64,000 nt of DNA from Sinorhizobium terangae (GTDB lineage: Bacteria > Pseudomonadota > Alphaproteobacteria > Rhizobiales > Rhizobiaceae): NCBI RefSeq assembly GCF_029714365.1, contig NZ_CP121659.1, forward strand, positions 3,632,501 through 3,696,500. The letters run 5' to 3'. Shown piece after piece: positions 1 through 64,000 of the stretch (positions are counted from its first letter, which is position 1; every line of letters starts with the position of its first letter). The translations under genes and the position numbers were made by a program. The notes below the pieces were generated by a model. It did no database searches and was not told the DNA's origin. It was given only the letters and a program-made list of their open reading frames with translations.

Positions 1-1670
<1,670 letters not shown>

Positions 1671-1888
1671 TTGCTTATGCTCATCATGGATGCGCATCGC
1701 AATTCTTTGTCCTCACGCTGTCGGCCTTCGGCCGACGCTGCGGACGGCGCGCCAGACGACTGGCGGCTCGGCTCTGCCGGCTGCTGGAGTTGTTCGGATA
1801 AGACGCATGACGTGTTCAAAACGAAGCAATCGCTTCACCAGCTTCTCGACAATTTGCTCCCCTCCGGGGAGCAACGCTTGCGCTTTGC
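1671..1888 (+). other. 23S-5S spacer of the rrn operon
   Basis: This is transcribed spacer between 23S and 5S rRNA. It contains a strong GC hairpin (gtcggcc-ttc-ggccgac near 1720), of the kind that serves as a processing stem. No gene is seen in it. Confidence 0.7.
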
Positions 1889-2008
1889 CGACCTGGTGGT
1901 TCTGGCGGGGTGGCTGCACCCGTTCCCATTCCGAACACGGCCGTGAAACGCCCCAGCGCCGATGGTACTTCGTCTTAAGACGCGGGAGAGTAGGTCGCTG
2001 CCAGGTCT
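1889..2008 (+). rRNA. rrf: 5S ribosomal RNA
   Basis: The gene starts at gacctggtggttctggcggg, and the complementary 3' end ccaggtc closes helix I. The internal gaacacggccgtgaaacg and gatggtact blocks are typical of alphaproteobacterial 5S rRNA. At about 118-120 nt it has the normal length. It sits about 220 bp after 23S and 80 bp before tRNA-fMet, which is the usual rhizobial rrn order. Confidence 0.95.
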
Positions 2009-2087
2009 GCAAATCGCAAGATAAAACATCTTCTCTCACAAACGCCGGCAAACGGCGAAAACAACACAAAACAAAAACGAAAGTTGA

Positions 2088-2164
<77 letters not shown>

Positions 2165-2167
2165 ACA

Positions 2168-2200
2168 AAAACCCCCGGTGCCCAAACGCCCGGGGGTTTT
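2168..2200 (+). terminator. Rho-independent terminator of the rrn operon
   Basis: An A-rich GC stem (aaaacccccgg, 2168-2178) pairs with ccgggggtttt (2190-2200) around an 11-nt loop. It starts four bases after the tRNA CCA end and closes in a run of T. The symmetrical A/T flanks would let it act in both directions. Confidence 0.9.
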
Positions 2201-2204
2201 GCCG

Positions 2205-2474
2205 TTCCCCCGCAGACCAACGCACAAACCTCCGCACAGACCGACCAACAGTCACGGTTTCCCTCTCATCGACAGAGAGCAGCCCGCGGGTTTGCCATGA
2301 CTTCGCAGCGGCCGCACCTCGAATACTCCTCGGCTTGAAGAAAGCGATCGAACACGCCATCGAATTCTTTGGCGAGGAACATGGTCTCGTCGCCGCGGCC
2401 GCGTCCTTCGACCGCGAAGGACGGCCGATGTATATCCGCGAGACCATCCGCATCCTGGGCAGCCTCGATCCGCC
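2205..2474. other. Intergenic stretch between rrn operon and permease remnant
   Basis: No complete gene is seen. An uninterrupted plus-strand frame over about 2330-2470 has gene-like codon use and encodes an unrecognised peptide containing FFGEEHGLVAAAASFDREGR. No start or ribosome-binding site was found for it. It may be the remnant of a gene whose other part was lost, as the truncated permease next to it also suggests. Confidence 0.4.
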
Positions 2475-3107
2475 TTGCAGTCGTCGACTTACTATGATCT
2501 CGGCGTGACATTATACGAAGCAGTGGCGGGATTCCTGTTCGCCACCCTCGTCGGCATCATTCTGGGCGTTGTGCTTGCCAAGCTGCCGCGATTGGAGCGG
2601 GCGCTTCAGCCGATCATCATCGCCATACAGGTGGTTCCCAAGATCGTTCTGGTGCCGCTGTTCATTCTTTGGTTCGGCTTCGGCATGACCTCCAAGATCG
2701 TCATCGCTGCGGTGCTGGCATTCCTGCCGATCCTCAGCAATACGCTGCTCGGCGTAGAGTCGATCGAGGCCGGCCACCGCGATGTGATGAAAAGCTTCGG
2801 CGCCAAGTCGTGGCAGCGGCTGATCGTGCTCGAACTGCCGAGCGCAATGCCCGCGGTGCTGACTGGCATGGAGGTTGGAATCATCTTCTTCATGATCGGC
2901 GCGGTCATTGGCGAGTTCCTCGCCGGCACGGCAGGACTCGGCCACCTCGCAATCGCGAAGATGAACGCCTTCGAGGCGGCCGGCCTCTTTGCGACCATCA
3001 TCTTGCTGTCGACCGTCTCCGGCGCGCTCTATTTCCTGATCGTACTCATGCGAAGCGCGTTCACTGGCTGGCACGCGACCGCCGACAACCTGGCCACCGC
3101 CCACTAG
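2475..3107 (+). pseudogene. ABC transporter permease, 5'-truncated (SsuC/TauC type)
   Basis: About 210 residues match the second half to three-quarters of a BPD_transp_1 inner-membrane permease of the nitrate/sulfonate/thiamine-precursor class. Several transmembrane segments are visible. The cytoplasmic EAA loop lies near residues 97-120 (EAGHRDVMKSFGAKSWQRL followed by LPSAMPA). Family members are usually about 250-270 residues; the first transmembrane helix and linker are missing. The only in-frame start is a TTG at 2475 without a ribosome-binding site. No partner ATPase or binding protein is adjacent. I infer a gene truncated by deletion or rearrangement beside the rrn operon. Its TAG stop is the first part of a repeat element. 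Confidence 0.75.
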
Positions 3108-3213
3108 CGCATCCGCTTTCTGGTGGCATCACTGAAAGCGGATAAGATTCTCTAGAATCAAAGTGCTAGAGCGTCCTCTGTGCGTTCAATTGGACTCACG
3201 GCGCTCTGGACTG
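3104..3213 (-). repeat. RIME-like intergenic mosaic element
   Basis: The segment begins ctagcgcatccgc at the permease stop. It contains aatcaaagtgctagagcgtc near 3157-3175 and ends with an imperfect copy of the ggacgcacggcgctgtag arm. It matches, in reverse orientation, the element at 15476-15581. It overlaps the 3' end of the hydrolase gene at 3186, so that protein's last seven or so residues are encoded by repeat DNA. Confidence 0.7.
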
Positions 3214-4520
3214 CGGCTGAGGACTCTCCAAAATGGACGTTTTATTTCGACCAGTGGTCGACCGGGGGCGCCGGCCTTGAGACGGTCCCTAAGTAAGGCA
3301 GCCAGATCTTCTCGCACCGCCGGGTCGGACAAGAAGTAGCTGTGCCCGGCGAAGCCTGCATTTCCACGATATTCGATAAAGTCGGCGACACCCGATCGCT
3401 GCGAATTCTTCCACAGCGCATTCGAGCCCGCTTCCTTGGCGCTGATACTGGCGCGGGTTAAACGCCCGAGGCGCACAACACTTCCGAACAGCCCGCTTGA
3501 AAGGGCGAGCGCCTTGTCATTGGGTGATGAATATATTGTCAGATGGAGCGGGCCGATGGGCGGTAAGAGACCGTAAGGGGTTGCTTTTATTCCGTGCGGC
3601 GCGTCGGGGTCGGACACGAAACCGAACAATTTTGTTGTGGCAACGTCGAGGTCGATGTCTGGAGCAAACAGCACCACATTGTTGAGTTTGTACCGCTCGG
3701 AAGGAGAAGACCGGGCGGCGTATGCTTCCATTCCCAGTTGGTGAAGGGCGGATAGCAGGACGTCCGCGCCACGGCTGTGCGCGATGAGGTGGAGACGTTT
3801 GACGGCTTCGGTCGCGGAAATGATACGAATAGCCTTCTTCACATCCGCAACTGCGAACTCGCCGGACTCACGGTCAATATTATAACCGTAGAAAGCGCCG
3901 CCCGATCCGCCCGCGGGCCACGAAAGCGAAACGCAAACAAACTCTTGAGATAGCGTATCGCATAGGTTGCCGGTGGCTTTGGCGGCATCATCGAAGCTAT
4001 TGTTATAGCCATGTACAAATATGACGACTTCCTTGCGCTTCGCGAGCGAAACGCGGCGGCTCACCTCATCCTGCAGCCCAGCGGCCGCCCGCATATGGGC
4101 AGCGACCGTCGTGGGTACCCGACGGGGGCCGTGAGGGGTGAGTTCGATCGGATATGGCGACTGCGGAAATTCTCCCAGCTTGGTCGTCCGTGAAACCTGT
4201 AGCGCTGCGTCAGGGTGTCCAGCGGGCCTGCGGTGAAAGGGCGACCGTTTGCGCGCAAGCGTAACCGAACCGAAGCTTACCGAATGACCCCGAAATGAGC
4301 TGTAAGCAAGTTCGCCATCAGCAGAGGCGGCAGGTGCGCGGTCAGTCACGTAAAGCAGATCGAGGGGATGATCCTGTTTGATGCGACAACCAGCAGCCTC
4401 TTGTCCGGTCAGTAATTCCTGTACGGGGTATCTTACGGTTGAGCAGCTCGTAGCGCCAAGAGTAGCTGTCATCAAGAACAATAAAGTTGTTATTCTTCGC
4501 AATCTCTCTATCTGATACAT
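3186..4520 (-). CDS. Secreted/lipoprotein-like alpha/beta hydrolase (DUF900 family)
   Basis: The 444-residue protein has an N-terminal hydrophobic segment ending in a possible lipobox (ATSC, Cys26), so it is probably an envelope lipoprotein. Residues about 165-400 form an alpha/beta-hydrolase domain. The oxyanion-region motif FVHGYNNSF is at 168-176. The nucleophile elbow is AHSRG with Ser249. An acid candidate lies in FAPDID (288/290) and a late His in GHSYF. DUF900 proteins are predicted esterases or lipases of unknown substrate. The gene is monocistronic and convergent with the permease remnant. Its C-terminus runs into a RIME-like repeat, so the original end may have differed. Confidence 0.8.
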   Translation of the reverse strand: MYQIERLRRITTLLFLMTATLGATSCSTVRYPVQELLTGQEAAGCRIKQDHPLDLLYVTDRAPAASADGELAYSSFRGHSVSFGSVTLARKRSPFHRRPAGHPDAALQVSRTTKLGEFPQSPYPIELTPHGPRRVPTTVAAHMRAAAGLQDEVSRRVSLAKRKEVVIFVHGYNNSFDDAAKATGNLCDTLSQEFVCVSLSWPAGGSGGAFYGYNIDRESGEFAVADVKKAIRIISATEAVKRLHLIAHSRGADVLLSALHQLGMEAYAARSSPSERYKLNNVVLFAPDIDLDVATTKLFGFVSDPDAPHGIKATPYGLLPPIGPLHLTIYSSPNDKALALSSGLFGSVVRLGRLTRASISAKEAGSNALWKNSQRSGVADFIEYRGNAGFAGHSYFLSDPAVREDLAALLRDRLKAGAPGRPLVEIKRPFWRVLSRSPERRESN

Positions 4521-4713
4521 TTATTCGTATTTTCACTCATTGAGCTGCTTACATATTTCTAAAGGAAGTTTTCGCTGCTATCCGACGCGAAGCGTAATGA
4601 GTGTTGGAATAATAAAAAACTATACATTGGTTTATCGTCGTTGCTGGCATTTGGGAGGACGACCCAAGACGTCTTTACCTCCTCAATCACGGGATCGGGC
4701 GTGCTCTTGAAGA

Positions 4714-5142
4714 GTGGCTAATATTGTCAAAGCGTTGCGACGCGAAACTCAACCCGCGGCCGGGCATCCTATACTTGCGGATAGAGCGGTTAATCCCGCA
4801 AGGTTATCGAATTTCGTGACGTCACCAAATACTCTGCTGCACGAGGCCCGCCAGCCGCTGTCGGCTATTGTAATGGATACGGACATGAATTTGCGCCTGC
4901 TGTCGCAGGACACGCCGGACCTGAAAAGGCACCGCTTTGATCTGGGGCGAATGAAGGACTGCGCCCGGCGTGCGGGCGAGCTTGTTCGTCCAACCAGGCC
5001 GGCAGCTCAATTGTCGGAATCGCGGCGGCGGGTTTGGGCTATCCCAACTCGCGGTCGAGGCGTAACTTTTCAATCTGCGCTGCATCCTGAGGGCAAGACG
5101 AGTGCAGCGTATGACAATCATTCGCGTCGGTTGGAGTTCTAA
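4714..5142 (+). pseudogene. Decayed histidine-kinase dimerisation fragment
   Basis: Residues about 38-95 resemble a HisKA phosphoacceptor helix pair. LLHEARQPLSAI corresponds to the usual IAHEVNQPLAAI, followed by LRLLSQDTPDLKR and a degenerate second helix. After about residue 95 the sequence loses all similarity, and no ATPase domain follows. It stops 3 bp before the giant kinase gene, whose own HisKA segment is of the same class. It is probably a remnant of an older kinase gene. A short translated leader is possible but less likely. Confidence 0.5.
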
Positions 5143-5145
5143 ATT

Positions 5146-8100
5146 GTGACAGAGCTGCCGACATACGTCGTCGAGACGCTTTGGGAGGATGAGGAATTTG
5201 TCCTGTCCCGACGTGCATCGGTCGATGACCACTTTTCGCTTTTGGTGTGGGCGCCAGCGTCGACACAGCCGACGGTGGAGACCGTCGCACGACTCGATCA
5301 CGCCTACGCGCTTCGGGACGCGTTGGATAGCGCGTGGGCGGCGCGACCTGTGGCGCTGGAGCGCCGGCCTGGGAACACTGCGCTCCTGATCGAGGACACG
5401 GGTGGCGAAGTCCTTGCGCGAATGGTTGGAAAGGCCTGGGATCTGACGCCGTTCCTGCACGTCGCGATCGGCCTGGCTGTGGCGCTCGGTCGCCTCCATA
5501 GCCGCGGGCTGATTCACAAGGACGTCAAGCCATCCAACATCCTGGTCGACATCGACCGCCGTGAAGCGTGGCTGTCAGGCTTCGGCATTGCTTCTCGCGT
5601 GCCGCGTGAACGGCGGGCGCCAGAACCCCCGGAGATCATCGCGGGGACGCTTGCCTATATGGCGCCCGAGCAGACTGGTCGCATGAACCGCTCCATTGAT
5701 GCGCGCAGCGATCTCTACTCGCTCGGTGTCACGCTGTACGAGATGCTGACCGGGACGCTTCCGTTCACGGCCTCGGATCCGATGGAATGGATCCATTGCC
5801 ATATCGCCCGCCAGCCGATGCCGCCGGACGAGCGAGCGGAGGGCATTCCGGCTCCGGTTGGAGCGATCGTGATGAAGCTCCTCGCCAAGACCGCCGAGGA
5901 CCGTTACCAGACCGCCGCCGGCGTCGCCTACGATCTCGAACATTGCCTGAAGGCATGGGAGGCGCACCAACGCATCGACCCGTTTGCGCTGGGCGAGCGC
6001 GACATATCGGACCAACTGTTGATCTCGGAAAAGCTGTATGGACGGGAGGCCGAGATCGACACTCTCGTTGCTGCATTCGATCGGGTCGTGAGCCAGGGCA
6101 GAACCGAACTCGTGCTGGTCTCCGGCTATTCCGGTATCGGCAAGTCCTCCGTTGTCAATGAACTCCACAAGGTACTGGTTCCACCACGCGGTGTCTTCGC
6201 GTCCGGCAAGTTCGACCAGTACAAGCGTGACATCCCATACGCCACCTTGGCGCAGGCGCTGCAAAGTCTCGTGCGTCAGTTGCTAAGCAAGAACGATGCC
6301 GAACTCGCTCGCTGGCGCGCCGACATACGCGAGGCGCTGGGGGCGAACGGCTCGCTGATGGTCGACCTCATTCCGGAACTTGCTCTCATCGTCGGCGGGC
6401 AGCCGCCGGCGGCCGACCTGCCGCCGCAGGAGGCGCAAACGCGATTCCAGCAGGTCTTCCGTCGATTCCTCGGCGTGTTCGCTCGGGCGGAACATCCGCT
6501 CGCCCTGTTCCTCGATGATCTGCAATGGCTGGACAGGGCGACGCTCGACTTGATCGAACATCTCAGCACCCATCCGGAGGTCCGCCACCTTCTGTTGGTC
6601 GGCGCATATAGGGACAACGAGGTGGGTCCGACGCACGCGCTGGTACGGACACTTGGCGCGATCCGCAATGCCAACGGAAGGGTGCAGGAGATCGTGCTCG
6701 AGCCTCTCAAGCCCCGCGATGTGGGGCATCTGGTCGTCGACGCATTGCACTGCGCCCCGGTTATCGCCCAGCCGCTGGTAGAGCTGGTGCACGAAAAGAC
6801 CGGGGGAAATCCGTTCTTCACGATCCAGTTCTTGATGGTCCTTGCCGAGGAGGCGCTGCTCGCGTTTGACCATGACGCGGGGGTCTGGACCTGGGACATG
6901 GCCCGCATCAGGGCCAAGGGCTTCACCGTTAACGTTGTCGATTTCATGGCCACGAAGCTCAGCCGTCTGCCGGGCAAAACGCGGGACTTCTTGGGAAAAC
7001 TCGCGTGCCTCGGAAATCGGGGACGGACCGCCGCAATGAGTATGGTTTTCGGCGTGTCTGAAGACGAGATCCATGTGGCTCTCTGGGAGGTCGTGCGCGC
7101 AGGACTCATCTCCCGTCAGGAGGGCGCATATGTCTTCCTCCATGACCGTGTCCACGAAGCGGCCTATGCCTTGATCTCCGAAGATGAGCGGGTGGCAGTG
7201 CACCTGCAGATTGGCAGGACACTGGCCGCACGGACGACGCCCGCCGAAATCGACACGAAGATCTTCGAGATCGTCAATCAGCTCGATCGCGGCGCGGCCT
7301 TGATTCAATCGGATGAAGAGCGGGAGCGGGTCGCAGCTCTCAACCTGCGTGCAGGCAAGCGCGCGAGGACTTCAACGGCTTATGCCTCGGCATTGACCTA
7401 TTTCGCCGCCGGTCGCGCCTTGTTGGAGGATGGCTGCTGGCAGCGACAGTATCGCCTAGTGTTCGATCTGGAACTCCATCTGGCCGAATGTGAATTCCTG
7501 ACCGGCGAACTCGCCTCAGCAGAGAAACGCCTCTCAGCCCTGGTGGACCGTGCGGCAACCGTTGTCGACAGAGCCGCGGTCACGCACTTGCGCCAGGCGC
7601 TTTACCTCACTCTTAACCGGCCCGATCGCGCCATCGACGTCGGCTTGGAATATCTCCGCAGTGTCGGCATCGACTGGTCGCAGCAACCGTCGGAAGAGGT
7701 CGTACGTCAGGAACTCGAGCGCATGTGGCGGCTGCTCGACGGCCGATCGATTGAGCAGCTCATTGATCTTCCGTTGATGAGCGACCCCGGTTGGCGCGCG
7801 ACAATGGACGTTCTCTCGGGCCTGTTCGCGCCGACGCTGCTCACCAACAGCAACCTCTACGACCTCGTCGTCCTTCGTATGGCAACGATCAGTCTGGAGC
7901 ACGGCAACTGCGATGCCTCGTGCTACGCGTATTCCCACATCAACCGGGTCTTGGGCTTTCGTTTCGGTGACTACCAGACCGCTTTTCGCTTCGGACAGCT
8001 TGCATGCGACCTCGTGCAGAACCGTGGCTTGGATCTCTTCGAGGCGCGCGTCTACGCCTCTTTCGGAGCATTCACCGTCCCGTGGATGGAAGACCTTTTT

Positions 8101-11100
8101 GCTAGCCGCGCACTGATAAGGCGCGGCTTCGATATGGCGAACGCCAACGGCGATCTGACCTATGCGGTTTTTGGCTTCAAGAACCTGATCACGAATCTTG
8201 TGGTCTCGGGAGAGCCACTTGGCGACGTGGAACGCGAGGCGGAGGAGGGGCTTGCCTATGCCCGCAAGGCGCGATTTGGTTTCGCCGTCGATTGGTTCAC
8301 CTGCCAGCTCATGCTGATCCGAGCCCTTCGCGGACCCTCGCTGGACTTCAATTCTGCCGACAATGCGGGATACGGTGACAACGCTTACGAGCGGCACATC
8401 AAGGAAGACCCGCCTCTGGCGCTCTGCACCTGCACCTACTGGATTCACAAGCTGCAAGCGTGTGTGCTGGCACAGGATCATGCAAGGGCCATCGAGGCGA
8501 TGGAGAGCGCTACCCCCTTGCTTTGGGCGACACGGTCATTCCTGGAGGCCGCGGATTATCATTTCTACGGCGCGCTCACACGGGCGGCTGCCTGCGGCCC
8601 TGCGGGAAGCGAAGAGCGGGCACAGCATTTTGACCTGCTCCTTGACCACCAACGCCAACTCACGGTGTGGGCGGAAAACTGCCCCGCAAATTTTGCAAAT
8701 CGCGCAGCATTGGTCGGCGCCGAAATTGCGCGGCTGGAAGGGCGGAATCTGGACGCGATGCGCCTGTACGAAGAAGCGATTCGCTCGGCGCGCGAACACA
8801 AGTTTCTACAGAACGAGGGCATTGCCCACGAACTCGCTGCGCGGTTTTACGCGGCACGCGACTTCGAGACGATCGCCAATACCTATTTGCGCAACGCGCG
8901 CTATTGCTATCTCCGTTGGGGTGCCGACGCCAAGGTGCGCCAGCTCGATCAGGCCCATCGGCATCTGCGCGGGGAGCCGGTGCGCCCGAGTGCGACATCG
9001 ACGATCAGCACGCCCGTCGAGCAACTGGATCTCGCCACCGTTGTCAAAGTCTCGCAAGCCGTGTGGGGCGAGACTGTCCTGGAGAAGCTGATCGACAAGC
9101 TCATGCGAACTTCGGTTGAGCATGCGGGTGCCGAGCGAGGTCTGTTGATTCTCTCTCGGGGTGATGAGCTGCGCATTGCGGCAGAGGCCACCACCAGCGG
9201 CAACACTGTCATCGTGGGGACGCGGGAAGCGGGCGCGGCCGCGGCCGCCCTGCCGGAATCGATCCTCCATTATGTCGTGCGCACCCGGGAGAGCGTAATC
9301 TTGGACGATGCCTCAACCGAGAACCCGTTTTCGGCCGATGCGTACGTCCTCGCGCATCACGCTCGTTCCATTCTCTGCGTGCCGCTGATCAACCGGGCCA
9401 AACTCGTCGGCGTGCTTTATCTCGAAAACAACCTGATGTCCCATGTGTTCACTCCGACCCGGATCGCCGTGCTGAAACTGGTGGCCCTGCAGGCGGCGAT
9501 CTCACTGGAGAACAGCCGTCTTTACGGCGACCTCCAGGAACGGGAAGCGAAGATCCGGCGCCTGGTCGACGCCAACATCATGGGAGTCTGCATCTGGAAT
9601 CTCGAGGGCGCGATTACCGAGGCCAATGAAGAATTTCTGCGCATGGTGGGCTGCAGCCGTGAAGATGTTCTGTCGGGCCGTGTACGCTGGAAGGAGCTCA
9701 CGCCGTCGGAGTGGCGCGATCGCAACGAGGGAGCGGTGGCGGAGCTACGGGCGGTCGGGAAGTTCCAGCCATTCGAGAAGGAGTTTTTCCGCAGAGACGG
9801 CAGCCGCATACCGGTGCTGATCGGTGGCGCACTGTTTGCTGACGGTGGAAATGAGGGCGTCGCGTTCGTGCTCGACTTGACCGAACGCAAGCTCGCCGAA
9901 GATGCATTGCGCGAGAGCCAGGAGAATTTGGCGCGCACGGAGCAATTCTCCCTGGTGATGGCGACTCACACGGATCTGGAGGGTCGTTGGCTTAAAGTGC
10001 CACCAACTCTCTGCGAGCTGCTGGATTACACAGAGGAAGAACTGCTGGGACGCCGGTTTCACGAGTTCACCCACCCGGACGACGTGGAGGCAGAGTGGAA
10101 GCAATGCGCGCGGCTCATCCGCGGCGAGTTCAAATCGTTTGATCTGGAGAAGCGCTATATCCGGAAGGATGGCTCCATCGTATGGGTTTATCTGAACGCC
10201 TCGGTTGTATTGGACGTCAACGCCGCGCCGGTTCACTTTCGGACCTACATCCGAGACATCACCCAGCGCAAACGGCAGGAGCAAGCGTTGGGCCAGAGCG
10301 AGGAGCGTTATCGTACGCTCGCCGAGACCGCCACGGACGTCATTCTGGCGATGGACCAGAAGAGCACAATTCTGTTCGCCAACGGGGCGGTGGAGAAGGC
10401 CTTCGGTTATACCCCAACGGAAATAGTCGGTCGGAAGATCACCATGCTCATGCCCGAGCGCATGCGGCACCGCCACGAACAGGCGATGAGTCGTTATCTG
10501 GAATCCGGGGAGAAACGGATGTCGTGGAACGCCGTGTCTTTGCCCGGATTGCACAAGAACGGAAAAGAGATTGACCTGGACGTGTCGTTTGCCCAGGTGG
10601 GGACGGGAGATGAGCGGTTCTTCAGCGGGATCCTGCGCGACGTGACCGAGCGCAAGCGAACGGAAGAAGTGCTCCGCCAGACGCGGGCGGAATTGGCCCA
10701 TGTTGCGCGCGTGGCAACGCTCGGAGAGATGAGCGCTTCGATTGCCCACGAAGTCAATCAGCCGCTTGCCGCGGTCGTCAACAGCGCCAGCGCGTGTTTG
10801 CACTGGCTCGATGCGCAGAAGCTGCAGGAAGCTCGGCGCTCGGCCTCGCGGGCGATCGCGGAAGGCCGCCGGGCGAGCGAAATCATCTCTCGCGTACGCG
10901 CGCTCGCCAACAAGGCGCCGCCCCAAAAGGACTGGCTCGACGTCAATGAGACGATACACGAAGTCATTGCACTGGCACGCGGCGAGATGCAGCAGAACGG
11001 TGTGGCCCTGGAGACCCAGCTATCGAGCGATGTGCCGATCATCCTGGCAGACCGCATTCAACTGCAGCAGGTGATTCTGAACCTGATGATGAACGCCATC

Positions 11101-11397
11101 GAGGCCTTGAACAGCGTTGAAAGGGATGGGCGCGAGTTGCTGGTTCGCTCCGCCACGGACAAATCGGAGCACGTCGTGATCTCGGTCCAGGATTCGGGCC
11201 CGGGGTTCGATCCGAACCGCATGGACCTGCTCTTCGATGCCTTCTATACGACCAAGCCGCAAGGGTTGGGCATGGGGCTGGCGATCAGCCGGACTCTTAT
11301 CGAGGCCCACGGCGGGCGCCTATGGGCGACGGCAAATGCGCCACGGGGCGCTGTTTTTCAGTTCATGCTACCGGTTAATAGCGAGAAGCTAGCCTGA
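5146..11397 (+). CDS. Trifunctional Ser/Thr kinase-like / AAA ATPase / GAF-PAS sensor histidine kinase
   Basis: The 2083-residue cytoplasmic signalling protein starts at GTG with TTGGAG 12 bases upstream. Domains in order: a protein-kinase-like domain (about 60-270), an AAA/STAND-type ATPase (about 300-560) and a long helical TPR-like region (about 680-1285). Then come a GAF domain (about 1296-1465), three PAS domains (about 1470-1590, 1600-1715, 1718-1840), and HisKA plus HATPase (about 1850-2080). Walker A is SGYSGIGKSS with Lys333; Walker B is LFLDDLQW near 455. The phosphoacceptor is His1868 in IAHEVNQPL; the N box contains Asn1983. In the kinase domain HKDVKPSN (124-131) is present, but DFG reads SGFG and no clear N-lobe VAIK lysine is seen, so it may be a pseudokinase. 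No transmembrane segment or receiver domain is seen, and no response regulator lies nearby. Input and output partners are unknown. Confidence 0.93.
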   Translation: MTELPTYVVETLWEDEEFVLSRRASVDDHFSLLVWAPASTQPTVETVARLDHAYALRDALDSAWAARPVALERRPGNTALLIEDTGGEVLARMVGKAWDLTPFLHVAIGLAVALGRLHSRGLIHKDVKPSNILVDIDRREAWLSGFGIASRVPRERRAPEPPEIIAGTLAYMAPEQTGRMNRSIDARSDLYSLGVTLYEMLTGTLPFTASDPMEWIHCHIARQPMPPDERAEGIPAPVGAIVMKLLAKTAEDRYQTAAGVAYDLEHCLKAWEAHQRIDPFALGERDISDQLLISEKLYGREAEIDTLVAAFDRVVSQGRTELVLVSGYSGIGKSSVVNELHKVLVPPRGVFASGKFDQYKRDIPYATLAQALQSLVRQLLSKNDAELARWRADIREALGANGSLMVDLIPELALIVGGQPPAADLPPQEAQTRFQQVFRRFLGVFARAEHPLALFLDDLQWLDRATLDLIEHLSTHPEVRHLLLVGAYRDNEVGPTHALVRTLGAIRNANGRVQEIVLEPLKPRDVGHLVVDALHCAPVIAQPLVELVHEKTGGNPFFTIQFLMVLAEEALLAFDHDAGVWTWDMARIRAKGFTVNVVDFMATKLSRLPGKTRDFLGKLACLGNRGRTAAMSMVFGVSEDEIHVALWEVVRAGLISRQEGAYVFLHDRVHEAAYALISEDERVAVHLQIGRTLAARTTPAEIDTKIFEIVNQLDRGAALIQSDEERERVAALNLRAGKRARTSTAYASALTYFAAGRALLEDGCWQRQYRLVFDLELHLAECEFLTGELASAEKRLSALVDRAATVVDRAAVTHLRQALYLTLNRPDRAIDVGLEYLRSVGIDWSQQPSEEVVRQELERMWRLLDGRSIEQLIDLPLMSDPGWRATMDVLSGLFAPTLLTNSNLYDLVVLRMATISLEHGNCDASCYAYSHINRVLGFRFGDYQTAFRFGQLACDLVQNRGLDLFEARVYASFGAFTVPWMEDLFASRALIRRGFDMANANGDLTYAVFGFKNLITNLVVSGEPLGDVEREAEEGLAYARKARFGFAVDWFTCQLMLIRALRGPSLDFNSADNAGYGDNAYERHIKEDPPLALCTCTYWIHKLQACVLAQDHARAIEAMESATPLLWATRSFLEAADYHFYGALTRAAACGPAGSEERAQHFDLLLDHQRQLTVWAENCPANFANRAALVGAEIARLEGRNLDAMRLYEEAIRSAREHKFLQNEGIAHELAARFYAARDFETIANTYLRNARYCYLRWGADAKVRQLDQAHRHLRGEPVRPSATSTISTPVEQLDLATVVKVSQAVWGETVLEKLIDKLMRTSVEHAGAERGLLILSRGDELRIAAEATTSGNTVIVGTREAGAAAAALPESILHYVVRTRESVILDDASTENPFSADAYVLAHHARSILCVPLINRAKLVGVLYLENNLMSHVFTPTRIAVLKLVALQAAISLENSRLYGDLQEREAKIRRLVDANIMGVCIWNLEGAITEANEEFLRMVGCSREDVLSGRVRWKELTPSEWRDRNEGAVAELRAVGKFQPFEKEFFRRDGSRIPVLIGGALFADGGNEGVAFVLDLTERKLAEDALRESQENLARTEQFSLVMATHTDLEGRWLKVPPTLCELLDYTEEELLGRRFHEFTHPDDVEAEWKQCARLIRGEFKSFDLEKRYIRKDGSIVWVYLNASVVLDVNAAPVHFRTYIRDITQRKRQEQALGQSEERYRTLAETATDVILAMDQKSTILFANGAVEKAFGYTPTEIVGRKITMLMPERMRHRHEQAMSRYLESGEKRMSWNAVSLPGLHKNGKEIDLDVSFAQVGTGDERFFSGILRDVTERKRTEEVLRQTRAELAHVARVATLGEMSASIAHEVNQPLAAVVNSASACLHWLDAQKLQEARRSASRAIAEGRRASEIISRVRALANKAPPQKDWLDVNETIHEVIALARGEMQQNGVALETQLSSDVPIILADRIQLQQVILNLMMNAIEALNSVERDGRELLVRSATDKSEHVVISVQDSGPGFDPNRMDLLFDAFYTTKPQGLGMGLAISRTLIEAHGGRLWATANAPRGAVFQFMLPVNSEKLA

Positions 11398-11474
11398 CCG
11401 AACCGGCCCGGCCGGCACTCGCCTGCGAGGGGCCTCGATACAACGACGGCCGCGCACGCTTTTCTTTATCCATT

Positions 11475-11580
11475 TTACAGCGCCGCGCGTCCAATCGGAC
11501 GCGCAAAGGTCGCTGTAGCACTTTGATTTGCTGCATGATTTTATCCTTAAATCGATTCCGATTTAAGGAATCATGCAGTA
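11475..11580 (+). repeat. RIME-like intergenic mosaic element
   Basis: This is a two-part palindromic element. An arm reading tacagcgccgcgcgtcc pairs with the following ggacgcgcaaaggtcgctgta. A second hairpin follows, built on ctgcatgatt ... aatcatgcag. Related copies lie at 15476-15581, 25607-25702 (reverse) and 26982-27038 (internally deleted). It fills much of the 310-bp gap between the giant kinase and the TetR gene. No gene is seen in that gap. Confidence 0.8.
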
Positions 11581-11707
11581 GAACTTGGGCCTCGTCGCCT
11601 CACGAGCTGGATGGAGCGCATATTGCGCGTCACTTCATGTGTCCCCAATTGACGGCAGCTCGATTTCATGTCACAGACTGTGTCTATAAAACTTTGGAGC
11701 AAGCTGC

Positions 11708-12349
11708 ATGACGAACGTCCGCACCTACAACAGCCCTTTGCGCGCAGAAAAGGCACGTGAGACGCGGGAGGCAATCCTCTCCGCGCTGTTCGAGTTGATG
11801 GATTCGGCGGGCGCCATGGACGATGTCTCCACAGAAGCGATTGCGCAAAAGGCCGGGGTGCAACGCAGAACGATCTTTCGTCATTTCGCGACCAAGGACG
11901 AAATGCTTGCCGCTTTCTGGCCCTGGCTTAACGCCCGAATTGGCACCTCCGCGACGCCGATGACGTTGAAAGAAGTCGTCGATGGCCCGCGGCAGGCATT
12001 TCCGCAGTTCGACATGCACGAGCCGGCGATCCGCGCCTCGCTGCATTCCAAAGCCGGTCGCGAGATGCGGATCGGTACAGTTGCGGCCCGCCGCGCGCAT
12101 TTCGCGCGCGCCTTGGCTCCGGCCATTGCCTCCCTCCCGGCCTCCGAGGCCTGGAAGGTCGAGGCGCTGGCGCACCTGCTCTTCTCGGCCTCCGCATGGG
12201 AGGCTCTGAAGGACTATGGCGGTCTCACTGGCGCCCAGGCCGGTGAGGCTGCCTCCTGGGCGCTTGAGGTGATCCTGTCCGCGGTCACATCCGGCCACAC
12301 ACCCGCGGACGTCGCATCGCAACCAAAGGAGACAAGCGATGAAGTTTGA
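11708..12349 (+). CDS. TetR/AcrR family transcriptional regulator
   Basis: The 213-residue protein has an N-terminal TetR DNA-binding domain. The helix-turn-helix lies at about residues 35-60 (STEAIAQKAGVQRRTIFRHF), followed by the typical KDEMLAAFW. The C-terminal ligand-binding region is not recognisable by eye. Its 3' end overlaps the cupin gene by 11 bp, so the two are probably translated together, and the regulator may respond to a substrate or product of the cupin. The target promoter is likely its own, but no clear palindrome was identified upstream. Confidence 0.9.
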   Translation: MTNVRTYNSPLRAEKARETREAILSALFELMDSAGAMDDVSTEAIAQKAGVQRRTIFRHFATKDEMLAAFWPWLNARIGTSATPMTLKEVVDGPRQAFPQFDMHEPAIRASLHSKAGREMRIGTVAARRAHFARALAPAIASLPASEAWKVEALAHLLFSASAWEALKDYGGLTGAQAGEAASWALEVILSAVTSGHTPADVASQPKETSDEV

Positions 12350-12791
12350 CGTCACTACTTCTGAAAGCGGCGAGGCCCTCTGGGTCGTTGCCGATCGTAT
12401 CCGGTTCCTTGGCGGCATCGCGGGCTCGGGCCTCGAACTGATCGAGGTCGAGATTCCGCCGGGCTCTGGGACCCCGCCCCATACCCACGCTTCGCCCGAA
12501 ATGTTCTATGTGACGGAAGGCGAGGTAACGGTTCGCCGCTTTACGGCCGACGGTCCACCGGAGGTGACGGTTGCTGGACCCCACGCCGCAATCCATATCG
12601 GGTCGATGACGCCGCACAACTACTCGAACGACAGCGGCCGCACGGCACGAATGCTCGTCCTCCTCGAATCGTCCATGATCGCCTTCTTCCGCGACATCGG
12701 CACCAGCGAGCCTCAGGCGCAGCCGGACTTCGCGCGGATCGGCTCAGCCATGCAACGTCATGGCATCGAGATGTTGACGATTGCGGCTTGA
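12339..12791 (+). CDS. Cupin-domain protein
   Basis: The 150-residue single-domain cupin starts at ATG behind AAAGGAGAC. Cupin motif 1 is PPHTHASPEMFYVTEGEV (about residues 46-64), giving His-X-His and Glu metal ligands. Motif 2 is IHIGSMTPHNYSN (about 86-98) with a His. It resembles quercetin-dioxygenase-like small cupins, which bind a divalent metal, but the substrate cannot be read from sequence. It overlaps the upstream TetR gene, suggesting a self-contained regulator-enzyme pair. Confidence 0.85.
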   Translation: MKFDVTTSESGEALWVVADRIRFLGGIAGSGLELIEVEIPPGSGTPPHTHASPEMFYVTEGEVTVRRFTADGPPEVTVAGPHAAIHIGSMTPHNYSNDSGRTARMLVLLESSMIAFFRDIGTSEPQAQPDFARIGSAMQRHGIEMLTIAA

Positions 12792-12803
12792 GCGGCGCTG
12801 TCG

Positions 12804-12925
12804 CTAGCGCGGGATGAGCAAAAGTGTGTACGGTTTTCCGCCCGCATCATGCGCTTATTCGAATCCGTCACGTTTATGATTTTAGGTCGATCGGACCTAA
12901 AATCATCGTGATCTAACGCACGCCA
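12804..12925 (+). repeat. Second-family palindromic repeat (copy 1)
   Basis: The segment starts ctagcgcgggatgag, shares the block tgtgtacggttttccgcccg with the copy at 39194-39310, and contains a 13-bp hairpin at 12876-12906 (atgattttaggtc / gacctaaaatcat). It lies between the cupin gene and a convergent small gene. The A/T-flanked hairpin could work as a bidirectional terminator. Confidence 0.8.
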
Positions 12926-12995
12926 TGACGGACCTTCGACATGGCACCGGACCGTCGGAAACAGTCCGGTGATCACGCTGAGGAGCAGCCCGACA

Positions 12996-13448
12996 TCAAG
13001 CCGATCGGACGATGTTTCTGTCAAGCCAGCGCACATCCTGCTGCAATCGGGCATAGGACCGGGTCGGTATCATGCCGTGATGTGTGGCTGCCACTTCGTT
13101 TGCGTCGGCCCGGATGTTCCGTTCCTCACGATGCAGCCTGTTGAAGGCCACCGGACCAAGCTTGCCTTCGGCGCGCTCCGACTCGATGCGCCGATCGGCC
13201 GTGCGAAGCTCGTGGAGGATATTGGCGAGCCGCGGACCCCGAACGGACATGGCGGGTGTTGCCGTTCCGACGGCTGGTGCCGGAGGAGTCATCGCGCCGT
13301 CATTGGGGAATACTCCCTGGTAGTAGTCGCCATTTTCGGGACCGATCGAGGGTGCCTGGCCATGGTGCTGTCCGGCCGCGAGGGCGTTGCCTGCCACGAG
13401 TGACAGGGCAAGAGCTGCGATTGCTGATGTCGTGATAAGCGAGCGCAT
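12996..13448 (-). CDS. Small secreted protein of unknown function
   Basis: The 150-residue protein has a clear Sec signal peptide (MRSLITTSAIAALALSLVAG, cleavage after ALA near residue 24) and starts behind AAGGAGACGCAAA. The mature part has a Pro/Gly-rich linker followed by a charged helical region rich in Arg, Glu and His (about 75-145). No cysteines, transmembrane segments or recognised family are seen. It is convergent with the cupin gene and probably monocistronic. Confidence 0.75.
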   Translation of the reverse strand: MRSLITTSAIAALALSLVAGNALAAGQHHGQAPSIGPENGDYYQGVFPNDGAMTPPAPAVGTATPAMSVRGPRLANILHELRTADRRIESERAEGKLGPVAFNRLHREERNIRADANEVAATHHGMIPTRSYARLQQDVRWLDRNIVRSA

Positions 13449-13812
13449 TTTGCGTCTCCTTGATCATTGGAAGCTATGGGCTTCCGCGGGGCCGTCTCAC
13501 ACTGTCGCGTCGCGACCACGTCGATCGCCGGCAGTATCCAGCCTCACAAACATCATAAAATGAGCGGAAGCGTGGTTCACGTTAACAATAATTAAAGTTT
13601 ATGCGTATCCTGGAGTCCAATTTTCGCCAAATTCTACTTCCAAATGGCATGAAATAGATATTGGGCTGCGCCTCAGTTTCATGAACATATTGTAATGTGT
13701 CCATCAGTTCTCAGAGATAAAGGCTGTAGATTGCTTCAGCGCCGGCAACGCGCTTCTGCCAGAATTCCCTTGCAAGTTCCTCCTACCTCCTATGCGTCGT
13801 ACCTTCTTGACG
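13449..13812. other. Intergenic region upstream of two divergent genes
   Basis: About 360 bp, comparatively AT-rich (13560-13740), between the minus-strand secreted protein and the plus-strand histidine kinase. No gene is seen. It must hold the promoters of both genes, but I could not assign -35/-10 boxes with confidence. Confidence 0.5.
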
Positions 13813-13856
13813 GGTAACGATCATTACCGTACGTGCTTATGGTAACGCCAATTACC
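13813..13856 (+). promoter_or_regulatory. Tandem palindromic operators GGTAA-N6-TTACC
   Basis: Two 16-bp palindromes lie at 13813-13828 (GGTAACGATCATTACC) and 13841-13856 (GGTAACGCCAATTACC). Their start-to-start spacing is 28 bp. The second abuts the GGAGG ribosome-binding site of the kinase gene. A third copy lies in front of the TetR gene at 16228-16243, so these are likely binding sites for that regulator. Confidence 0.8.
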
Positions 13857-13866
13857 GGAGGTCGCC

Positions 13867-15460
13867 GTGGTGCAACCCGACAGGAAATCGTTCGGACCAT
13901 CGATAGACATCGACGATTACAAGCAAACCGAAGAGGCATTGCGCGAACGGGAGCGGGAGCTCTTCCAGCTCATCGACATGGTTCCGATCCATATCTGGCG
14001 AATGAAGCCCGACGGCGAGCCGACCTTCTTCAACAAACAGAAGGTGGATTTTCTCGGAATGGACGTTGGGGATACGGACAAGCCGGGCATGAGCCGATTG
14101 GCGGCGCTTGTAGAGACCGTCGTCCATCCAGATGATGCAGCCAAGCTGGCGGACACGCTCGGCCACTCCCTCGTTACCGGCGAGCACTTTTCCATGCGCT
14201 ATCGCCTGCGCCGCGCCGACGGCGTCTATCGGTGGATATCGAGCCGCGCCGATCCGATGCGGGATCAGGACGGGCGCATCGTCCAGTGGTACGGCCTCTG
14301 CCACGACATCGACGATCAGATGCACGCCGAAGAGGCGCTGCGCCAAAGCGAACGGGAGCTTCAGCAACTGATCGATGCCCTGCCGGTCCACATCTGGAGC
14401 TGGACGCCCGAAGGCAAGCTGTCATACGTCAGCAAGCGACACCTCAACCTTCTCGGCATCTCGGAGGGGAGCATCGAGGATTTCGCAAGAATGGCGCAAG
14501 AGCTGGTTCATCCCGAAGACGCTCCTGAAGTGGAGCGTACGGCAGCGAACAGCATCAAGACCGGCGACGCCTTCGTGATGCGGTACCGCGGGCGCGGGAA
14601 AGATGGCGACTATCGCTGGATGGAGGGCAGGTGCGAGCCTCTGCGCTATCAAGACGGCAAGATCGTGCAATGGTATGGCGTTTCGCTCGATGTTCACGAC
14701 GGGGGTGCGCGCCCGGGAGGAATTGCGCCACGCCCAGGAAAATCTCGCGCGTGCGAGCCAGGCGGCGAGCCTCGCGGAACTCTCAGCGTCCATTGCGCAC
14801 GAGGTCAACCAGCCGCTGACGGCTGTGATTACCTCCTCGAATGTCTGCCAGCGGTGGCTTGCGACGGAACCGCCGAACATCGAGCGGGCGCAGAAGAGCG
14901 TGGAGCGCATCGCCCGTGCCGCGAGCGCCGCCGCGGAGGTCGTGAGCCGCGTGCGCGCCCGGTTCCGGCAATCCGCGGAAACGAGAGATCCGATCGCGCT
15001 CGGCAGCCTCGTCGTGGAGACGCGTGACCTCATGGCCGAGGAGGCGACATGCCGTCGCGTCCGCGTGGATGTCGAGATCGAAAACGGCCTTCCGCCGCTT
15101 GCCGTCGATCGCGTCCAGATCCTGCAGGTCCTGATCAATCTCGTTCGCAACGGCATGGAGGCAATGGAGTCCGTTGCGAGTGACCGGGTCCTCCGGATGC
15201 GCGTGCGGCGATCGGGGGACGTGGTCCGGACCGAGATCACCGACTGCGGCCCGGGCATCGAATTTCCGGACAGGATATTCGAGCCTTTCTTTACGACCAA
15301 GGGGCACGGCATGGGCATGGGGCTCGCGATCTGCCGTTCGATTGTCGAGTCCCACGGCGGGCAATTGTGGGCGGAGAACAACGAGCCTCATGGAACGACG
15401 CTTGTCTTCACACTGCCGGTCGTCGACGTGAAGGCGCCGTTTGCTCACGAAGAACCATAG
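13867..15460 (+). pseudogene. PAS-PAS sensor histidine kinase, frameshifted by one G
   Basis: The start is GTG behind GGAGG. The first frame encodes two PAS/PAC domains (about residues 30-150 and 155-275, each ending in IVQWYG). The kinase domain continues in another frame up to 15460. Removing one G from the run GGGGG at 14701-14705 restores a 530-residue protein reading LDVHDGVRAREELRHAQENL across the join. The rebuilt protein has HisKA with His311 (IAHEVNQPLTAV) and a HATPase (NLVRNGMEAM, DCGPGIEF, GMGMGLAICRSI). It is soluble with no transmembrane segment, in the same kinase class as the giant protein's C-terminus. The shift could be a true recent mutation or a sequencing error in a homopolymer. 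Two operator palindromes precede it. Confidence 0.85.
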
Positions 15461-15475
15461 ACGTTCTATCCGTGC

Positions 15476-15581
15476 TACAGCGCCGTGCGTCCTTTAGGAC
15501 GCACAAAGGACGCTGTAACTCTTTGATTCCACGCATCGTGCTTTCCGAAATCGGGTCCGATTTTCGGGCCGATGCGCTAGC
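15476..15581 (+). repeat. RIME-like intergenic mosaic element
   Basis: The first palindrome arm is ctacagcgccgtgcgtcc with its complement ggacgcacaaaggacgctg. Then come ctttgattccacgcatcgtg and a second hairpin (aaatcgggtccgatttt), ending gatgcgctag. The last bases supply the TAG stop of the minus-strand TetR gene. The element separates the convergent kinase and TetR genes. Confidence 0.85.
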
Positions 15582-16191
15582 GAGGTCGGACGCCATTCAG
15601 GAAGACCTCCACGGCCGAAGCGACCGCCTCCCGCGCCTCTTCGTCCGACGGCGGCGGGCGGAGTGCCAAAATAACCTGAAGAAGGTTATCGCGGATCATG
15701 CCGACGAAGAGGCCGGCCAGGCGCAGGCAATCATCCGCCTGAATCTCCCCTCGTTCCCGCGCGAATTCGAGGACCTCGGCGAGACGGGAGGTGGCCCGGC
15801 CTGGGCCCTTTTCATAGAACGCCTTGACGAGATCAGGAAAGCGGGTGGCTTCGGTGATGGCAATCCGGTAAATGCCGATCAACGTGGGTGACATGTAAAG
15901 GCCCATGAGACGCTGGCCAAAGGCTGTCAGGGTTTCCTCCAGATCGTGTCCTTCGATTTCCTCCACGACCAGGGTCGACAGCAGCTTGTCCGCGCTTTCG
16001 GAGACGATCGCGGAGAACAGGCCCTCCTTGTTGCCGAACTCATTGTAGATGTTTCGCTTCGATCCACCGGCACGCTCGATGATCGCATCGATGCTCGTCG
16101 CCGCGTAGCCTTGCTCGAAAAAGACGTCGGCCGCCGCTTGAAGAAGGGCCTGCCGGCGAGTTTTCAACCGCCCCGATTTTGCTGCAACCAC
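15577..16191 (-). CDS. TetR/AcrR family regulator, likely autoregulated
   Basis: The N-terminal TetR domain begins RRQALLQAAADVFFEQGYAA, with helix-turn-helix SIDAIIERAGGSKRNIYNEF followed by GNKEGLF. The C-terminal half resembles the AefR-type dimerisation/ligand domain (YRIAITEATRFPDL). I chose the GTG at 16191 because a longer frame, opening with TTG at 16254, would put the GGTAA palindrome inside the coding region. With the GTG start the operator is 36 bp upstream. The protein is about 204 residues. Its operator recurs twice before the divergently placed PAS kinase, so it probably represses both. The stop codon is part of a RIME-like element. Confidence 0.85.
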   Translation of the reverse strand: MVAAKSGRLKTRRQALLQAAADVFFEQGYAATSIDAIIERAGGSKRNIYNEFGNKEGLFSAIVSESADKLLSTLVVEEIEGHDLEETLTAFGQRLMGLYMSPTLIGIYRIAITEATRFPDLVKAFYEKGPGRATSRLAEVLEFARERGEIQADDCLRLAGLFVGMIRDNLLQVILALRPPPSDEEAREAVASAVEVFLNGVRPR

Positions 16192-16227
16192 AACCTTTGA
16201 CCTCGCCTCATGATGCGTTCCTTGAGT

Positions 16228-16243
16228 GGTAATTGGCATTACC
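16228..16243 (-). promoter_or_regulatory. GGTAA-N6-TTACC operator upstream of TetR gene
   Basis: The palindrome GGTAATTGGCATTACC in reverse complement reads GGTAATGCCAATTACC. That differs by one base from the operator at 13841-13856. Its position just upstream of the TetR start suggests negative autoregulation. Confidence 0.78.
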
Positions 16244-16349
16244 GACGATGTCAATGGCGGTAGCGGGAGCGACGAAGTGGCTTCGCTGCCTGCAGCAGCG
16301 TCAAGTCGATGCGCCAGATCAAGGCGTTCTCGCCTGAGGGCGGCGCCGT

Positions 16350-16622
16350 CTAAAACATGAGCCAGCTTCGAAAAATCGCGAAACCGTGGATATAGATCGC
16401 GCCGAGGAGGAAAAGGACACCAAGGGCAAGGACGCCCCGACTGACCGGTTTCAAGGTGTCTCGCAAGCGGGGAACGTAACGCATCAGCTCTGGACGAAGG
16501 GGTTCGCGTGGCACGGACTGCGCGGGGCCCGACTCGCCCGCCTTGGCTTTTGCCTTAGGCAAGGTGAGGACATTGCCGTCACGAACGACCAGCACTGTCG
16601 AGCCGCGGTTCCTTACAGCCAT
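16350..16622 (-). CDS. Small single-pass membrane protein, unknown function
   Basis: The 90-residue protein starts at MAVRNRGSTVLVVRDGN. A hydrophilic Lys/Pro-rich N-terminal half is followed by one transmembrane helix near the C-terminus (VLALGVLFLLGAIYIHGFAI). An in-frame upstream extension to 16781 looks non-coding, rich in Thr/Arg/Ser without a ribosome-binding site. No strong Shine-Dalgarno precedes the chosen start. No family is recognised. It lies between the TetR gene and the betaine-type locus, and about 280 bp of apparently gene-free DNA follows on the right (16623-16902). Confidence 0.5.
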   Translation of the reverse strand: MAVRNRGSTVLVVRDGNVLTLPKAKAKAGESGPAQSVPREPLRPELMRYVPRLRDTLKPVSRGVLALGVLFLLGAIYIHGFAIFRSWLMF

Positions 16623-16902
16623 GTAGCTTACTCGGTTCGCCCTCGTGCGCGTCGGGCCTATGTCTGTCCGACTCGCGTCCGCCGGGTGTGTGCATGAAGG
16701 TTCTCCGACCTGGAGGTTGCCTTGCAGCCGATGAGAGTTGCTCGAGGCGGGCCCAGAGTCTTTCGTTTGCCGAATTCGCACAAGTTATACAGTCGTATGA
16801 AAAAACGCCTTTGAGCCGACGGAAGGAGGTTTTTCTGCAAGCGCGAGTCGCCAAAATGTCTGAAGACCCACGACACCCAGTTCTGGTGCCTGGCAAGTCG
16901 AA

Positions 16903-17901
16903 CTAAATATAGCCCCTGATGGCTGCCAGGATTCTTGCATCCAAAGTGATGAAGCCACCGCCATTCTTCGCCGACAATGAGACCTTTTGACCCGGTATAT
17001 ACACGCCGAGCTGCTCGAGGCGCCTGACCTGTTCGGCGAGGCGAGCGCCGAAGTCTCCCCCGATCGCATTCGGCGATAGCGTGACAATGGTCAAGCCGGT
17101 GCCGGGGCATTCGGCTCCGGACCTGAAGTCTGGCGTGTCGAGGGACCAGGACGCGCCTGACAGGCCGGCCGCCAGGACCTCGACCATCAAGGCAATATTG
17201 GCTCCTCGCGGCCCGCCAAAAGCGAGCAGCACTCCTCGCAGCGCCTTGTGCGGGTCAAGGGTGACCTCGCCGTTTTCATCGGTGGCCCATCCCTCGGGAA
17301 TGGAGCGCCCCTCTGAAGCAGCCCGGACGATGTTGACGAACGCCGTTGCGCTCGACGACTGATCGATGACCAGCGGTCGCTCCGATCCCGACATCGGGGC
17401 ACCGAAGGCCAGCGGGTTGGTACCATAGACGGCCTTGGCGCCCGGTGTCGCGGCCACCATGGCAGGACTGTTGGCTACCGCAAGCGAGACCAGCCCATCG
17501 AGGGCCAGGCGTCTGACGTAGTATCCCAATTCGCCTGCCGTATAGCTGTTCCTCTGCGTGAAGATTGCCACACCGAAGGTCCGCGCCCGGTCGACGAGGT
17601 CCTCATAAACGAGGTCGAAGCCGAGCTGGGCGATTCCCCGATTGGCATCCGCGTGAATGAGGGCCGGAAGTCTATGTACGATGCGGGGGCTCGCACCCCC
17701 GTCGATGCGGCCCTCCCGCAGGCTCTGCAGGTAGTCGAGGAAATGTGGAAACCCCAGCTCGTCGCGGCCGACCTCGATGGCAGAGAGTGTCGCGTCGACG
17801 AGCGACTTCGCCGTCAAATGGCTGGCGCCTGCGGACAGGCAGGCCTCGGTCGCGAGCGACCGAGCCTCGGCAACGGGCAATGTGATCCTCTCGTCGAACA
17901 T
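16903..17901 (-). CDS. Ldh2/MDH2-family NAD(P)-dependent dehydrogenase
   Basis: The 332-residue protein belongs to the malate/L-lactate dehydrogenase (YlbC/YbiC-like) family. That family includes ureidoglycolate and lactate enzymes and also Delta1-pyrroline/piperideine-2-carboxylate reductases. Visible family blocks include GVAIFTQRNSYTAGELGYYV, the TPGAKAVYGTNPLAFGAP nucleotide-binding segment and FGGPRGANIALMVEVLA. Its ATG overlaps the stop of the upstream oxidoreductase (ATGA), indicating translational coupling. Beside ProC-like and demethylase genes, a cyclic-imine reductase role is plausible, but this is inference. Confidence 0.82.
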   Translation of the reverse strand: MFDERITLPVAEARSLATEACLSAGASHLTAKSLVDATLSAIEVGRDELGFPHFLDYLQSLREGRIDGGASPRIVHRLPALIHADANRGIAQLGFDLVYEDLVDRARTFGVAIFTQRNSYTAGELGYYVRRLALDGLVSLAVANSPAMVAATPGAKAVYGTNPLAFGAPMSGSERPLVIDQSSSATAFVNIVRAASEGRSIPEGWATDENGEVTLDPHKALRGVLLAFGGPRGANIALMVEVLAAGLSGASWSLDTPDFRSGAECPGTGLTIVTLSPNAIGGDFGARLAEQVRRLEQLGVYIPGQKVSLSAKNGGGFITLDARILAAIRGYI

Positions 17902-19886
17902 CAGAGCTCCAATGCAACCTTCCTGCCTTCATGGAAGGCATAGGGAGCCTGCCGCGAGGCGGCGCAATCGCCGATTAGATGGAAAGGCAGACCCTGACCC
18001 TCCAGATCTTGTGCCAACCAGTTGGCCGACATGTTTGTCGTGGCGAGGACGAGACAGTCTCCCTCGACGAAAGCTTGCCGTCCGGTGTTGTGGTCGACAA
18101 CCGTTGCGCCGTTCCCGTGCCATTCGACGACGCTGACTTCGACCAGCCAGTTGACGTCGAGCTTCCTCAGGATCCGCCGCAGCGGCACATCGGCCGTCGT
18201 TCGCTGGAGTTCCTTGCCGATGAAGGGGTCCGGGGAGAGGATGGTGACTGCATGGCCGTCCTCGGCAAGCTTCCAGGCCGTGCCGCAGCCCCGCCAGCCG
18301 CCACCTTCGTCGAGAAGCAGAACGCGGTTTCCGGGCCTCGCTTGACGCGCCACGACGGCCTCGACGGTGAACACGTTGCCGCGCTCGATCCCAGGCAGTG
18401 TCTCGACCGCGGGCAGGGCCTTCTGAAACCCTGTTTCCGGTGAATAGGAGCCGGTCGCAAGGATGATCGAATTGGCTCCGTAGGCCAAAATCTCCGATGC
18501 CTCCACGTAACAGTTGAGGCGCACGTCGACCTTCAGCTTGTCGAGCTGGCGTTCGTACCACTGGATGAGATCGAGAATCTGCCCGCGACGGGGCTGCATG
18601 CCGGCGAGCAGGAAGTTGCCGCCAAGCCGGCTGGAGGCTTCCATCAGGGCGACCTCGTGGCCTCTCTCTGCAGCGACCCGCGCCGCTTCCAATCCCGCCG
18701 GCCCGCCGCCCACGACAAGGACCTTCTTCGGTTCCGCGGTCCGAGTGAAACGGTCGCCGCCCCATTCAGATTCCCGTCCCGTGGACGGGTTGATGAGACA
18801 GCTTATCCAGTAGTCGCGCGAGCGCCGGCCCCAGCACATCTGATTGCAGGAAATGCATCCCCGGATGTCGTCGGGGCGATCGTCTTTTGCCTTTCGAGCG
18901 AGATGCGGATCGGCGATCTGGCCGCGGACGATGGACACCAGGTCCGCTGCACCTTCGCCAAGCACGATTTCGGCATTTTCCGGTGTCCTGATATGACTTT
19001 CGGCAATGACCAGCGCCTTCTTCACGGTCCGCTTGAGCGTCGCCCCGAGGTCGGCCCCGAGTTTCTCGGGGTAGAGGAAGGTGGGCATCAGCTTATGGAA
19101 GTCCAGATAGCCGCCGGACCCGCAAGTGACGTAGTCGATCAGCCCCAGTTCGTCATGCATGCCGACGATCTCGGCAAGCTCATCTCTGGAGAGCGCGACG
19201 CTGTAATCCGGCTCGTCGCTGACGGCGAGGCCGACGATGAAATCGGGTCCGCAGATCGCCCGGATGCGCGCGAGGATCTCGCGTGACATTCGCGTGCGGT
19301 TTTCCAGAGAGCCGCCCCAATCGTCGTCCCGGCGGTTCGACCACGGCGTCCAGAATTGATCGACCATACCGAGATAGGCGGCCCAGACTTCGACGCCGTC
19401 GAAACCCGCCTCCTGACACCGGCGTGCCGCCTGGACGAAGCCGTCGATGGTTTCCCAGATCTCCGCCTCGCTCATCGGATGCGAGCCATCGCTGTCATGA
19501 TAGCTGGGGAGACCCGACGGTGACCAATGCGGGTGAAAGGAATTGTCCGAATCGCCATGAGCGCCGACATGATAGAGCTGCTGGATGGCGACAGCGCCGT
19601 TGTCCTTGATGGCGGCGGCAACCTTTCTGAAGTGGGGGACCACACTGTCGTCCGAGGGGCGAAAGTTTCCCCGGGTAAGCACGGCTGCCGGATGGACCGG
19701 CATGGGTTCCACGACGATCATGGCTGCCCCGCCAATCGCCCGCTCGGCGTAATACGCCGCATGCCGCTCGGTCGGAAGCCCGCCTTCGGCCATGTTCGCC
19801 GTATGGGCCCCGAACACGATCCTGTTTCTTAGGGTGCACCCACGGAGCCTGATGGGTGAGAACAGGTGCGGGAACAGCTTAGACAT
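17901..19886 (-). CDS. OYE-type FMN/4Fe-4S/FAD oxidoreductase (dienoyl-CoA reductase/amine dehydrogenase family)
   Basis: The 661-residue protein has an N-terminal FMN TIM-barrel (about 1-350) of the old-yellow-enzyme/trimethylamine-dehydrogenase class. An iron-sulphur motif CISCNQMC with a fourth Cys 12 residues on lies at about 353-372. An FAD/NAD(P) domain starting VLVVGGGPAGLEAARVA (about 398) forms the C-terminal half. All four cluster cysteines are present. Such enzymes demethylate N-methyl amino acids (StcD, dimethylglycine-type) or reduce enoyl compounds. It is the penultimate gene of the minus-strand operon with ProC, a betaine-binding protein and TetR, so an N-methylated or betaine-derived substrate is likely. 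Confidence 0.88.
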   Translation of the reverse strand: MSKLFPHLFSPIRLRGCTLRNRIVFGAHTANMAEGGLPTERHAAYYAERAIGGAAMIVVEPMPVHPAAVLTRGNFRPSDDSVVPHFRKVAAAIKDNGAVAIQQLYHVGAHGDSDNSFHPHWSPSGLPSYHDSDGSHPMSEAEIWETIDGFVQAARRCQEAGFDGVEVWAAYLGMVDQFWTPWSNRRDDDWGGSLENRTRMSREILARIRAICGPDFIVGLAVSDEPDYSVALSRDELAEIVGMHDELGLIDYVTCGSGGYLDFHKLMPTFLYPEKLGADLGATLKRTVKKALVIAESHIRTPENAEIVLGEGAADLVSIVRGQIADPHLARKAKDDRPDDIRGCISCNQMCWGRRSRDYWISCLINPSTGRESEWGGDRFTRTAEPKKVLVVGGGPAGLEAARVAAERGHEVALMEASSRLGGNFLLAGMQPRRGQILDLIQWYERQLDKLKVDVRLNCYVEASEILAYGANSIILATGSYSPETGFQKALPAVETLPGIERGNVFTVEAVVARQARPGNRVLLLDEGGGWRGCGTAWKLAEDGHAVTILSPDPFIGKELQRTTADVPLRRILRKLDVNWLVEVSVVEWHGNGATVVDHNTGRQAFVEGDCLVLATTNMSANWLAQDLEGQGLPFHLIGDCAASRQAPYAFHEGRKVALEL

Positions 19887-20038
19887 CAGGATTTTCCGGC
19901 AATGCCAATGGCAGGCAGGCGTTTCGAGAACTCATAAAACCAGTCCATTCGGTTCCCCTATTGAAGAAGCCGGCACACGTCTTGTTTGCTTTTCGGTTGG
20001 ATCGGTGCGGCGCGTGCCTGCGCCGCACCTTGTGTCTA

Positions 20039-21040
20039 TCAGAGCGCCGCCTTGATCTTCTCGGCCGCTTCCGGCGAGACCCACTTGGACCAGACATCCT
20101 CGTTCTCCTCGAGGAAGTGCTTGGCGCCTTCTTCGCCGCTCGCCTGGTTATCCGTCATCCAGGCCATCAGCTTGCTGACTGTGTCGTTGCTCCAGGACCG
20201 CTTGTTCAGGTAGTCCATGACCTCGGGACCGGCCTTCTCCGAGAACGGCTTGGCGACCAGCGTCACGATGGTATCGACCGGCCACGCGCTTGGTTTCGGG
20301 TCAGGGCAATCGGCCACGGTAACGCAGCGCTTCCACTCCGCCGCATCTTCCGGAACGCCTGGTTCCAGCTTGACCATCTGGTATTTGCCGAGGAGCGCTG
20401 TTGGCGCCCAATAGTAGCCGACCCAGGCTTCCTTGGACTCATATGCTTTGGCGATAGAGCCATCCAAGCCGGCGGCTGAACCGGTGTCGACGAGTTTGAA
20501 GCCGGCTTTCTCGGCGTCGAACGCCTTAAACAGCTGAGACGTGACGACGGTGCCGCCCCATCCCTGAGGGCCATTGAAGATCGCCCCCTTCTTGGGGTCT
20601 TCCGGATCGGGAAACAGGTCCGGGTGTTTCAACATGTCGGGAATCGTTTTGATGTCTGGGTGGGCATCCGCGAAATATTTTGGGATCCACCAGCCTTGCA
20701 CGCCGCCATCAGGCAGCGGAGAACCGACCTTGACGATACGGCCTTCTTCCGTTCCCTTCTTGACGACATCGGGCAGCAGATCGATCCACGCCTCCGGCGC
20801 GATATCGGGCTCACCCTTTTCCGCCATCGAGGTGATCGTCGGGACGGTGTCGCCGATGGTGATTTCGGCGTCGCAGCCATAACCCTCATTCAGGATGATC
20901 TTGTCGAGGTTGGAAAGCACTTCCGCGCTCTGCCAGTTCATGCTCGCGATGGTCAGCGATCCGCATTCCGCAGCGTTGGTGACGGACGCGCCTCCCAGTA
21001 CACCAAGCATGAGGCAAGTCGATGCAAGTAGATACTTCAT
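20039..21040 (-). CDS. Glycine betaine/proline betaine-type ABC substrate-binding protein (orphan)
   Basis: The 333-residue protein starts behind AAGGGAACGGCA with a Sec signal peptide (MKYLLASTCLMLGVLGGASV, cleavage near TNAA). It belongs to the OpuAC/ProX binding-protein family. Candidate aromatic-box residues are the tryptophans in SMNWQSAE, PEAWIDL, GWWIPKYF and WVGYYWAP. In the family these cradle quaternary ammonium or sulphonium groups. No permease or ATPase gene accompanies it, so it must dock on a transporter encoded elsewhere or act as a sensor. A frame extension upstream to 21106 lacks a signal-peptide-compatible start. Confidence 0.9.
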   Translation of the reverse strand: MKYLLASTCLMLGVLGGASVTNAAECGSLTIASMNWQSAEVLSNLDKIILNEGYGCDAEITIGDTVPTITSMAEKGEPDIAPEAWIDLLPDVVKKGTEEGRIVKVGSPLPDGGVQGWWIPKYFADAHPDIKTIPDMLKHPDLFPDPEDPKKGAIFNGPQGWGGTVVTSQLFKAFDAEKAGFKLVDTGSAAGLDGSIAKAYESKEAWVGYYWAPTALLGKYQMVKLEPGVPEDAAEWKRCVTVADCPDPKPSAWPVDTIVTLVAKPFSEKAGPEVMDYLNKRSWSNDTVSKLMAWMTDNQASGEEGAKHFLEENEDVWSKWVSPEAAEKIKAAL

Positions 21041-21112
21041 TGCCGTTCCCTTTTCTTGTTGCGGCGTATTGTTGAAGAGCAGGATGCCGCGTTTTCCCTG
21101 CTCCAACGGCAG

Positions 21113-21907
21113 CTAGGAGCGTTCTCCCATACTCACCGATTTTCTCTGAGCGGCCGCAAGGCCGTCGGCGACAGCGGCCTCAAAGCCAGCAGCGCGCATT
21201 GCTTCGATCGCGGCGGCGGTCGTGCCGCGATAGCCAACAAACGCTTCAACCGTGTCGGCAGGATGTTCGTCGCGACGTTCAAGCAGGCGGCCCGCGCCGA
21301 TGAGCACCGTGGTCACCGCGCGCCGAGCGATCTCCGGACCAAGTCCGCGCGCTACGGCATCGTTCATCATCGCGGTCGCCAACAATGCGGGAAATGCCGG
21401 ACCCGATCCGGAAAGGCCCGTCAGGTAATCGATGTCGCTTTCGCTTGCGACCTCGTCCTCAGTTCCGCAGGCATCGAAGATCGCGCGGACGACGGCGCGG
21501 TCCTGATCGGTTACGTCCACCGAGCCGATCCAGGGCGTGTAGGACTTGCCTACCTCCGCCGCCGCGTTCGGCAAGCTGCGCACAACTCTCTTCGTATTGT
21601 GGTGTTCGGCCAATTGGCTCAAACGAACGCCGGCCATGACGGAAATCACGAGCTTACCATCGGCGTCGATCAGAAGCGGCGGCCAATCTGCGGGCCGGAC
21701 CGAGACAATGATTACGTCCGAACGGTCGGCGAGCTGTCGGTTGTCGGCGGTCCAGAAGGAGCCGGCAAAGCGGTTCGGCTGCTCTGTACGATAAGAGAGG
21801 GAAAGATCATGCGGCTGCACCAAACCGGCATCGAGCAGTGAGGCGGCAATTGCTCCACCGAGCCAGCCGGCTCCACCAACGATGCCAATCCTTAGTGAGC
21901 CGCTCAT
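21113..21907 (-). CDS. Pyrroline-5-carboxylate reductase family protein (ProC-like)
   Basis: The 264-residue protein has an N-terminal Rossmann motif GIVGGAGWLGGAIA (8-21). The family signature region is LSGSGPAFPALLATAMMNDA (about 165-184), followed by GTTAAAIEAM (about 228-237). ProC reduces Delta1-pyrroline-5-carboxylate to proline with NADPH. The sequence is more divergent than housekeeping ProC, and its place in a betaine locus argues for a specialised paralogue acting on an imine intermediate. It lies 6 bp after the TetR gene and 72 bp before the binding protein, within one operon. Confidence 0.85.
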   Translation of the reverse strand: MSGSLRIGIVGGAGWLGGAIAASLLDAGLVQPHDLSLSYRTEQPNRFAGSFWTADNRQLADRSDVIIVSVRPADWPPLLIDADGKLVISVMAGVRLSQLAEHHNTKRVVRSLPNAAAEVGKSYTPWIGSVDVTDQDRAVVRAIFDACGTEDEVASESDIDYLTGLSGSGPAFPALLATAMMNDAVARGLGPEIARRAVTTVLIGAGRLLERRDEHPADTVEAFVGYRGTTAAAIEAMRAAGFEAAVADGLAAAQRKSVSMGERS

Positions 21908-21913
21908 CGTTGT

Positions 21914-22552
21914 TTATCCTCCGGCCTCTGGTTTGTAGCCGTGCCGCGCGAAGAAGCGATCCAGCTCCCTTCGCTCCGGTACCTGGCCCGTGTAGATGGC
22001 AATGTACTCGGGAATCCGCCTCATACGGGTGGCGATATCCTCGCGAGTCTGCATCGAGATGTAGCCGATCTGAACCAGGTAGGTCGTACGCGCGCGGACA
22101 TCGGCGGTGATCTCTGAATGGCCGAAACGGATAAACATGCGCTTGAGGGCTTCCAACCGCACGTGGTCGGCTTGCTGAACCTCGTTCAGGATGTCTTCGG
22201 ACTGGAGTGCCCAGCTGCGCACGGCAAACTCGAACTTCGAGTCGAACAGGTCCTTGTTCAGCCAGCAATCGAATACGTTGAGCATCGCCTCGGCCAGCGA
22301 TTCCGCGTATGCCTCCGATTGCTTCACGATGTTGCCGGTATTCTTGTCCCGCCACCGGCCGATGAGCGCAGCCAGCAGCTCTTCCCGGTCCTTGAAGAAC
22401 CAGTAGAAGCTCGTTCGCGACAGGTTGAGCCTCTTTGCCAGCGGCAGGATCTTTACGGAGTCCACTCCGCCTTCGAGCAGTGACTCGTAGGCCGCCTCCA
22501 GCCACCCCTCCTGCGATCCGCGCCAGCCGCTGTCGTTTGAAACGTGCTCCAT
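21914..22552 (-). CDS. TetR/AcrR family regulator of the betaine-type locus
   Basis: The 212-residue protein has helix-turn-helix LPLAKRLNLSRTSFYWFFKD at about residues 37-56, then REELLAAL. The remaining C-terminal domain (FEFAVRSWALQSEDI, GYISMQTREDI) is typical of a TetR subgroup that ends in a conserved Arg/Pro-rich segment. It is the first gene of the minus-strand operon and divergent from the StcD-like gene. The 146-bp gap holds two ATGTACA sites that are candidate operators. It probably controls both transcripts in response to the betaine or an intermediate. Confidence 0.9.
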   Translation of the reverse strand: MEHVSNDSGWRGSQEGWLEAAYESLLEGGVDSVKILPLAKRLNLSRTSFYWFFKDREELLAALIGRWRDKNTGNIVKQSEAYAESLAEAMLNVFDCWLNKDLFDSKFEFAVRSWALQSEDILNEVQQADHVRLEALKRMFIRFGHSEITADVRARTTYLVQIGYISMQTREDIATRMRRIPEYIAIYTGQVPERRELDRFFARHGYKPEAGG

Positions 22553-22592
22553 AACGATTTCCTAACAAATTGTGAAAGGGCACACAAGAAAA

Positions 22593-22652
22593 ATGTACAC
22601 TGATGTCGATATCGCAGACCTATATGTTTCTTGACTTGACACTTATGTACAT
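22593..22652. promoter_or_regulatory. Divergent promoter with paired ATGTACA sites
   Basis: ATGTACAC at 22593-22600 and the perfect palindrome ATGTACAT at 22645-22652 lie 52 bp apart between the TetR gene and the StcD-like gene. A candidate -35 TTGACT (22632-22637) lies between them. They are likely operator half-sites for the adjacent TetR protein. Confidence 0.55.
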
Positions 22653-22698
22653 TTCTGCGTAGCGTTTGAGCCGACGTTTCTAGACCGGAGCCCGGCAC

Positions 22699-24735
22699 AT
22701 GTCGAACGACCCCCTCCTTCAGCCCTATCAGCTCAAGCACTTGACGCTGCGCAACCGCATCATCGTGACGTCGCACGAGCCGGCCTATCCGGAGGATGGC
22801 ATGCCGAAGGAGCGGTATCGCGCCTATACGGTCGAGAGAGCAAAAGGCGGGGTGGCGCTGACGATGACCGCGGGCTCTGCCGCGGTTTCGAAGGACAGTC
22901 CGCCGGTGTTCAACAACCTGCTCGCCTACAAAGACGAGATCGTGCCGTGGATCAGAGAGATGACCGACGCCGTGCACGACGAGGGTGCGGCGATCATGAT
23001 CCAGCTTACCCATCTCGGCCGGCGCACGCGGTGGGACAAGGGTGACTGGCTGCCGGTTGTCGCCCCCTCCCATCAGCGCGAAGCATCGCACCGCGCCTTC
23101 CCCAAGAAGCTCGAAGACTGGGACATCGAGCGCATCATCAAGGATTTCGCCGATGCGGCCGAGCGCATGAAGGCGGGCGGCATGGATGGCGTTGAACTGG
23201 AAGCCTACGGTCACCTGCTTGACCAGTTCACGTCGCCGCTAACGAACGAGCTTGACGGTCCTTACGGCGGTTCTCTCGACAACCGCATGCGCTTCTGTTT
23301 CGACGTCCTGAAGGCGATCCGCGCACGCGTCGGAGACGATTTCATCCTGGGCGTGCGATACACGGCCGACGAGTGTCTTCCCGGCGGCACGGGCAAGGAG
23401 GAAGGCGTTGAAATCTCGAAGCGCCTCAAGGAAAGCGGTCTTATCGATTACCTGAACGTTATCCGCGGGCATATCGATACCGACGCCGGCCTCACCGATG
23501 TCATCCCGATCCAGGGCATGGCCAATTCGCCGCATCTCGATTTCGCCGGCGAAATTCGCGCGGCCACGAACTTCCCGACCTTCCACGCAGCGAAGATTCC
23601 CGACGTCGCCACCGCGCGCCACGCGATTGCGTCCGGCAAGGTCGACATGGTCGGAATGACCCGCGCCCATATGACGGACCCGCATATCGTCCGAAAGATG
23701 ATGGAGAAGCGTGAGGACGACATTCGGCCCTGCGTTGGGGCGAACTACTGTCTCGACCGCATCTACCAGGGTGGTGCCGCCTATTGCATCCACAATGCCG
23801 CGACCGGTCGTGAACTCACCATGCCGCACACGATCGCGAAAGCGGAGCGCCGCAAGAAGGTCGTGATCGTCGGCGCCGGGCCTGCCGGCCTTGAGGCGGC
23901 CCGTGTGGCGGGCGAGCGCGGCCATGAGGTCGTCGTCTTTGAGGCGGCTAACGATCCGGGAGGCCAGATCAGGCTCACGGCTCAAAGCGAACGACGCAGG
24001 GAAATGATCAGCATCATCGACTGGCGGATGAGCCAGTGCGAGAAGCTGGGCGTCACCTTCCATTTCAACACCTGGGCGGAGGCTGAGACCGTAGGGGCCG
24101 AAAATCCGGACGTCGTCGTCATCGCGACAGGCGGACTTCCGCACACGGACGTCCTCTCCAAGGGCAACGAGCTCGTCGTCTCCGCCTGGGACATCATCTC
24201 GGGCGACGTCAAGCCGGGCACCAACGTCCTTATCTTCGACGACGCCGGCGACCATGCCGGCCTGCAGGCCGCCGAATTCCTCGCCAACGCCGGCGCCAAG
24301 GTCGAGATCATGACCCCAGACCGCTCCTTCGCGCCGGAAGTCATGGCGATGAACCTCGTCCCCTACATGCGGTCCTTGCAGAAACTGGACGTGACCTTCA
24401 CCGTCACCTACCGGCTCGATGCGGTTGAACGCGAAGGCAACCAGCTCATCGCCCATGTCGGCAGTGACTATGGCGGCGTTGCGAAGCAGCGTACGGTGGA
24501 TCAGGTGGTGATCAACCACGGCACCATTCCGCTCGACGAACTGTACTTCGAGCTGAAACCCGTCTCGAGCAATCTCGGGGAGATGTCGCACGATCAGCTG
24601 ATCGCCGGGGAGCAGCAGTCCGTCCTGCGCAACCCACAGGGCAAATTCCAGCTCTTCCGCATCGGCGACGCAGTCGCGGCGCGCAACACGCACGCCGCAA
24701 TCTACGACGCGCTTCGGCTTCTCAAGGACGTCTGA
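22699..24735 (+). CDS. stcD: N-methylproline demethylase-type oxidoreductase (StcD-like)
   Basis: The 678-residue protein has an FMN barrel (about 1-345) and a C-terminal FAD/NAD(P) module starting VVIVGAGPAGLEAARVAGER (about 391). Length and sequence fit StcD of proline-betaine (stachydrine) catabolism, which removes the N-methyl group from N-methylproline. The cluster-binding segment reads CVGANYC and a later Cys, so the second cysteine of the usual C-X2-C-X3-C is Ala. This seems to be a subfamily trait, but it makes cluster occupancy uncertain. It is divergent from TetR and 55 bp upstream of the DddQ-like cupin, likely one transcript. A paralogue at 17901 lies in the opposing operon. Confidence 0.85.
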   Translation: MSNDPLLQPYQLKHLTLRNRIIVTSHEPAYPEDGMPKERYRAYTVERAKGGVALTMTAGSAAVSKDSPPVFNNLLAYKDEIVPWIREMTDAVHDEGAAIMIQLTHLGRRTRWDKGDWLPVVAPSHQREASHRAFPKKLEDWDIERIIKDFADAAERMKAGGMDGVELEAYGHLLDQFTSPLTNELDGPYGGSLDNRMRFCFDVLKAIRARVGDDFILGVRYTADECLPGGTGKEEGVEISKRLKESGLIDYLNVIRGHIDTDAGLTDVIPIQGMANSPHLDFAGEIRAATNFPTFHAAKIPDVATARHAIASGKVDMVGMTRAHMTDPHIVRKMMEKREDDIRPCVGANYCLDRIYQGGAAYCIHNAATGRELTMPHTIAKAERRKKVVIVGAGPAGLEAARVAGERGHEVVVFEAANDPGGQIRLTAQSERRREMISIIDWRMSQCEKLGVTFHFNTWAEAETVGAENPDVVVIATGGLPHTDVLSKGNELVVSAWDIISGDVKPGTNVLIFDDAGDHAGLQAAEFLANAGAKVEIMTPDRSFAPEVMAMNLVPYMRSLQKLDVTFTVTYRLDAVEREGNQLIAHVGSDYGGVAKQRTVDQVVINHGTIPLDELYFELKPVSSNLGEMSHDQLIAGEQQSVLRNPQGKFQLFRIGDAVAARNTHAAIYDALRLLKDV

Positions 24736-24790
24736 CATCCAGGAGGATCGTCCAGCGGACGGCCCTCCCTCGTTCGTACAGGGGAATTCA

Positions 24791-25396
24791 ATGGCAGGTC
24801 GAAGCGAGGCTCTTCAGTCATTCGTCGATGCAGCCCTTACGGCATTCGACCAATTCGCCCGAGCTCCGGAATCGCGCCGCTCGATCCGGCGGATTTTTTC
24901 TGCGCTTGAGGTTCCGGGCCCGCAAAGGTCTGGTCCGGGGAGCCGGCTGCCGGTGTGTGCCCAACTCGACGCGGCGCTCGCCGTCGAGACCGAATACGGT
25001 TCGCTTCGCCGCTTGATCGACCGCTTCAAGGCGATCGAACCGTTGCTCGAATGGCGCCGGCGGTCGAACAATGACGGTTCCGAAAGCGTGAATTTCTTCG
25101 AAGGCCACGCCAATGCGATGATCATTGGGCCCGGCGGCCTCGAAGATCGGCGGGACCTGTGGATCGGCGTCACCCTCATGGCGCCAAATGTTCGCTATCC
25201 GGACCATGATCATGCACCCGACGAGGTCTATCTCGTTCTTTCGGAGGGGGAATTCCGGCAGGGACAAGGAGCCTGGTTCTCGCCGGGCGTCGGCGGTTCC
25301 TTCTACAATGAGCCCGGAATCAGACACGCCATGCGATCGGTCGACGCCCCGCTCTTTGCCTTCTGGGCGTTGCTCGTAGCGTATCCGGCCCAGTAA
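24791..25396 (+). CDS. DMSP lyase-like cupin (DddQ family)
   Basis: The 201-residue protein starts behind AGGGGAATTCA. A helical N-terminal half is followed by a cupin. The motif YPDHDHAPDEVY gives Tyr136, His139, His141, Glu145 and Tyr147, and GIRHA gives His179. The spacing His141-Glu145-Tyr147-His179 with Tyr136 equals that of the metal ligands (His125, Glu129, Tyr131, His163) and catalytic Tyr120 reported for marine DddQ. The length also matches. DddQ splits dimethylsulfoniopropionate into dimethyl sulphide and acrylate. Here the gene sits behind a StcD-like demethylase, so the true substrate could be another betaine or a sulphonium compound. Family is confident; substrate is not. Confidence 0.8.
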   Translation: MAGRSEALQSFVDAALTAFDQFARAPESRRSIRRIFSALEVPGPQRSGPGSRLPVCAQLDAALAVETEYGSLRRLIDRFKAIEPLLEWRRRSNNDGSESVNFFEGHANAMIIGPGGLEDRRDLWIGVTLMAPNVRYPDHDHAPDEVYLVLSEGEFRQGQGAWFSPGVGGSFYNEPGIRHAMRSVDAPLFAFWALLVAYPAQ

Positions 25397-25606
25397 GCCC
25401 CGGCGGCCGAACGCCCGCAGAAATCCGGGATTGCGCGGCACGCGATCGGGCGGCGCCCGGCGAGAAAGTGGCACCCGCGATGAACACGGAATCGCTGTGA
25501 CGTCCAAACCGTCTAGTGGGCGCGGAGAACCTCTTCCCAATTTCCGGTTGAAATCAGGGACGTCTCGATTAAGCTATCTGCGGCACCAAGGCGTTACACA
25601 GATCCG

Positions 25607-25702
25607 ACTACTGCATGTTTCCTTAAATCATATCCGACTTAGGGATCAAAACGTGCAGCAAGTGCTACAGCGTCCGCGTCTGACAAGACGCGCGGCGCTG
25701 TG
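25607..25702 (-). repeat. RIME-like intergenic mosaic element (reverse orientation)
   Basis: The segment begins ctactgcatg, contains a degenerate ccttaaatcatatccgactt block and ends with tctgacaagacgcgcggcgctgtgg. This is the reverse of the element at 11475-11580. The rest of the gap 25397-25606 shows no gene. The element runs up to the start region of the next gene. Confidence 0.78.
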
Positions 25703-25714
25703 GCGTCGAAGATG

Positions 25715-26980
25715 ATGTGTTCTTGCGACCAAGTGGGATGTGCGGTGCCGCGTTTCCTCGTAGCGTTTATCTCTGTTCTTCTTGCGGTTCCGAGCCTCTC
25801 CGGTACCTACGCGCAGGAGTCTTCGCCCGCACCGGCCGGCAAGACGGCTCCAGCCAAACAGGTCTCGGAGATCAAGCTCGGCTACCTTCGTGCCTATGCG
25901 CCGCAACTTGCCCTTTCTGTGCTGGACGTGCCGCCGCGCGACGAAGGTGTCGCGGGGGCGGAGGTCGCGATCGGCGACAACAACACGACCGGCAGGTTCC
26001 TCGGACAGAAGTTTACGCTCGATGTGTCCGAGGTGAAGCCGGATGCCGACGTCGTACCTGCCTTCAATGACATGGTCTCGAAGGGCGTTCTCTACATTCT
26101 CGCCGATCTCTCCGCCGCGCAGCTTCTGTCGATTGCCGATCTCGCCCGTGACAAGGGCATTTTGATCTTCAACGTTGGTGCCCCGGACGACCGTCTGCGC
26201 GAGGAGGACTGCCGGGCGAACGTCTTCCACACGGCGCCGACGCGAACCATGCTCGCCGATGGGCTGGCGCAATATCTGATATGGAAACAGTGGCGCCGAT
26301 GGGTGCTGGTCTACGGCTCTCATGAGCCGGACAAGCTGTTCGCCGATGCGCTCCGCCGCGCCGCGACCCGCTTCGGCGGCGAGATCGTGGCGGAAAAGGA
26401 ATTCACCGATACCGGCACGGCGCGGCGGACGGATACCGGCGTGGTCCAGATCCAACGGCAGATGCCGGTTTTCACTCAAGGCTTCCCCGATCACGATGTG
26501 CTGCTCGTGGCCGACGAGAGCGAGGTTTTCGGAACCTATGTGCCGTTCCGGACCTGGATTCCGCGTCCGGTCGCCGGGACCGCCGGCCTGATCCCTTCTG
26601 CCTGGCATCCGGCCAGCGAGCAATGGGGCGGCACGCAGATACAGAACCGCTTCGCCAAGGCCAACGGCAGACGGATGTTGTCCAAGGACATGGCCGCGTG
26701 GACCGCTGCGAGGATTATCGGCGATGCTGCCACGCGCACGCAAAGTGCCGACCCCGAAAAGCTTGCGGCCTTCATTCGCGCCGATGACTTTTCGATCGCC
26801 GCGTTCAAGGGGCAGCGGCTGACCTTCCGCAAATGGAACTGGCAGTTGCGCCAGCCGATCTTCCTCGGAGACGGCCGTTCCGTCGTATCGACGTCGCCGC
26901 AGGAAGGATTCCTGCATCAGGTTTCCGAGCTCGACACGCTCGGGATCGATCAGCCGGAGACCCAATGCAAGCTGAAATAG
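25715..26980 (+). CDS. PQQ-alcohol-dehydrogenase-associated ABC substrate-binding protein
   Basis: The protein of about 420 residues has a Sec signal (PRFLVAFISVLLAVPSLSG, cleavage near YAQ). It is a periplasmic-binding-protein-fold member (type I-like) of the subfamily found with PQQ-dependent alcohol dehydrogenases. Segments such as IKLGYLRAYAPQLALSVLD, AIGDNNTTGRFLGQKF and IFNVGAPDDRLREEDCRANV are characteristic. The start is uncertain: two adjacent ATGs at 25712/25715 or a GTG at 25745 are possible. It is the first gene of a set with a beta-propeller, an ATPase and a permease that leads to xoxF. Related sets in methylotrophs and pseudomonads are linked to lanthanide-dependent alcohol oxidation. 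Confidence 0.85.
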   Translation: MCSCDQVGCAVPRFLVAFISVLLAVPSLSGTYAQESSPAPAGKTAPAKQVSEIKLGYLRAYAPQLALSVLDVPPRDEGVAGAEVAIGDNNTTGRFLGQKFTLDVSEVKPDADVVPAFNDMVSKGVLYILADLSAAQLLSIADLARDKGILIFNVGAPDDRLREEDCRANVFHTAPTRTMLADGLAQYLIWKQWRRWVLVYGSHEPDKLFADALRRAATRFGGEIVAEKEFTDTGTARRTDTGVVQIQRQMPVFTQGFPDHDVLLVADESEVFGTYVPFRTWIPRPVAGTAGLIPSAWHPASEQWGGTQIQNRFAKANGRRMLSKDMAAWTAARIIGDAATRTQSADPEKLAAFIRADDFSIAAFKGQRLTFRKWNWQLRQPIFLGDGRSVVSTSPQEGFLHQVSELDTLGIDQPETQCKLK

Positions 26981-26981
26981 G

Positions 26982-27038
26982 CTACAGCGCCGCGCGTCCA
27001 ATCGGACGCGCAAGGTCGATTTAAGGAATCATGCAGTA
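26982..27038 (+). repeat. RIME-like element with internal deletion
   Basis: The left arm (ctacagcgccgcgcgtccaa and its complement) is joined directly to the right end (gatttaaggaatcatgcagt). About 50 bp of the middle, present in the copy at 11475-11580, is missing. It sits inside the operon, between the binding-protein and beta-propeller genes. Confidence 0.75.
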
Positions 27039-27055
27039 CACAGGGAGAGAGCCAG

Positions 27056-28033
27056 ATGCTGCGAAGACTGACCTTTCTGTCGGCCGGGTTTGCCTTGGCA
27101 GCAAGCGCGGCGTCGCCGGCGTCCGCCTACATGGTCTACGTCTCCAACGAGAAGGACAACACGGTGACCGTCGTCGACTCGACCACGATGGAGGTGGTAC
27201 GCACCGTCGATGTCGGCCAGCGGCCGCGCGGCATCACGATTTCGCACGACGGCAAGTTCATCTATCTCTGCGCAAGCGACGACGACACGATCGAGATCAT
27301 CGACACGGCCACCTACGAGATCGTCGGGACGCTGCCCTCCGGTCCTGACCCCGAGCTCTTCGTGCTTTCTCCCGACGGCAAAACGCTCTACGTCGCCAAT
27401 GAGGACGACAATCTGGTCACGGTCATCGACCTGGAGAGCAGGAGCGTGGCGATGGAGGTGCCCGTTGGCGTCGAACCCGAGGGAATGGGCATCAGCCCGG
27501 ACGGGAAGTCGTTGGTCAACACCTCGGAAACGACCAACATGGCGCACTTCATCGACACCGAGACCCACGAGATCACCGACAATGTCCTCGTCGATGCCAG
27601 GCCGCGCTTTGCCGAGTTCAAACCCGACAATTCGGAGGTCTGGGTCAGCGCCGAAATCGGCGGCACGGTCTCGGTCATCGACAATGCGAGCCGTGAGGTG
27701 AAGCACAAGATCACCTTCGAGATTCCCGGCTTGCGCGCGGAAGCGATCCAGCCGGTCGGCGTGCGGATCACTGCCGATGGCAAGAAAGCCTATGTGGCGC
27801 TCGGCCCCGCCAATCGCGTCGCCGTGGTCAATGCGCAGACCTACGAGGTCGAAAAATATGTGCTCGTCGGGCAGCGGGTCTGGCAGCTCGCCTTCACGCC
27901 CGACCAGAAGACGATCATCAGCACCAACGGCGTTTCGAACGACATCACCTTCATCGACGTTGCCACCGATGAAGCGGTTCAGTCGGTGACCGTCGGGGCG
28001 CTGCCCTGGGGGGTGGTCGTCAGCCCGGACTGA
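27056..28033 (+). CDS. Secreted YVTN beta-propeller protein, PQQ-catabolism associated
   Basis: The 325-residue protein starts behind GGGAGAGAGCC with a Sec signal (cleaved after SPASA near residue 24). The mature protein consists of about seven YVTN-type blades of about 40 residues, for example MVYVSNEKDNTVTVVDS, FIYLCASDDDTIEIID and TLYVANEDDNLVTVID. Such propellers accompany the ABC system next to PQQ-dependent alcohol dehydrogenases, and a role in periplasmic metal or substrate handling has been proposed for related loci. Many acidic loop residues (Asp/Glu pairs) would suit cation binding, which is inference. Confidence 0.88.
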   Translation: MLRRLTFLSAGFALAASAASPASAYMVYVSNEKDNTVTVVDSTTMEVVRTVDVGQRPRGITISHDGKFIYLCASDDDTIEIIDTATYEIVGTLPSGPDPELFVLSPDGKTLYVANEDDNLVTVIDLESRSVAMEVPVGVEPEGMGISPDGKSLVNTSETTNMAHFIDTETHEITDNVLVDARPRFAEFKPDNSEVWVSAEIGGTVSVIDNASREVKHKITFEIPGLRAEAIQPVGVRITADGKKAYVALGPANRVAVVNAQTYEVEKYVLVGQRVWQLAFTPDQKTIISTNGVSNDITFIDVATDEAVQSVTVGALPWGVVVSPD

Positions 28034-28182
28034 CGCGCAAGGCAAAGGGCCCTTCAGTAAGAGAGGAAGAGACAGCAGGCGGTCCGTTTCCTTTCTTGGC
28101 GAGAAAGGTTTGCAACGAACGATCACCATCAAATAGGCTGGGATGTGGACTAACTTGGCTGGTCGCGGGAGGAACACGACAC

Positions 28183-28971
28183 ATGCAGCATGTTAAGGCC
28201 AATGATGGAGTGAGCTTGCCTGCCGCACTTGAAGTGTCGGGTGTCAATCATTCCTACGGCCAGAAGCAGGTTCTGTCCGACATTTCCTTTTCCATCGCGC
28301 CGCAACGCTTCACCGTCCTGCTCGGCCTCAACGGCGCCGGCAAGACGACGTTGTTCTCCTTGATCAGCCATCTCTACAGCACGCGCCACGGCACGATCCG
28401 TATCTTCGGCCACGACGTCCGCCGGGAGCCGGGCGAGGCGCTGCGCCGCCTCGGCATCGTGTTTCAGGCGCGCACGCTCGATCTCGATCTCAGCGTCTAC
28501 CAGAATCTTTCCTACCACGCGTCGCTGCATGGGATCGGGCGAAGAGACGCCCTGTCGCGGATCAAGGCGCTGCTTGCTCAGATCGACATGAGCGACCGGT
28601 TATATGACAAGGCGCGCAGCCTTTCGGGCGGGCAGATGCGTCGCATCGAGATTGCACGGGCTCTCATGCATCGTCCGCCGCTTCTCTTGCTCGACGAGGC
28701 AACCGTGGGGCTGGACATCCGGTCGCGTGCGGAGATCCTCGCCACAATCCGTAAGTCGGTGCTGACCGATGGCATCAGCGTGTTATGGGCGACCCACCTC
28801 ATCGATGAGGTGGAGGAAACCGACCACGTCATCATACTCGACAAGGGCCGGGTGCTCGCGGACGGCAGGGTAGATGACGTCATTGGTTCCTGTGGCGCAG
28901 GCAGCATTCGAGAGGCCTTTGCGACACTGACGGGGGTCGCCTCAGCTCCGGCCAATGGAGAACGCCGATGA
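28183..28971 (+). CDS. ABC transporter ATP-binding protein, PQQ-dehydrogenase associated
   Basis: The 262-residue ATPase starts at ATG behind GGGAGGAAC. Walker A is GLNGAGKTT, the Q-loop region is IVFQARTLD, the signature is LSGGQMRR, Walker B is LLLLDEATVGLD and the switch His is in WATHLIDE. It is of the ABC-2 (drug/polysaccharide export-like) type. The stop overlaps the start of the permease (ATGA). With that permease and the binding protein upstream it forms one transporter. Confidence 0.93.
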   Translation: MQHVKANDGVSLPAALEVSGVNHSYGQKQVLSDISFSIAPQRFTVLLGLNGAGKTTLFSLISHLYSTRHGTIRIFGHDVRREPGEALRRLGIVFQARTLDLDLSVYQNLSYHASLHGIGRRDALSRIKALLAQIDMSDRLYDKARSLSGGQMRRIEIARALMHRPPLLLLDEATVGLDIRSRAEILATIRKSVLTDGISVLWATHLIDEVEETDHVIILDKGRVLADGRVDDVIGSCGAGSIREAFATLTGVASAPANGERR

Positions 28972-29840
28972 CTTTGCAATCTGCCGCAGGACCCATTTCG
29001 GCAGGCCCCGCTACGGAACGTGGCTTCAGCGCCCGCCAATATCTCGTATGCCTCAAAGGCATCCTGGTCCGGGAAGGGCTCCGCTTTCTCAATCAGCGAG
29101 AGCGCTTCATCTCGTCGCTGGTTCGTCCGCTGCTGTGGCTCTTCGTGTTTGCCGCAGGCTTCCGCCAGGTGCTCGGCGTTTCCATCATCCCGCCCTACAA
29201 GACCTACGTGCTGTACGAAGTCTATATCACGCCGGGCCTCTGCGGCATGATCCTATTGTTCAGCGGCATGCAGTCGTCGCTCTCGATGGTCTACGACCGG
29301 GAGATGGGAAACATGCGGACCCTGCTGGTCAGCCCCTTTCCGCGCTGGTTCCTGCTGGTCTCGAAGCTGCTTGCCGGCGTCACCGTATCGATCCTGCAGG
29401 TCTACGCCTTTCTCGCCATCGCGTGGTTCTGGGAAGTAAAACCGCCATGGACCGGTTACTTCATGGTCCTGCCGGCGCTCTTCCTGGCAGGGATGATGCT
29501 GTGCTCGCTCGGCATGCTTTTGTCATCGATGATCAAGCAACTGGAGAATTTCGCGGGGATCATGAACTTTGTGATCTTTCCGATGTATTTTGCCTCTCCC
29601 GCACTCTATCCCCTGTGGCGCATTCAGGAATCGAGTCCGCTTCTCTACAAGATCTGCCTCGCAAACCCGTTCACTTACGCGGTCGAGCTGATCCGCTTCG
29701 CCCTTTACGGACAGGTCGACTGGGGATCGCTCTTGCTCGTGGTTGCGTTCACCATCCTGTTTCTGGGCGGTGCGATCCTCGCCTATGACCCATCGACCGG
29801 CTTGCTCGGCCGCAAGCAGGATACCGGAGGAAACGCGTGA
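28968..29840 (+). CDS. ABC-2 type permease, PQQ-dehydrogenase associated
   Basis: The 290-residue inner-membrane protein has about six hydrophobic helices after a roughly 45-residue cytoplasmic N-terminus. Visible ABC-2 permease blocks are SSLSMVYDREMGNMRTLLVS and the C-terminal NPFTYAVELIRFALYG. It is translationally coupled to the ATPase on the left and abuts the next gene on the right (TGATG). An ABC-2 permease paired with a periplasmic binding protein is unusual for classical importers, so transport direction is not settled by sequence. Confidence 0.92.
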   Translation: MTLQSAAGPISAGPATERGFSARQYLVCLKGILVREGLRFLNQRERFISSLVRPLLWLFVFAAGFRQVLGVSIIPPYKTYVLYEVYITPGLCGMILLFSGMQSSLSMVYDREMGNMRTLLVSPFPRWFLLVSKLLAGVTVSILQVYAFLAIAWFWEVKPPWTGYFMVLPALFLAGMMLCSLGMLLSSMIKQLENFAGIMNFVIFPMYFASPALYPLWRIQESSPLLYKICLANPFTYAVELIRFALYGQVDWGSLLLVVAFTILFLGGAILAYDPSTGLLGRKQDTGGNA

Positions 29841-30481
29841 TGCTGCGGCTGCTCCTGCTCCTGACGCGCATCATCCCCGCCGCGGCAGTCGCCGCAGCCG
29901 CCGCCGCATGGCCCGTCTTGGCCGCGCAGGGGGACGACCCGGACTGGCCGTGCGTCCAGCGCAAGGTTCCGGAACTTTCGCTCGGCCAGATATGGACCGG
30001 CGGAGACCTGCCGCGGACGGCCGCGGACTGGTCCAAGGATTCTGGGATTTCTGCCCTGGTGACCGAGCTGTCGGCGCGTCGCGTGCCGCTTGCGGAGGCG
30101 CAGCAAAAGATAAAGAGCTACGCGGAAGGCCTTCCGGTGGGCGAGAGAGAGCGGCACATGACCATGCTCATGCAGGGTCTCTTCGATCATATGAACCGGG
30201 AGCGCTCGGACGTCGTCGGCGGCATTGCACGCTACGCCCACAGGCAGAGGGACATGGCGGCACGCCTGCGTCAGGAGGCTTCTGCCGTCGATGCCCTGCG
30301 GGCCAAGCCCGATGCCAACAGCAACGAACTGACAGCGCGGAGCGATCGGCTCGCGTTTCAGACTCGCGTCTTTCGGGAGCGGACGGAATCGCTGAGCTTC
30401 GTCTGCGAGGTGCCGACACTGATCGAGCAGCGCTTGTATGCGCTGGCCAAGACGATTGCGGAAGCGCTGAAACACCAGTGA
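29840..30481 (+). CDS. Secreted helical protein of unknown function in methanol-oxidation locus
   Basis: The 213-residue protein has a signal peptide (MLRLLLLLTRIIPAAAVAAA, cleavage near LAAQ). The mature part begins DDPDWPCVQRKVPELSLGQIW, then is helical and rich in Arg, Glu and Gln up to a second Cys (SFVCEVP, near 193). Two cysteines could form a disulphide in the periplasm. The start overlaps the permease stop, so it is part of the same operon. No enzyme motif is visible. Confidence 0.78.
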   Translation: MLRLLLLLTRIIPAAAVAAAAAAWPVLAAQGDDPDWPCVQRKVPELSLGQIWTGGDLPRTAADWSKDSGISALVTELSARRVPLAEAQQKIKSYAEGLPVGERERHMTMLMQGLFDHMNRERSDVVGGIARYAHRQRDMAARLRQEASAVDALRAKPDANSNELTARSDRLAFQTRVFRERTESLSFVCEVPTLIEQRLYALAKTIAEALKHQ

Positions 30482-30652
30482 GACCCCCTAATCTTTCGCC
30501 GTCGCCGACGAATTGACGCTCGTTTAGCGCACGCGTATCCTCCTCGTAGGCTTTCCAACGGGCACCTCGTGAAGGCCAGTTGTCGAACCGGCATGCGTAG
30601 CATGCCAGCGAGCGTGATTGCCGTGCGCATGCGCCCAGGGAAAGGTGCTCCG

Positions 30653-30862
30653 TTGAATCTCGTCGCTCTCGTCCTGACCGTCTGCATGTTGGCGAACCCT
30701 ACGAATTGCCGCACCGAGCACCTGTATTTCGAGGCGCGGGGATCGCTTTTCCAATGCATGATGTTGGCTCCGCCCGAGATCGCGAAGTGGTCCGAGGGCC
30801 ATCCGGGGCTGAAGGTCGTGCGATGGAAATGTGCGTTCCCCGGCAGGAGCGGGGAAACGTGA
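30653..30862 (+). CDS. Small cysteine-containing secreted protein
   Basis: About 69 residues from a TTG start with AAAGG 8 bases upstream. A short hydrophobic segment (LNLVALVLTVCMLANP) precedes a compact domain with CRTEHLYFEARGSLFQCMM, IAKWSEGHPGLKVVRWKC. Three cysteines remain after the leader. The Trp/Cys-rich pattern suggests a folded small periplasmic protein. An upstream ATG at 30629 is an alternative start. It lies between the two ABC operons of the xox locus. Confidence 0.55.
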   Translation: MNLVALVLTVCMLANPTNCRTEHLYFEARGSLFQCMMLAPPEIAKWSEGHPGLKVVRWKCAFPGRSGET

Positions 30863-30887
30863 CATCGCGTTGTTGGGAGGTGGCATT

Positions 30888-31880
30888 ATGAATATATCGC
30901 GGCGCGTGCTTTGCGCAGCGGCTCTGCTGACAGCAGCAAGTCCTCTGGGCTTCCATGCCTCGGCAGCCCCGTCCGCTCCGAAAATACGTGTGGGCGTCCT
31001 GAAGTTCGGCACGGTGAACTGGGAACTCGACACCATCAAGCACAACAAATTCGACACGGCCAACGGCGTCGACGTGGAGGTCGTCTATTTCGCCGGCGAG
31101 GACGCCACCAACGTCGCGATGCTCGCGGGCGATCTGGACGTCATCGTGTCCGACTGGCTGTGGGTGTCGCGCCAGCGTTCTGAGGGCGAGGATCTCACGC
31201 TCGCTCCGTACTCGACCGCCGTTGGCGCCATCATGGTCAAGCAGGATGCGCCGATCCGTGCCATCCCCGACCTGGTGGGCAAGAAGATCGGCGTGACCGG
31301 CGGATCGCTCGACAAGAGCTGGCTTCTGATCCAGGGGCTGGCGCAGCGTGACCACAAGATCGATCTGACGAGGGAGGCCGAAATTGTTTTCGGCGCCCCG
31401 CCTTTGCTGTCGGAAAAGGCCGTCTCCGGCGAGCTCGATGCGGTCCTGAATTTCTGGCATTTCTGCGCGCGGCTGGAGGCGAATGGCTTCCGCCGCCTGA
31501 TCGGCGCCGACGACGCGGCGAGGGCGCTCGGGGCATCGGGACCGGTCTCGGCGCTGGGATATGTATTCCACGACAAATGGGCGAACGAAAACCCGGATGT
31601 GGCGATGAGCTTCATCAAGGCAAGCGCGCTGGCCAAGAAGCTGCTGGCCGAGTCCGACGCCGAATGGCAACGCCTGGCGCCTGTCGTGCGGGCCGAGGGC
31701 AGGGAACTCGAGGTGTTGCGCGACCGCTATCGCGAAGGCATTCCACGGAGGCCGCTCGCCGAAGAGGAAAGCGACGCCGCCAAGCTTTATGAAATTCTTG
31801 CCGAGCTTGGCGGCGAGAAGCTCGTCGGCGCGGCGCGGCACATGGCTCCCGGGACGTTCTGGGCTGCATTGAAGACATGA
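30888..31880 (+). CDS. TauA/SsuA-like ABC substrate-binding protein
   Basis: The 330-residue protein starts at ATG behind GGGAGG with a Sec signal (MNISRRVLCAAALLTAAS, cleavage near ASAA). The mature part resembles nitrate/sulfonate/taurine-type binding proteins: IRVGVLKFGTVNWELDTIKH, VAMLAGDLDVIVSDWLWVSR, DLVGKKIGVTGGSLDKSW. The gene is coupled to a permease and ATPase downstream (ATGA overlap). The ligand is unknown. Its place between the PQQ-associated transporter and xoxF suggests a compound used with methanol oxidation. Confidence 0.88.
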   Translation: MNISRRVLCAAALLTAASPLGFHASAAPSAPKIRVGVLKFGTVNWELDTIKHNKFDTANGVDVEVVYFAGEDATNVAMLAGDLDVIVSDWLWVSRQRSEGEDLTLAPYSTAVGAIMVKQDAPIRAIPDLVGKKIGVTGGSLDKSWLLIQGLAQRDHKIDLTREAEIVFGAPPLLSEKAVSGELDAVLNFWHFCARLEANGFRRLIGADDAARALGASGPVSALGYVFHDKWANENPDVAMSFIKASALAKKLLAESDAEWQRLAPVVRAEGRELEVLRDRYREGIPRRPLAEEESDAAKLYEILAELGGEKLVGAARHMAPGTFWAALKT

Positions 31881-32704
31881 CGGCAGGGTTCGGATCGGAG
31901 AACGGCGTATCCGCAAGCCGGCGCTCACGCACGGTCACCCGTGGGATCGGCGGCGCCTTGCCTGCGGCGACGGCGCTCGCGTCGCTCCTTGGACTATGCC
32001 TGCTCTGGGGCATCGCGGCCGAGGTCTGGCCGAGCCGTGCGTTTCCGCCGCCGCTCGAGGTCTGGCGGGTCCTCCTCAAGGAGGCGGCGAGCGGCGACCT
32101 CGGCTATCACCTGGCGATGACGCTTTGGCGGGTCGCAGCCGCCTACGTTGTCGCCATGGTCGCCGGTTCGGTCATCGGTGTCCTGCTCGGCACGCACCGG
32201 CGGGCGGATTCCTTCTTCAATCCGTGGCTTGTCCTCTTTCTCAACCTGCCGGCCCTGGTCGTTATCGTCCTCGCCTACATCTGGTTCGGCCTGACGGAGG
32301 CCGCCGCGATCGGCGCCGTCGCGATCAACAAGATACCCAATGTCGTCGTCACCATGCGCGAGGGTGCGCGCGCGCTCGATCCCCGGTTTGCGGAAATGGC
32401 CGCAGTCTACCGGCTGGGGTGGCTCGACCGCATCCGCCATGTCCTGATGCCGCAGTTGCAGCCCTATTTCGCCGCCGCCTCGCGCTCCGGCATTGCGCTG
32501 ATATGGAAGATCGTGCTCGTCGTCGAGCTGCTCGGCCGGTCCAGCGGCGTCGGCTTCCAGATCTATCTCTATTTTCAGATATTTGATGTTGCCGCCATCC
32601 TTGCCTACACGCTAGCCTTCGTGGCCATCATGCTGTTGATCGAACTCCTTCTGGTGCAGCCACTTGAACGACATGCAACCCGCTGGCGTCGCCGCCCCGC
32701 TTAA
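31877..32704 (+). CDS. ABC transporter permease (TauC/SsuC type)
   Basis: The 275-residue protein has about six transmembrane helices. The cytoplasmic EAA-type loop is near residues 155-185 (EGARALDPRFAEMAAVYRLG, then MPQLQPYFA). Length is normal for the family, in contrast to the truncated relative at 2475. It overlaps the binding-protein stop by 4 bp and the ATPase start by about 30-40 bp, so the three products are translated as a unit. Confidence 0.92.
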   Translation: MTAGFGSENGVSASRRSRTVTRGIGGALPAATALASLLGLCLLWGIAAEVWPSRAFPPPLEVWRVLLKEAASGDLGYHLAMTLWRVAAAYVVAMVAGSVIGVLLGTHRRADSFFNPWLVLFLNLPALVVIVLAYIWFGLTEAAAIGAVAINKIPNVVVTMREGARALDPRFAEMAAVYRLGWLDRIRHVLMPQLQPYFAAASRSGIALIWKIVLVVELLGRSSGVGFQIYLYFQIFDVAAILAYTLAFVAIMLLIELLLVQPLERHATRWRRRPA

Positions 32705-33413
32705 GGTCGACATTACCGAGAAGACGTTCCGGTCGGCGGAGGGCGTTACGATTGTCGCGTTGCGCGGACTTTCCTTCGAGGTGAGGCAGGGCGAATTCGC
32801 CTGTCTGCTGGGGCCCTCGGGCTGCGGCAAGACCACGACACTGCGAATCCTGCTTGGTCTCGATCGGCAATTTTCAGGCAGCTATCGGCTGCCCGAAGGC
32901 GGCTCCAACCGAATTGCTGCCGTCTTCCAGGAGCCGGTGCTTCTGCCCTGGCGGACGGTGGAGCAGAATGTCCGCCTTGCTCTCTCTCCGCATCTCAGGG
33001 ACAAGGACCTGAACTGGCTGTTCGAAATCCTCGGCCTCTCGGCCATGCGGTCGCTCTACCCTTCGGAACTTTCGCTTGGGCTTGCGCGCCGCGCCGCCCT
33101 CGCACGGGCCTTCGCCACGGAGCCCGCCATTCTCTTCCTGGACGAGCCTTTCACCTCGCTCGACGAACGCACCGCCGACAGATTGCGCCGCCTCCTGATG
33201 ACGGTGTGGGCGGCGAGGCCCACCACCGCCCTGATGGTGACCCACAATCTGCGCGAGGCCCTCCTGCTTGCCGATCGCATCATCGTGCTCTCGCCGCGCC
33301 CGGCGCAGGTGCTGGGGATTTTCGAAGTAGGCCTCTCGCGCCATTTGCGTGACACGCCGGCGCTCGACAATCTCGTTTCGGCTTTTCACAAGCGGTTTCC
33401 GGACACGGCGTGA
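32673..33413 (+). CDS. ABC transporter ATP-binding protein (TauB/SsuB type)
   Basis: The ATPase of about 247 residues has Walker A GPSGCGKTT, Q-loop AVFQEPVLLPWRTVEQN, Walker B ILFLDEPFTSLDE and switch His in MVTHNLREA. The signature motif reads LSLGLARR instead of LSGGQ-R, a change at a residue that normally contacts ATP. Either TTG 32664 or ATG 32673 may be the start; both lie within the permease gene. It closes the three-gene transporter operon. Confidence 0.9.
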   Translation: MQPAGVAAPLKVDITEKTFRSAEGVTIVALRGLSFEVRQGEFACLLGPSGCGKTTTLRILLGLDRQFSGSYRLPEGGSNRIAAVFQEPVLLPWRTVEQNVRLALSPHLRDKDLNWLFEILGLSAMRSLYPSELSLGLARRAALARAFATEPAILFLDEPFTSLDERTADRLRRLLMTVWAARPTTALMVTHNLREALLLADRIIVLSPRPAQVLGIFEVGLSRHLRDTPALDNLVSAFHKRFPDTA

Positions 33414-33446
33414 TCGCGGGCCAAAGCCGCCATCCGCTGATTGGGG

Positions 33447-33791
33447 TCAGAAGCAGCGGACGTCCGCTTCGGCCTGCGCGCGTCTCAGTTCGGCGATGGC
33501 GGATTTTGCCGGTGCACTCTGCCGGAACAGGGCCCCGCTTTCGCCGGTCTGAAGTCCGAGGCTCCTGAACGTCGCGGCTGCCTCGTAGCGTTCGTAGGGC
33601 ACGATCGAGGCGATCACATCGATGGAGCAGGAACAGCTCTCGAGCGCGGCCCGTGTTTCGCCATTGGCTTTCATGCAGCCATACACATAGTCGACGATTG
33701 CAACGGTCGGGTAGCTTCCGGCTGCCGATGCCGTCGCAGCACACGAGAACGCCGCGAGGAAGGCGATCACGTCCAAGTTACCGGTGGTCAC
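33447..33791 (-). CDS. Small secreted cysteine-containing protein beside xoxF
   Basis: The 114-residue protein has an N-terminal hydrophobic leader (cleavage near ASAA, residue 24). The mature region has YGCMKANG, ESCSCSIDVIAS and a C-terminal RCF. Four mature cysteines could make two disulphides. Pattern and place, opposite xoxF, suggest a periplasmic accessory protein, but no function is established. It is divergent from xoxF across a roughly 450-bp intergenic region. Confidence 0.65.
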   Translation of the reverse strand: MTTGNLDVIAFLAAFSCAATASAAGSYPTVAIVDYVYGCMKANGETRAALESCSCSIDVIASIVPYERYEAAATFRSLGLQTGESGALFRQSAPAKSAIAELRRAQAEADVRCF

Positions 33792-33935
33792 GATGAAATC
33801 TCCAGGTATTGAGGTATAGATTGGCGACAGGTTAGGCCGATCTGTAGCTGTATTATTATAGTAACTATTCTGGCAGAACAGACCTAAATTCTACAGATAT
33901 TAGTAATATATGTGTTGCACAGCAGCAATTTTTTG

Positions 33936-33980
33936 TTGTTGTGCCGCATGCATAGCGATTGTTGCGCCGCATGCGCAGCG
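33936..33980 (+). promoter_or_regulatory. Tandem 22-bp direct repeats in the xoxF upstream region
   Basis: Two near-identical 22-bp units (33936-33957 and 33959-33980, 19 of 22 bases identical) share the core GCCGCATGC at a period of 23 bp. That is about two helical turns. They lie about 265 bp upstream of the xoxF start in an AT-rich region. They are candidate sites for a dimeric activator of the methanol dehydrogenase operon. No gene is seen elsewhere in 33792-34244. Confidence 0.55.
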
Positions 33981-34244
33981 TCTATTTAATCTTGCCTAAG
34001 ACCGTCTAATCGCCTATTCTACCTGACGTTTCCGGCTTCAAGCCTTGTCTCTTGGGAGCGTAAATGTCGCGTCGGTCAAGAGGACGGGCAACAACGGTGC
34101 CCTCTGCCCATCCAACTGAACCGTGAAACTTTGAAGTAAGCAGATATCCCACGACAAGCACGACAGAGCTTGGGCTGGCCTTGTGGTCGCCCGAGGATTG
34201 TGATGACGCGCCTCGGGTCCACACTGACACCGGGAGGAATCCGC

Positions 34245-36146
34245 ATGCGCATACTCGGAAAACTAAGTCTGCCGATGACCGCCGTTGGAGTTCTGATGGC
34301 GGCCCTTGCCGGAAATGCGTTCGCCAATGATGAACTGATGAAACTGTCGAGCGACGCGAAGAACTGGGCGATGCCGACCGGCGACTATGCAAACACCCGC
34401 TATTCGAAACTTAACCAGATCAACAAGGACAACGTCAAAAACCTGCAAGTCAAATGGACGTTCTCCACTGGCGTGTTGCGCGGCCATGAAGGCGGCCCGC
34501 TGGTGATCGGCGATGTGATGTACGTCCATACGCCGTTCCCGAATACCGTCTATGCCCTTGATCTCAAGAACGACGGGAAGATCCTCTGGAAATACGAGCC
34601 AAAGCAGGATGCGAACGTTATTCCGATCATGTGCTGCGACACGGTCAACCGGGGTCCGGCCTATGGTGACGGCAAGATCATCCTGTACCAGGCTGATACG
34701 ATGGTCACGGCGCTCGATGCCAAGACCGGCAAGGTCGCTTGGCAAGCTCAAAATGGCGAAAAAATCGACGGGAGCCTGTCCGAGTCCGGCACATCCGCTC
34801 CTATGATAGTAAAGGACAAAGTAATCGTTGGCATATCGGGTGCCGAATTTGGCGTCCGCGGCCATGTCACCGCTTACAATCTGAGTGACGGCAAGCGTGT
34901 GTGGCGGGCATATTCCACGGGTCCCGACTCCGAAACGCTGATTGATCCCGAGAAGACCACGCATCTCGGTAAGCCTGTCGGCAAGGACTCCGGGATGAAC
35001 ACATGGGAAGGCGAGCAGTGGAAGACCGGCGGCGGTACGACATGGGGATGGTACTCCTATGATCCAAAGCTCAACCTGATCTACTACGGGACGGGCAACC
35101 CTTCGACCTGGAACCCCAACCAGAGACCCGGCGACAACCGCTGGTCGATGACGCTCATGGCGCGTGACGTCGATACCGGTCAGGCCAAGTGGCTTTACCA
35201 GATGACGCCGCACGACGAATGGGACTTTGACGGCGTCAACGAGAACATTCTCGTCGACGGCATGGAAATCAACGGTCAGCCGCGCGACGTGGTCGTGCAC
35301 TTTGACCGCAACGGCTTCGGCTACACCCTTGACCGTGCAACGGGTGAGCTTCTGGTTGCCAAGAAATACGATCCGACGGTGAACTGGGCGACCGAGGTCG
35401 TGATGGATCCCAAGAGCGAACAGTATGGGCGTCCGCAAGTCGTAAACGAGTACTCCACCGAGTATAACGGCGAGGACGTCAACACCAAGGGTGTCTGCCC
35501 GGCAGCACTGGGAACGAAAGACCAGCAACCGGCAGCCTATTCGCCAAAGACCAAACTGTTCTACGTGCCAACCAACCATGTCTGCATGGACTACGAGCCG
35601 TACAAGGTGAGCTACACGGCCGGTCAGCCCTATGTGGGCGCGACCGTGAACATGTATCCCACACCCAAGAGCCACGGCGGCATGGGTAATTTCATTGCCT
35701 GGGACGCGGCCAAGGGTGAGATCGTCTGGTCGAAGCCGGAGCAGTTCTCAGTGTGGTCAGGTGCGCTCGCAACCGAAGGCGACGTCATCTTCTATGGCAC
35801 GCTCGAAGGCTACATCAAGGCCGTGGATACGGCGGGAAATGAACTCTACAAGTTCAAGACACCCTCCGGCATCATCGGCAACATCAACACCTTCGAACAC
35901 GACGGCAAGCAGTACATAGCAGTCCTGTCGGGTGTTGGCGGCTGGGCCGGCATCGGACTCGCCGGCGGCCTACTGGGAGCTGAGGGTGCAGCAGCGTGGC
36001 AGCAGGCGGTTGCCGGTGAAAAAGCTCCGACCGAGGAAAGTCAGAGCATCGCCACAGCAGGGCTGGGTGCAGTCGGCGGTTATGCTGCCCTGGCGAACTA
36101 CACAACGCTCGGCGGTCAGCTGACCGTCTTCGGTCTTCCGGATTGA
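34245..36146 (+). CDS. xoxF: Lanthanide-dependent PQQ methanol dehydrogenase XoxF
   Basis: The 633-residue periplasmic quinoprotein starts at ATG behind GGGAGGAAT. The signal peptide is cleaved near GNAFAN (residue 27). It is an eight-bladed propeller of the PQQ alcohol dehydrogenase family. The vicinal disulphide Cys130-Cys131 (IMCCDTV) stacks on PQQ in this family. Catalytic Asp327 is followed by Asp329 in DEWDFDG; the Asp at +2 is the accepted mark of lanthanide-binding XoxF, where calcium MxaF has Ala. Tryptophan docking motifs (e.g. GNLIYYG-type and [19 protein letters not shown]) are present. It oxidises methanol to formaldehyde or formate and passes electrons to the cytochrome encoded next. 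The first 25 residues of the longer frame lack a ribosome-binding site. Confidence 0.96.
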
Positions 36147-36162
36147 TGAGCTGTTCAAGAAT

Positions 36163-36188
36163 GATGGGGCTGCCGGCGCAGCCCCATC
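36163..36188 (+). promoter_or_regulatory. Intercistronic hairpin between xoxF and xoxG
   Basis: A perfect 11-bp stem (GATGGGGCTGC / GCAGCCCCATC) with a 4-nt loop starts 16 bp after the xoxF stop. No T-run follows, so it more likely protects the xoxF 3' end or attenuates read-through than terminates fully. Confidence 0.7.
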
Positions 36189-36302
36189 CGACAACGGCCG
36201 CCCGAGGCAGCCACTGCCGGGCAGTCCGCATTTCCGTGTGTGCAAACCCCGATAAGTCCTGCTGGAGCATCGGTTCCGGTTTCTCAAAGCTTGGAGTTGC
36301 TG

Positions 36303-36827
36303 ATGGCCTTTCGTAACGTAGTTCTGGCGCTCGGCGCCGTGTTCCCGTTCTTGATCCCCGGAAATGTTACAGCGGTAGACGACAAGCAGAAAGCCGCAGC
36401 AGTCAAAGACGAAGACGGCAAATACTTCGATGCGGAGGGAAACCCGACATTCAAGTTCCAGAGTGATGGGACGGTCGACTGGTACACCTTCAGCGGTTAC
36501 CGGCGCTATCACGCGGACTGTCATGTCTGTCACGGTCCTGATGGGATGGGATCGAGTTATGCACCCGCCTTGGCCACGACCGTGAAGAACATGGATTATC
36601 CGACCTTCATCTCGATCGTTGCGGAAGGTCGCAAGAATGTCGGCGGCGGCAAGGAAAACGTTATGCCGGCGTTCGGCGATAACAAGAACGTCTACTGCTA
36701 CCTCGACGACATCTACATCTACCTGCGCGCACGCTCCGTCGGCGCCGCGCCTCGAGGTCGTCCGCCCAAGAAGGCCGACAAGCCCGAAGCGGCGAAGGCC
36801 TATGAGGCGTCCTGCATGGGGGAATGA
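36303..36827 (+). CDS. xoxG: Cytochrome c, XoxF electron acceptor (XoxG)
   Basis: The 174-residue protein starts at ATG behind TTGGAG with a signal peptide (MAFRNVVLALGAVFPFLIPG). One haem c site is Cys73-His-Val-Cys76-His77, with probable axial Met121 in NVMPAFG. Size and position after xoxF fit the dedicated periplasmic cytochrome that accepts electrons from PQQ-XoxF and feeds the respiratory chain. Extra cysteines at 132 and 171 lie outside the haem motif. The stop is followed immediately by xoxJ. Confidence 0.93.
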   Translation: MAFRNVVLALGAVFPFLIPGNVTAVDDKQKAAAVKDEDGKYFDAEGNPTFKFQSDGTVDWYTFSGYRRYHADCHVCHGPDGMGSSYAPALATTVKNMDYPTFISIVAEGRKNVGGGKENVMPAFGDNKNVYCYLDDIYIYLRARSVGAAPRGRPPKKADKPEAAKAYEASCMGE

Positions 36828-36828
36828 C

Positions 36829-37692
36829 ATGGCACACGCCGTCCACCGGACCTGCAAGACAGCCCTCATCGCTGCCACAATGGTCGCGCTGATGCCGCTG
36901 CAAGCGCAGTCCCAGAGCGCCGGGCTCGGGGCGGCTGGCGAATTGGTCGACCCGGACAGGCTGCGGGTCTGTGCCGACCCGTCCAACATGCCCTTCTCCG
37001 ACAAGAGCGGCGAGGGCTTCGAGGACAAGCTCGCCAAGATGGTCGCAACCGCGACAGGACGCAGTTCCGTCGCCTATACGTGGTTTCCCTCGGTCACCGG
37101 CTTTGTGCGCAATACACTCGGCGCCAATCGCTGCGACATCATCATGGGCTATGCTCAAGGGGACGAGCTCGTCCAGAATACCAACGCCTATTACCGCTCC
37201 TCCTACGTGCTGCTCTACAAGAAGGACGGCGACCTTGCCGGCGTCGAAACGCTGACCGATCCGAAGCTTGCAGACAAGCGAATCGGCGTGGTCCAGGGAA
37301 CGCCACCCTCCGCGAATATGGCAATCGCAAAACTGATGCGCAAAGCGAAGGTGTACCCTCTCATGGTCGATACGCGGGTATCGGCATCGATGGCGGAGGT
37401 CATGATCCGCGATATGCTGGCTGGTGTGATCGACGCCGCCGTGATCTGGGGTCCGATGGCGGGCTATTACGCCCGCAAGTCCGGGGCCGATCTGGCGCTC
37501 GTGCCCCTGACAAGGGAGAAGGGGGGCCAGCGCATGACCTATCGGATCACCATGGGCGTGCGGCCTTCCGATCAGCAATGGAAACGCACGCTCAACGCCT
37601 TCATCAGGGACAACCAGGCGGAAATCAACAAGCTCCTGCTCTCCTATGGCGTTCCGCTGCTCAACGAACACGACGAGAGAATCACGCAGTGA
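36829..37692 (+). CDS. xoxJ: Periplasmic XoxJ/MxaJ-like binding protein
   Basis: The 287-residue protein has a signal peptide (cleavage near QAQSQ). It has the extracellular solute-binding (family 3-like) fold seen in MxaJ and XoxJ: RLRVCADPSNMPFSDK, GFEDKLAKMVA, MGYAQGDELVQNTNAYYRSS, GVVQGTPPSANMAIAKLM. In methanol dehydrogenase operons this protein is thought to help activate or mature the apo-enzyme rather than import a solute. It starts 1 bp after the xoxG stop. Confidence 0.9.
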   Translation: MAHAVHRTCKTALIAATMVALMPLQAQSQSAGLGAAGELVDPDRLRVCADPSNMPFSDKSGEGFEDKLAKMVATATGRSSVAYTWFPSVTGFVRNTLGANRCDIIMGYAQGDELVQNTNAYYRSSYVLLYKKDGDLAGVETLTDPKLADKRIGVVQGTPPSANMAIAKLMRKAKVYPLMVDTRVSASMAEVMIRDMLAGVIDAAVIWGPMAGYYARKSGADLALVPLTREKGGQRMTYRITMGVRPSDQQWKRTLNAFIRDNQAEINKLLLSYGVPLLNEHDERITQ

Positions 37693-37705
37693 CGTTCGAA
37701 TGCCT

Positions 37706-37752
37706 GCTGCATGATTCGTTAAATCGGGTAGGATTCGAGGGAACATGAAGCA
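37706..37752 (+). repeat. Fragment of RIME-like element
   Basis: ctgcatgattcgttaaatcg followed by an imperfect inverted copy ending catgaagcag resembles the right-hand hairpin of the element at 11475-11580. The left palindrome is absent. It lies between xoxJ and gfa. Confidence 0.5.
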
Positions 37753-37791
37753 GGCCGAAGGGCCACTTCGGCACAACAGGGAGGAGACGCA

Positions 37792-38367
37792 ATGGATAGT
37801 TCAATTCGCATTCATCCGGCCGTGGATGGCGGCGTCAAACCCGCGAGTCCGGATTTTGCCGGAGGCACGCTTGTTTGTGCCTGCACCGACAGGCCGGTCA
37901 AGGTCAGGATCGAGGGGCAGATTGCCCACAACCACGCTTGCGGCTGCACCAAATGCTGGAAACCAAGCGGCGCCGATTTCTCCATTGTCGCGGTTGTTCC
38001 GCACGACAAGGTGACCGTGCTCGAGAACGGCGACAAGCTGCAAGTGGTCGACCCGTCCGCATTGATCCAGCGGCACGCCTGCAGGGAGTGCGGCGTTCAT
38101 ATGTATGGGCCGGTGGAACGGGAACATGCCTTCCAGGGGCTGGACTTCATTCACCCCGAACGCTTCCAGGAGTCGGGCTGGGCCCCCCCGGGCTTCGCAG
38201 CCTTCGTCTCCTCCATCATCGAATCGGGAGTCGACCCCAGCCGCATGGATGGCGTTCGGGCGCGCCTCAGGGAGCTGGGGCTGGAGCCCTATGACTGCCT
38301 GTCGCCAGCGCTGATGGACTATGTTGCCACCTGGGTCGCCAAGAAGTCGGGCGCCCTTCCGAGCTGA
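37792..38367 (+). CDS. gfa: S-(hydroxymethyl)glutathione synthase (glutathione-dependent formaldehyde-activating enzyme)
   Basis: The 191-residue protein starts behind GGGAGGAGACGCA. The zinc-ligand cysteines of the family are all visible: Cys29/Cys31, the CGCTKC group (Cys50, 52, 55) and Cys97/Cys100 (HACRECGVH). Gfa accelerates condensation of formaldehyde with glutathione, the first step of the glutathione-linked formaldehyde route. Formaldehyde made by XoxF would be its substrate. The later enzymes (hydroxymethylglutathione dehydrogenase and S-formylglutathione hydrolase) are not in this window. Confidence 0.93.
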
Positions 38368-38645
38368 ACGCGCAGCAGCCGTGTCAGCGTGCTGGCCAGG
38401 GCGCTGGCACGGCGCTTGGACACATACTTCGCGGGTAGGAAGGACCAGCAGTTGCGCATCCGCGCGACTGCCGTGGAACTATTGTTGCTTGCCCGCGGCG
38501 TGCCTGTGGGCGCCTGTCGCACAAACGGTCACTGCAAGACACAGGTCCATCACACGGAGCGCATCAGCCGGCGCGCCGAAAACGGGTTGAAGTCGGAGAC
38601 CGGACGCACGATTCTTATGTCATCGGAATCGTGGAGGTCCACGTG

Positions 38646-39197
38646 ATGCACCATTACCTCATCTTCGAAACGGTTGGCGGCTTCTGCGGCATCGCCTGGA
38701 ACGACAACGGAATAACGCGCTTCCAGCTGCCGACAAAAGATTCCGCCGCGGCGGAGCGGATGCTGTTGCGCCGCCTTCCCAATGCCGAACCCGGCACGCC
38801 TACGCCCGACGTGCTTGAAGCAGTTGCGGCCGCGAAGCGCTACTTCGAGGGCCAGGAAACCGACTTCTCCGACATCAGGCTCGATCTCGCCGGGCAGGAA
38901 GCGTTTTTCAGGCAAGTTTATGCTGCAGCCCGGCGTGTCCGCTGGGGACAGACGACCACCTACGGCGCGTTGGCGAAGGAGCTCGGCGCCGGGCCGGAAG
39001 CGGCGCGCGACGTTGGCCAAGCCATGGCCAAGAATCCGGTTCCACTGATTATTCCCTGCCACCGCGTCTTGGCGGCCGGCGGCAAGATCGGCGGTTTCTC
39101 GGCACCGGGCGGTGCCACGGCAAAGACCCGCATGCTGGAGCTGGAGGGCGTCCATGTCGACCCGCCGCAGCCGGCGCAACAAACCTTCGGCTTCTAG
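38646..39197 (+). CDS. ogt: Methylated-DNA-protein-cysteine methyltransferase (Ogt type)
   Basis: The 183-residue protein starts at ATG behind GGAGG. The C-terminal MGMT domain contains RRVRWGQTTTYGALAKELG and the active-site motif IIPCHRV with alkyl-acceptor Cys138, then AAGGKIGGFSAPGG. It repairs O6-alkylguanine by suicidal transfer. The preceding 280 bp (38368-38645) has no gene I can support. Position after gfa suggests a protective role against alkylation or aldehyde damage during methanol use. Its TAG stop is part of a repeat element. Confidence 0.93.
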   Translation: MHHYLIFETVGGFCGIAWNDNGITRFQLPTKDSAAAERMLLRRLPNAEPGTPTPDVLEAVAAAKRYFEGQETDFSDIRLDLAGQEAFFRQVYAAARRVRWGQTTTYGALAKELGAGPEAARDVGQAMAKNPVPLIIPCHRVLAAGGKIGGFSAPGGATAKTRMLELEGVHVDPPQPAQQTFGF

Positions 39198-39310
39198 CGC
39201 GGGATGAGGAAAAATGTGTACGGTTTTCCGCCCGCATCCCGCGCTAACTTATTAGAATCGATCACATTTATGATTTTAGGTCGATCGGACCTAAAATCGG
39301 GATCTGATGC
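39194..39310 (+). repeat. Second-family palindromic repeat (copy 2)
   Basis: It starts ctagcgcgggatgagg exactly on the Ogt stop codon. It shares tgtgtacggttttccgcccg and the hairpin gattttaggtc / gacctaaaatc (39272-39298) with the copy at 12804-12925. The hairpin may terminate transcription from ogt. Confidence 0.82.
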
Positions 39311-39811
39311 ATGTCGCCCAAAAGTGTGCAGCGGTTTTGGGACAACGACATGTATAAAAGCCATGGCCTACTGCACCGCATCCACTTGAAGGCCAGGCAT
39401 CCCGGCTTGCCCCGTCCAGCCATCTACGCGGCCAAGTGAACGCCGTAGCTTGGATATCAGGTGGACCGAGCGATTTGCCGCATTAACCACAAATCCATGT
39501 AATCTGGGCGTTGACCTCCGTGAGCCTGTTAAAGTCTCATTAACGAAACTATAAGTTCAAAAACGAATAGGGACGAGAAGATTTGGAACTAAAAATCTAG
39601 ATCTCTTGGAGATTGCATACTATTCGATATCGAGGAATTGTATGAAATTTTAACGAGGGGAGCGTCTGCGCCACCATTGTATTCTCTCAGACTATTTATG
39701 TCTGTCTCGATTGATTTACCATTTCAATGAAAACGCTCGACAGTTAACTCTTGCTGTCGATATCCCGTCTATATTTTTCCGCGTTGTCTGCGGACGTCAG
39801 AGTATCTCGTC
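39311..39811 (+). other. Promoter region of the polysaccharide locus
   Basis: About 500 bp, AT-rich toward the right, with no gene seen. An inverted repeat CGACAG (39738-39743) / CTGTCG (39754-39759) lies about 50 bp before the asparagine-synthetase gene and could be an operator. No ribosome-binding site of normal strength precedes that gene. Confidence 0.45.
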
Positions 39812-41749
39812 ATGTGTGGTTTTGGTGGCTATTTCGGCTCTGTTCCGGATGGAAGGGCTCTTCTTGAGAAGATGACGGTTGCGATTGCCCATCGCGGACC
39901 GGACGAACACGGTGCTTTCACCGCGCCGCAGGCTGGTCTTGGCCATGTCAGGCTGTCGATCGTCGGCTTAGGCGATGGCCAGCAGCCGATGTCCGATGCC
40001 ACGGGCGGACTGACGATCGCCTTCAACGGCGAGATCTTCAACTATGTCGAACTGCGCGACGAGCTTCGCACCAGAGGCCGCCGCTTCCGCACGTCCAGCG
40101 ACACGGAAGTCATCCTCCATCTCTACGATGAAATGGGCGAGGATTGCGTGTCCCGGCTCAACGGCGACTTCGCCTTTGCGCTGTGGGACAACCGTCGCCG
40201 GCGGATGCTGCTGGCGCGCGACCGCATGGGCGTCCGGCCGCTGTTTTATGCGATGCGGGCGGGAACGCTCTATTTCGCCTCCGAGGTGAAGGCGCTCCTC
40301 CAGGTCCCTGGTATTCCCGCGGAGATCGACCCGATCGCGCTCGATCAGATTTTTACGCTCTGGGCGCCGATCGCGCCGCGCACGCCGTTCAAGAATATCT
40401 TTGAACTCGAACCGGCGAGCCTGATGGTTGCCGACGAGCGGGGCGCAGCCACACGGACCTATTGGAACCTGGCATTTCCGGAGAGTGATGCGCGGTCGCG
40501 GCATGTCGATGAAGGTGAGGCTGCCGAGGAACTGCGCGCGCTTCTGACCGATGCGACGCGCATCCGCATGCGGGCCGACGTGCCGGTCGGCGCCTACCTG
40601 TCGGGTGGCCTCGATTCGTCCATCGTGTCGGCGCTCGCTGCCGGCATGGCGCCGCAGGGCCTTCGAACCTTTTCCGTGACCTTCGACAGCGCCGAACATG
40701 ACGAGAGCGCCTTCCAGCACGAAATGGCCGCCGCTCTCGGCACCGATCACAGGGCCGTTGCCTGCCGTGCCGGCGACATCGCGGAGGTTTTTCCCGACGT
40801 CATCCGTTTTGCGGAGAGGCCGGTGCTTCGAACGGCGCCGGCCCCCCTGTACCAACTTTCCGGCCTTGTGCGCGATTCCGGCCTGAAGGTGGTGCTCACG
40901 GGGGAGGGGGCCGACGAAATCTTCGCGGGCTACGACATCTTCAAGGAAGCGCGCGTGCGCCGCTTCTGCGGTCGGCAGCCCGGCTCCCAGATAAGACCGC
41001 ACCTGTTCCGCAAGCTCTATCCCTATCTCCCAGGCCTCAAGCAGCAGTCGTCCGAATATCTGGCGGCATTTTTCGGTGCCGGGAACGATCCGCTTGACGA
41101 CCCGCTCTTTTCGCATCGCCCGCGGCTCAAGGGGACAGCGGCGACGAAGATGTTCTTCTCGGGCGATTTGCGCGCGAAGCTCGCGGGTTACGATGCGGCC
41201 GATGAGCTCATGAGCCGCTTGCCCGAAGCCTTCGGCCGCTGGCATCCGCTGCATCAGGCGCAATATCTTGAAAGCCGTTTCCTTCTGCCGGGCTACATCC
41301 TTTCGAGCCAGGGCGACCGCATGGCGATGGCCCATGGGGTTGAAGGTCGGTTCCCCTTCCTCGATCACCGTCTTGTCGAATTCGCGGCGGAACTGCCGCC
41401 GGAAATGAAGCTTAAGGGTCTGGTGGAGAAGCACATCCTGCGTGAGGCGACGAAGGACTTGTTGCCGCCTTCGATCGGCAAGCGGACCAAGCAGCCCTAT
41501 CGCGCACCGGACAGCCATTCCTTCAGCGGCCGGGGCGAACTCGACTATGTGCGCACCGCCATGGGCGAAGAGGCGATCGCCGCCGGTGGCCTCTTCAACC
41601 CAAGCGCGGTGACGAAACTTTACGAGAAGTGCCGGGCACGCCCGCCTTCCGGCTTCCGCGACAACGCGGCCTTCGTCGGCATCCTGTCGACGCAACTGTG
41701 GCTGCAAACATTCACCGGCACGAGCATCCGCGCGGCGGAAGCTGCCTAA
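39812..41749 (+). CDS. Asparagine synthetase (glutamine-hydrolysing)-like amidotransferase
   Basis: The 645-residue protein has an N-terminal Ntn glutaminase domain with nucleophile Cys2 (MCGFGGYFG) and the conserved HRGPDEHG, FNGEIFNY and DTEVILHLY blocks. The C-terminal synthetase domain has PP-loop SGGLDSS starting at Ser264. The family makes asparagine or amidates other carboxylates; AsnB homologues in polysaccharide clusters often serve sugar or side-chain amidation. It is 22 bp before an ACP gene and heads the ACP/ligase/NadE operon, so a role in making an amidated substituent is likelier than housekeeping asparagine supply. Confidence 0.92.
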   Translation: MCGFGGYFGSVPDGRALLEKMTVAIAHRGPDEHGAFTAPQAGLGHVRLSIVGLGDGQQPMSDATGGLTIAFNGEIFNYVELRDELRTRGRRFRTSSDTEVILHLYDEMGEDCVSRLNGDFAFALWDNRRRRMLLARDRMGVRPLFYAMRAGTLYFASEVKALLQVPGIPAEIDPIALDQIFTLWAPIAPRTPFKNIFELEPASLMVADERGAATRTYWNLAFPESDARSRHVDEGEAAEELRALLTDATRIRMRADVPVGAYLSGGLDSSIVSALAAGMAPQGLRTFSVTFDSAEHDESAFQHEMAAALGTDHRAVACRAGDIAEVFPDVIRFAERPVLRTAPAPLYQLSGLVRDSGLKVVLTGEGADEIFAGYDIFKEARVRRFCGRQPGSQIRPHLFRKLYPYLPGLKQQSSEYLAAFFGAGNDPLDDPLFSHRPRLKGTAATKMFFSGDLRAKLAGYDAADELMSRLPEAFGRWHPLHQAQYLESRFLLPGYILSSQGDRMAMAHGVEGRFPFLDHRLVEFAAELPPEMKLKGLVEKHILREATKDLLPPSIGKRTKQPYRAPDSHSFSGRGELDYVRTAMGEEAIAAGGLFNPSAVTKLYEKCRARPPSGFRDNAAFVGILSTQLWLQTFTGTSIRAAEAA

Positions 41750-41771
41750 AACAAGACAGGAAGGATGAGAC

Positions 41772-42038
41772 ATGACAGAAACGATCAAGGACAGCGTCAA
41801 GGCGTTCATCATCGAGAATTTTCTCTTCGGTGACACATCCTACGAACTCGCCGACACGGCATCGCTGATCGAGAACGACATCATAGACTCGACCGGCGTG
41901 CTGGAGCTCGTCGCTTTCATCGAAGACCGCTTCGGCATCGCCATGACCGACGCCGATATCGTCCCGGCAAACCTCGACTCGCTCGCACGCATTTCCGCAT
42001 TCATCGCAGCGAAGTCCGCAGTGCCGGTCTCGGCATAG
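41772..42038 (+). CDS. Acyl carrier protein
   Basis: The 88-residue acidic helical protein has DIIDSTGVLELVAFIEDRF; Ser40 is the predicted phosphopantetheine attachment site. It lies between the amidotransferase and the AMP-forming ligase (28 bp before it). It probably carries the residue activated by that ligase, as DltC does for D-alanine. It is not the fatty-acid ACP, whose neighbours are different. Confidence 0.9.
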   Translation: MTETIKDSVKAFIIENFLFGDTSYELADTASLIENDIIDSTGVLELVAFIEDRFGIAMTDADIVPANLDSLARISAFIAAKSAVPVSA

Positions 42039-42066
42039 ACAGCGACGGATTGGGGGCGCCACGCGC

Positions 42067-43614
42067 ATGCGGTTCGAGCAATTTTTGATCAGGAACGCCG
42101 GAGCAAACGGCGGCAAGGCGGCGCTCGTCACCGAGCGCAAACGGCTCAGCTATGAGGAGCTCGATGATCTCTCGACCCGCCTCGCCGCCGCCCTCGCTGC
42201 AAACGGCGTGAAGCGGAACGACCGGGTTCTGGTCTTCATGGACAATTGCTGGGAGGCGGCGGTTTCGATCTTCGCGATCCTCAAGGCCGGCGCGACCTTC
42301 AGCCCGATCAACGCGTCGACCAAGTCCGACAAGCTCGCCTATATCATCGGCGATTGCGACGCGGCGGCGATCCTCACCCAGGCCAAGTTGATGCCGATCG
42401 TCGCGGAGGCGCGCGACCTTCTGCCCGGCGCGCCGCCTTTCGTTGCTTCAACCGCGGTGCCGGGAGGCCGGACGCCGGAAGGAGCCGCTCCGTTCGAGGA
42501 TTGTCTGGCGGCAGACCCTTCGCCCGTTCCCCACGGCGGCATCGATGTCGATCTCGCCATGCTGATCTACACCTCCGGGTCGACCGGCCGGCCGAAGGGG
42601 GTGATGATGACGCATCGAAATATCGATGCGGCTTCGGAATCGATCACCACCTATCTGCGCAACACGCCCGACGACGTCATCCTCAACGTCCTGCCGCTCG
42701 CGTTCGACTACGGCCTCTACCAGCTCTTGATGACGGTCCGGCTCGGGGCGACGCTCGTGCTCGAAAGATCCTTCGCCTTCCCGCAGGCGATCTTCGAGCG
42801 GATTCGCACCGAAGGCGTGACGGGCTTTCCCCTGGTGCCGACGATGGCGGCGATGATCCTGCAGATGCGCGATCTCGAGCCCGGCTTCCTGCCGAGCCTT
42901 CGCTATATCTCGAACACCGCCGCGGCGCTGCCGCCGGCCCATATCGCGCGTTTGCGAGAACTCTTCCCCTCTGCTCGGCTCTATTCCATGTACGGCCTGA
43001 CGGAATGCAAACGCTGCACCTACCTGCCGCCTGAGGAGCTGGATCGTCGGCCGGGATCGGTCGGCATCGCCATTCCCAACACAGAAGCCTTTGTCGTCGA
43101 CGATGAGGGAAACCAGGTACCGCCGGGTGTTCCTGGCGAACTGGTGATCCGCGGCCCGCATGTGATGCAGGGATACTGGCGCAACGACGCGGCGACCGAG
43201 CGCATGCTGCGGCCCGGCCCGAACCCGTGGGAAAAGGTGCTTTACACCGGAGATCTCTTCCGCACCGACGAGGAGGGCTTCCTCTATTTCGTCGGCCGCA
43301 AGGACGACATCATCAAGACGCGCGGCGAAAAGGTGGCGCCGAAGGAAGTCGAGACCGTGCTGCACGCCCATCCGGGAATTGCGGAAGCCGTCGTGATCGG
43401 TGTTCCTGATCCGGTGCTTGGGTCTGCGATCGGCGCTCTTGTCGTCCTTTCGGATCCGGCACTGAGCGAGAAGGACATCATTCGTCACTGCGCCCGCCAT
43501 CTCGAGGATTTCATGGTGCCGAAGATCGTCGAATTCCGCACCGAACTCCCGAAGACCGATACCGGCAAGGTCAGCCGCAGGCTGGCGGCGGAAACATTGG
43601 AGCTTGCAGAATGA
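42067..43614 (+). CDS. AMP-forming acyl/aminoacyl-ACP ligase
   Basis: The 515-residue ANL-superfamily enzyme has the P-loop YTSGSTGRPKG at 168-178, YGLTECKR, and the C-terminal catalytic lysine region KTDTGKVSRR (Lys501). The hinge region GDLFRTDEEGFLYFVGRKDD is present. ANL enzymes activate a carboxylate as adenylate and load it on CoA or a carrier-protein thiol. With the ACP directly upstream, loading of that ACP is the simplest reading. The stop overlaps the next gene by 4 bp. Confidence 0.92.
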   Translation: MRFEQFLIRNAGANGGKAALVTERKRLSYEELDDLSTRLAAALAANGVKRNDRVLVFMDNCWEAAVSIFAILKAGATFSPINASTKSDKLAYIIGDCDAAAILTQAKLMPIVAEARDLLPGAPPFVASTAVPGGRTPEGAAPFEDCLAADPSPVPHGGIDVDLAMLIYTSGSTGRPKGVMMTHRNIDAASESITTYLRNTPDDVILNVLPLAFDYGLYQLLMTVRLGATLVLERSFAFPQAIFERIRTEGVTGFPLVPTMAAMILQMRDLEPGFLPSLRYISNTAAALPPAHIARLRELFPSARLYSMYGLTECKRCTYLPPEELDRRPGSVGIAIPNTEAFVVDDEGNQVPPGVPGELVIRGPHVMQGYWRNDAATERMLRPGPNPWEKVLYTGDLFRTDEEGFLYFVGRKDDIIKTRGEKVAPKEVETVLHAHPGIAEAVVIGVPDPVLGSAIGALVVLSDPALSEKDIIRHCARHLEDFMVPKIVEFRTELPKTDTGKVSRRLAAETLELAE

Positions 43615-44618
43615 ACATCCGTCCGGACCAGGATAAATTTGTCTTCTCGGCCGGGGCCCTGAAGTTAGACGCGGCCGTGGAGACGGATCGCATCGTCGAA
43701 GGGCTGCGCGCGCAACTGCGCGGCATGCGCAAACGCGGTCTCGTGCTCGGCCTTTCCGGCGGCATCGATTCCAGTGTCTCGGTGGCGCTCGCCGTGCGCG
43801 CCGTCGGCGCGAAGAACGTCTTCTGTCTGTTCATGCCCGAAAACGACTCCGATCCGGAGAGCCTCCGCCTCGGCCGACTGGTGGCGGAAACCTTCGGCGT
43901 CGAGGCGGTCGTCGAGGACATCGGCCCAACGCTCGCAGCGATGGGTTGCTACGAACGCCGCGATGCCTTCATCCGGGAGCTTGTTCCTGATTATGGGCCG
44001 GACTGGGCATCGAAGATCGTCATCGCCAATGCGCTTGAAGGCGATGGCTACAACATCTCCTCGCTGGTCGTCCAGGATCCGGAGGGAAAACAGACGAAGT
44101 TACGCATGCCACCCTCGGTCTATCTCGGCATTGTTGCCGCGACCAACATGAAGCAGCGCACGCGCAAACAGATCGAATATTATCACGCCGACCGGTTGAA
44201 CTTCGCCGTTCTCGGAACCCCGAACAGGCTCGAATACGACCAGGGCTTTTTCGTCAAGAACGGTGACGGCGCGGCCGATGTCAAGCCGATCGCGCATCTT
44301 TACAAATCGCAGGTCTATGCGCTCGCCGCGCATCTCGACGTCCCCGAGGAGATCCGGCGCAGGCCGCCGACGACGGACACCTATTCGCTCGCGCAGACGC
44401 AGGAGGAGTTCTACTTCTCACTGCCCTACGACCGCATGGACCTTTGCCTCTATGGTCTGAACAATGGCATCAGCGCCGAGGAGGTTGCCCGCGCGGCGCA
44501 ACTGACGGCGATCCAGGTGGAGCGCGTCTGGGCGGATATCGCCGCCAAGCGCAAGGCGACGCGCTACCTGCACCTCGGGCCGCAGCTCGTTCAGCCGGTC
44601 GAGGAAATCGGCCACTGA
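43611..44618 (+). CDS. NAD synthetase-like N-type ATP pyrophosphatase
   Basis: The 335-residue protein has PP-loop SGGIDSS at 49-55 and NadE-like blocks (FMPENDSDPESLRLGR, ILGTPNRLEYDQGFFVK-type, HLYKSQVYALAAHL). It is the ammonia-dependent type, without a nitrilase glutaminase domain. Typical NadE is about 270-280 residues; here an insert of about 40 residues follows the PP-loop region (DYGPDWASKIVIANALEGDG). It overlaps the ligase gene, so it belongs to the ACP module. It may be a repurposed amide-forming enzyme rather than the cell's NAD synthetase. That is inference. Confidence 0.85.
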   Translation: MNIRPDQDKFVFSAGALKLDAAVETDRIVEGLRAQLRGMRKRGLVLGLSGGIDSSVSVALAVRAVGAKNVFCLFMPENDSDPESLRLGRLVAETFGVEAVVEDIGPTLAAMGCYERRDAFIRELVPDYGPDWASKIVIANALEGDGYNISSLVVQDPEGKQTKLRMPPSVYLGIVAATNMKQRTRKQIEYYHADRLNFAVLGTPNRLEYDQGFFVKNGDGAADVKPIAHLYKSQVYALAAHLDVPEEIRRRPPTTDTYSLAQTQEEFYFSLPYDRMDLCLYGLNNGISAEEVARAAQLTAIQVERVWADIAAKRKATRYLHLGPQLVQPVEEIGH

Positions 44619-44631
44619 CCGGAATAGGGGC

Positions 44632-44698
44632 AGAGTTCTTTGATTCCACGCATCGTGCATTCCGAAAATCGGGTCCGGTTTTCGAGCCGATGCGCTAG
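44632..44698 (-). repeat. Partial RIME-like element
   Basis: Right-hand part of the element at 15476-15581: ctttgattccacgcatcgtg, then a hairpin around aaaatcgggtccggtttt and gatgcgctag. The left palindrome is absent. Its end supplies the TAG stop of the minus-strand GNAT-like gene. It separates two convergent transcripts and may act as a terminator. Confidence 0.8.
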
Positions 44699-45807
44699 TC
44701 AAAGCGACCACCGAACACACGGTTCCATTGTTCGCCTGCGAGCCCGTTCATGAAGCCTTGCGCGTTGCGGAAGGCTTCGACGAGTTCCTGGTCGCGGGAG
44801 TGGACGACGGTCGAGGCTGCATGGACGAAAGCAATGCGGCGGCCGAGCATTGCTTCCAACAGGGCAGGCTGTGTTCGCCCGCGCAGGCCCGCGACACCGC
44901 GCGCGGCCGCATGGTCAATGAGGCAGTCGACGACCGGACCGGCCTGCCCCGGCGCGGCAAGGACCTGGAGCACCCGGGCGATGCCGCCGGCACGCACGTG
45001 GTAGAAAAACGCGCCCACCGGGGTGCCGCCGCGCGCGGTGACGGCGGCGAAGACCGGCTCGCCAAATTCCGGCTTCTCGACGGCATCCGCCAGCACGTGA
45101 TCGAGTTGCCCCGGCGCCCAGTCGGGGCGCAATGCAAACTGCGCCGTCAACCGTTCGAAGAGAGCGCCGAAGGCGTGCCGGTCGATATCGGCAACGTGCA
45201 AAGCCCCGCGGGCGGACGGGTCTTCCGCCAGCCCCGACCAGCGCAATCTGCCGCGGTCCATCCTGCTGCGATAAAGGTGATCGACCGAGCGCGCCAGTGG
45301 GCTTAGCAGGCGGGCCGGGCGGACACGGCTTGCAACGAGATCGAGCGCAAAGGCCGAAGGTCGGACGACCCGTATCCATTCGAGGCTGTATTGCGGAAGC
45401 GCGATGCCGCGCAGCTTCGTCCACATTTGCGTGGAAACTTCGCTTGCAGTCTCGCTGAAGGAAAGATCCTGCGGGCCGGCGAGAAAAGCCTTGAGGAGCC
45501 GCGCGCCGGCAAGCGGGTCACTCTCGTGCCCTTCGACCATCAGCGATCCGCAGATCGCGGCGCGCAACCGTCTGCCATTGAAGGTCATCGGCAAGGCATT
45601 CACGCCAACGAACCCGGAAACGCGCCCCCCGCCGTTGACATGGACGAGCGGCGAGATTTCCGGGTCGCATCCGGGCGATTCCAGGTAGAGCTGGCGGAGA
45701 TAATCGATGAAGCCTGGCGGCGTGGTTTTCCCGTTGCGGAATACCTTCTGGAACAGCCCGGCAACCGCCGGAATGTCCGCCGCCTCCAAAGGACGGATAT
45801 CGCTCAT
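44695..45807 (-). CDS. GNAT-like acyltransferase, polysaccharide locus (paralogue A)
   Basis: The 370-residue protein has an N-terminal GNAT-like region (IRPLEAADIPAVAGLFQKVF, then VHVNGGGRVSGFVGVNALPM). A second half resembles a repeated acyltransferase fold (AAVTARGGTPVGAFFYHVRA). It shares layout and blocks with the 382-residue protein at 48066 (LPQYSLEWIRVVRP versus LPIQSLEWRRSFRP). No signal peptide is seen. The start overlaps the methyltransferase stop by 4 bp (ATGA), so the two form an operon. It probably transfers an acyl or aminoacyl group in polysaccharide assembly; the donor could be the locus ACP. Confidence 0.72.
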   Translation of the reverse strand: MSDIRPLEAADIPAVAGLFQKVFRNGKTTPPGFIDYLRQLYLESPGCDPEISPLVHVNGGGRVSGFVGVNALPMTFNGRRLRAAICGSLMVEGHESDPLAGARLLKAFLAGPQDLSFSETASEVSTQMWTKLRGIALPQYSLEWIRVVRPSAFALDLVASRVRPARLLSPLARSVDHLYRSRMDRGRLRWSGLAEDPSARGALHVADIDRHAFGALFERLTAQFALRPDWAPGQLDHVLADAVEKPEFGEPVFAAVTARGGTPVGAFFYHVRAGGIARVLQVLAAPGQAGPVVDCLIDHAAARGVAGLRGRTQPALLEAMLGRRIAFVHAASTVVHSRDQELVEAFRNAQGFMNGLAGEQWNRVFGGRFD

Positions 45808-46541
45808 TCGCCGCGTCCTTCGAATGCGTTGACCGCGCTCTCGCCAGCGCGTCTCTGCACCAGTGCGACGCGTGGTTTGCCTGCTGCGTCGGTGGCAAAT
45901 GTCACGGCACCATAGGCCTTGGTCCGGGCGAGAAGTGCTGCCGCCTGCCGTTCCTGTCCTTCTCCGAACTCGAACAGCAACCAGCCGCCCGGCTTCAGAA
46001 AGGCAATGGCGTCGCGCACCAGGCGTTGATGGATGGATATGCCATAGGGACCGCCGTCGAAGGCTTCGCGCGGCTCGGTTGCCAGAAGATGGGCGCTGTC
46101 GCCTTCGAGATGCGATGTCGAGATGTAGGGCGGATTGCAGACGATCAAGTCGACCGCGCCTTCCAGCTCCTCGCCCTCGAGCGCCGCGAAAAGGTCGCCC
46201 TGCCGGATGGTCACGCGCTCCTGAAGGGCAAGACGCTCGACGTTGCGGCGAGCAAGCGCCACCGTGCTGTCGGTCAGATCCGCGCCCCAGACGCGTGCGG
46301 AAGGAATGTCGGCCGCGATGCCGAGCGCAAGGTTACCCGAGCCGCAGCACATGTCGATGACTGTCGCCTGCCCGGCATGATCGCGAAGGATGGCGGCGGC
46401 ACGGCGCCCGAGGAGTTCTGTTTCCTCCCTTGGCACCAGGACGTCCGGCGCCAGCTCGAGTTCGACGTCCATAAACCGGACGAGGCGAACCGAGGGGGCG
46501 CCTGCCTGATTACCGTGCAAATGATCGTGGCCCTGCTGCAC
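45804..46541 (-). CDS. HemK/PrmC-like SAM-dependent methyltransferase
   Basis: The 245-residue class I methyltransferase has VPREETELLG, motif I VIDMCCGSGNLALGIA and the NPPY motif (CNPPYIS, about residue 135). NPPY is typical of enzymes methylating an amide or amino nitrogen, such as PrmC on release-factor glutamine. The N-terminal PrmC helper domain is missing or very short (about 35 residues before VPREE), so it is probably not the housekeeping PrmC. Coupled to a GNAT-like gene, it may methylate a nitrogen on a sugar substituent. Confidence 0.78.
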   Translation of the reverse strand: MQQGHDHLHGNQAGAPSVRLVRFMDVELELAPDVLVPREETELLGRRAAAILRDHAGQATVIDMCCGSGNLALGIAADIPSARVWGADLTDSTVALARRNVERLALQERVTIRQGDLFAALEGEELEGAVDLIVCNPPYISTSHLEGDSAHLLATEPREAFDGGPYGISIHQRLVRDAIAFLKPGGWLLFEFGEGQERQAAALLARTKAYGAVTFATDAAGKPRVALVQRRAGESAVNAFEGRGE

Positions 46542-46753
46542 GAACGCTCCTTCGGTTTTGGGGATGGAAAATCAGATCGTCGCGGACCCTATCCCATCCA
46601 GGTAAACGGAAACTGAAATGCAATTGATGCGAGTACGTTAACCGCGCAATCATTTCTGCGTGGTACTGTCCGCGGATGCCGGTGACCGCGCGGACCACCC
46701 GTCCGCCCCGAATGCCGTGCACAACGTCGGGCAGTCGTCAAAGGCAGATCGCA

Positions 46754-48076
46754 ATGGCTTCGGAATGCGCAACAGAACCGGGCAGGTACAAGCCATTTCT
46801 GCCGATGCTCCTATCCTATGTTGCCTCCGGCGGCAGTCTCGTCGTCGGGTCCGCGGCGCAGCTTCTGACCTTCGCTATCCTGGCTCGCTGGCTCGGTGTC
46901 CATGAGTTCAGTATCTTCGTTGCGGTTACCGCAATCGCCAACATAGCCGTTCATTTGTGCGGGCTCGGCGCCATGGAATGCCTGGTGCGCCGGGTCGCAC
47001 GCGATCGCGCCATCTATCCGCAAATGCTTGGTCACAACATCATCCTGACTGCGGCAAGCGGCGCGGCGCTGGTCCTGATCGGGGCTGCCGTCCTGCCATT
47101 CTTTCTCAAGCTTTCCGCCGAACCGCTGACGAACGTCGCGGTGATCACCCTGATGCTCGTGACCAATGTCGTGCTGGTTCGCATCATTGTGCTGGTGGAG
47201 CAGATCTTTCTCGCCCATTCCGACTTCGCTTCGGCGAATGTCGTCGTAGTCGGTTTCGCGGTCGCGCGGACAGTTGCGGCGGCGCTTGCCTGTATTGCCT
47301 TCGGCGTCGCCACGGTCGCGTCATGGGCCGTCTGGCAGTTCGTGTGCCATGTTCTGGCGGCCTTGGCCTGCATATGGGCCATTAAGGGGCTCGGCCGGCC
47401 ACGCTACTGCATCGTGCGGGAGGAATTGCCGCAAGGCCTCTATTTCAGCATTCCGTTTATCCTGCGCGCGGTGCGCCAGAACGCCGACCTGCTGGTCCTC
47501 AGTCTCGTCGCGACCGCTGAGATCGTTTCGAGCTACAGTGTTGCGCGCCGGATGCTGGAGAGCAGCTATCTGTCCGTCGAGGCGCTGCATCGCCTCATTT
47601 ACCCCGGTTCGGCAAGAATTTCCGCGGCTGGGCTGCACCATGCGCTGGAGCGGGTGCGAAAGGTGCTGATCGCCTCCACCGCCATCAGCGTCGCTGCGGC
47701 CGTGGTGGTTTTCGTGTTGGCGCCGATCCTGCCCTATCTGTTCGGCCAGGATTACATTTCTCTCGTCGCATTCGTCAGAAAGCTTTGCTGGGTCATCGTA
47801 CCGATGGCCATCTGGTCCGTAGCGGTGGAAGCGCTCGGCGCCTCGGGTTACCACGCTGCCCGGGCGACGGTGATGGGACTTGGCAGCGTAGCGGGGGCGG
47901 CGCTCGCCGCGTGGGCGAGTTGGTATGCCCCGCCTGTCGGCACATTCGTTTCGTTCTATGTGATCGAGATTGCGATGGTTGTCGCCACATGGAGTGTGTT
48001 CCTGCATTTCGTCCGGCACGACAGGGAGCAGGCCGGCCGGCCGGAGGCTTCGGCAAGGATGGTGCATGAAGGCTGA
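46754..48076 (+). CDS. Wzx-type polysaccharide flippase
   Basis: The 440-residue integral membrane protein has about 12 hydrophobic helices, starting ATG (MASECATEPGRY) behind AAAGGCAGAT. The first helices (LLSYVASGGSLVVGSAAQLL, FAILARWLGVHEFSIFVAVT) are typical of the RfbX/Wzx branch of the MOP superfamily. It would move undecaprenyl-linked repeat units to the periplasm. The 212-bp gap to the divergent methyltransferase gene is the likely shared promoter. A 26-residue upstream extension lacks membrane or ribosome-binding features. Confidence 0.87.
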   Translation: MASECATEPGRYKPFLPMLLSYVASGGSLVVGSAAQLLTFAILARWLGVHEFSIFVAVTAIANIAVHLCGLGAMECLVRRVARDRAIYPQMLGHNIILTAASGAALVLIGAAVLPFFLKLSAEPLTNVAVITLMLVTNVVLVRIIVLVEQIFLAHSDFASANVVVVGFAVARTVAAALACIAFGVATVASWAVWQFVCHVLAALACIWAIKGLGRPRYCIVREELPQGLYFSIPFILRAVRQNADLLVLSLVATAEIVSSYSVARRMLESSYLSVEALHRLIYPGSARISAAGLHHALERVRKVLIASTAISVAAAVVVFVLAPILPYLFGQDYISLVAFVRKLCWVIVPMAIWSVAVEALGASGYHAARATVMGLGSVAGAALAAWASWYAPPVGTFVSFYVIEIAMVVATWSVFLHFVRHDREQAGRPEASARMVHEG

Positions 48077-49214
48077 GTTGCGGGGTGCTCAATCGGCGCC
48101 GGCCGGCGAAACCGACCTGTGCCGATCCGTCGGCATAAGGGCCATGGAGCGCGCCGACGTCCCCACGATCGGCAAGCTGTTCAAGAAGGTTTTCCGCAAG
48201 ACCGACCATGAGGGGGGAGAAGACCTCGAGCACTATCTGGAGACCGTCTTCTTCGGCAGTCCCCATTATACTCCGGCGTGCGGCAGCGTCGTCCACGAGA
48301 ATGGCGCAGGTGACATCGACAGCGCGATTCTTGCGCTTCCATTCGAGTTCCTGGTCCACGGCCGCCCAACCGTCGCCCGGCTTCTCTGCGCCTTCATGGC
48401 GGACGGCAAGGCCGGTGCAGCGGGTGCCGCGCGTCTTGCCCGCATGATGCGCGCGGCGCGCCAGGAGATGTGTTTTTCGGACAGTTCGTCTCCGGTGAGC
48501 GCCGACCACTGGGTTGCCGGCGGCGGCGTCGTTCTGCCCATCCAGAGTCTCGAATGGCGACGTTCCTTTCGGCCGTTCGTCGCGGGCGCTCTCCTTGCGA
48601 GCCGGCGCGTTCCGCTGACGCGGTCGCGTGCCGTGATCGGCGCGCTTGGTTTGGCGGATCACGCCCTGCGTTGGCGGGCGCCGTCGACGAAACCGAGTTC
48701 GGTACCGGGATTCGAGACGAGGCCGACAAGCCTTGAGGAATTCCGCCAGTGCGCGGGACCGATGCTCAAGCGCTTTTCGGTTCGCCCGATCTGGTCGAAA
48801 TCCGAATTCGATTGGCTCGCCGGCGTTGCCTCGTTGAACAGAAGTCTTGGCGCGTTGCAGTGCCGGAAGGTGATTTGTGAACGCGGCCGGACCGTCGGTG
48901 CCTTCCTCTTCTTCGGCAAAGGGAACCGGATCGCCAATGTGCTGAACGTGCTTTGCGAGGAGGGACGCGAATTCGACGTCACTGCCGAAATGTTCGCCTC
49001 ACTCGATCGCGAGGGCTATGCCGCCGCGGTCGGCATGGCACAGCCCTTTCTGATGAATGCCATCTCGCGCCAGCGATGGCTGTCCTTCCGTCACCGCGGG
49101 TACTTCTGCTTGGTCACGCGTCACGCCGACCTCATGGACGCGGCAGCGCGCAATGACATCTATATCGGCGGCCTCGCCTCGGAGAGCTGGAGCAGGCTGC
49201 TCACGGATTTCTAA
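48066..49214 (+). CDS. GNAT-like acyltransferase, polysaccharide locus (paralogue B)
   Basis: The 382-residue protein starts at ATG inside the flippase gene (11-bp overlap). It has the same two-part layout as the protein at 44695: VGIRAMERADVPTIGKLFKKVF, a central PVSADHWVAGGGVVLPIQSLEW, and a second half with CRKVICERGRTVGAFLFFGK. Absence of a signal peptide places it in the cytoplasm. Pairing with the flippase suggests modification of lipid-linked units before export. Confidence 0.72.
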   Translation: MKAELRGAQSAPAGETDLCRSVGIRAMERADVPTIGKLFKKVFRKTDHEGGEDLEHYLETVFFGSPHYTPACGSVVHENGAGDIDSAILALPFEFLVHGRPTVARLLCAFMADGKAGAAGAARLARMMRAARQEMCFSDSSSPVSADHWVAGGGVVLPIQSLEWRRSFRPFVAGALLASRRVPLTRSRAVIGALGLADHALRWRAPSTKPSSVPGFETRPTSLEEFRQCAGPMLKRFSVRPIWSKSEFDWLAGVASLNRSLGALQCRKVICERGRTVGAFLFFGKGNRIANVLNVLCEEGREFDVTAEMFASLDREGYAAAVGMAQPFLMNAISRQRWLSFRHRGYFCLVTRHADLMDAAARNDIYIGGLASESWSRLLTDF

Positions 49215-49386
49215 GGAAAGGTGCTGTGTTTTTCCGGCCGCACTGATCACGAGGGCGGCGGAAGGTTACCGACCGCAAGCTGTACTTAACGGAATATTCA
49301 CCCTGCCAGCCTAGTTCTTGACAATCGATGCGGGGTACGCAGGGCGCTCTTTGCTGGCTTCAAGGGCATGCGTGGGGAAAAGACGG

Positions 49387-50997
49387 ATGTATCGGCGGAG
49401 CGAGCCCGAAGAACAAGGATTACGCCTGCAGACACGCTATCGGCGGCTTCGCTCCGGCGAAGGCTCGCTGCTCGATCTCGTCCCCACACCGGAGGAGGAA
49501 GAGGCAATTCTTCCTGAGGTCCGCGGCTCCGAAGACCGCAGGGCGTCGTTCCGCGCGGTGAATTCTCCGCCGCGCCCGGTAGCCCGGGAACCGGTACAGC
49601 CGACCGTTGGCGAATGGCTCACTCGCTTCCAACTCATCGGCGAGATCGGCATCGATGACGTGATCCTATGGCTGCGCGACGGAATGCGGTGGATCGTCCT
49701 TGCCGTCGTTCTTTGCGTTGCCGCTGCCCTTGCCTATGCGCTGACGGCGTCGCCGCGATACACCGTCTATACCGACATCGTCGTCGATCCGTCCAACCTC
49801 AACGTTGTCAGCGATGACGTCTTCACCAGCAACCCGCAGCGCGACGCGCAACTGCTGGAGGTCGAAAGCAAGCTCAGGATTCTCACGTCGCGCAACGTTC
49901 TGGCGCGCGTCATCGACAAGCTGCAACTGACGAAGGATGTTGAGTTCGTCAAACCGTCCCCGCTGGATTTTCTGAAGAACCTGCTCCGGTCGGATCAGGA
50001 GGAAGCCGCCGACAATCACCTGGCGGCGCTGCGCGCTCTGACGGAGCGGGTCGAGGCGCGGCGGGAGGAACGCTCCTTCGTCGTCGTCATGAAGGTCTGG
50101 AGCGAGGAACCGGAGAAGGCCGTCGTCCTGTCGGACGCGATAGTCGATGCCTTTGAAACGGAGCTTTTCCAATCGGCCGCGGAAAGCGCCGGCCGCGTCG
50201 CCCAGAACCTGAACGCCCGCCTTGACGAACTGCGCCGCAACGTGACCGAGGCCGAGAAGAAGGTCGAGGATTTCCGCCGTGCGAATGGATTGCAGTCGAC
50301 CAACGGCGAGCTCGTCAGCAACCAGCTTTCCAGCGAGCTCAACACCCAGGTGCTGGCCGCCCAGCAAGGCTTCATCCAGGCTGAGACGCGTTACAAGCAG
50401 ATGAGCGCGGCGATCGCTAACAAGCAGACGGCGAGCGCTTCGGTTTTCGAATCCGCCAACATGACGAGCCTGCGGCAGCAGTATAACACGCTGCAGCAGC
50501 AGATCGGTTCGATGCGGCTGATCTACGGCGAAAGGCACCCGCGCCTCGTTTCCGCGCGCTCCGAACGCACGACGCTCGAAGCCGCCATGGACGAGGAGGC
50601 CCGGCGTATCCTGGAGCGCGCGAAAGCCGATTTCGACCGGGAGCAATCCGCCCTCGACGCGCTGCGCGCCAAGGCACGCGCCGAGAAGTCCAATGTCTTC
50701 ACCGACAACGAGGCCCAGGTGCAGCTGCGCGACCTGGAGCGCGACGCGCGGGCAAAGGCGGCGATCTATGAAACGCACCTCGCTCGCGCCCAGCAGATCG
50801 CCGAGCGCCAGCAGATCGACGCGACCAATGTCCGCGTCATCTCGCGCGCGATGCCGCCGAACTCCCGAACCTGGCCGCCCCGGACGTTCATCCTCCTGAT
50901 TGCCGGCGGCGTGGCAGGGCTCCTCATCGGTGTGGCAGCCGCGCTGAGCCTTGGCCTGTGGAGGTACGTTCGCGGCGCGCGGCCGATAGCCGGATAA
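49387..50997 (+). CDS. GumC/Wzc-type polysaccharide copolymerase (no kinase domain)
   Basis: The 536-residue protein starts at ATG behind GGGGAAAAGACGG. A cytoplasmic N-terminal tail of about 95 residues is followed by transmembrane helix 1 (WIVLAVVLCVAAALAYALTA) and a Wzz-type periplasmic domain. Long coiled-coil stretches cover about 230-480 (ESAGRVAQNLNARLDELRRN and onwards). Transmembrane helix 2 lies at the end (FILLIAGGVAGLLIGVAAAL). No Walker motif or tyrosine cluster follows, so the BY-kinase is absent, as in GumC. It controls chain length and export with the Wzy protein next door. Confidence 0.88.
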   Translation: MYRRSEPEEQGLRLQTRYRRLRSGEGSLLDLVPTPEEEEAILPEVRGSEDRRASFRAVNSPPRPVAREPVQPTVGEWLTRFQLIGEIGIDDVILWLRDGMRWIVLAVVLCVAAALAYALTASPRYTVYTDIVVDPSNLNVVSDDVFTSNPQRDAQLLEVESKLRILTSRNVLARVIDKLQLTKDVEFVKPSPLDFLKNLLRSDQEEAADNHLAALRALTERVEARREERSFVVVMKVWSEEPEKAVVLSDAIVDAFETELFQSAAESAGRVAQNLNARLDELRRNVTEAEKKVEDFRRANGLQSTNGELVSNQLSSELNTQVLAAQQGFIQAETRYKQMSAAIANKQTASASVFESANMTSLRQQYNTLQQQIGSMRLIYGERHPRLVSARSERTTLEAAMDEEARRILERAKADFDREQSALDALRAKARAEKSNVFTDNEAQVQLRDLERDARAKAAIYETHLARAQQIAERQQIDATNVRVISRAMPPNSRTWPPRTFILLIAGGVAGLLIGVAAALSLGLWRYVRGARPIAG

Positions 50998-51010
50998 GGG
51001 AGCCGCAGGT

Positions 51011-52342
51011 ATGAGCAGTGCCACCTACAGCGAGGACCGGTCCACCGAGACCCTGATGGCGCCGGCCGGAACCTTTCTGTTCATGGCGATGTTCCTGTTC
51101 CTGTGGATCTCCATCGACCCCTTTGTCGACCTGACGGGTGAGGCGATCCTGGACCCCTCGGCCGGCAATTCCAGTCGGCTGAATCAGATCATATCCCTGG
51201 CTCTCTTCGCCGGCACGCTTTGCTACGGCGTGCTTCATCCGATGCGGAATATGATCCTGCAGCCGCGCCTCCTTCTGGCCGTCCTGTTCACCTGGTTTCT
51301 TCTCGTTTCGGTCATTTCCGCGCATCCGATCTTGGGCATCAAGGGCGTCGTTCTCAGCGTCATGATGGCGGTTAACGCCAGCATCTATCTGTTGATGCCG
51401 GCTTCGGAACGGCATTTCGCCAAGATGCTCGGGATCGGCACGCTCATCATGCTGGCGGTTGCCTATTACGGCATCCTTTTCAAGCCGACGCTTGCCATCC
51501 ATCAGGCTTCGGAACTGCGTGAACCGATGAATGCTGGGTTGTGGCGAGGCCATTTTCCGCACAAGAACAGCGCCGCCGCCGCGATGGTGATTGGCGCCTT
51601 CTTCGGTTTCTTCGTCATGAACACCTGGTCGCGCCTCGCCGGCATCGCGATCATTGCGCTGTCCTGCGTCTTTCTCGTCCACACCGGTGGAAAGACCTCG
51701 ACGGCGATGCTTCCGGGGATATTGATCCTCGCATGGCTTTTCGAGCATGCGCGATTCCTGCGCATTCCGATCGCCGTCGGTGGCGTCGGGCTCTTCAATC
51801 TCTTCGCCGTGGGCTCGGCCGTCTTCATTCCGCTCGGTGAGTTCATTAGCGGGCTTGGTATCGACGCGACTTTCACGAACCGGGCCGACATCTGGCGCTT
51901 CGCCTTCTCGGCGCTCGCGGAGCATCCGTTGCTTGGCTATGGCTTCAGGGCCTTCTGGCAGACGGAAGAATTGGTCTACAGCGGCGGATCGGTGGAAACG
52001 TGGGCCGTCGCCGCGGCCAACGGGCACAATTCCTACCTGGACACAGCATTGATGACCGGATTTCCCGGGCTGATCCTGACCGTCATCTGGGTCATTCTGC
52101 TGCCGCTTCGCGACATCTCCCGGATCGCTCCGGATCGCGAGCACTCCCATCTCACGCGGCTGTTCATTCGCGTCTGGCTTTACACGATTTTCCATGCCGG
52201 CCTCGAGACGTTGTTCTTCGAAGGCGGGAACCTCATCTGGTTCACGTTCATGTTCGCGCTCTACGGCCTGCATCTCCAGTCGTCGGCGGTTTTGACGGTC
52301 GATCGGCAATCGGTGAAAAGCAGAAAGGTGGCGCATGCCTGA
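51011..52342 (+). CDS. O-antigen ligase/Wzy-like polysaccharide polymerase
   Basis: The 443-residue membrane protein has about ten transmembrane helices and one larger periplasmic loop. The conserved region HNSYLDTALMTGFPGLIL (about 338-355) and the preceding GYGFRAFW are typical of the Wzy/WaaL family. It starts 13 bp after gumC with its stop overlapping the deacetylase start. In a Wzx/Wzy system it would polymerise repeat units on the periplasmic face. Confidence 0.88.
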   Translation: MSSATYSEDRSTETLMAPAGTFLFMAMFLFLWISIDPFVDLTGEAILDPSAGNSSRLNQIISLALFAGTLCYGVLHPMRNMILQPRLLLAVLFTWFLLVSVISAHPILGIKGVVLSVMMAVNASIYLLMPASERHFAKMLGIGTLIMLAVAYYGILFKPTLAIHQASELREPMNAGLWRGHFPHKNSAAAAMVIGAFFGFFVMNTWSRLAGIAIIALSCVFLVHTGGKTSTAMLPGILILAWLFEHARFLRIPIAVGGVGLFNLFAVGSAVFIPLGEFISGLGIDATFTNRADIWRFAFSALAEHPLLGYGFRAFWQTEELVYSGGSVETWAVAAANGHNSYLDTALMTGFPGLILTVIWVILLPLRDISRIAPDREHSHLTRLFIRVWLYTIFHAGLETLFFEGGNLIWFTFMFALYGLHLQSSAVLTVDRQSVKSRKVAHA

Positions 52343-53090
52343 GATCGCACGGAAGATCGACGGGTTGGTCGATCGCTTGGCAAACCGGCTGATCTGGCGC
52401 TTTGCCCGGCAACGGCTGAGGCTCGAAACCGAGGTGCCGCTCGTCTCCTTCACCTTCGACGACGTTCCCGACACGGCACTCGACTACGGGGCAGCCATTC
52501 TGGAGCAGCACGGTGCGCGCGGCACCTTCTACATCGCTGGCGGGCTTGCAGGGCAGGTGGAACCGGACCGAACGCTGATCTCACCTGCCGGCTGCAGTGA
52601 ACTGCTCGCGCGCGGACACGAAATCGGCTGCCACACCTTCTCGCATCGCAGGATGCGGGACATGTCCGCGCTTGGCCGCGATCTCGACCGCAATGCGGCC
52701 TACCTCGATGGCGTCGGTGTTGCCTCCGCTCCGGCAAATTTCGCCTTTCCGTACAATGCGGCCTGGCCCTTGGCGCGTCCGGAGCTTCGCAGGCGCTATC
52801 GCACCTGTCGGGCTGGCGGTGAGGCCATCAATCGCGGAATGGTGGATCCGCTGATGCTCAAGGGCGTCGAGATCCGGCAGCCGGAGCAGCATGCACGCGC
52901 GCTGACGCGCTGGATAGACGACGTCGTCGAGCGCCCGGGCTGGCTCGTCTTCTTCACACATGACATCGCCCCGTCGCCAACGCCCTATGGCTGCACGCCG
53001 GAAACCTTCGATCATCTGGTCCGCCATGCGGTCGACAAGGGATGCCAGGTGCTTCCGGTCGATCAGGTGCTCGACCGGATCAACTGGTGA
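52335..53090 (+). CDS. Polysaccharide deacetylase (NodB homology)
   Basis: The 251-residue carbohydrate esterase family 4 protein has motif 1 SFTFDDVP with Asp42/Asp43. Motif 2 is GCHTFSH, with His100 and His104 completing the metal triad. A late motif WLVFFTHDI follows. No signal peptide is visible, so it would act on cytoplasmic lipid-linked intermediates. It removes N- or O-acetyl groups, which could free an amine for the acyltransferases of the locus. Confidence 0.9.
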   Translation: MPEIARKIDGLVDRLANRLIWRFARQRLRLETEVPLVSFTFDDVPDTALDYGAAILEQHGARGTFYIAGGLAGQVEPDRTLISPAGCSELLARGHEIGCHTFSHRRMRDMSALGRDLDRNAAYLDGVGVASAPANFAFPYNAAWPLARPELRRRYRTCRAGGEAINRGMVDPLMLKGVEIRQPEQHARALTRWIDDVVERPGWLVFFTHDIAPSPTPYGCTPETFDHLVRHAVDKGCQVLPVDQVLDRINW

Positions 53091-53099
53091 GATGCACGG

Positions 53100-54344
53100 A
53101 TGGCGAGTTTCGGGAATGCCAGGAAAAAGTTGCTTGCGATCAACAACTACTTCTATCGCCGCGGTGGTGCGGAGACGGTGTTTTTCGATCACATGAGCAT
53201 GTTCGGTGAGATCGGCTGGGACGTCGTGCCGTTCGCCATGCAGCACGATCGCAACGAAGCTTCGCCGTGGTCGGGCTATTTCGTATCGGAAATCGAATAC
53301 GGCCGGCAGACGGGCCTGCTGCGGAAAGTCTCTCAAGCCGCGAGCGTCATCTATTCCCTCGAGGCGCAGCGCAACATCGGACGGCTCATCGAGCAAGTGC
53401 GGCCGTCGGTCGCCCACGCCCACAATGTCTATCACCATCTGTCGCCGGCAATCTTCTCGACACTCAAGTCCGCCGGCATTCCGGTGGTGATGACCGTTCA
53501 CGACCTCAAGCTTGCCTGTCCGTCCTACAAGATGCTCCGCGACGGAAAGGTCTGCGAGGATTGCAGCGGCGGGCGCATCTACAATGTGCTGCGTCACCGT
53601 TGCGTCAAGGACTCCGTATCGCTCAGCGCCGTTGTGCTCGCCGAAACCATGCTGCACCGCCTGCTCGGACTCTACCGCAAACGGGTGGATCGCCTCGTGG
53701 TGCCGAGCCGGTTTTACCTGGAAAAGCTGGCCGAATGGAACTGGCCGCACGAGAAGATGGTCCACGTCCCGAACTTCGTCGATGTCGAGGAGTATCGCGA
53801 CGACTGGCAGGAGGAAGACTATTTCGTCTTTGCCGGCCGGCTTGCTCCGGAGAAGGGGATTGCGACGCTGATCCGGGCCGTCGCCCTCTCGAAACAGCGG
53901 CTGATAATCGCCGGTACCGGACCGGAGGAGGCGGGCCTTCGGCAACTCGCGGCCGAGCTCGGCGCGGACGTAAGCTTCGCCGGCTATCTTTCAGGTGAGG
54001 ATCTGCATCGCCTGATCGGCCAGTCCCTGGGGCTCGTGCTTCCCTCCGAATGGTACGAGAACGCACCTGTCAGCATTCTTGAGACCTATGCGCTCGGGCG
54101 CCCGGTTATCGGCGCGGCGATCGGCGGCATTCCGGAAATGGTGAAGGAAGGCGAGACCGGCCTGCTGGCGGCGCCCGGCGATGTCGAAGATCTCGCCAGC
54201 GCCTTGAGTGCCATGGCGGCGCTTGCACCAGCCGCTCGCGCGCAAATGGGCACTGCGGGCCGCGCCTGGATCGCCAGCGAGTTCTCCGCGGCGGCCTATC
54301 GCGCCAGGACGCTCGACGTCTACGCAGCGCTTGGGGCTGCCTAA
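53100..54344 (+). CDS. Glycosyltransferase, GT4 family (GT-B fold)
   Basis: The 414-residue protein has an N-terminal acceptor domain beginning LLAINNYFYRRGGAETVFFD. The C-terminal GT1/GT4 nucleotide-sugar domain contains VFAGRLAPEKGIATLIRA and the EX7E motif in SEWYENAPVSILETYALGRP. A Cys-rich loop (LACPSYKMLRDGKVCEDCSG, residues about 138-157) with further cysteines is typical of a GT4 subgroup. It adds one sugar to the repeat unit; donor and linkage cannot be read from sequence. Confidence 0.9.
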   Translation: MASFGNARKKLLAINNYFYRRGGAETVFFDHMSMFGEIGWDVVPFAMQHDRNEASPWSGYFVSEIEYGRQTGLLRKVSQAASVIYSLEAQRNIGRLIEQVRPSVAHAHNVYHHLSPAIFSTLKSAGIPVVMTVHDLKLACPSYKMLRDGKVCEDCSGGRIYNVLRHRCVKDSVSLSAVVLAETMLHRLLGLYRKRVDRLVVPSRFYLEKLAEWNWPHEKMVHVPNFVDVEEYRDDWQEEDYFVFAGRLAPEKGIATLIRAVALSKQRLIIAGTGPEEAGLRQLAAELGADVSFAGYLSGEDLHRLIGQSLGLVLPSEWYENAPVSILETYALGRPVIGAAIGGIPEMVKEGETGLLAAPGDVEDLASALSAMAALAPAARAQMGTAGRAWIASEFSAAAYRARTLDVYAALGAA

Positions 54345-54483
54345 GAAGCTGGACGCTGCTGCAGCATCCCTACTGCGCAATCGTCTGATTTTCGCGCATT
54401 TCCTTCGAAGTTTAAGGAATTTCTTACGGAGAGCGTAGGCGCTTGCGGTGCATACCCAAGGGAAATCCCTGGGGCTGACAACC

Positions 54484-55788
54484 ATGAGCAGAAAGTCCGG
54501 AGTCTCGAGAAATCGGATGGCGCAATCGGGCGCCTTGCCGCGCGCACACAGTATGGCTGCCGGTCAAGTCCCGTCGACCGTGGCGGATGAGCTGAGGACG
54601 GCCGCTGGTGGCCGCGGCGCCGGTCTTCCGGAAGAGCTCGCAAGCATTCCTCGGTCTCAGGCCGGCCGGCGTGGCCGGCGGCGCGTCGTGATGCTCGGTT
54701 TGCGCGGCATCCCGAACGTCCAAGGCGGCGTCGAGAAGCATGTAGAGATGCTCGCGGGCAAGCTCGTCGAGCATGGTTGGGACGCCGACGTCATCGGACG
54801 CCGTCACTACCTTCAGAAGCCGTCGTCGTTTTCGTGGAACGGAATTCGCGTCTTTCCGCTCTGGGCACCGCGACTGATGGCGTTGGAAGCCTTCGTGCAT
54901 ACGTTCGTGGGGGTCTGTTTCGCGGCTTTGCGCCGACCCGATATCCTGCATATTCATGCAGTTGGACCGGCGCTCCTTGTGCCGCTCGCAAGGCTTCTCG
55001 GCATGAAGGTGGTCGTCACCCATCATGGCTACGACTACGACCGGCAGAAATGGGGTACCTTCGCCAAGCGCATGCTGCGTCTCGGGGAGTTCATGGGCAT
55101 GCGTCTTTCTCACGGCCGCATCGCGATTTCGAAGGAAATCGTTCACGCCATGGGAGAGCGGCACAGGGCAGCCGTAACCTTTGTCCCGAACGGCGTTGCC
55201 GTTTCGCCCGTCCGCGGCGGTACCGGCATCCTCGACGAGTTCGGACTGGCGCCGCGCCGATATATTCTGCTGGCCGCCCGGCTTGTCCCGGAAAAACGCC
55301 AGACCGACCTGATCCAGGCATTCGCAAAGCTCGGCAGCGCCGACTTCAAGCTCGTGCTCGCCGGTGACGGGGAGTTCGAGACGCCCTATGTTCAACAGGT
55401 GCGGGCAATGACCGCAAATGTCGCGGGCGTCGTTCTGGCAGGCTTTCAGACCGGCGATCGGCTGGCGGAGCTCTTCGCCAACGCCGCCCTCTTCGTGCTT
55501 CCTTCCAGCCACGAGGGCATGCCGATTGCGCTCCTGGAGGCAATGGCCCACGGCCTGCCGGTGCTGGCGAGTGACATCGTCGCCAACCGCGAGCTGGACC
55601 TGCCTTCCGACGACTATTTTCCGCTGGGCGATATCGACGCGCTTGCGACGGCGATCGGCAGCAAGATTGCCAACCCGCCGAGCGAGGAGCAGGTCCTTTC
55701 GAAGATCAGGCATGCCGAGCTCACCTATAGCTGGACGGGGGTCGCCGCAAAGACGCTTGCGGTATACGGGTCACTGTTGTCGAAGTAA
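54484..55788 (+). CDS. Glycosyltransferase, GT4 family (GT-B fold)
   Basis: About 434 residues from ATG 54484; a start at 54448 would add 12 residues. A disordered tail of about 60 residues precedes VVMLGLRGIPNVQGGVEKHV, the usual N-terminal block of rhamnosyl/mannosyl-type GT4 enzymes. The donor domain has LLAARLVPEKRQTDLIQAFA and EX7E in SSHEGMPIALLEAMAHGLP. It follows the preceding glycosyltransferase by about 140 bp, in the same direction. Confidence 0.9.
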   Translation: MSRKSGVSRNRMAQSGALPRAHSMAAGQVPSTVADELRTAAGGRGAGLPEELASIPRSQAGRRGRRRVVMLGLRGIPNVQGGVEKHVEMLAGKLVEHGWDADVIGRRHYLQKPSSFSWNGIRVFPLWAPRLMALEAFVHTFVGVCFAALRRPDILHIHAVGPALLVPLARLLGMKVVVTHHGYDYDRQKWGTFAKRMLRLGEFMGMRLSHGRIAISKEIVHAMGERHRAAVTFVPNGVAVSPVRGGTGILDEFGLAPRRYILLAARLVPEKRQTDLIQAFAKLGSADFKLVLAGDGEFETPYVQQVRAMTANVAGVVLAGFQTGDRLAELFANAALFVLPSSHEGMPIALLEAMAHGLPVLASDIVANRELDLPSDDYFPLGDIDALATAIGSKIANPPSEEQVLSKIRHAELTYSWTGVAAKTLAVYGSLLSK

Positions 55789-55894
55789 GCCGGCCCTCCC
55801 GCGGCGCCGCGGTAATGCTTTGCACGGATGCGCGTTTTTCCTTGGGGCCGGTGCCGATCCGGGGAAGACAGGTCACGACGATTTGGATTGAAGC

Positions 55895-56263
55895 ATGAAT
55901 TTCAGACGCATCGCATCACTGCTCGCCTGGCTGCTGTTCGGCGTGATCGCCTATTCGACGCTGTCTCCGATCGGCATGCGCCCCCATATCGGCACATGGG
56001 TGCATGTCGAAAGGTTTGGCGCTTTCGGACTCCTCGGCTTTCTATTCATGATCGGCTATCCGGGACGTTTGCCGTTCGTCGTTGCAATCGTGCTTGGTAC
56101 GGCGGTCGGATTCGAATTGCTGCAAATGCTGTCCATGGATCGTCACGCGCGTTTGGGAGACCTTGCGGTCAAGCTCGCGGGCGGGGCGTGTGGCATTGCT
56201 GCGGGTTGGTTGATGGCGCGGCGGCTGCCGCGAATAAACCAAAACTCAAATTATCCCGGTTAG
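55895..56263 (+). CDS. VanZ-like small membrane protein
   Basis: The 122-residue protein has four hydrophobic helices. The order RIASLLAWLLFGVIAYSTLS, VERFGAFGLLGFLFMIGYPG and GFELLQMLSMDRHARLGDLA (with acidic and His residues) matches the VanZ-like/DUF2809-type family. Such proteins are frequent in polysaccharide loci but their reaction is unknown. It lies between two glycosyltransferase genes. Confidence 0.78.
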   Translation: MNFRRIASLLAWLLFGVIAYSTLSPIGMRPHIGTWVHVERFGAFGLLGFLFMIGYPGRLPFVVAIVLGTAVGFELLQMLSMDRHARLGDLAVKLAGGACGIAAGWLMARRLPRINQNSNYPG

Positions 56264-56323
56264 AAAACGCTGCGGGAACGGCTTTGGCGCTCGCGACACC
56301 CTGCCGATATCTTGGGGGCTCTT

Positions 56324-57322
56324 TTGACAGTATCCGTCATCATCAAGACCTTGAACGAAGAGAAGCGGATCGCCGCGACGATCGAAAGCGTCGTTGCGGC
56401 GCTGGCGGGCAAGGAGGGCGAAATCATCATTGCCGACAGCGGATCGTCCGACCGGACCGTGGAGATCGCCGCGCAATATCCCGTCACCATCGCGCAGATC
56501 GTCCCGCCGGCGCTTCCGAGCTGCGGTATCGGGCCGCAGCTCGGCTTCCAATATTCCCGACATCCCTTCGTCTGCCTGATGGACGGCGACATGCTGCTCG
56601 ATGCTGGCTTTCTCGACGAGGCGATCGCCTTTCTCGCGGAAAATCCCTCGGTAGGCGGTGTCACTGGCCACGTGGAGGAGAAGCTCGTTTCCAACCTGGA
56701 ATTCGCCCGGCGCGTCAACCGCAATGCGCCGGAGAACCGCATTGGCCCGATCGACCGCATGAATGGAGGCGGCCTCTATCGGCGCGCCGCCATCGAGGAC
56801 GTCGGCTATCTTTCGGACCGGAATCTTCACGGCTACGAGGAGTTCGAGCTCGGTGTGCGGCTTCGAAGCGCCGGCTGGGGTCTCCATCGCCTCGACCGCC
56901 GCTTCGTCCAGCATTTCGGTCACACCGTCAATTCCTACCGCCTGCTCGTCCGTCGCTGGAAGAGCAAATATCTTTATGGCATCGGCGAATTGCTGCGTGC
57001 TTCGCTCGGAAAGCCTTATTTCCTTCAGGTGCTGCGGGAACTGCCGGAACTGAAACTGTGGGCGCTCGTCTATCTCTGGTGGGCGCTGTCTCTCGGCCTG
57101 ATCCTGTTCCTGCCGCACAAAGGCATGGCGATAGCATCGGTCTCGGCGATGTTTGCGGCTGTTGTGCTGTTGGTCAGCCTCAAGAAGGGCAGCCTCGGCA
57201 TGGGCCTTTATACGGTCGTTGCCTGGTTCTTCCATGCCGCGGCGTTACCGGTTGGCTTGTTCCGGTCGCGGCTAAAGCCGGGCGCGCCGATCGAGAGCAG
57301 AATCCTCGGCAAGCCCGCATGA
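56324..57322 (+). CDS. Glycosyltransferase family 2 with C-terminal membrane helices
   Basis: About 332 residues. The likely start is TTG at 56324 with GGGGG just upstream (TTG 56312 is the alternative). The GT-A donor site has VSVIIKTLNEEKRIAATIES, ADSGSSDRT and the metal-binding DGD of CLMDGDMLLDAGF (about 85-90). Two or three transmembrane helices follow at about 245-300 (LWALVYLWWALSLGLILFLP). Its stop overlaps the glycoside-hydrolase start (ATGA). Confidence 0.87.
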   Translation: MTVSVIIKTLNEEKRIAATIESVVAALAGKEGEIIIADSGSSDRTVEIAAQYPVTIAQIVPPALPSCGIGPQLGFQYSRHPFVCLMDGDMLLDAGFLDEAIAFLAENPSVGGVTGHVEEKLVSNLEFARRVNRNAPENRIGPIDRMNGGGLYRRAAIEDVGYLSDRNLHGYEEFELGVRLRSAGWGLHRLDRRFVQHFGHTVNSYRLLVRRWKSKYLYGIGELLRASLGKPYFLQVLRELPELKLWALVYLWWALSLGLILFLPHKGMAIASVSAMFAAVVLLVSLKKGSLGMGLYTVVAWFFHAAALPVGLFRSRLKPGAPIESRILGKPA

Positions 57323-59484
57323 TGAGCCGCCTACCGCTGGCCGCAGCAACGATTTTCCTCAGCTGTTTGCCAGCTCACGCCTCCGACCAATGGCTGCCGG
57401 TCCGGGAAATCTCGCTCGAGGTTCAGACGGGCAGTCCGCTCGACTTCTCGCCTCTCTTGCCGAACGAGACCATCGATGCGGGCCATCGGCTGATTGCCGG
57501 CCCGACGGGTCAACTCGCCTTCGCTGAAGCGCCGGAGAAACCGGTCCGGATGCTCTGCGCCTCGCTCGCCTGGAGCCCGGCGTCCGGCGGTTTTCCCGAT
57601 CATGACGGCGCCGACCGTTATGCCCGTCAACTGGCGCTGCATGGCTACAACATCGCGCGGCTGCACTTCACCGATGCGAGCCTGATGTTCGGCCGGCAGG
57701 AGGATTTCGACTTCGATCCGGAGACGGTCGACCGCATCCACTACCTCCTTGCCGCGCTCAAGCGCAACGGCATCCATTGGATCATGGACGGCCTGTCGTC
57801 GCCGCGCGGTGCCTACGGCGGCTACGACGATCGCTGGGACGCTAGCGGAAACCTGAAGCTCCAGCTTCATTTCGATGAGGAAGCTTTCGCCCATTGGAGG
57901 ACGCTGCAGGAGAAATTCCTGGCGCGGATCAATCCCTATACGGGCGTGGCGCCGATCCGTGACGAGGCTCTGGCGCTGGTGATCCTCGCCAACGAGAACG
58001 GCATCGAGTTCGACGGCGTCGTGCATGATCGCCCCGGCAAGCCGCCCTATGATCCGGCTCTGGCCTTGCCCTTCAACCGGTGGCTTCAGAAACGCTACGC
58101 GTCGACCGAGGCGCTCGCGAAAGCCTGGGGCGATCTTGAGGACGACGAACGGCTCGAAGCAGCCTCCGTGAAATTGCCCGCCGATCGTTACGCCGACACT
58201 CCCCGCTTGCGCGACCTCCAGGCCTTCATCGTGGAGGTAGAGCGATCATCGGCGGCGCGGATGAGCAAGACCCTGCGCGACCTCGGATACAAGGGGCTGA
58301 TCAGCACCTACAACAACTGGCCGACAGTGCAGACGGGCTTGAGCAGGCGCGACCTCGAGGCCGTGACGATGAATACCTATCACGATTGGGTCGGCGGTTA
58401 TTCTCCGGGGAGCTCACTCCTGCAGGCAAGCTCGATCGCGGACAGCGCCAACTATGTGCGGATGGTCGCCGCCGCGCGCTGGTTCGGAAAACCCTTCGTC
58501 GTCAGCGAATACGATCATCTTTTCTGGAACCGCTATCGTTACGAAGCGGGACTCGTGATGCCGGCCTATGCGGCGCTGCAGGGTTGGGATGTGCTCTGCA
58601 GGCATGGCCATGGGCCGATCGCGCTCGCCTACGGTGAGCCCTATCCTCACAAGAAGGCGATGCTTCCCTATGCGATCGCCCTCGATCCGGTCGCCCGGGC
58701 GGGTGAAACGCTTGCGGCGCTCGTCTACCGGCGGGGAGACGTGGCGACCTCGGGCATCACGATCCCCTTTGCGGTGCGCGGCGAGGACGATCTTGGCGAG
58801 GACATGCAGGCGCGCGAGCCGGAGCAATTGACCGATCTGGCTTTAGTCGGCCGCATAGGCTTGAAGCGCTCGGACCCGTCGCGACTCGAGATCGGCGTCG
58901 CGCAACCGCGGAACCAGGCGAGTGCGGACATTCTCGCCGAGTTCCGCGACATCGGCATCCTTCCAGCCGGCAATGCCACGGACATCGAAAGAGGGCTCTA
59001 TGAGAGCGACACGGGAGAGATCGTGCTGCAGCGCGCCACCGGGCAATTGCGAGTCGCGACGCCTTCGACCGAAGCCGCCGCATTTTCCTCCCTTCGTGAG
59101 CCGATCGACCTCGGTATTCTGCGGATAGAACGGTCAGATGGGAACGGGCTTGTCGCGCTGTCGGCGCTCGACACGCCCGCAACCCTCGCCAATAGCCGGC
59201 GTTTTCTGTTGATCTTTGCGACCGATGCCCAGAACACCGGCATGATCTTTCGTGACAGCGAAGAAAAGGTCATCACGGATTTCGGCAGATTGCCGGTCCT
59301 GATCCGAAAGGGTGAAGTCGACTTGTCCCTGTCGAGAAGCGCAGTGAAATGGAAACTGTCACCCATCGGCCTCGACGGCACCGTTCATTCGCCGGTTGAA
59401 AGCGGTGCAGGGCCGATCTCGTTCCGCCTTTCGAACGATGCGCCCGACGGGCCGACCACCTATTTTCTTCTGGAGTTCGAATAG
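57319..59484 (+). CDS. Secreted clan GH-A glycoside hydrolase-like protein
   Basis: The 721-residue protein has a signal peptide (MMSRLPLAAATIFLSCLPAH, cleavage after HAS). A TIM-barrel at about 75-470 follows. Predicted acid/base Glu226 is in LANENGIEF (the Asn-Glu pair of clan GH-A) and nucleophile Glu397 in VVSEYDHLFWN. A beta-rich C-terminal region covers about 500-721. I chose this ATG, which overlaps the preceding stop; the frame stays open far upstream but that part is shadow of other genes. Placed last in the polysaccharide operon, it may trim or release the polymer in the periplasm or outside the cell. Confidence 0.85.
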   Translation: MMSRLPLAAATIFLSCLPAHASDQWLPVREISLEVQTGSPLDFSPLLPNETIDAGHRLIAGPTGQLAFAEAPEKPVRMLCASLAWSPASGGFPDHDGADRYARQLALHGYNIARLHFTDASLMFGRQEDFDFDPETVDRIHYLLAALKRNGIHWIMDGLSSPRGAYGGYDDRWDASGNLKLQLHFDEEAFAHWRTLQEKFLARINPYTGVAPIRDEALALVILANENGIEFDGVVHDRPGKPPYDPALALPFNRWLQKRYASTEALAKAWGDLEDDERLEAASVKLPADRYADTPRLRDLQAFIVEVERSSAARMSKTLRDLGYKGLISTYNNWPTVQTGLSRRDLEAVTMNTYHDWVGGYSPGSSLLQASSIADSANYVRMVAAARWFGKPFVVSEYDHLFWNRYRYEAGLVMPAYAALQGWDVLCRHGHGPIALAYGEPYPHKKAMLPYAIALDPVARAGETLAALVYRRGDVATSGITIPFAVRGEDDLGEDMQAREPEQLTDLALVGRIGLKRSDPSRLEIGVAQPRNQASADILAEFRDIGILPAGNATDIERGLYESDTGEIVLQRATGQLRVATPSTEAAAFSSLREPIDLGILRIERSDGNGLVALSALDTPATLANSRRFLLIFATDAQNTGMIFRDSEEKVITDFGRLPVLIRKGEVDLSLSRSAVKWKLSPIGLDGTVHSPVESGAGPISFRLSNDAPDGPTTYFLLEFE

Positions 59485-59556
59485 AGCTCGAAAACTAGAA
59501 TCGAGCGCGACTGCTCACCCTTGCAACCCAAGGACGCCAACGCGCGTTTTTTGCTC

Positions 59557-59587
59557 TTGAACCTCTAGCCACTAGAGGTCGTAGCCT
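59557..59587 (+). promoter_or_regulatory. MerR-type metal-responsive promoter
   Basis: -35 TTGAAC (59557-59562) and -10 TAGCCT (59582-59587) are separated by a 19-bp spacer. The perfect palindrome ACCTCTAGCCACTAGAGGT (59561-59579) lies between them. An overlong spacer with a dyad is the hallmark of promoters twisted open by MerR-family regulators (ZntR/CadR/CueR). The regulator gene is not in the window. Confidence 0.9.
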
Positions 59588-59614
59588 GCTTCCAGGTTTC
59601 ACAAGGAGCAAGGA

Positions 59615-61867
59615 ATGGCGGGCAACGTTCAGGAAAGCAGATATCGCATCGAGGGTATGGATTGCGCGTCCTGCGCGGCCAAGATCGATACCGCCGTGCG
59701 GCGCGTGGGCGGTGTGCAGGATGTCAGCGTGTCGGTGAGCGCAGGCACAATGACCGTTCGTCATGCGGACGGGCACGAAGTCGGCCCGGCGATCGTGCGC
59801 AAGGTCGGCGGCCTCGGCTACCGGCTCCTGCCGCTCGCCGGCGCGACGGTCGGCAAGCCATCCGGCGCTGGCGACCATGGCTGCTGCGACCACGCGCACG
59901 GGCACGACCACCATCCGTCAGCGGGCGAACCGCCCCATCGGCATTCCGGCACGGCTCGCCCTGTGTTCAGCGAAAGTCATGACCGTGGATCCTTTGCCGC
60001 CGGCCCCTGGTGGAGGACGGCCAAGGGACAGCTTGTCGTTGCCTGCGGCCTCGCGCTCGCTGTCGCCTATGGTGCCGGCAAGTTTCTACCGGCGACCGAG
60101 CCCTGGATTTTCACGCTCGCCATGCTCGTCGGCCTCGTGCCGATTGCAAGACGCGCGCTGATGGCAGCACTTGCCGGCACGCCCTTCTCGATCGAGACGC
60201 TGATGACCGTTGCCGCCGTCGGGGCGGTCTTCATAGGCGCCACCGAGGAAGCGGCGATGGTCGTTTTCCTCTTCCTGATTGGCGAGCTTCTGGAAGGCGT
60301 CGCCGCCAGCAAGGCTCGCGCGAGCATCCAGTCGCTGACTGCGCTCGTGCCGAAATCGGCACTCATCGAGATTGACGGCCGGACAAGCGAGGTCCCGGCC
60401 GAGAGCTTGCCGGTCGGGGCGACGATCCTCGTGCGGCCGGGCGACAGAATTCCGGCCGACGGCGCGATTGTTTCCGGCGAAAGCATGGTGGACGAAGCGC
60501 CGGTGACCGGGGAAAGCACGCCCGTTCGCAAGGAAGAGGGCGACAGCGTATTCGCCGGCACTGTCAATGGCGACGGCGCGCTGCGTGTGCGCGTCACTGC
60601 CGCTTCCGCCGACAACACCATTGCACGCGTCATCCGGCTGGTTGAGGAAGCGCAGGAGATGAAGGCGCCGACGGAGCGTTTCATCGACCGCTTCTCCCGC
60701 TACTACACGCCGGCAGTCGTCATCGTCGCCGCGTTGGTTGCGGTGATGCCGCCACTGCTCTGGGGTGCGGCCTGGAGCGATTGGATCTACAAGGGACTCG
60801 CGATCCTGCTCATCGGTTGCCCCTGCGCACTGGTGATATCGACGCCGGCGGCGATCGCCGCGAGCCTCTCGGCCGGTGCGCGACGCGGTCTGTTGATGAA
60901 GGGCGGGGCCGTCCTCGAAAGCATCGGCCGGATCACCGCCGCCGCCTTCGACAAGACCGGCACGCTTACCGAAGGCAAGCCGAAGGTCACCGATGTCGTC
61001 GGCTTCGGCCTGGCGGAAGCGGAAATCCTTCGGTATGCGGCCGCGCTTGAACAGGGTTCCAGGCATCCGCTTGCACTGGCTATCCGCAACCGCGTCGATG
61101 CCGACGGGTTGCTGCTGTCCCCGGTCGCAAGCGCCAGGTCGATCGGCGGCAAAGGAATCGAGGGCTCAGTCGACGGGGTTATGCTTTTCCTCGGTTCGCC
61201 ACAGGCAGCCGAGGAGCGCGTGCCACTCTCCGCGGCTGAGAAGCTGCGGATCGCGAGCCTTCACGATGAGGGAAAAACCGTTTCCGTGCTGGTCGTCGAT
61301 GGCCGCGCCGCGGGGGCGCTGGCAATGCGCGACGAGCCCCGTGCCGACGCAGCGAAGGGCGTGAAAGCGCTGAGCGACGCCGGTATCCGCGTCGTCATGC
61401 TGACGGGCGACAACCGCCGCACGGCCGAGGTGATCGGCCGCCCGCTTGGAATGGAGGTCCGTGCCGGGCTCCTGCCGGAGGATAAGCAGCGCATCGTTGC
61501 CACGCTGAAAACCGAGGGGCTGCACGTTGCCAAGATAGGCGATGGCATCAATGACGCGCCGGCGCTCGCAGCAGCCGATGTCGGTATTGCCATGGGCGGT
61601 GGAACGGATGTTGCCCTCGAAACCGCCGACGCCGCCTCGTTGCATGCGCGCGTTTCCGACATCGCCGCCATGGTCAGGCTTTCGCGGGCGACGATGCGCA
61701 ATATCTACCAGAACATCGGCATGGCGCTGGGCTTGAAAGCCGTCTTCCTCGTCACCACCATCGCCGGCGTCACCGGTCTCTGGCCGGCGATCCTGGCGGA
61801 TACCGGCGCCACCGTTCTGGTGACCATGAACGCCTTGCGGCTCTTGCGGCCGCCGGCCTTGGCGTGA
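59615..61867 (+). CDS. zntA: Heavy-metal P1B-type ATPase (Zn2+/Cd2+/Pb2+ exporter, ZntA/CadA-like)
   Basis: The 750-residue protein starts behind AAGGAGCAAGG. An N-terminal HMA domain has GMDCASC (Cys17, Cys20). A His/Cys-rich linker covers about 88-112 (GCCDHAHGHDHHPSAGEPPH). About eight transmembrane helices follow. The ion-site motif is Cys402-Pro-Cys404, phosphorylation is at Asp446 (DKTGT), with hinge GDGINDAP and late-helix NIGMALGLKAVF. CPC with a Lys (LGLKAVF) and Asp (ADTGA) in the last helices is typical of the P1B-2 group exporting divalent Zn, Cd and Pb. The MerR-type promoter just upstream fits metal induction. Confidence 0.93.
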   Translation: MAGNVQESRYRIEGMDCASCAAKIDTAVRRVGGVQDVSVSVSAGTMTVRHADGHEVGPAIVRKVGGLGYRLLPLAGATVGKPSGAGDHGCCDHAHGHDHHPSAGEPPHRHSGTARPVFSESHDRGSFAAGPWWRTAKGQLVVACGLALAVAYGAGKFLPATEPWIFTLAMLVGLVPIARRALMAALAGTPFSIETLMTVAAVGAVFIGATEEAAMVVFLFLIGELLEGVAASKARASIQSLTALVPKSALIEIDGRTSEVPAESLPVGATILVRPGDRIPADGAIVSGESMVDEAPVTGESTPVRKEEGDSVFAGTVNGDGALRVRVTAASADNTIARVIRLVEEAQEMKAPTERFIDRFSRYYTPAVVIVAALVAVMPPLLWGAAWSDWIYKGLAILLIGCPCALVISTPAAIAASLSAGARRGLLMKGGAVLESIGRITAAAFDKTGTLTEGKPKVTDVVGFGLAEAEILRYAAALEQGSRHPLALAIRNRVDADGLLLSPVASARSIGGKGIEGSVDGVMLFLGSPQAAEERVPLSAAEKLRIASLHDEGKTVSVLVVDGRAAGALAMRDEPRADAAKGVKALSDAGIRVVMLTGDNRRTAEVIGRPLGMEVRAGLLPEDKQRIVATLKTEGLHVAKIGDGINDAPALAAADVGIAMGGGTDVALETADAASLHARVSDIAAMVRLSRATMRNIYQNIGMALGLKAVFLVTTIAGVTGLWPAILADTGATVLVTMNALRLLRPPALA

Positions 61868-61931
61868 AGAATCGGCCCGTCGCCGTTTTACAGCGACAAT
61901 TGCCTGATACGGCTGTGTATATTCACGCTGG

Positions 61932-61957
61932 ACTCTCACCAGCGATCCGGTGAGAGT
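61932..61957. promoter_or_regulatory. Hairpin/operator in leader of the ABC importer operon
   Basis: A perfect 9-bp inverted repeat ACTCTCACC / GGTGAGAGT has an 8-nt spacer. It lies about 130 bp before the ATPase gene. No T-run follows on the plus strand, so an operator or leader structure is more likely than a terminator. The rest of 61868-62088 shows no gene. Confidence 0.55.
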
Positions 61958-62088
61958 ATAAGGAGATCGCGATTGAGGGCTTTCGCGCCCGAAAATCGAT
62001 GATAAACTTATACCAAATGGTAAAAAATTGCCGGCACGGTTTGGGACGAAGACCGAAGCAGGGCGAGATTGGGGATCGCAGGGCCAAT

Positions 62089-63624
62089 ATGGACAATATT
62101 GCCATCGAATTGCGTGGGATCGATAAGAGTTTCGGCCCCGTCCACGCCAATAAGAATATCAATCTCAAGGTTCGCAAAGGCACGATCCACGGCATTATCG
62201 GAGAGAACGGCGCCGGCAAGTCGACCTTGATGTCGATCCTCTATGGCTTCTATCAGGCCGATAGCGGTGAGATCGTCGTGAATGGTCGGCCGGTTTCGAT
62301 CCGCGACCCGAATGCGGCGATCTCGGCCGGCATCGGCATGGTGCACCAGCATTTCATGCTGGTCGAGAATTTCACCGTGCTCGAAAACGTCATGCTCGGT
62401 GCCGAGGACAGCCAGGTTCTCAACAAGGGCATCGCCAAGGCGCGGCAAGAACTGAAGCGGCTGGAGAAGGAATACGCGCTCGAGGTCAATCCCGATGCGC
62501 TGATCGAGGAGCTGCCGGTCGGTCTCCAGCAGCGCGTGGAAATCCTGAAGGCGCTCTACCGCAAGGCCGATATCCTGATCCTCGACGAGCCGACCGGCGT
62601 GCTGACGCCGGCCGAAGCCGATCATCTCTTCCGCATCCTCGGGCAGCTCAAGGCCCAGGGAAAGACGATCATCCTCATCACGCACAAGCTTCGTGAAATC
62701 ATGGCGATCACCGACGAGGTTTCGGTAATGCGGCGCGGCGAGATGGTCGCGACCCGCAATACCCGCGAGACCTCTGTCGAGGAGCTTGCCGAGCTGATGG
62801 TCGGCCGCCGGGTGCTGCTCCGGGTGGAGAAGGGGGAGAGCTCCCCGGGCGATGTGAAACTTTCGGTGCAGGGGCTTACCGTCAAGGACAGCCGCGGCGT
62901 CACCATGGTCGACGACGTCTCCTTCGAGGTGCGGGCCGGCGAGATCGTCGGCATTGCCGGTGTGGCTGGCAATGGCCAATCGGAACTGCTCGAAGCGATC
63001 GCCGGCATTCGCAAGGGGACCTCCGGAACGGTGCTGCTCAACGGCGAGTCCGTCGATGTGACCGGCCATAGAGATCCTGCCGCGCTCAGGGCTCGCGGGC
63101 TGGCGCATGTGCCGGAGGATCGCCATCATGTCGGCCTCGTCCTGAAGTTCGAAGAGAGCGAGAACGCCATCCTCGGCTATCACAACGATCCGCGCTACCT
63201 GAACGGCGTCTTCCTGAACATCGACGCGATCCGCGAGGATGCCGAGGAGAAGATCGCCAAATACGACATCCGCCCGCCGAACGCCCGGTTGAAGACGGCC
63301 AATTTCTCCGGTGGCAACCAGCAGAAGATCGTGCTTGCACGCGAGATGGAGCGCGGACCGGACGTGCTGATCATCGGCCAGCCGACCCGCGGCGTCGACG
63401 TCGGCGCCATCGAGTTCATACACAAGCGGATCATCGAAATGCGCGACCAGGGCAAGGCCGTCCTGCTCGTCTCCGTCGAACTCGATGAGATCCGCGCGCT
63501 TTCCGACCGCATTCTCGTGATGTTTGCCGGACGTGTCGTCGGCGAGCGCAGCCCCGATGCGACCGAGGGCGAACTCGGTCTCCTGATGGCCGGTGTCGAA
63601 GGCCGCAAGGAGGCCGCGGAATGA
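62089..63624 (+). CDS. ABC transporter, double ATP-binding protein (nucleoside/BMP-type)
   Basis: The 511-residue tandem ATPase starts at ATG behind AGGG. The first domain has Walker A GENGAGKST and Walker B ILILDEPTGVLTP. The second has the usual degenerate GVAGNGQSE but a full signature FSGGNQQK. It belongs to the RbsA/YufO group and fits importers of nucleosides or related compounds that use a BMP lipoprotein. The 4-bp overlap with the permease gene indicates one operon. The binding-protein gene must lie beyond the window. Confidence 0.92.
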   Translation: MDNIAIELRGIDKSFGPVHANKNINLKVRKGTIHGIIGENGAGKSTLMSILYGFYQADSGEIVVNGRPVSIRDPNAAISAGIGMVHQHFMLVENFTVLENVMLGAEDSQVLNKGIAKARQELKRLEKEYALEVNPDALIEELPVGLQQRVEILKALYRKADILILDEPTGVLTPAEADHLFRILGQLKAQGKTIILITHKLREIMAITDEVSVMRRGEMVATRNTRETSVEELAELMVGRRVLLRVEKGESSPGDVKLSVQGLTVKDSRGVTMVDDVSFEVRAGEIVGIAGVAGNGQSELLEAIAGIRKGTSGTVLLNGESVDVTGHRDPAALRARGLAHVPEDRHHVGLVLKFEESENAILGYHNDPRYLNGVFLNIDAIREDAEEKIAKYDIRPPNARLKTANFSGGNQQKIVLAREMERGPDVLIIGQPTRGVDVGAIEFIHKRIIEMRDQGKAVLLVSVELDEIRALSDRILVMFAGRVVGERSPDATEGELGLLMAGVEGRKEAAE

Positions 63625-64000
63625 GCACGCCTTATGCAAAGCTTCCGGGCTGGGTCGAGTACGGTCTGGTCCCGCTGATCAATCTTGCCGTCGCCTTCAT
63701 CGTCGCCGGACTTGTCGTCCTGCTCGTCGGCGAAAATCCATTCGAGGCCGCCTATCACCTGATCAACGGCGCCTTCGGTCGTGGCGAATATATCGGCTTC
63801 ACGCTCTACTATGCGACGACCTTCATCTTTACCGGTCTTTCCGTCGCCGTGGCGTTCCACTGTGGGCTCTTCAATATTGGCGGTGAAGGGCAGGCCTATG
63901 TCGGCGGCATCGGGGTGGCGCTCGCCTGCCTCTGGCTGGACCAGACCATGCCCTGGTATGTGGTCTTCCCGATCGCGATCATCGGTTCGGCCTTCTTTGG
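63621..64000 (+). CDS. ABC transporter permease (BMP/nucleoside type), 3' end outside window
   Basis: The first 126 or so residues are present. They show at least three transmembrane segments (LVPLINLAVAFIVAGLVVLL; GFTLYYATTFIFTGLSVAVA; WYVVFPIAIIGSAFFG) and the family motif FNIGGEGQAYVGG. This motif is typical of the YufP-type permeases paired with double ATPases. It is cut by the window end, not truncated biologically as far as can be seen. Confidence 0.9.
   Translation, partial: MSTPYAKLPGWVEYGLVPLINLAVAFIVAGLVVLLVGENPFEAAYHLINGAFGRGEYIGFTLYYATTFIFTGLSVAVAFHCGLFNIGGEGQAYVGGIGVALACLWLDQTMPWYVVFPIAIIGSAFF

Follow-up and report, generated by a model that had tools for sequence, protein, structure and literature searches.

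A cupin gene of Sinorhizobium terangae carries the complete active site of the marine dimethylsulfoniopropionate (DMSP) lyase DddQ and lies directly behind the demethylase gene of a plant betaine operon. We give about an even chance to its product, hereafter DLL (from the DMSP-lyase-like cupin superfamily, PF16867), being a metal-dependent accessory enzyme in proline-betaine-type (stachydrine-type) catabolism. Because the gene sits inside an operon that strips methyl groups from stachydrine, its substrate is most likely a breakdown product of a nitrogen betaine rather than DMSP. The evidence in hand consists of the predicted fold, the site residues, the operon linkage and a shared conserved promoter. 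What most calls for an explanation is that a lyase site kept perfectly should go with N-methylproline demethylation and yet be dispensable there.

The cupin and its active site

The gene was found in a window of 64,000 nucleotides (contig NZ_CP121659.1, positions 3,632,501 to 3,696,500), a block of which is 96.5-100% identical to S. terangae USDA4894.

24791..25396, forward strand: DLL, a DMSP_lyase-family cupin with the DddQ fold, 201 residues; site Tyr136/His139/His141/Glu145/Tyr147/His179

DLL scores 201.7 bits against the Pfam DMSP_lyase model (gathering cut-off 27) and matches no NCBIfam model at E <= 0.001. A genome search found no second gene of the PF16867 type. Its predicted structure is of the DddQ type, with N-terminal helices and a cupin barrel. 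The residues given as essential in DddQ (PMC4437653), Tyr120, His123, His125, Glu129, Tyr131 and His163, are all present at the spacing of Ruegeria lacuscaerulensis DddQ. The first-pass annotation had claimed metal ligands and a catalytic tyrosine at identical spacing in this protein, and both the fold and an alignment matching every DddQ site residue bear it out; its list of Tyr136, His141, Glu145, Tyr147 and His179 stands, with His139, which it left out, also present. All six residues are invariant in the 39 aligned DLL1 sequences (the query and 38 relatives at 29-84% identity), as are Trp162 and Trp192. The observation of a DddQ-type site is real and confirmed.

A close relationship to characterised DddQ was not found. 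Identity to the solved enzymes (R. lacuscaerulensis 4la2/5jsp, R. pomeroyi 5cu1 and R. nubinhibens 4b29) is 17-24%, and the best phmmer match among them reaches 34 bits (E 2.1e-7). Residues 105-108 are GHAN in DLL and RYGY, RFAC or RFGW in three solved DddQs. Unlike DddQ, DLL stands behind stcD in rhizobia, with no DMSP or acrylate genes seen alongside.

The stcD operon and its regulator

The genes upstream of DLL are these:

22699..24735, forward strand: stcD orthologue (678 residues; Oxidored_FMN and FAD/NAD domain), by homology an N-methylproline demethylase; 55 bases separate it from DLL downstream
21914..22552, reverse strand: TetR-family regulator, divergent from stcD, present in 40/41 stcD loci
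21113..21907, reverse strand: ProC-like (pyrroline-5-carboxylate reductase family) protein
20039..21106, reverse strand: OpuAC/DmpX-like betaine-binding protein, pocket W-T-W-Q-W-G-Y-W against W-T-W-E-W-A-Y-W in RnDmpX
17901..19886, reverse strand: OYE1, a second FadH/TMADH-type flavoenzyme
16903..17901, reverse strand: Ldh_2-family reductase (DpkA type)

The window flavoenzyme has a single match (E <= 1e-10) on S. meliloti 1021 pSymB, at 91% identity over its full length (1108030-1110063). Since stcD, the N-methylproline demethylase gene of stachydrine catabolism, is placed on pSymB (PMC12239276), the flavoenzyme upstream of DLL is almost certainly its orthologue. What had been annotated as a StcD-like N-demethylase is thus probably StcD's own counterpart, and the betaine locus described with it, having a TetR promoter and a betaine-type binding protein on the opposite side, is recovered in the stcD, TetR and OpuAC/DmpX-like genes. 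No permease or ATPase gene lies beside the binding protein of the window. The nearest solved structure to the Ldh_2 protein is a delta1-piperideine-2-carboxylate reductase (148 bits; next 101.5), which suggests cyclic-imine chemistry.

In S. meliloti the DMSP_lyase gene likewise lies directly behind stcD, and the pSymB locus has the same TetR/stcD-DLL arrangement with a binding protein (SBP). The S. meliloti 1021 counterpart of DLL occupies pSymB 1107396-1107980. The Paracoccus hpb (proline-betaine) pathway is also similar: the P. aminophilus protein annotated HpbA, N-methyl-L-proline N-demethylase, is 76% identical to the window StcD and is encoded beside TetR and ProC-like genes. Unlike the window, P. 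aminophilus has no DLL in the 26 kb around hpbA; its DLL (49%) is carried by a different plasmid, with sarcosine oxidase and carnitine genes close by. In the literature found, no account describes a cupin behind stcD as part of stachydrine use, or links a DMSP lyase with stachydrine, proline betaine or N-demethylation, which is not a claim of absence from print.

The gap between tetR and stcD contains a pair of candidate regulatory sites:

22592..22609, reverse strand: putative TetR operator copy 1 (TGTACA core), facing the tetR gene
22636..22653, forward strand: putative TetR operator copy 2, overlapping the TTGACA -35-like box of the stcD-DLL promoter

These are inverted copies of an 18-bp site, TTGACAC-N-T-N-TGTACATT. 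With at most one mismatch it has two matches in the whole 6.63-Mb genome, both in this gap, and none for the reversed control; the pair is a putative TetR operator of a single-target regulon. The right-hand copy recurs in 37/41 stcD upstream regions whether DLL is present or absent (a set that differs from the 41 loci compared for gene content below, as it includes the window and L004 and omits L002 and L037). In the loci with tetR separated from stcD (L036, L104), a weaker second site pair precedes tetR and stcD keeps its own site, which supports TetR as the binder. The gap between stcD and DLL contains no sigma-70-like promoter and no terminator-like site, the promoter scan having been blank across the whole stretch and the four terminator-like sites found elsewhere being near chance. 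DLL is therefore most simply read as co-transcribed with stcD.

Downstream, a PQQ-dependent alcohol-oxidation set abuts DLL (window 25700-28033 and 34170-36146; TIGR03863 binding protein, TIGR03866 propeller), followed by ABC and quinoprotein-like frames, the latter recognised by eye. The PQQ genes at 25700-28033 were considered as part of the locus and provisionally set aside: apart from the window's own loci, S. terangae L002 alone showed them, though several other loci end just past DLL. Elsewhere in the genome a 62% stcD paralogue (G000:C1:450.8-454.5 kb; L067:10849-14473) lies directly behind an MttB-like methyltransferase frame, also recognised by eye.

How closely DLL follows stcD

Among 120 related genomes, 32 belong to the genus of the window, its own included. 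DLL is present at 57% identity or more in 18 of these 32, and each of the 18 has stcD as the immediate upstream neighbour in the same orientation, the two alignments being 41-161 nt apart. A nineteenth (G305) has a 45% match without an adjoining stcD. The demethylase gene itself (at least 89%) occurs in 29 of the 32, and DLL is not required wherever it occurs, 11 of the 29 having no DLL match at E <= 1e-40. This marks DLL as accessory and not as the core demethylation step. Two of these 11 (L108, L110) have the S. meliloti stcD arrangement minus DLL; demethylation therefore does not need the cupin. The L108 and L110 neighbourhood of ArsK, LD-transpeptidase, SBP, TetR, stcD, usg and GroESL genes offers natural knock-outs for comparison.

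Across the order, DLL was detected at E <= 1e-20 in 20 of 297 genomes, at 22 places. Seven of these lie behind stcD (own genome, G023, G281, G121, G198, G150 and G187) and 15 lie elsewhere, one of them (G036) with a 45% stcD relative 1.9 kb off on the opposite strand. The stcD-linked clade thus corresponds roughly to members at 57% identity or more, the more distant ones being mostly in other contexts. Exceptions exist: in Phyllobacterium T1018 DLL (69%) comes after the genes for a Rieske oxygenase and its reductase, stcD being two kilobases off, and in L007 a 66% DLL lies behind a ProC-like gene, with a hydroxyproline-type set and genes for serine hydroxymethyltransferase and sarcosine oxidase close by. 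The L007 record is titled Mycobacterium sp. KBS0706 yet carries a rhizobial-type ProC-DLL locus, so its label or the origin of the gene looks odd. Two distant DLLs without stcD, one in Burkholderia L057 (42.5%) and one in L042 (43%), also adjoin betaine ABC and hydroxyproline-type genes. In Roseovarius (L011, ~8.2-12.7 kb) Pfam places DLL within the ribosomal-protein/secY operon, between S5 and L15-SecY, and L009 has frames of similar sizes.

Extended loci and a second cupin

Gene content was compared in 41 stcD loci, 23 with DLL and 18 without, whose flanks are unequal (10-28.6 kb), which were chosen for holding DLL (21) or stcD (20), which include some close relatives (L059, L079), and which leave out loci without stcD (e.g., L007, L009-L011, L038-L051) and the short locus L004. 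Significance values for such a set are no more than indicative. Several genes occur only beside DLL in this set: the betaine ABC ATPase and permease (16/23 vs 0/18), OYE1 (10/23 vs 0/18), Rieske (8/23 vs 0/18), EtfB (8/23 vs 0/18) and Ldh (4/23 vs 0/18). ProC (16/23 vs 4/18) and SBP (19/23 vs 7/18) are found in both groups, as is TetR (23/23 vs 17/18). Since the extra enzymes tend to go with DLL, the DLL-containing locus appears to be an extended version of the stcD locus. Across species, the genes linked to DLL serve N-demethylation and formaldehyde oxidation.

Fuller arrangements are found outside Sinorhizobium. In Rhizobium leguminosarum GLR17 and 3841 the order is ABC transporter-ProC-TetR/stcD-DLL-EtfB-EtfA-DLL2, followed by three glutathione formaldehyde genes and then a set that we take to be of the hydroxyproline type, a PF05544 gene being found there. 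The Shinella locus adds Ldh, an OYE1-kind FAD oxidoreductase and a Rieske pair.

DLL2 is a second DMSP_lyase-family cupin, placed in Rhizobium behind EtfA in the same operon as DLL. Six sequences were checked:

L059:14495-15037, DLL2
L078:1432-1974, DLL2
L032:1486-2025, DLL2
L033:1489-2025, DLL2
L073:8887-9420, DLL2
L064:8740-9297, DLL2

In all six the metal site is lost: His141 is replaced by Gln or Leu, Glu145 by Arg and Tyr147 by Phe or Met, and His179 is lost. DLL2 has the look of a partner without catalysis of its own, associated with genes for Etf or amine oxidation.

A possible role in betaine breakdown

If demethylation proceeds without DLL, what could a lyase-type cupin contribute? 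In the proposed route a DmpX/ProX-like transporter would import the betaine, the Rieske oxygenase of fuller loci would take off one N-methyl group and StcD the second, passing electrons to EtfAB, while the formaldehyde would leave through the glutathione pathway. In DddK the substrate carboxylate is held by the metal, and the proposed acceptor of the alpha-proton is a tyrosinate (PMC12582016); in DddQ, Tyr131 is proposed to start catalysis (PMC4437653). Because the site is intact in DLL, the same alpha-proton half-reaction on a carboxylate is the best inference: an intermediate derived from the betaine would be held on the DLL metal through its carboxylate and would lose its alpha-proton to Tyr147, together with Tyr136. 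DddK also adds amines to acrylate by aza-Michael addition (PMC12582016), so a DddQ-type site tolerates C-N chemistry.

The nitrogen of stachydrine is on the alpha-carbon, so a DMSP-type elimination is impossible on stachydrine itself. A beta-substituted derivative could undergo elimination, or the reaction could stop at proton exchange (epimerisation). As a first guess, DLL might catalyse beta-elimination on an N-methylproline or betaine with a beta substituent (e.g., a 3-hydroxyl); the resulting cyclic imine or iminium could conceivably be returned to the proline pool by DpkA-like Ldh_2 and ProC-like reductases. A 3-hydroxylated substrate may be present in the rhizosphere. The DpkA-like and ProC-like reductases weakly favour such an elimination over epimerisation. 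The second alternative of the first-pass annotation, a lyase fold used on a nitrogen betaine, fits best. A broader version is possible and is put forward tentatively: that the whole rhizobial DLL branch deposited as 'dimethylsulfoniopropionate lyase' turns the metal/tyrosine alpha-proton chemistry of DddQ on proline-betaine intermediates in the rhizosphere, in some species with a metal-less DLL2 in the operon.

Several observations stand against a nitrogen-betaine role. Demethylation by stcD runs without DLL, as the DLL-less genomes above show, and since two demethylations already yield proline or hydroxyproline, no enzyme is obviously missing. Most order-wide places are not behind stcD, and most of these more distant DLLs are in other contexts. 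The hydroxyproline-type cluster beside DLL in Rhizobium has a PF05544 epimerase of its own, and Ldh is present in only four of the 23 DLL-containing stcD loci.

Epimerisation itself is unlikely to be the function of DLL, though it asks little of the site. A 2-epimerase or racemase of betaines or N-methylprolines would remove and return the alpha-proton with no leaving group, needing just that half of DddQ chemistry, and would make both stereoisomers usable; an accessory relation to stcD is what a stereoisomer-widening enzyme would show. C2 epimerisation is a known step of some betaine pathways (HpbD), and L042 and L057 carry their hydroxyproline-type genes with no PF05544 gene on the same contig or plasmid. 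Such epimerases are already at hand elsewhere, however. Two PF05544 genes are present in the window's own genome, and one follows the hydroxyproline-type cluster directly in 3841 and closely in GLR17. The candidate role of DLL as the missing 2-epimerase of the 4-hydroxyproline-like set in Rhizobium was rejected on this ground (PF05544 at 580469 in 3841, where the last annotated gene ends at 580434, and at 423250 in GLR17). The PF05544 search matched in seven of eight genomes or records, the Burkholderia plasmid being the one that did not.

The case for DMSP

A functional DMSP lyase, with DmpX-like uptake, cleavage to DMS and acrylate, and a place near stcD owed to a shared module of zwitterionic-osmolyte uptake and regulation, seems quite improbable. 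The complete DddQ site and fold are what such an enzyme would have, and the best solved relative of the window binding protein is RnDmpX, a DMSP-binding protein (255 bits). Six of the eight DmpX pocket residues (PMC10030565) are shared, among them Tyr200 and the four Trp of the cage; relative to DmpX (7YLE), Glu113 is replaced by Gln and Ala153 by Gly. The analogues which that account names as tested do not include proline betaine. The pocket, with both replacements, is nonetheless kept in 7/7 DLL-lacking loci that have the binding protein, so it tracks stcD and not DLL, and the binding protein no longer counts as support for DMSP. Divergent pockets occur in two copies, the second copy of L003 (first Trp replaced by Val) and that of L042 (W-T-T-S-W-G-Q-W).

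The surrounding genes offer DMSP breakdown little. No DMSP or acrylate genes (acuI and others) were found among the ten window proteins scanned, DLL and the nine around it, and no protein of the genome scores over the AcuI cut-off (TIGR02823; best 100.6 bits vs 297.25), in agreement with what PMC3338564 reports of Sinorhizobium. R. leguminosarum 3841, which has the same operon, is described as without known DMSP links (PMC3338564), and a Rhizobium served as a host unable to catabolise DMSOP (PMC10686828). These host observations are weak evidence against DMSP, since TetR may repress the operon without its inducer. The GHAN stretch at residues 105-108 also sets DLL apart from the solved enzymes. 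The context of DLL points away from DMSP, and the first-pass suggestion that the locus may break it down is not supported.

Remaining alternatives

There is a slim chance that DLL is not an enzyme of the pathway and serves the demethylase complex as a helper or sensor that binds metal. The metal-less DLL2 paralogue in the Rhizobium operon is in line with this, since it implies that part of the DLL family may be non-catalytic; the invariance of the six site residues in every aligned DLL1 sequence stands against it. Least probable of all is a strict nitrogen-betaine lyase, releasing an amine by retro-aza-Michael reaction from a beta-amino carboxylate betaine (e.g., beta-alanine betaine) for OYE-type dehydrogenases: DddK performs the addition and the solved relatives of both locus flavoenzymes include TMADH, but solved amine dehydrogenases are not the closest solved relatives of StcD, and its 76% match is to the annotated N-methylproline demethylase.

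Implications

The DLL family is real and well conserved, and is probably mislabelled. Database entries label many such rhizobial genes 'dimethylsulfoniopropionate lyase', and homology-based surveys of DMSP lyases could score them as soil producers of DMS. The locus provides a concrete test of other uses of the DddQ site, and as the operon is present in S. meliloti and R. leguminosarum, both amenable to genetics, the question can be tested directly. Stachydrine is exuded by Medicago seeds, and its catabolism is said to enhance competitiveness in root colonisation (PMC12239276); this tie means that the answer bears on plant-microbe ecology. The function of DLL also bears on how DMSP lyases arose. 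If the nitrogen-betaine reading is true, marine DMSP lyases and rhizosphere plant-betaine enzymes would be two uses of one site.
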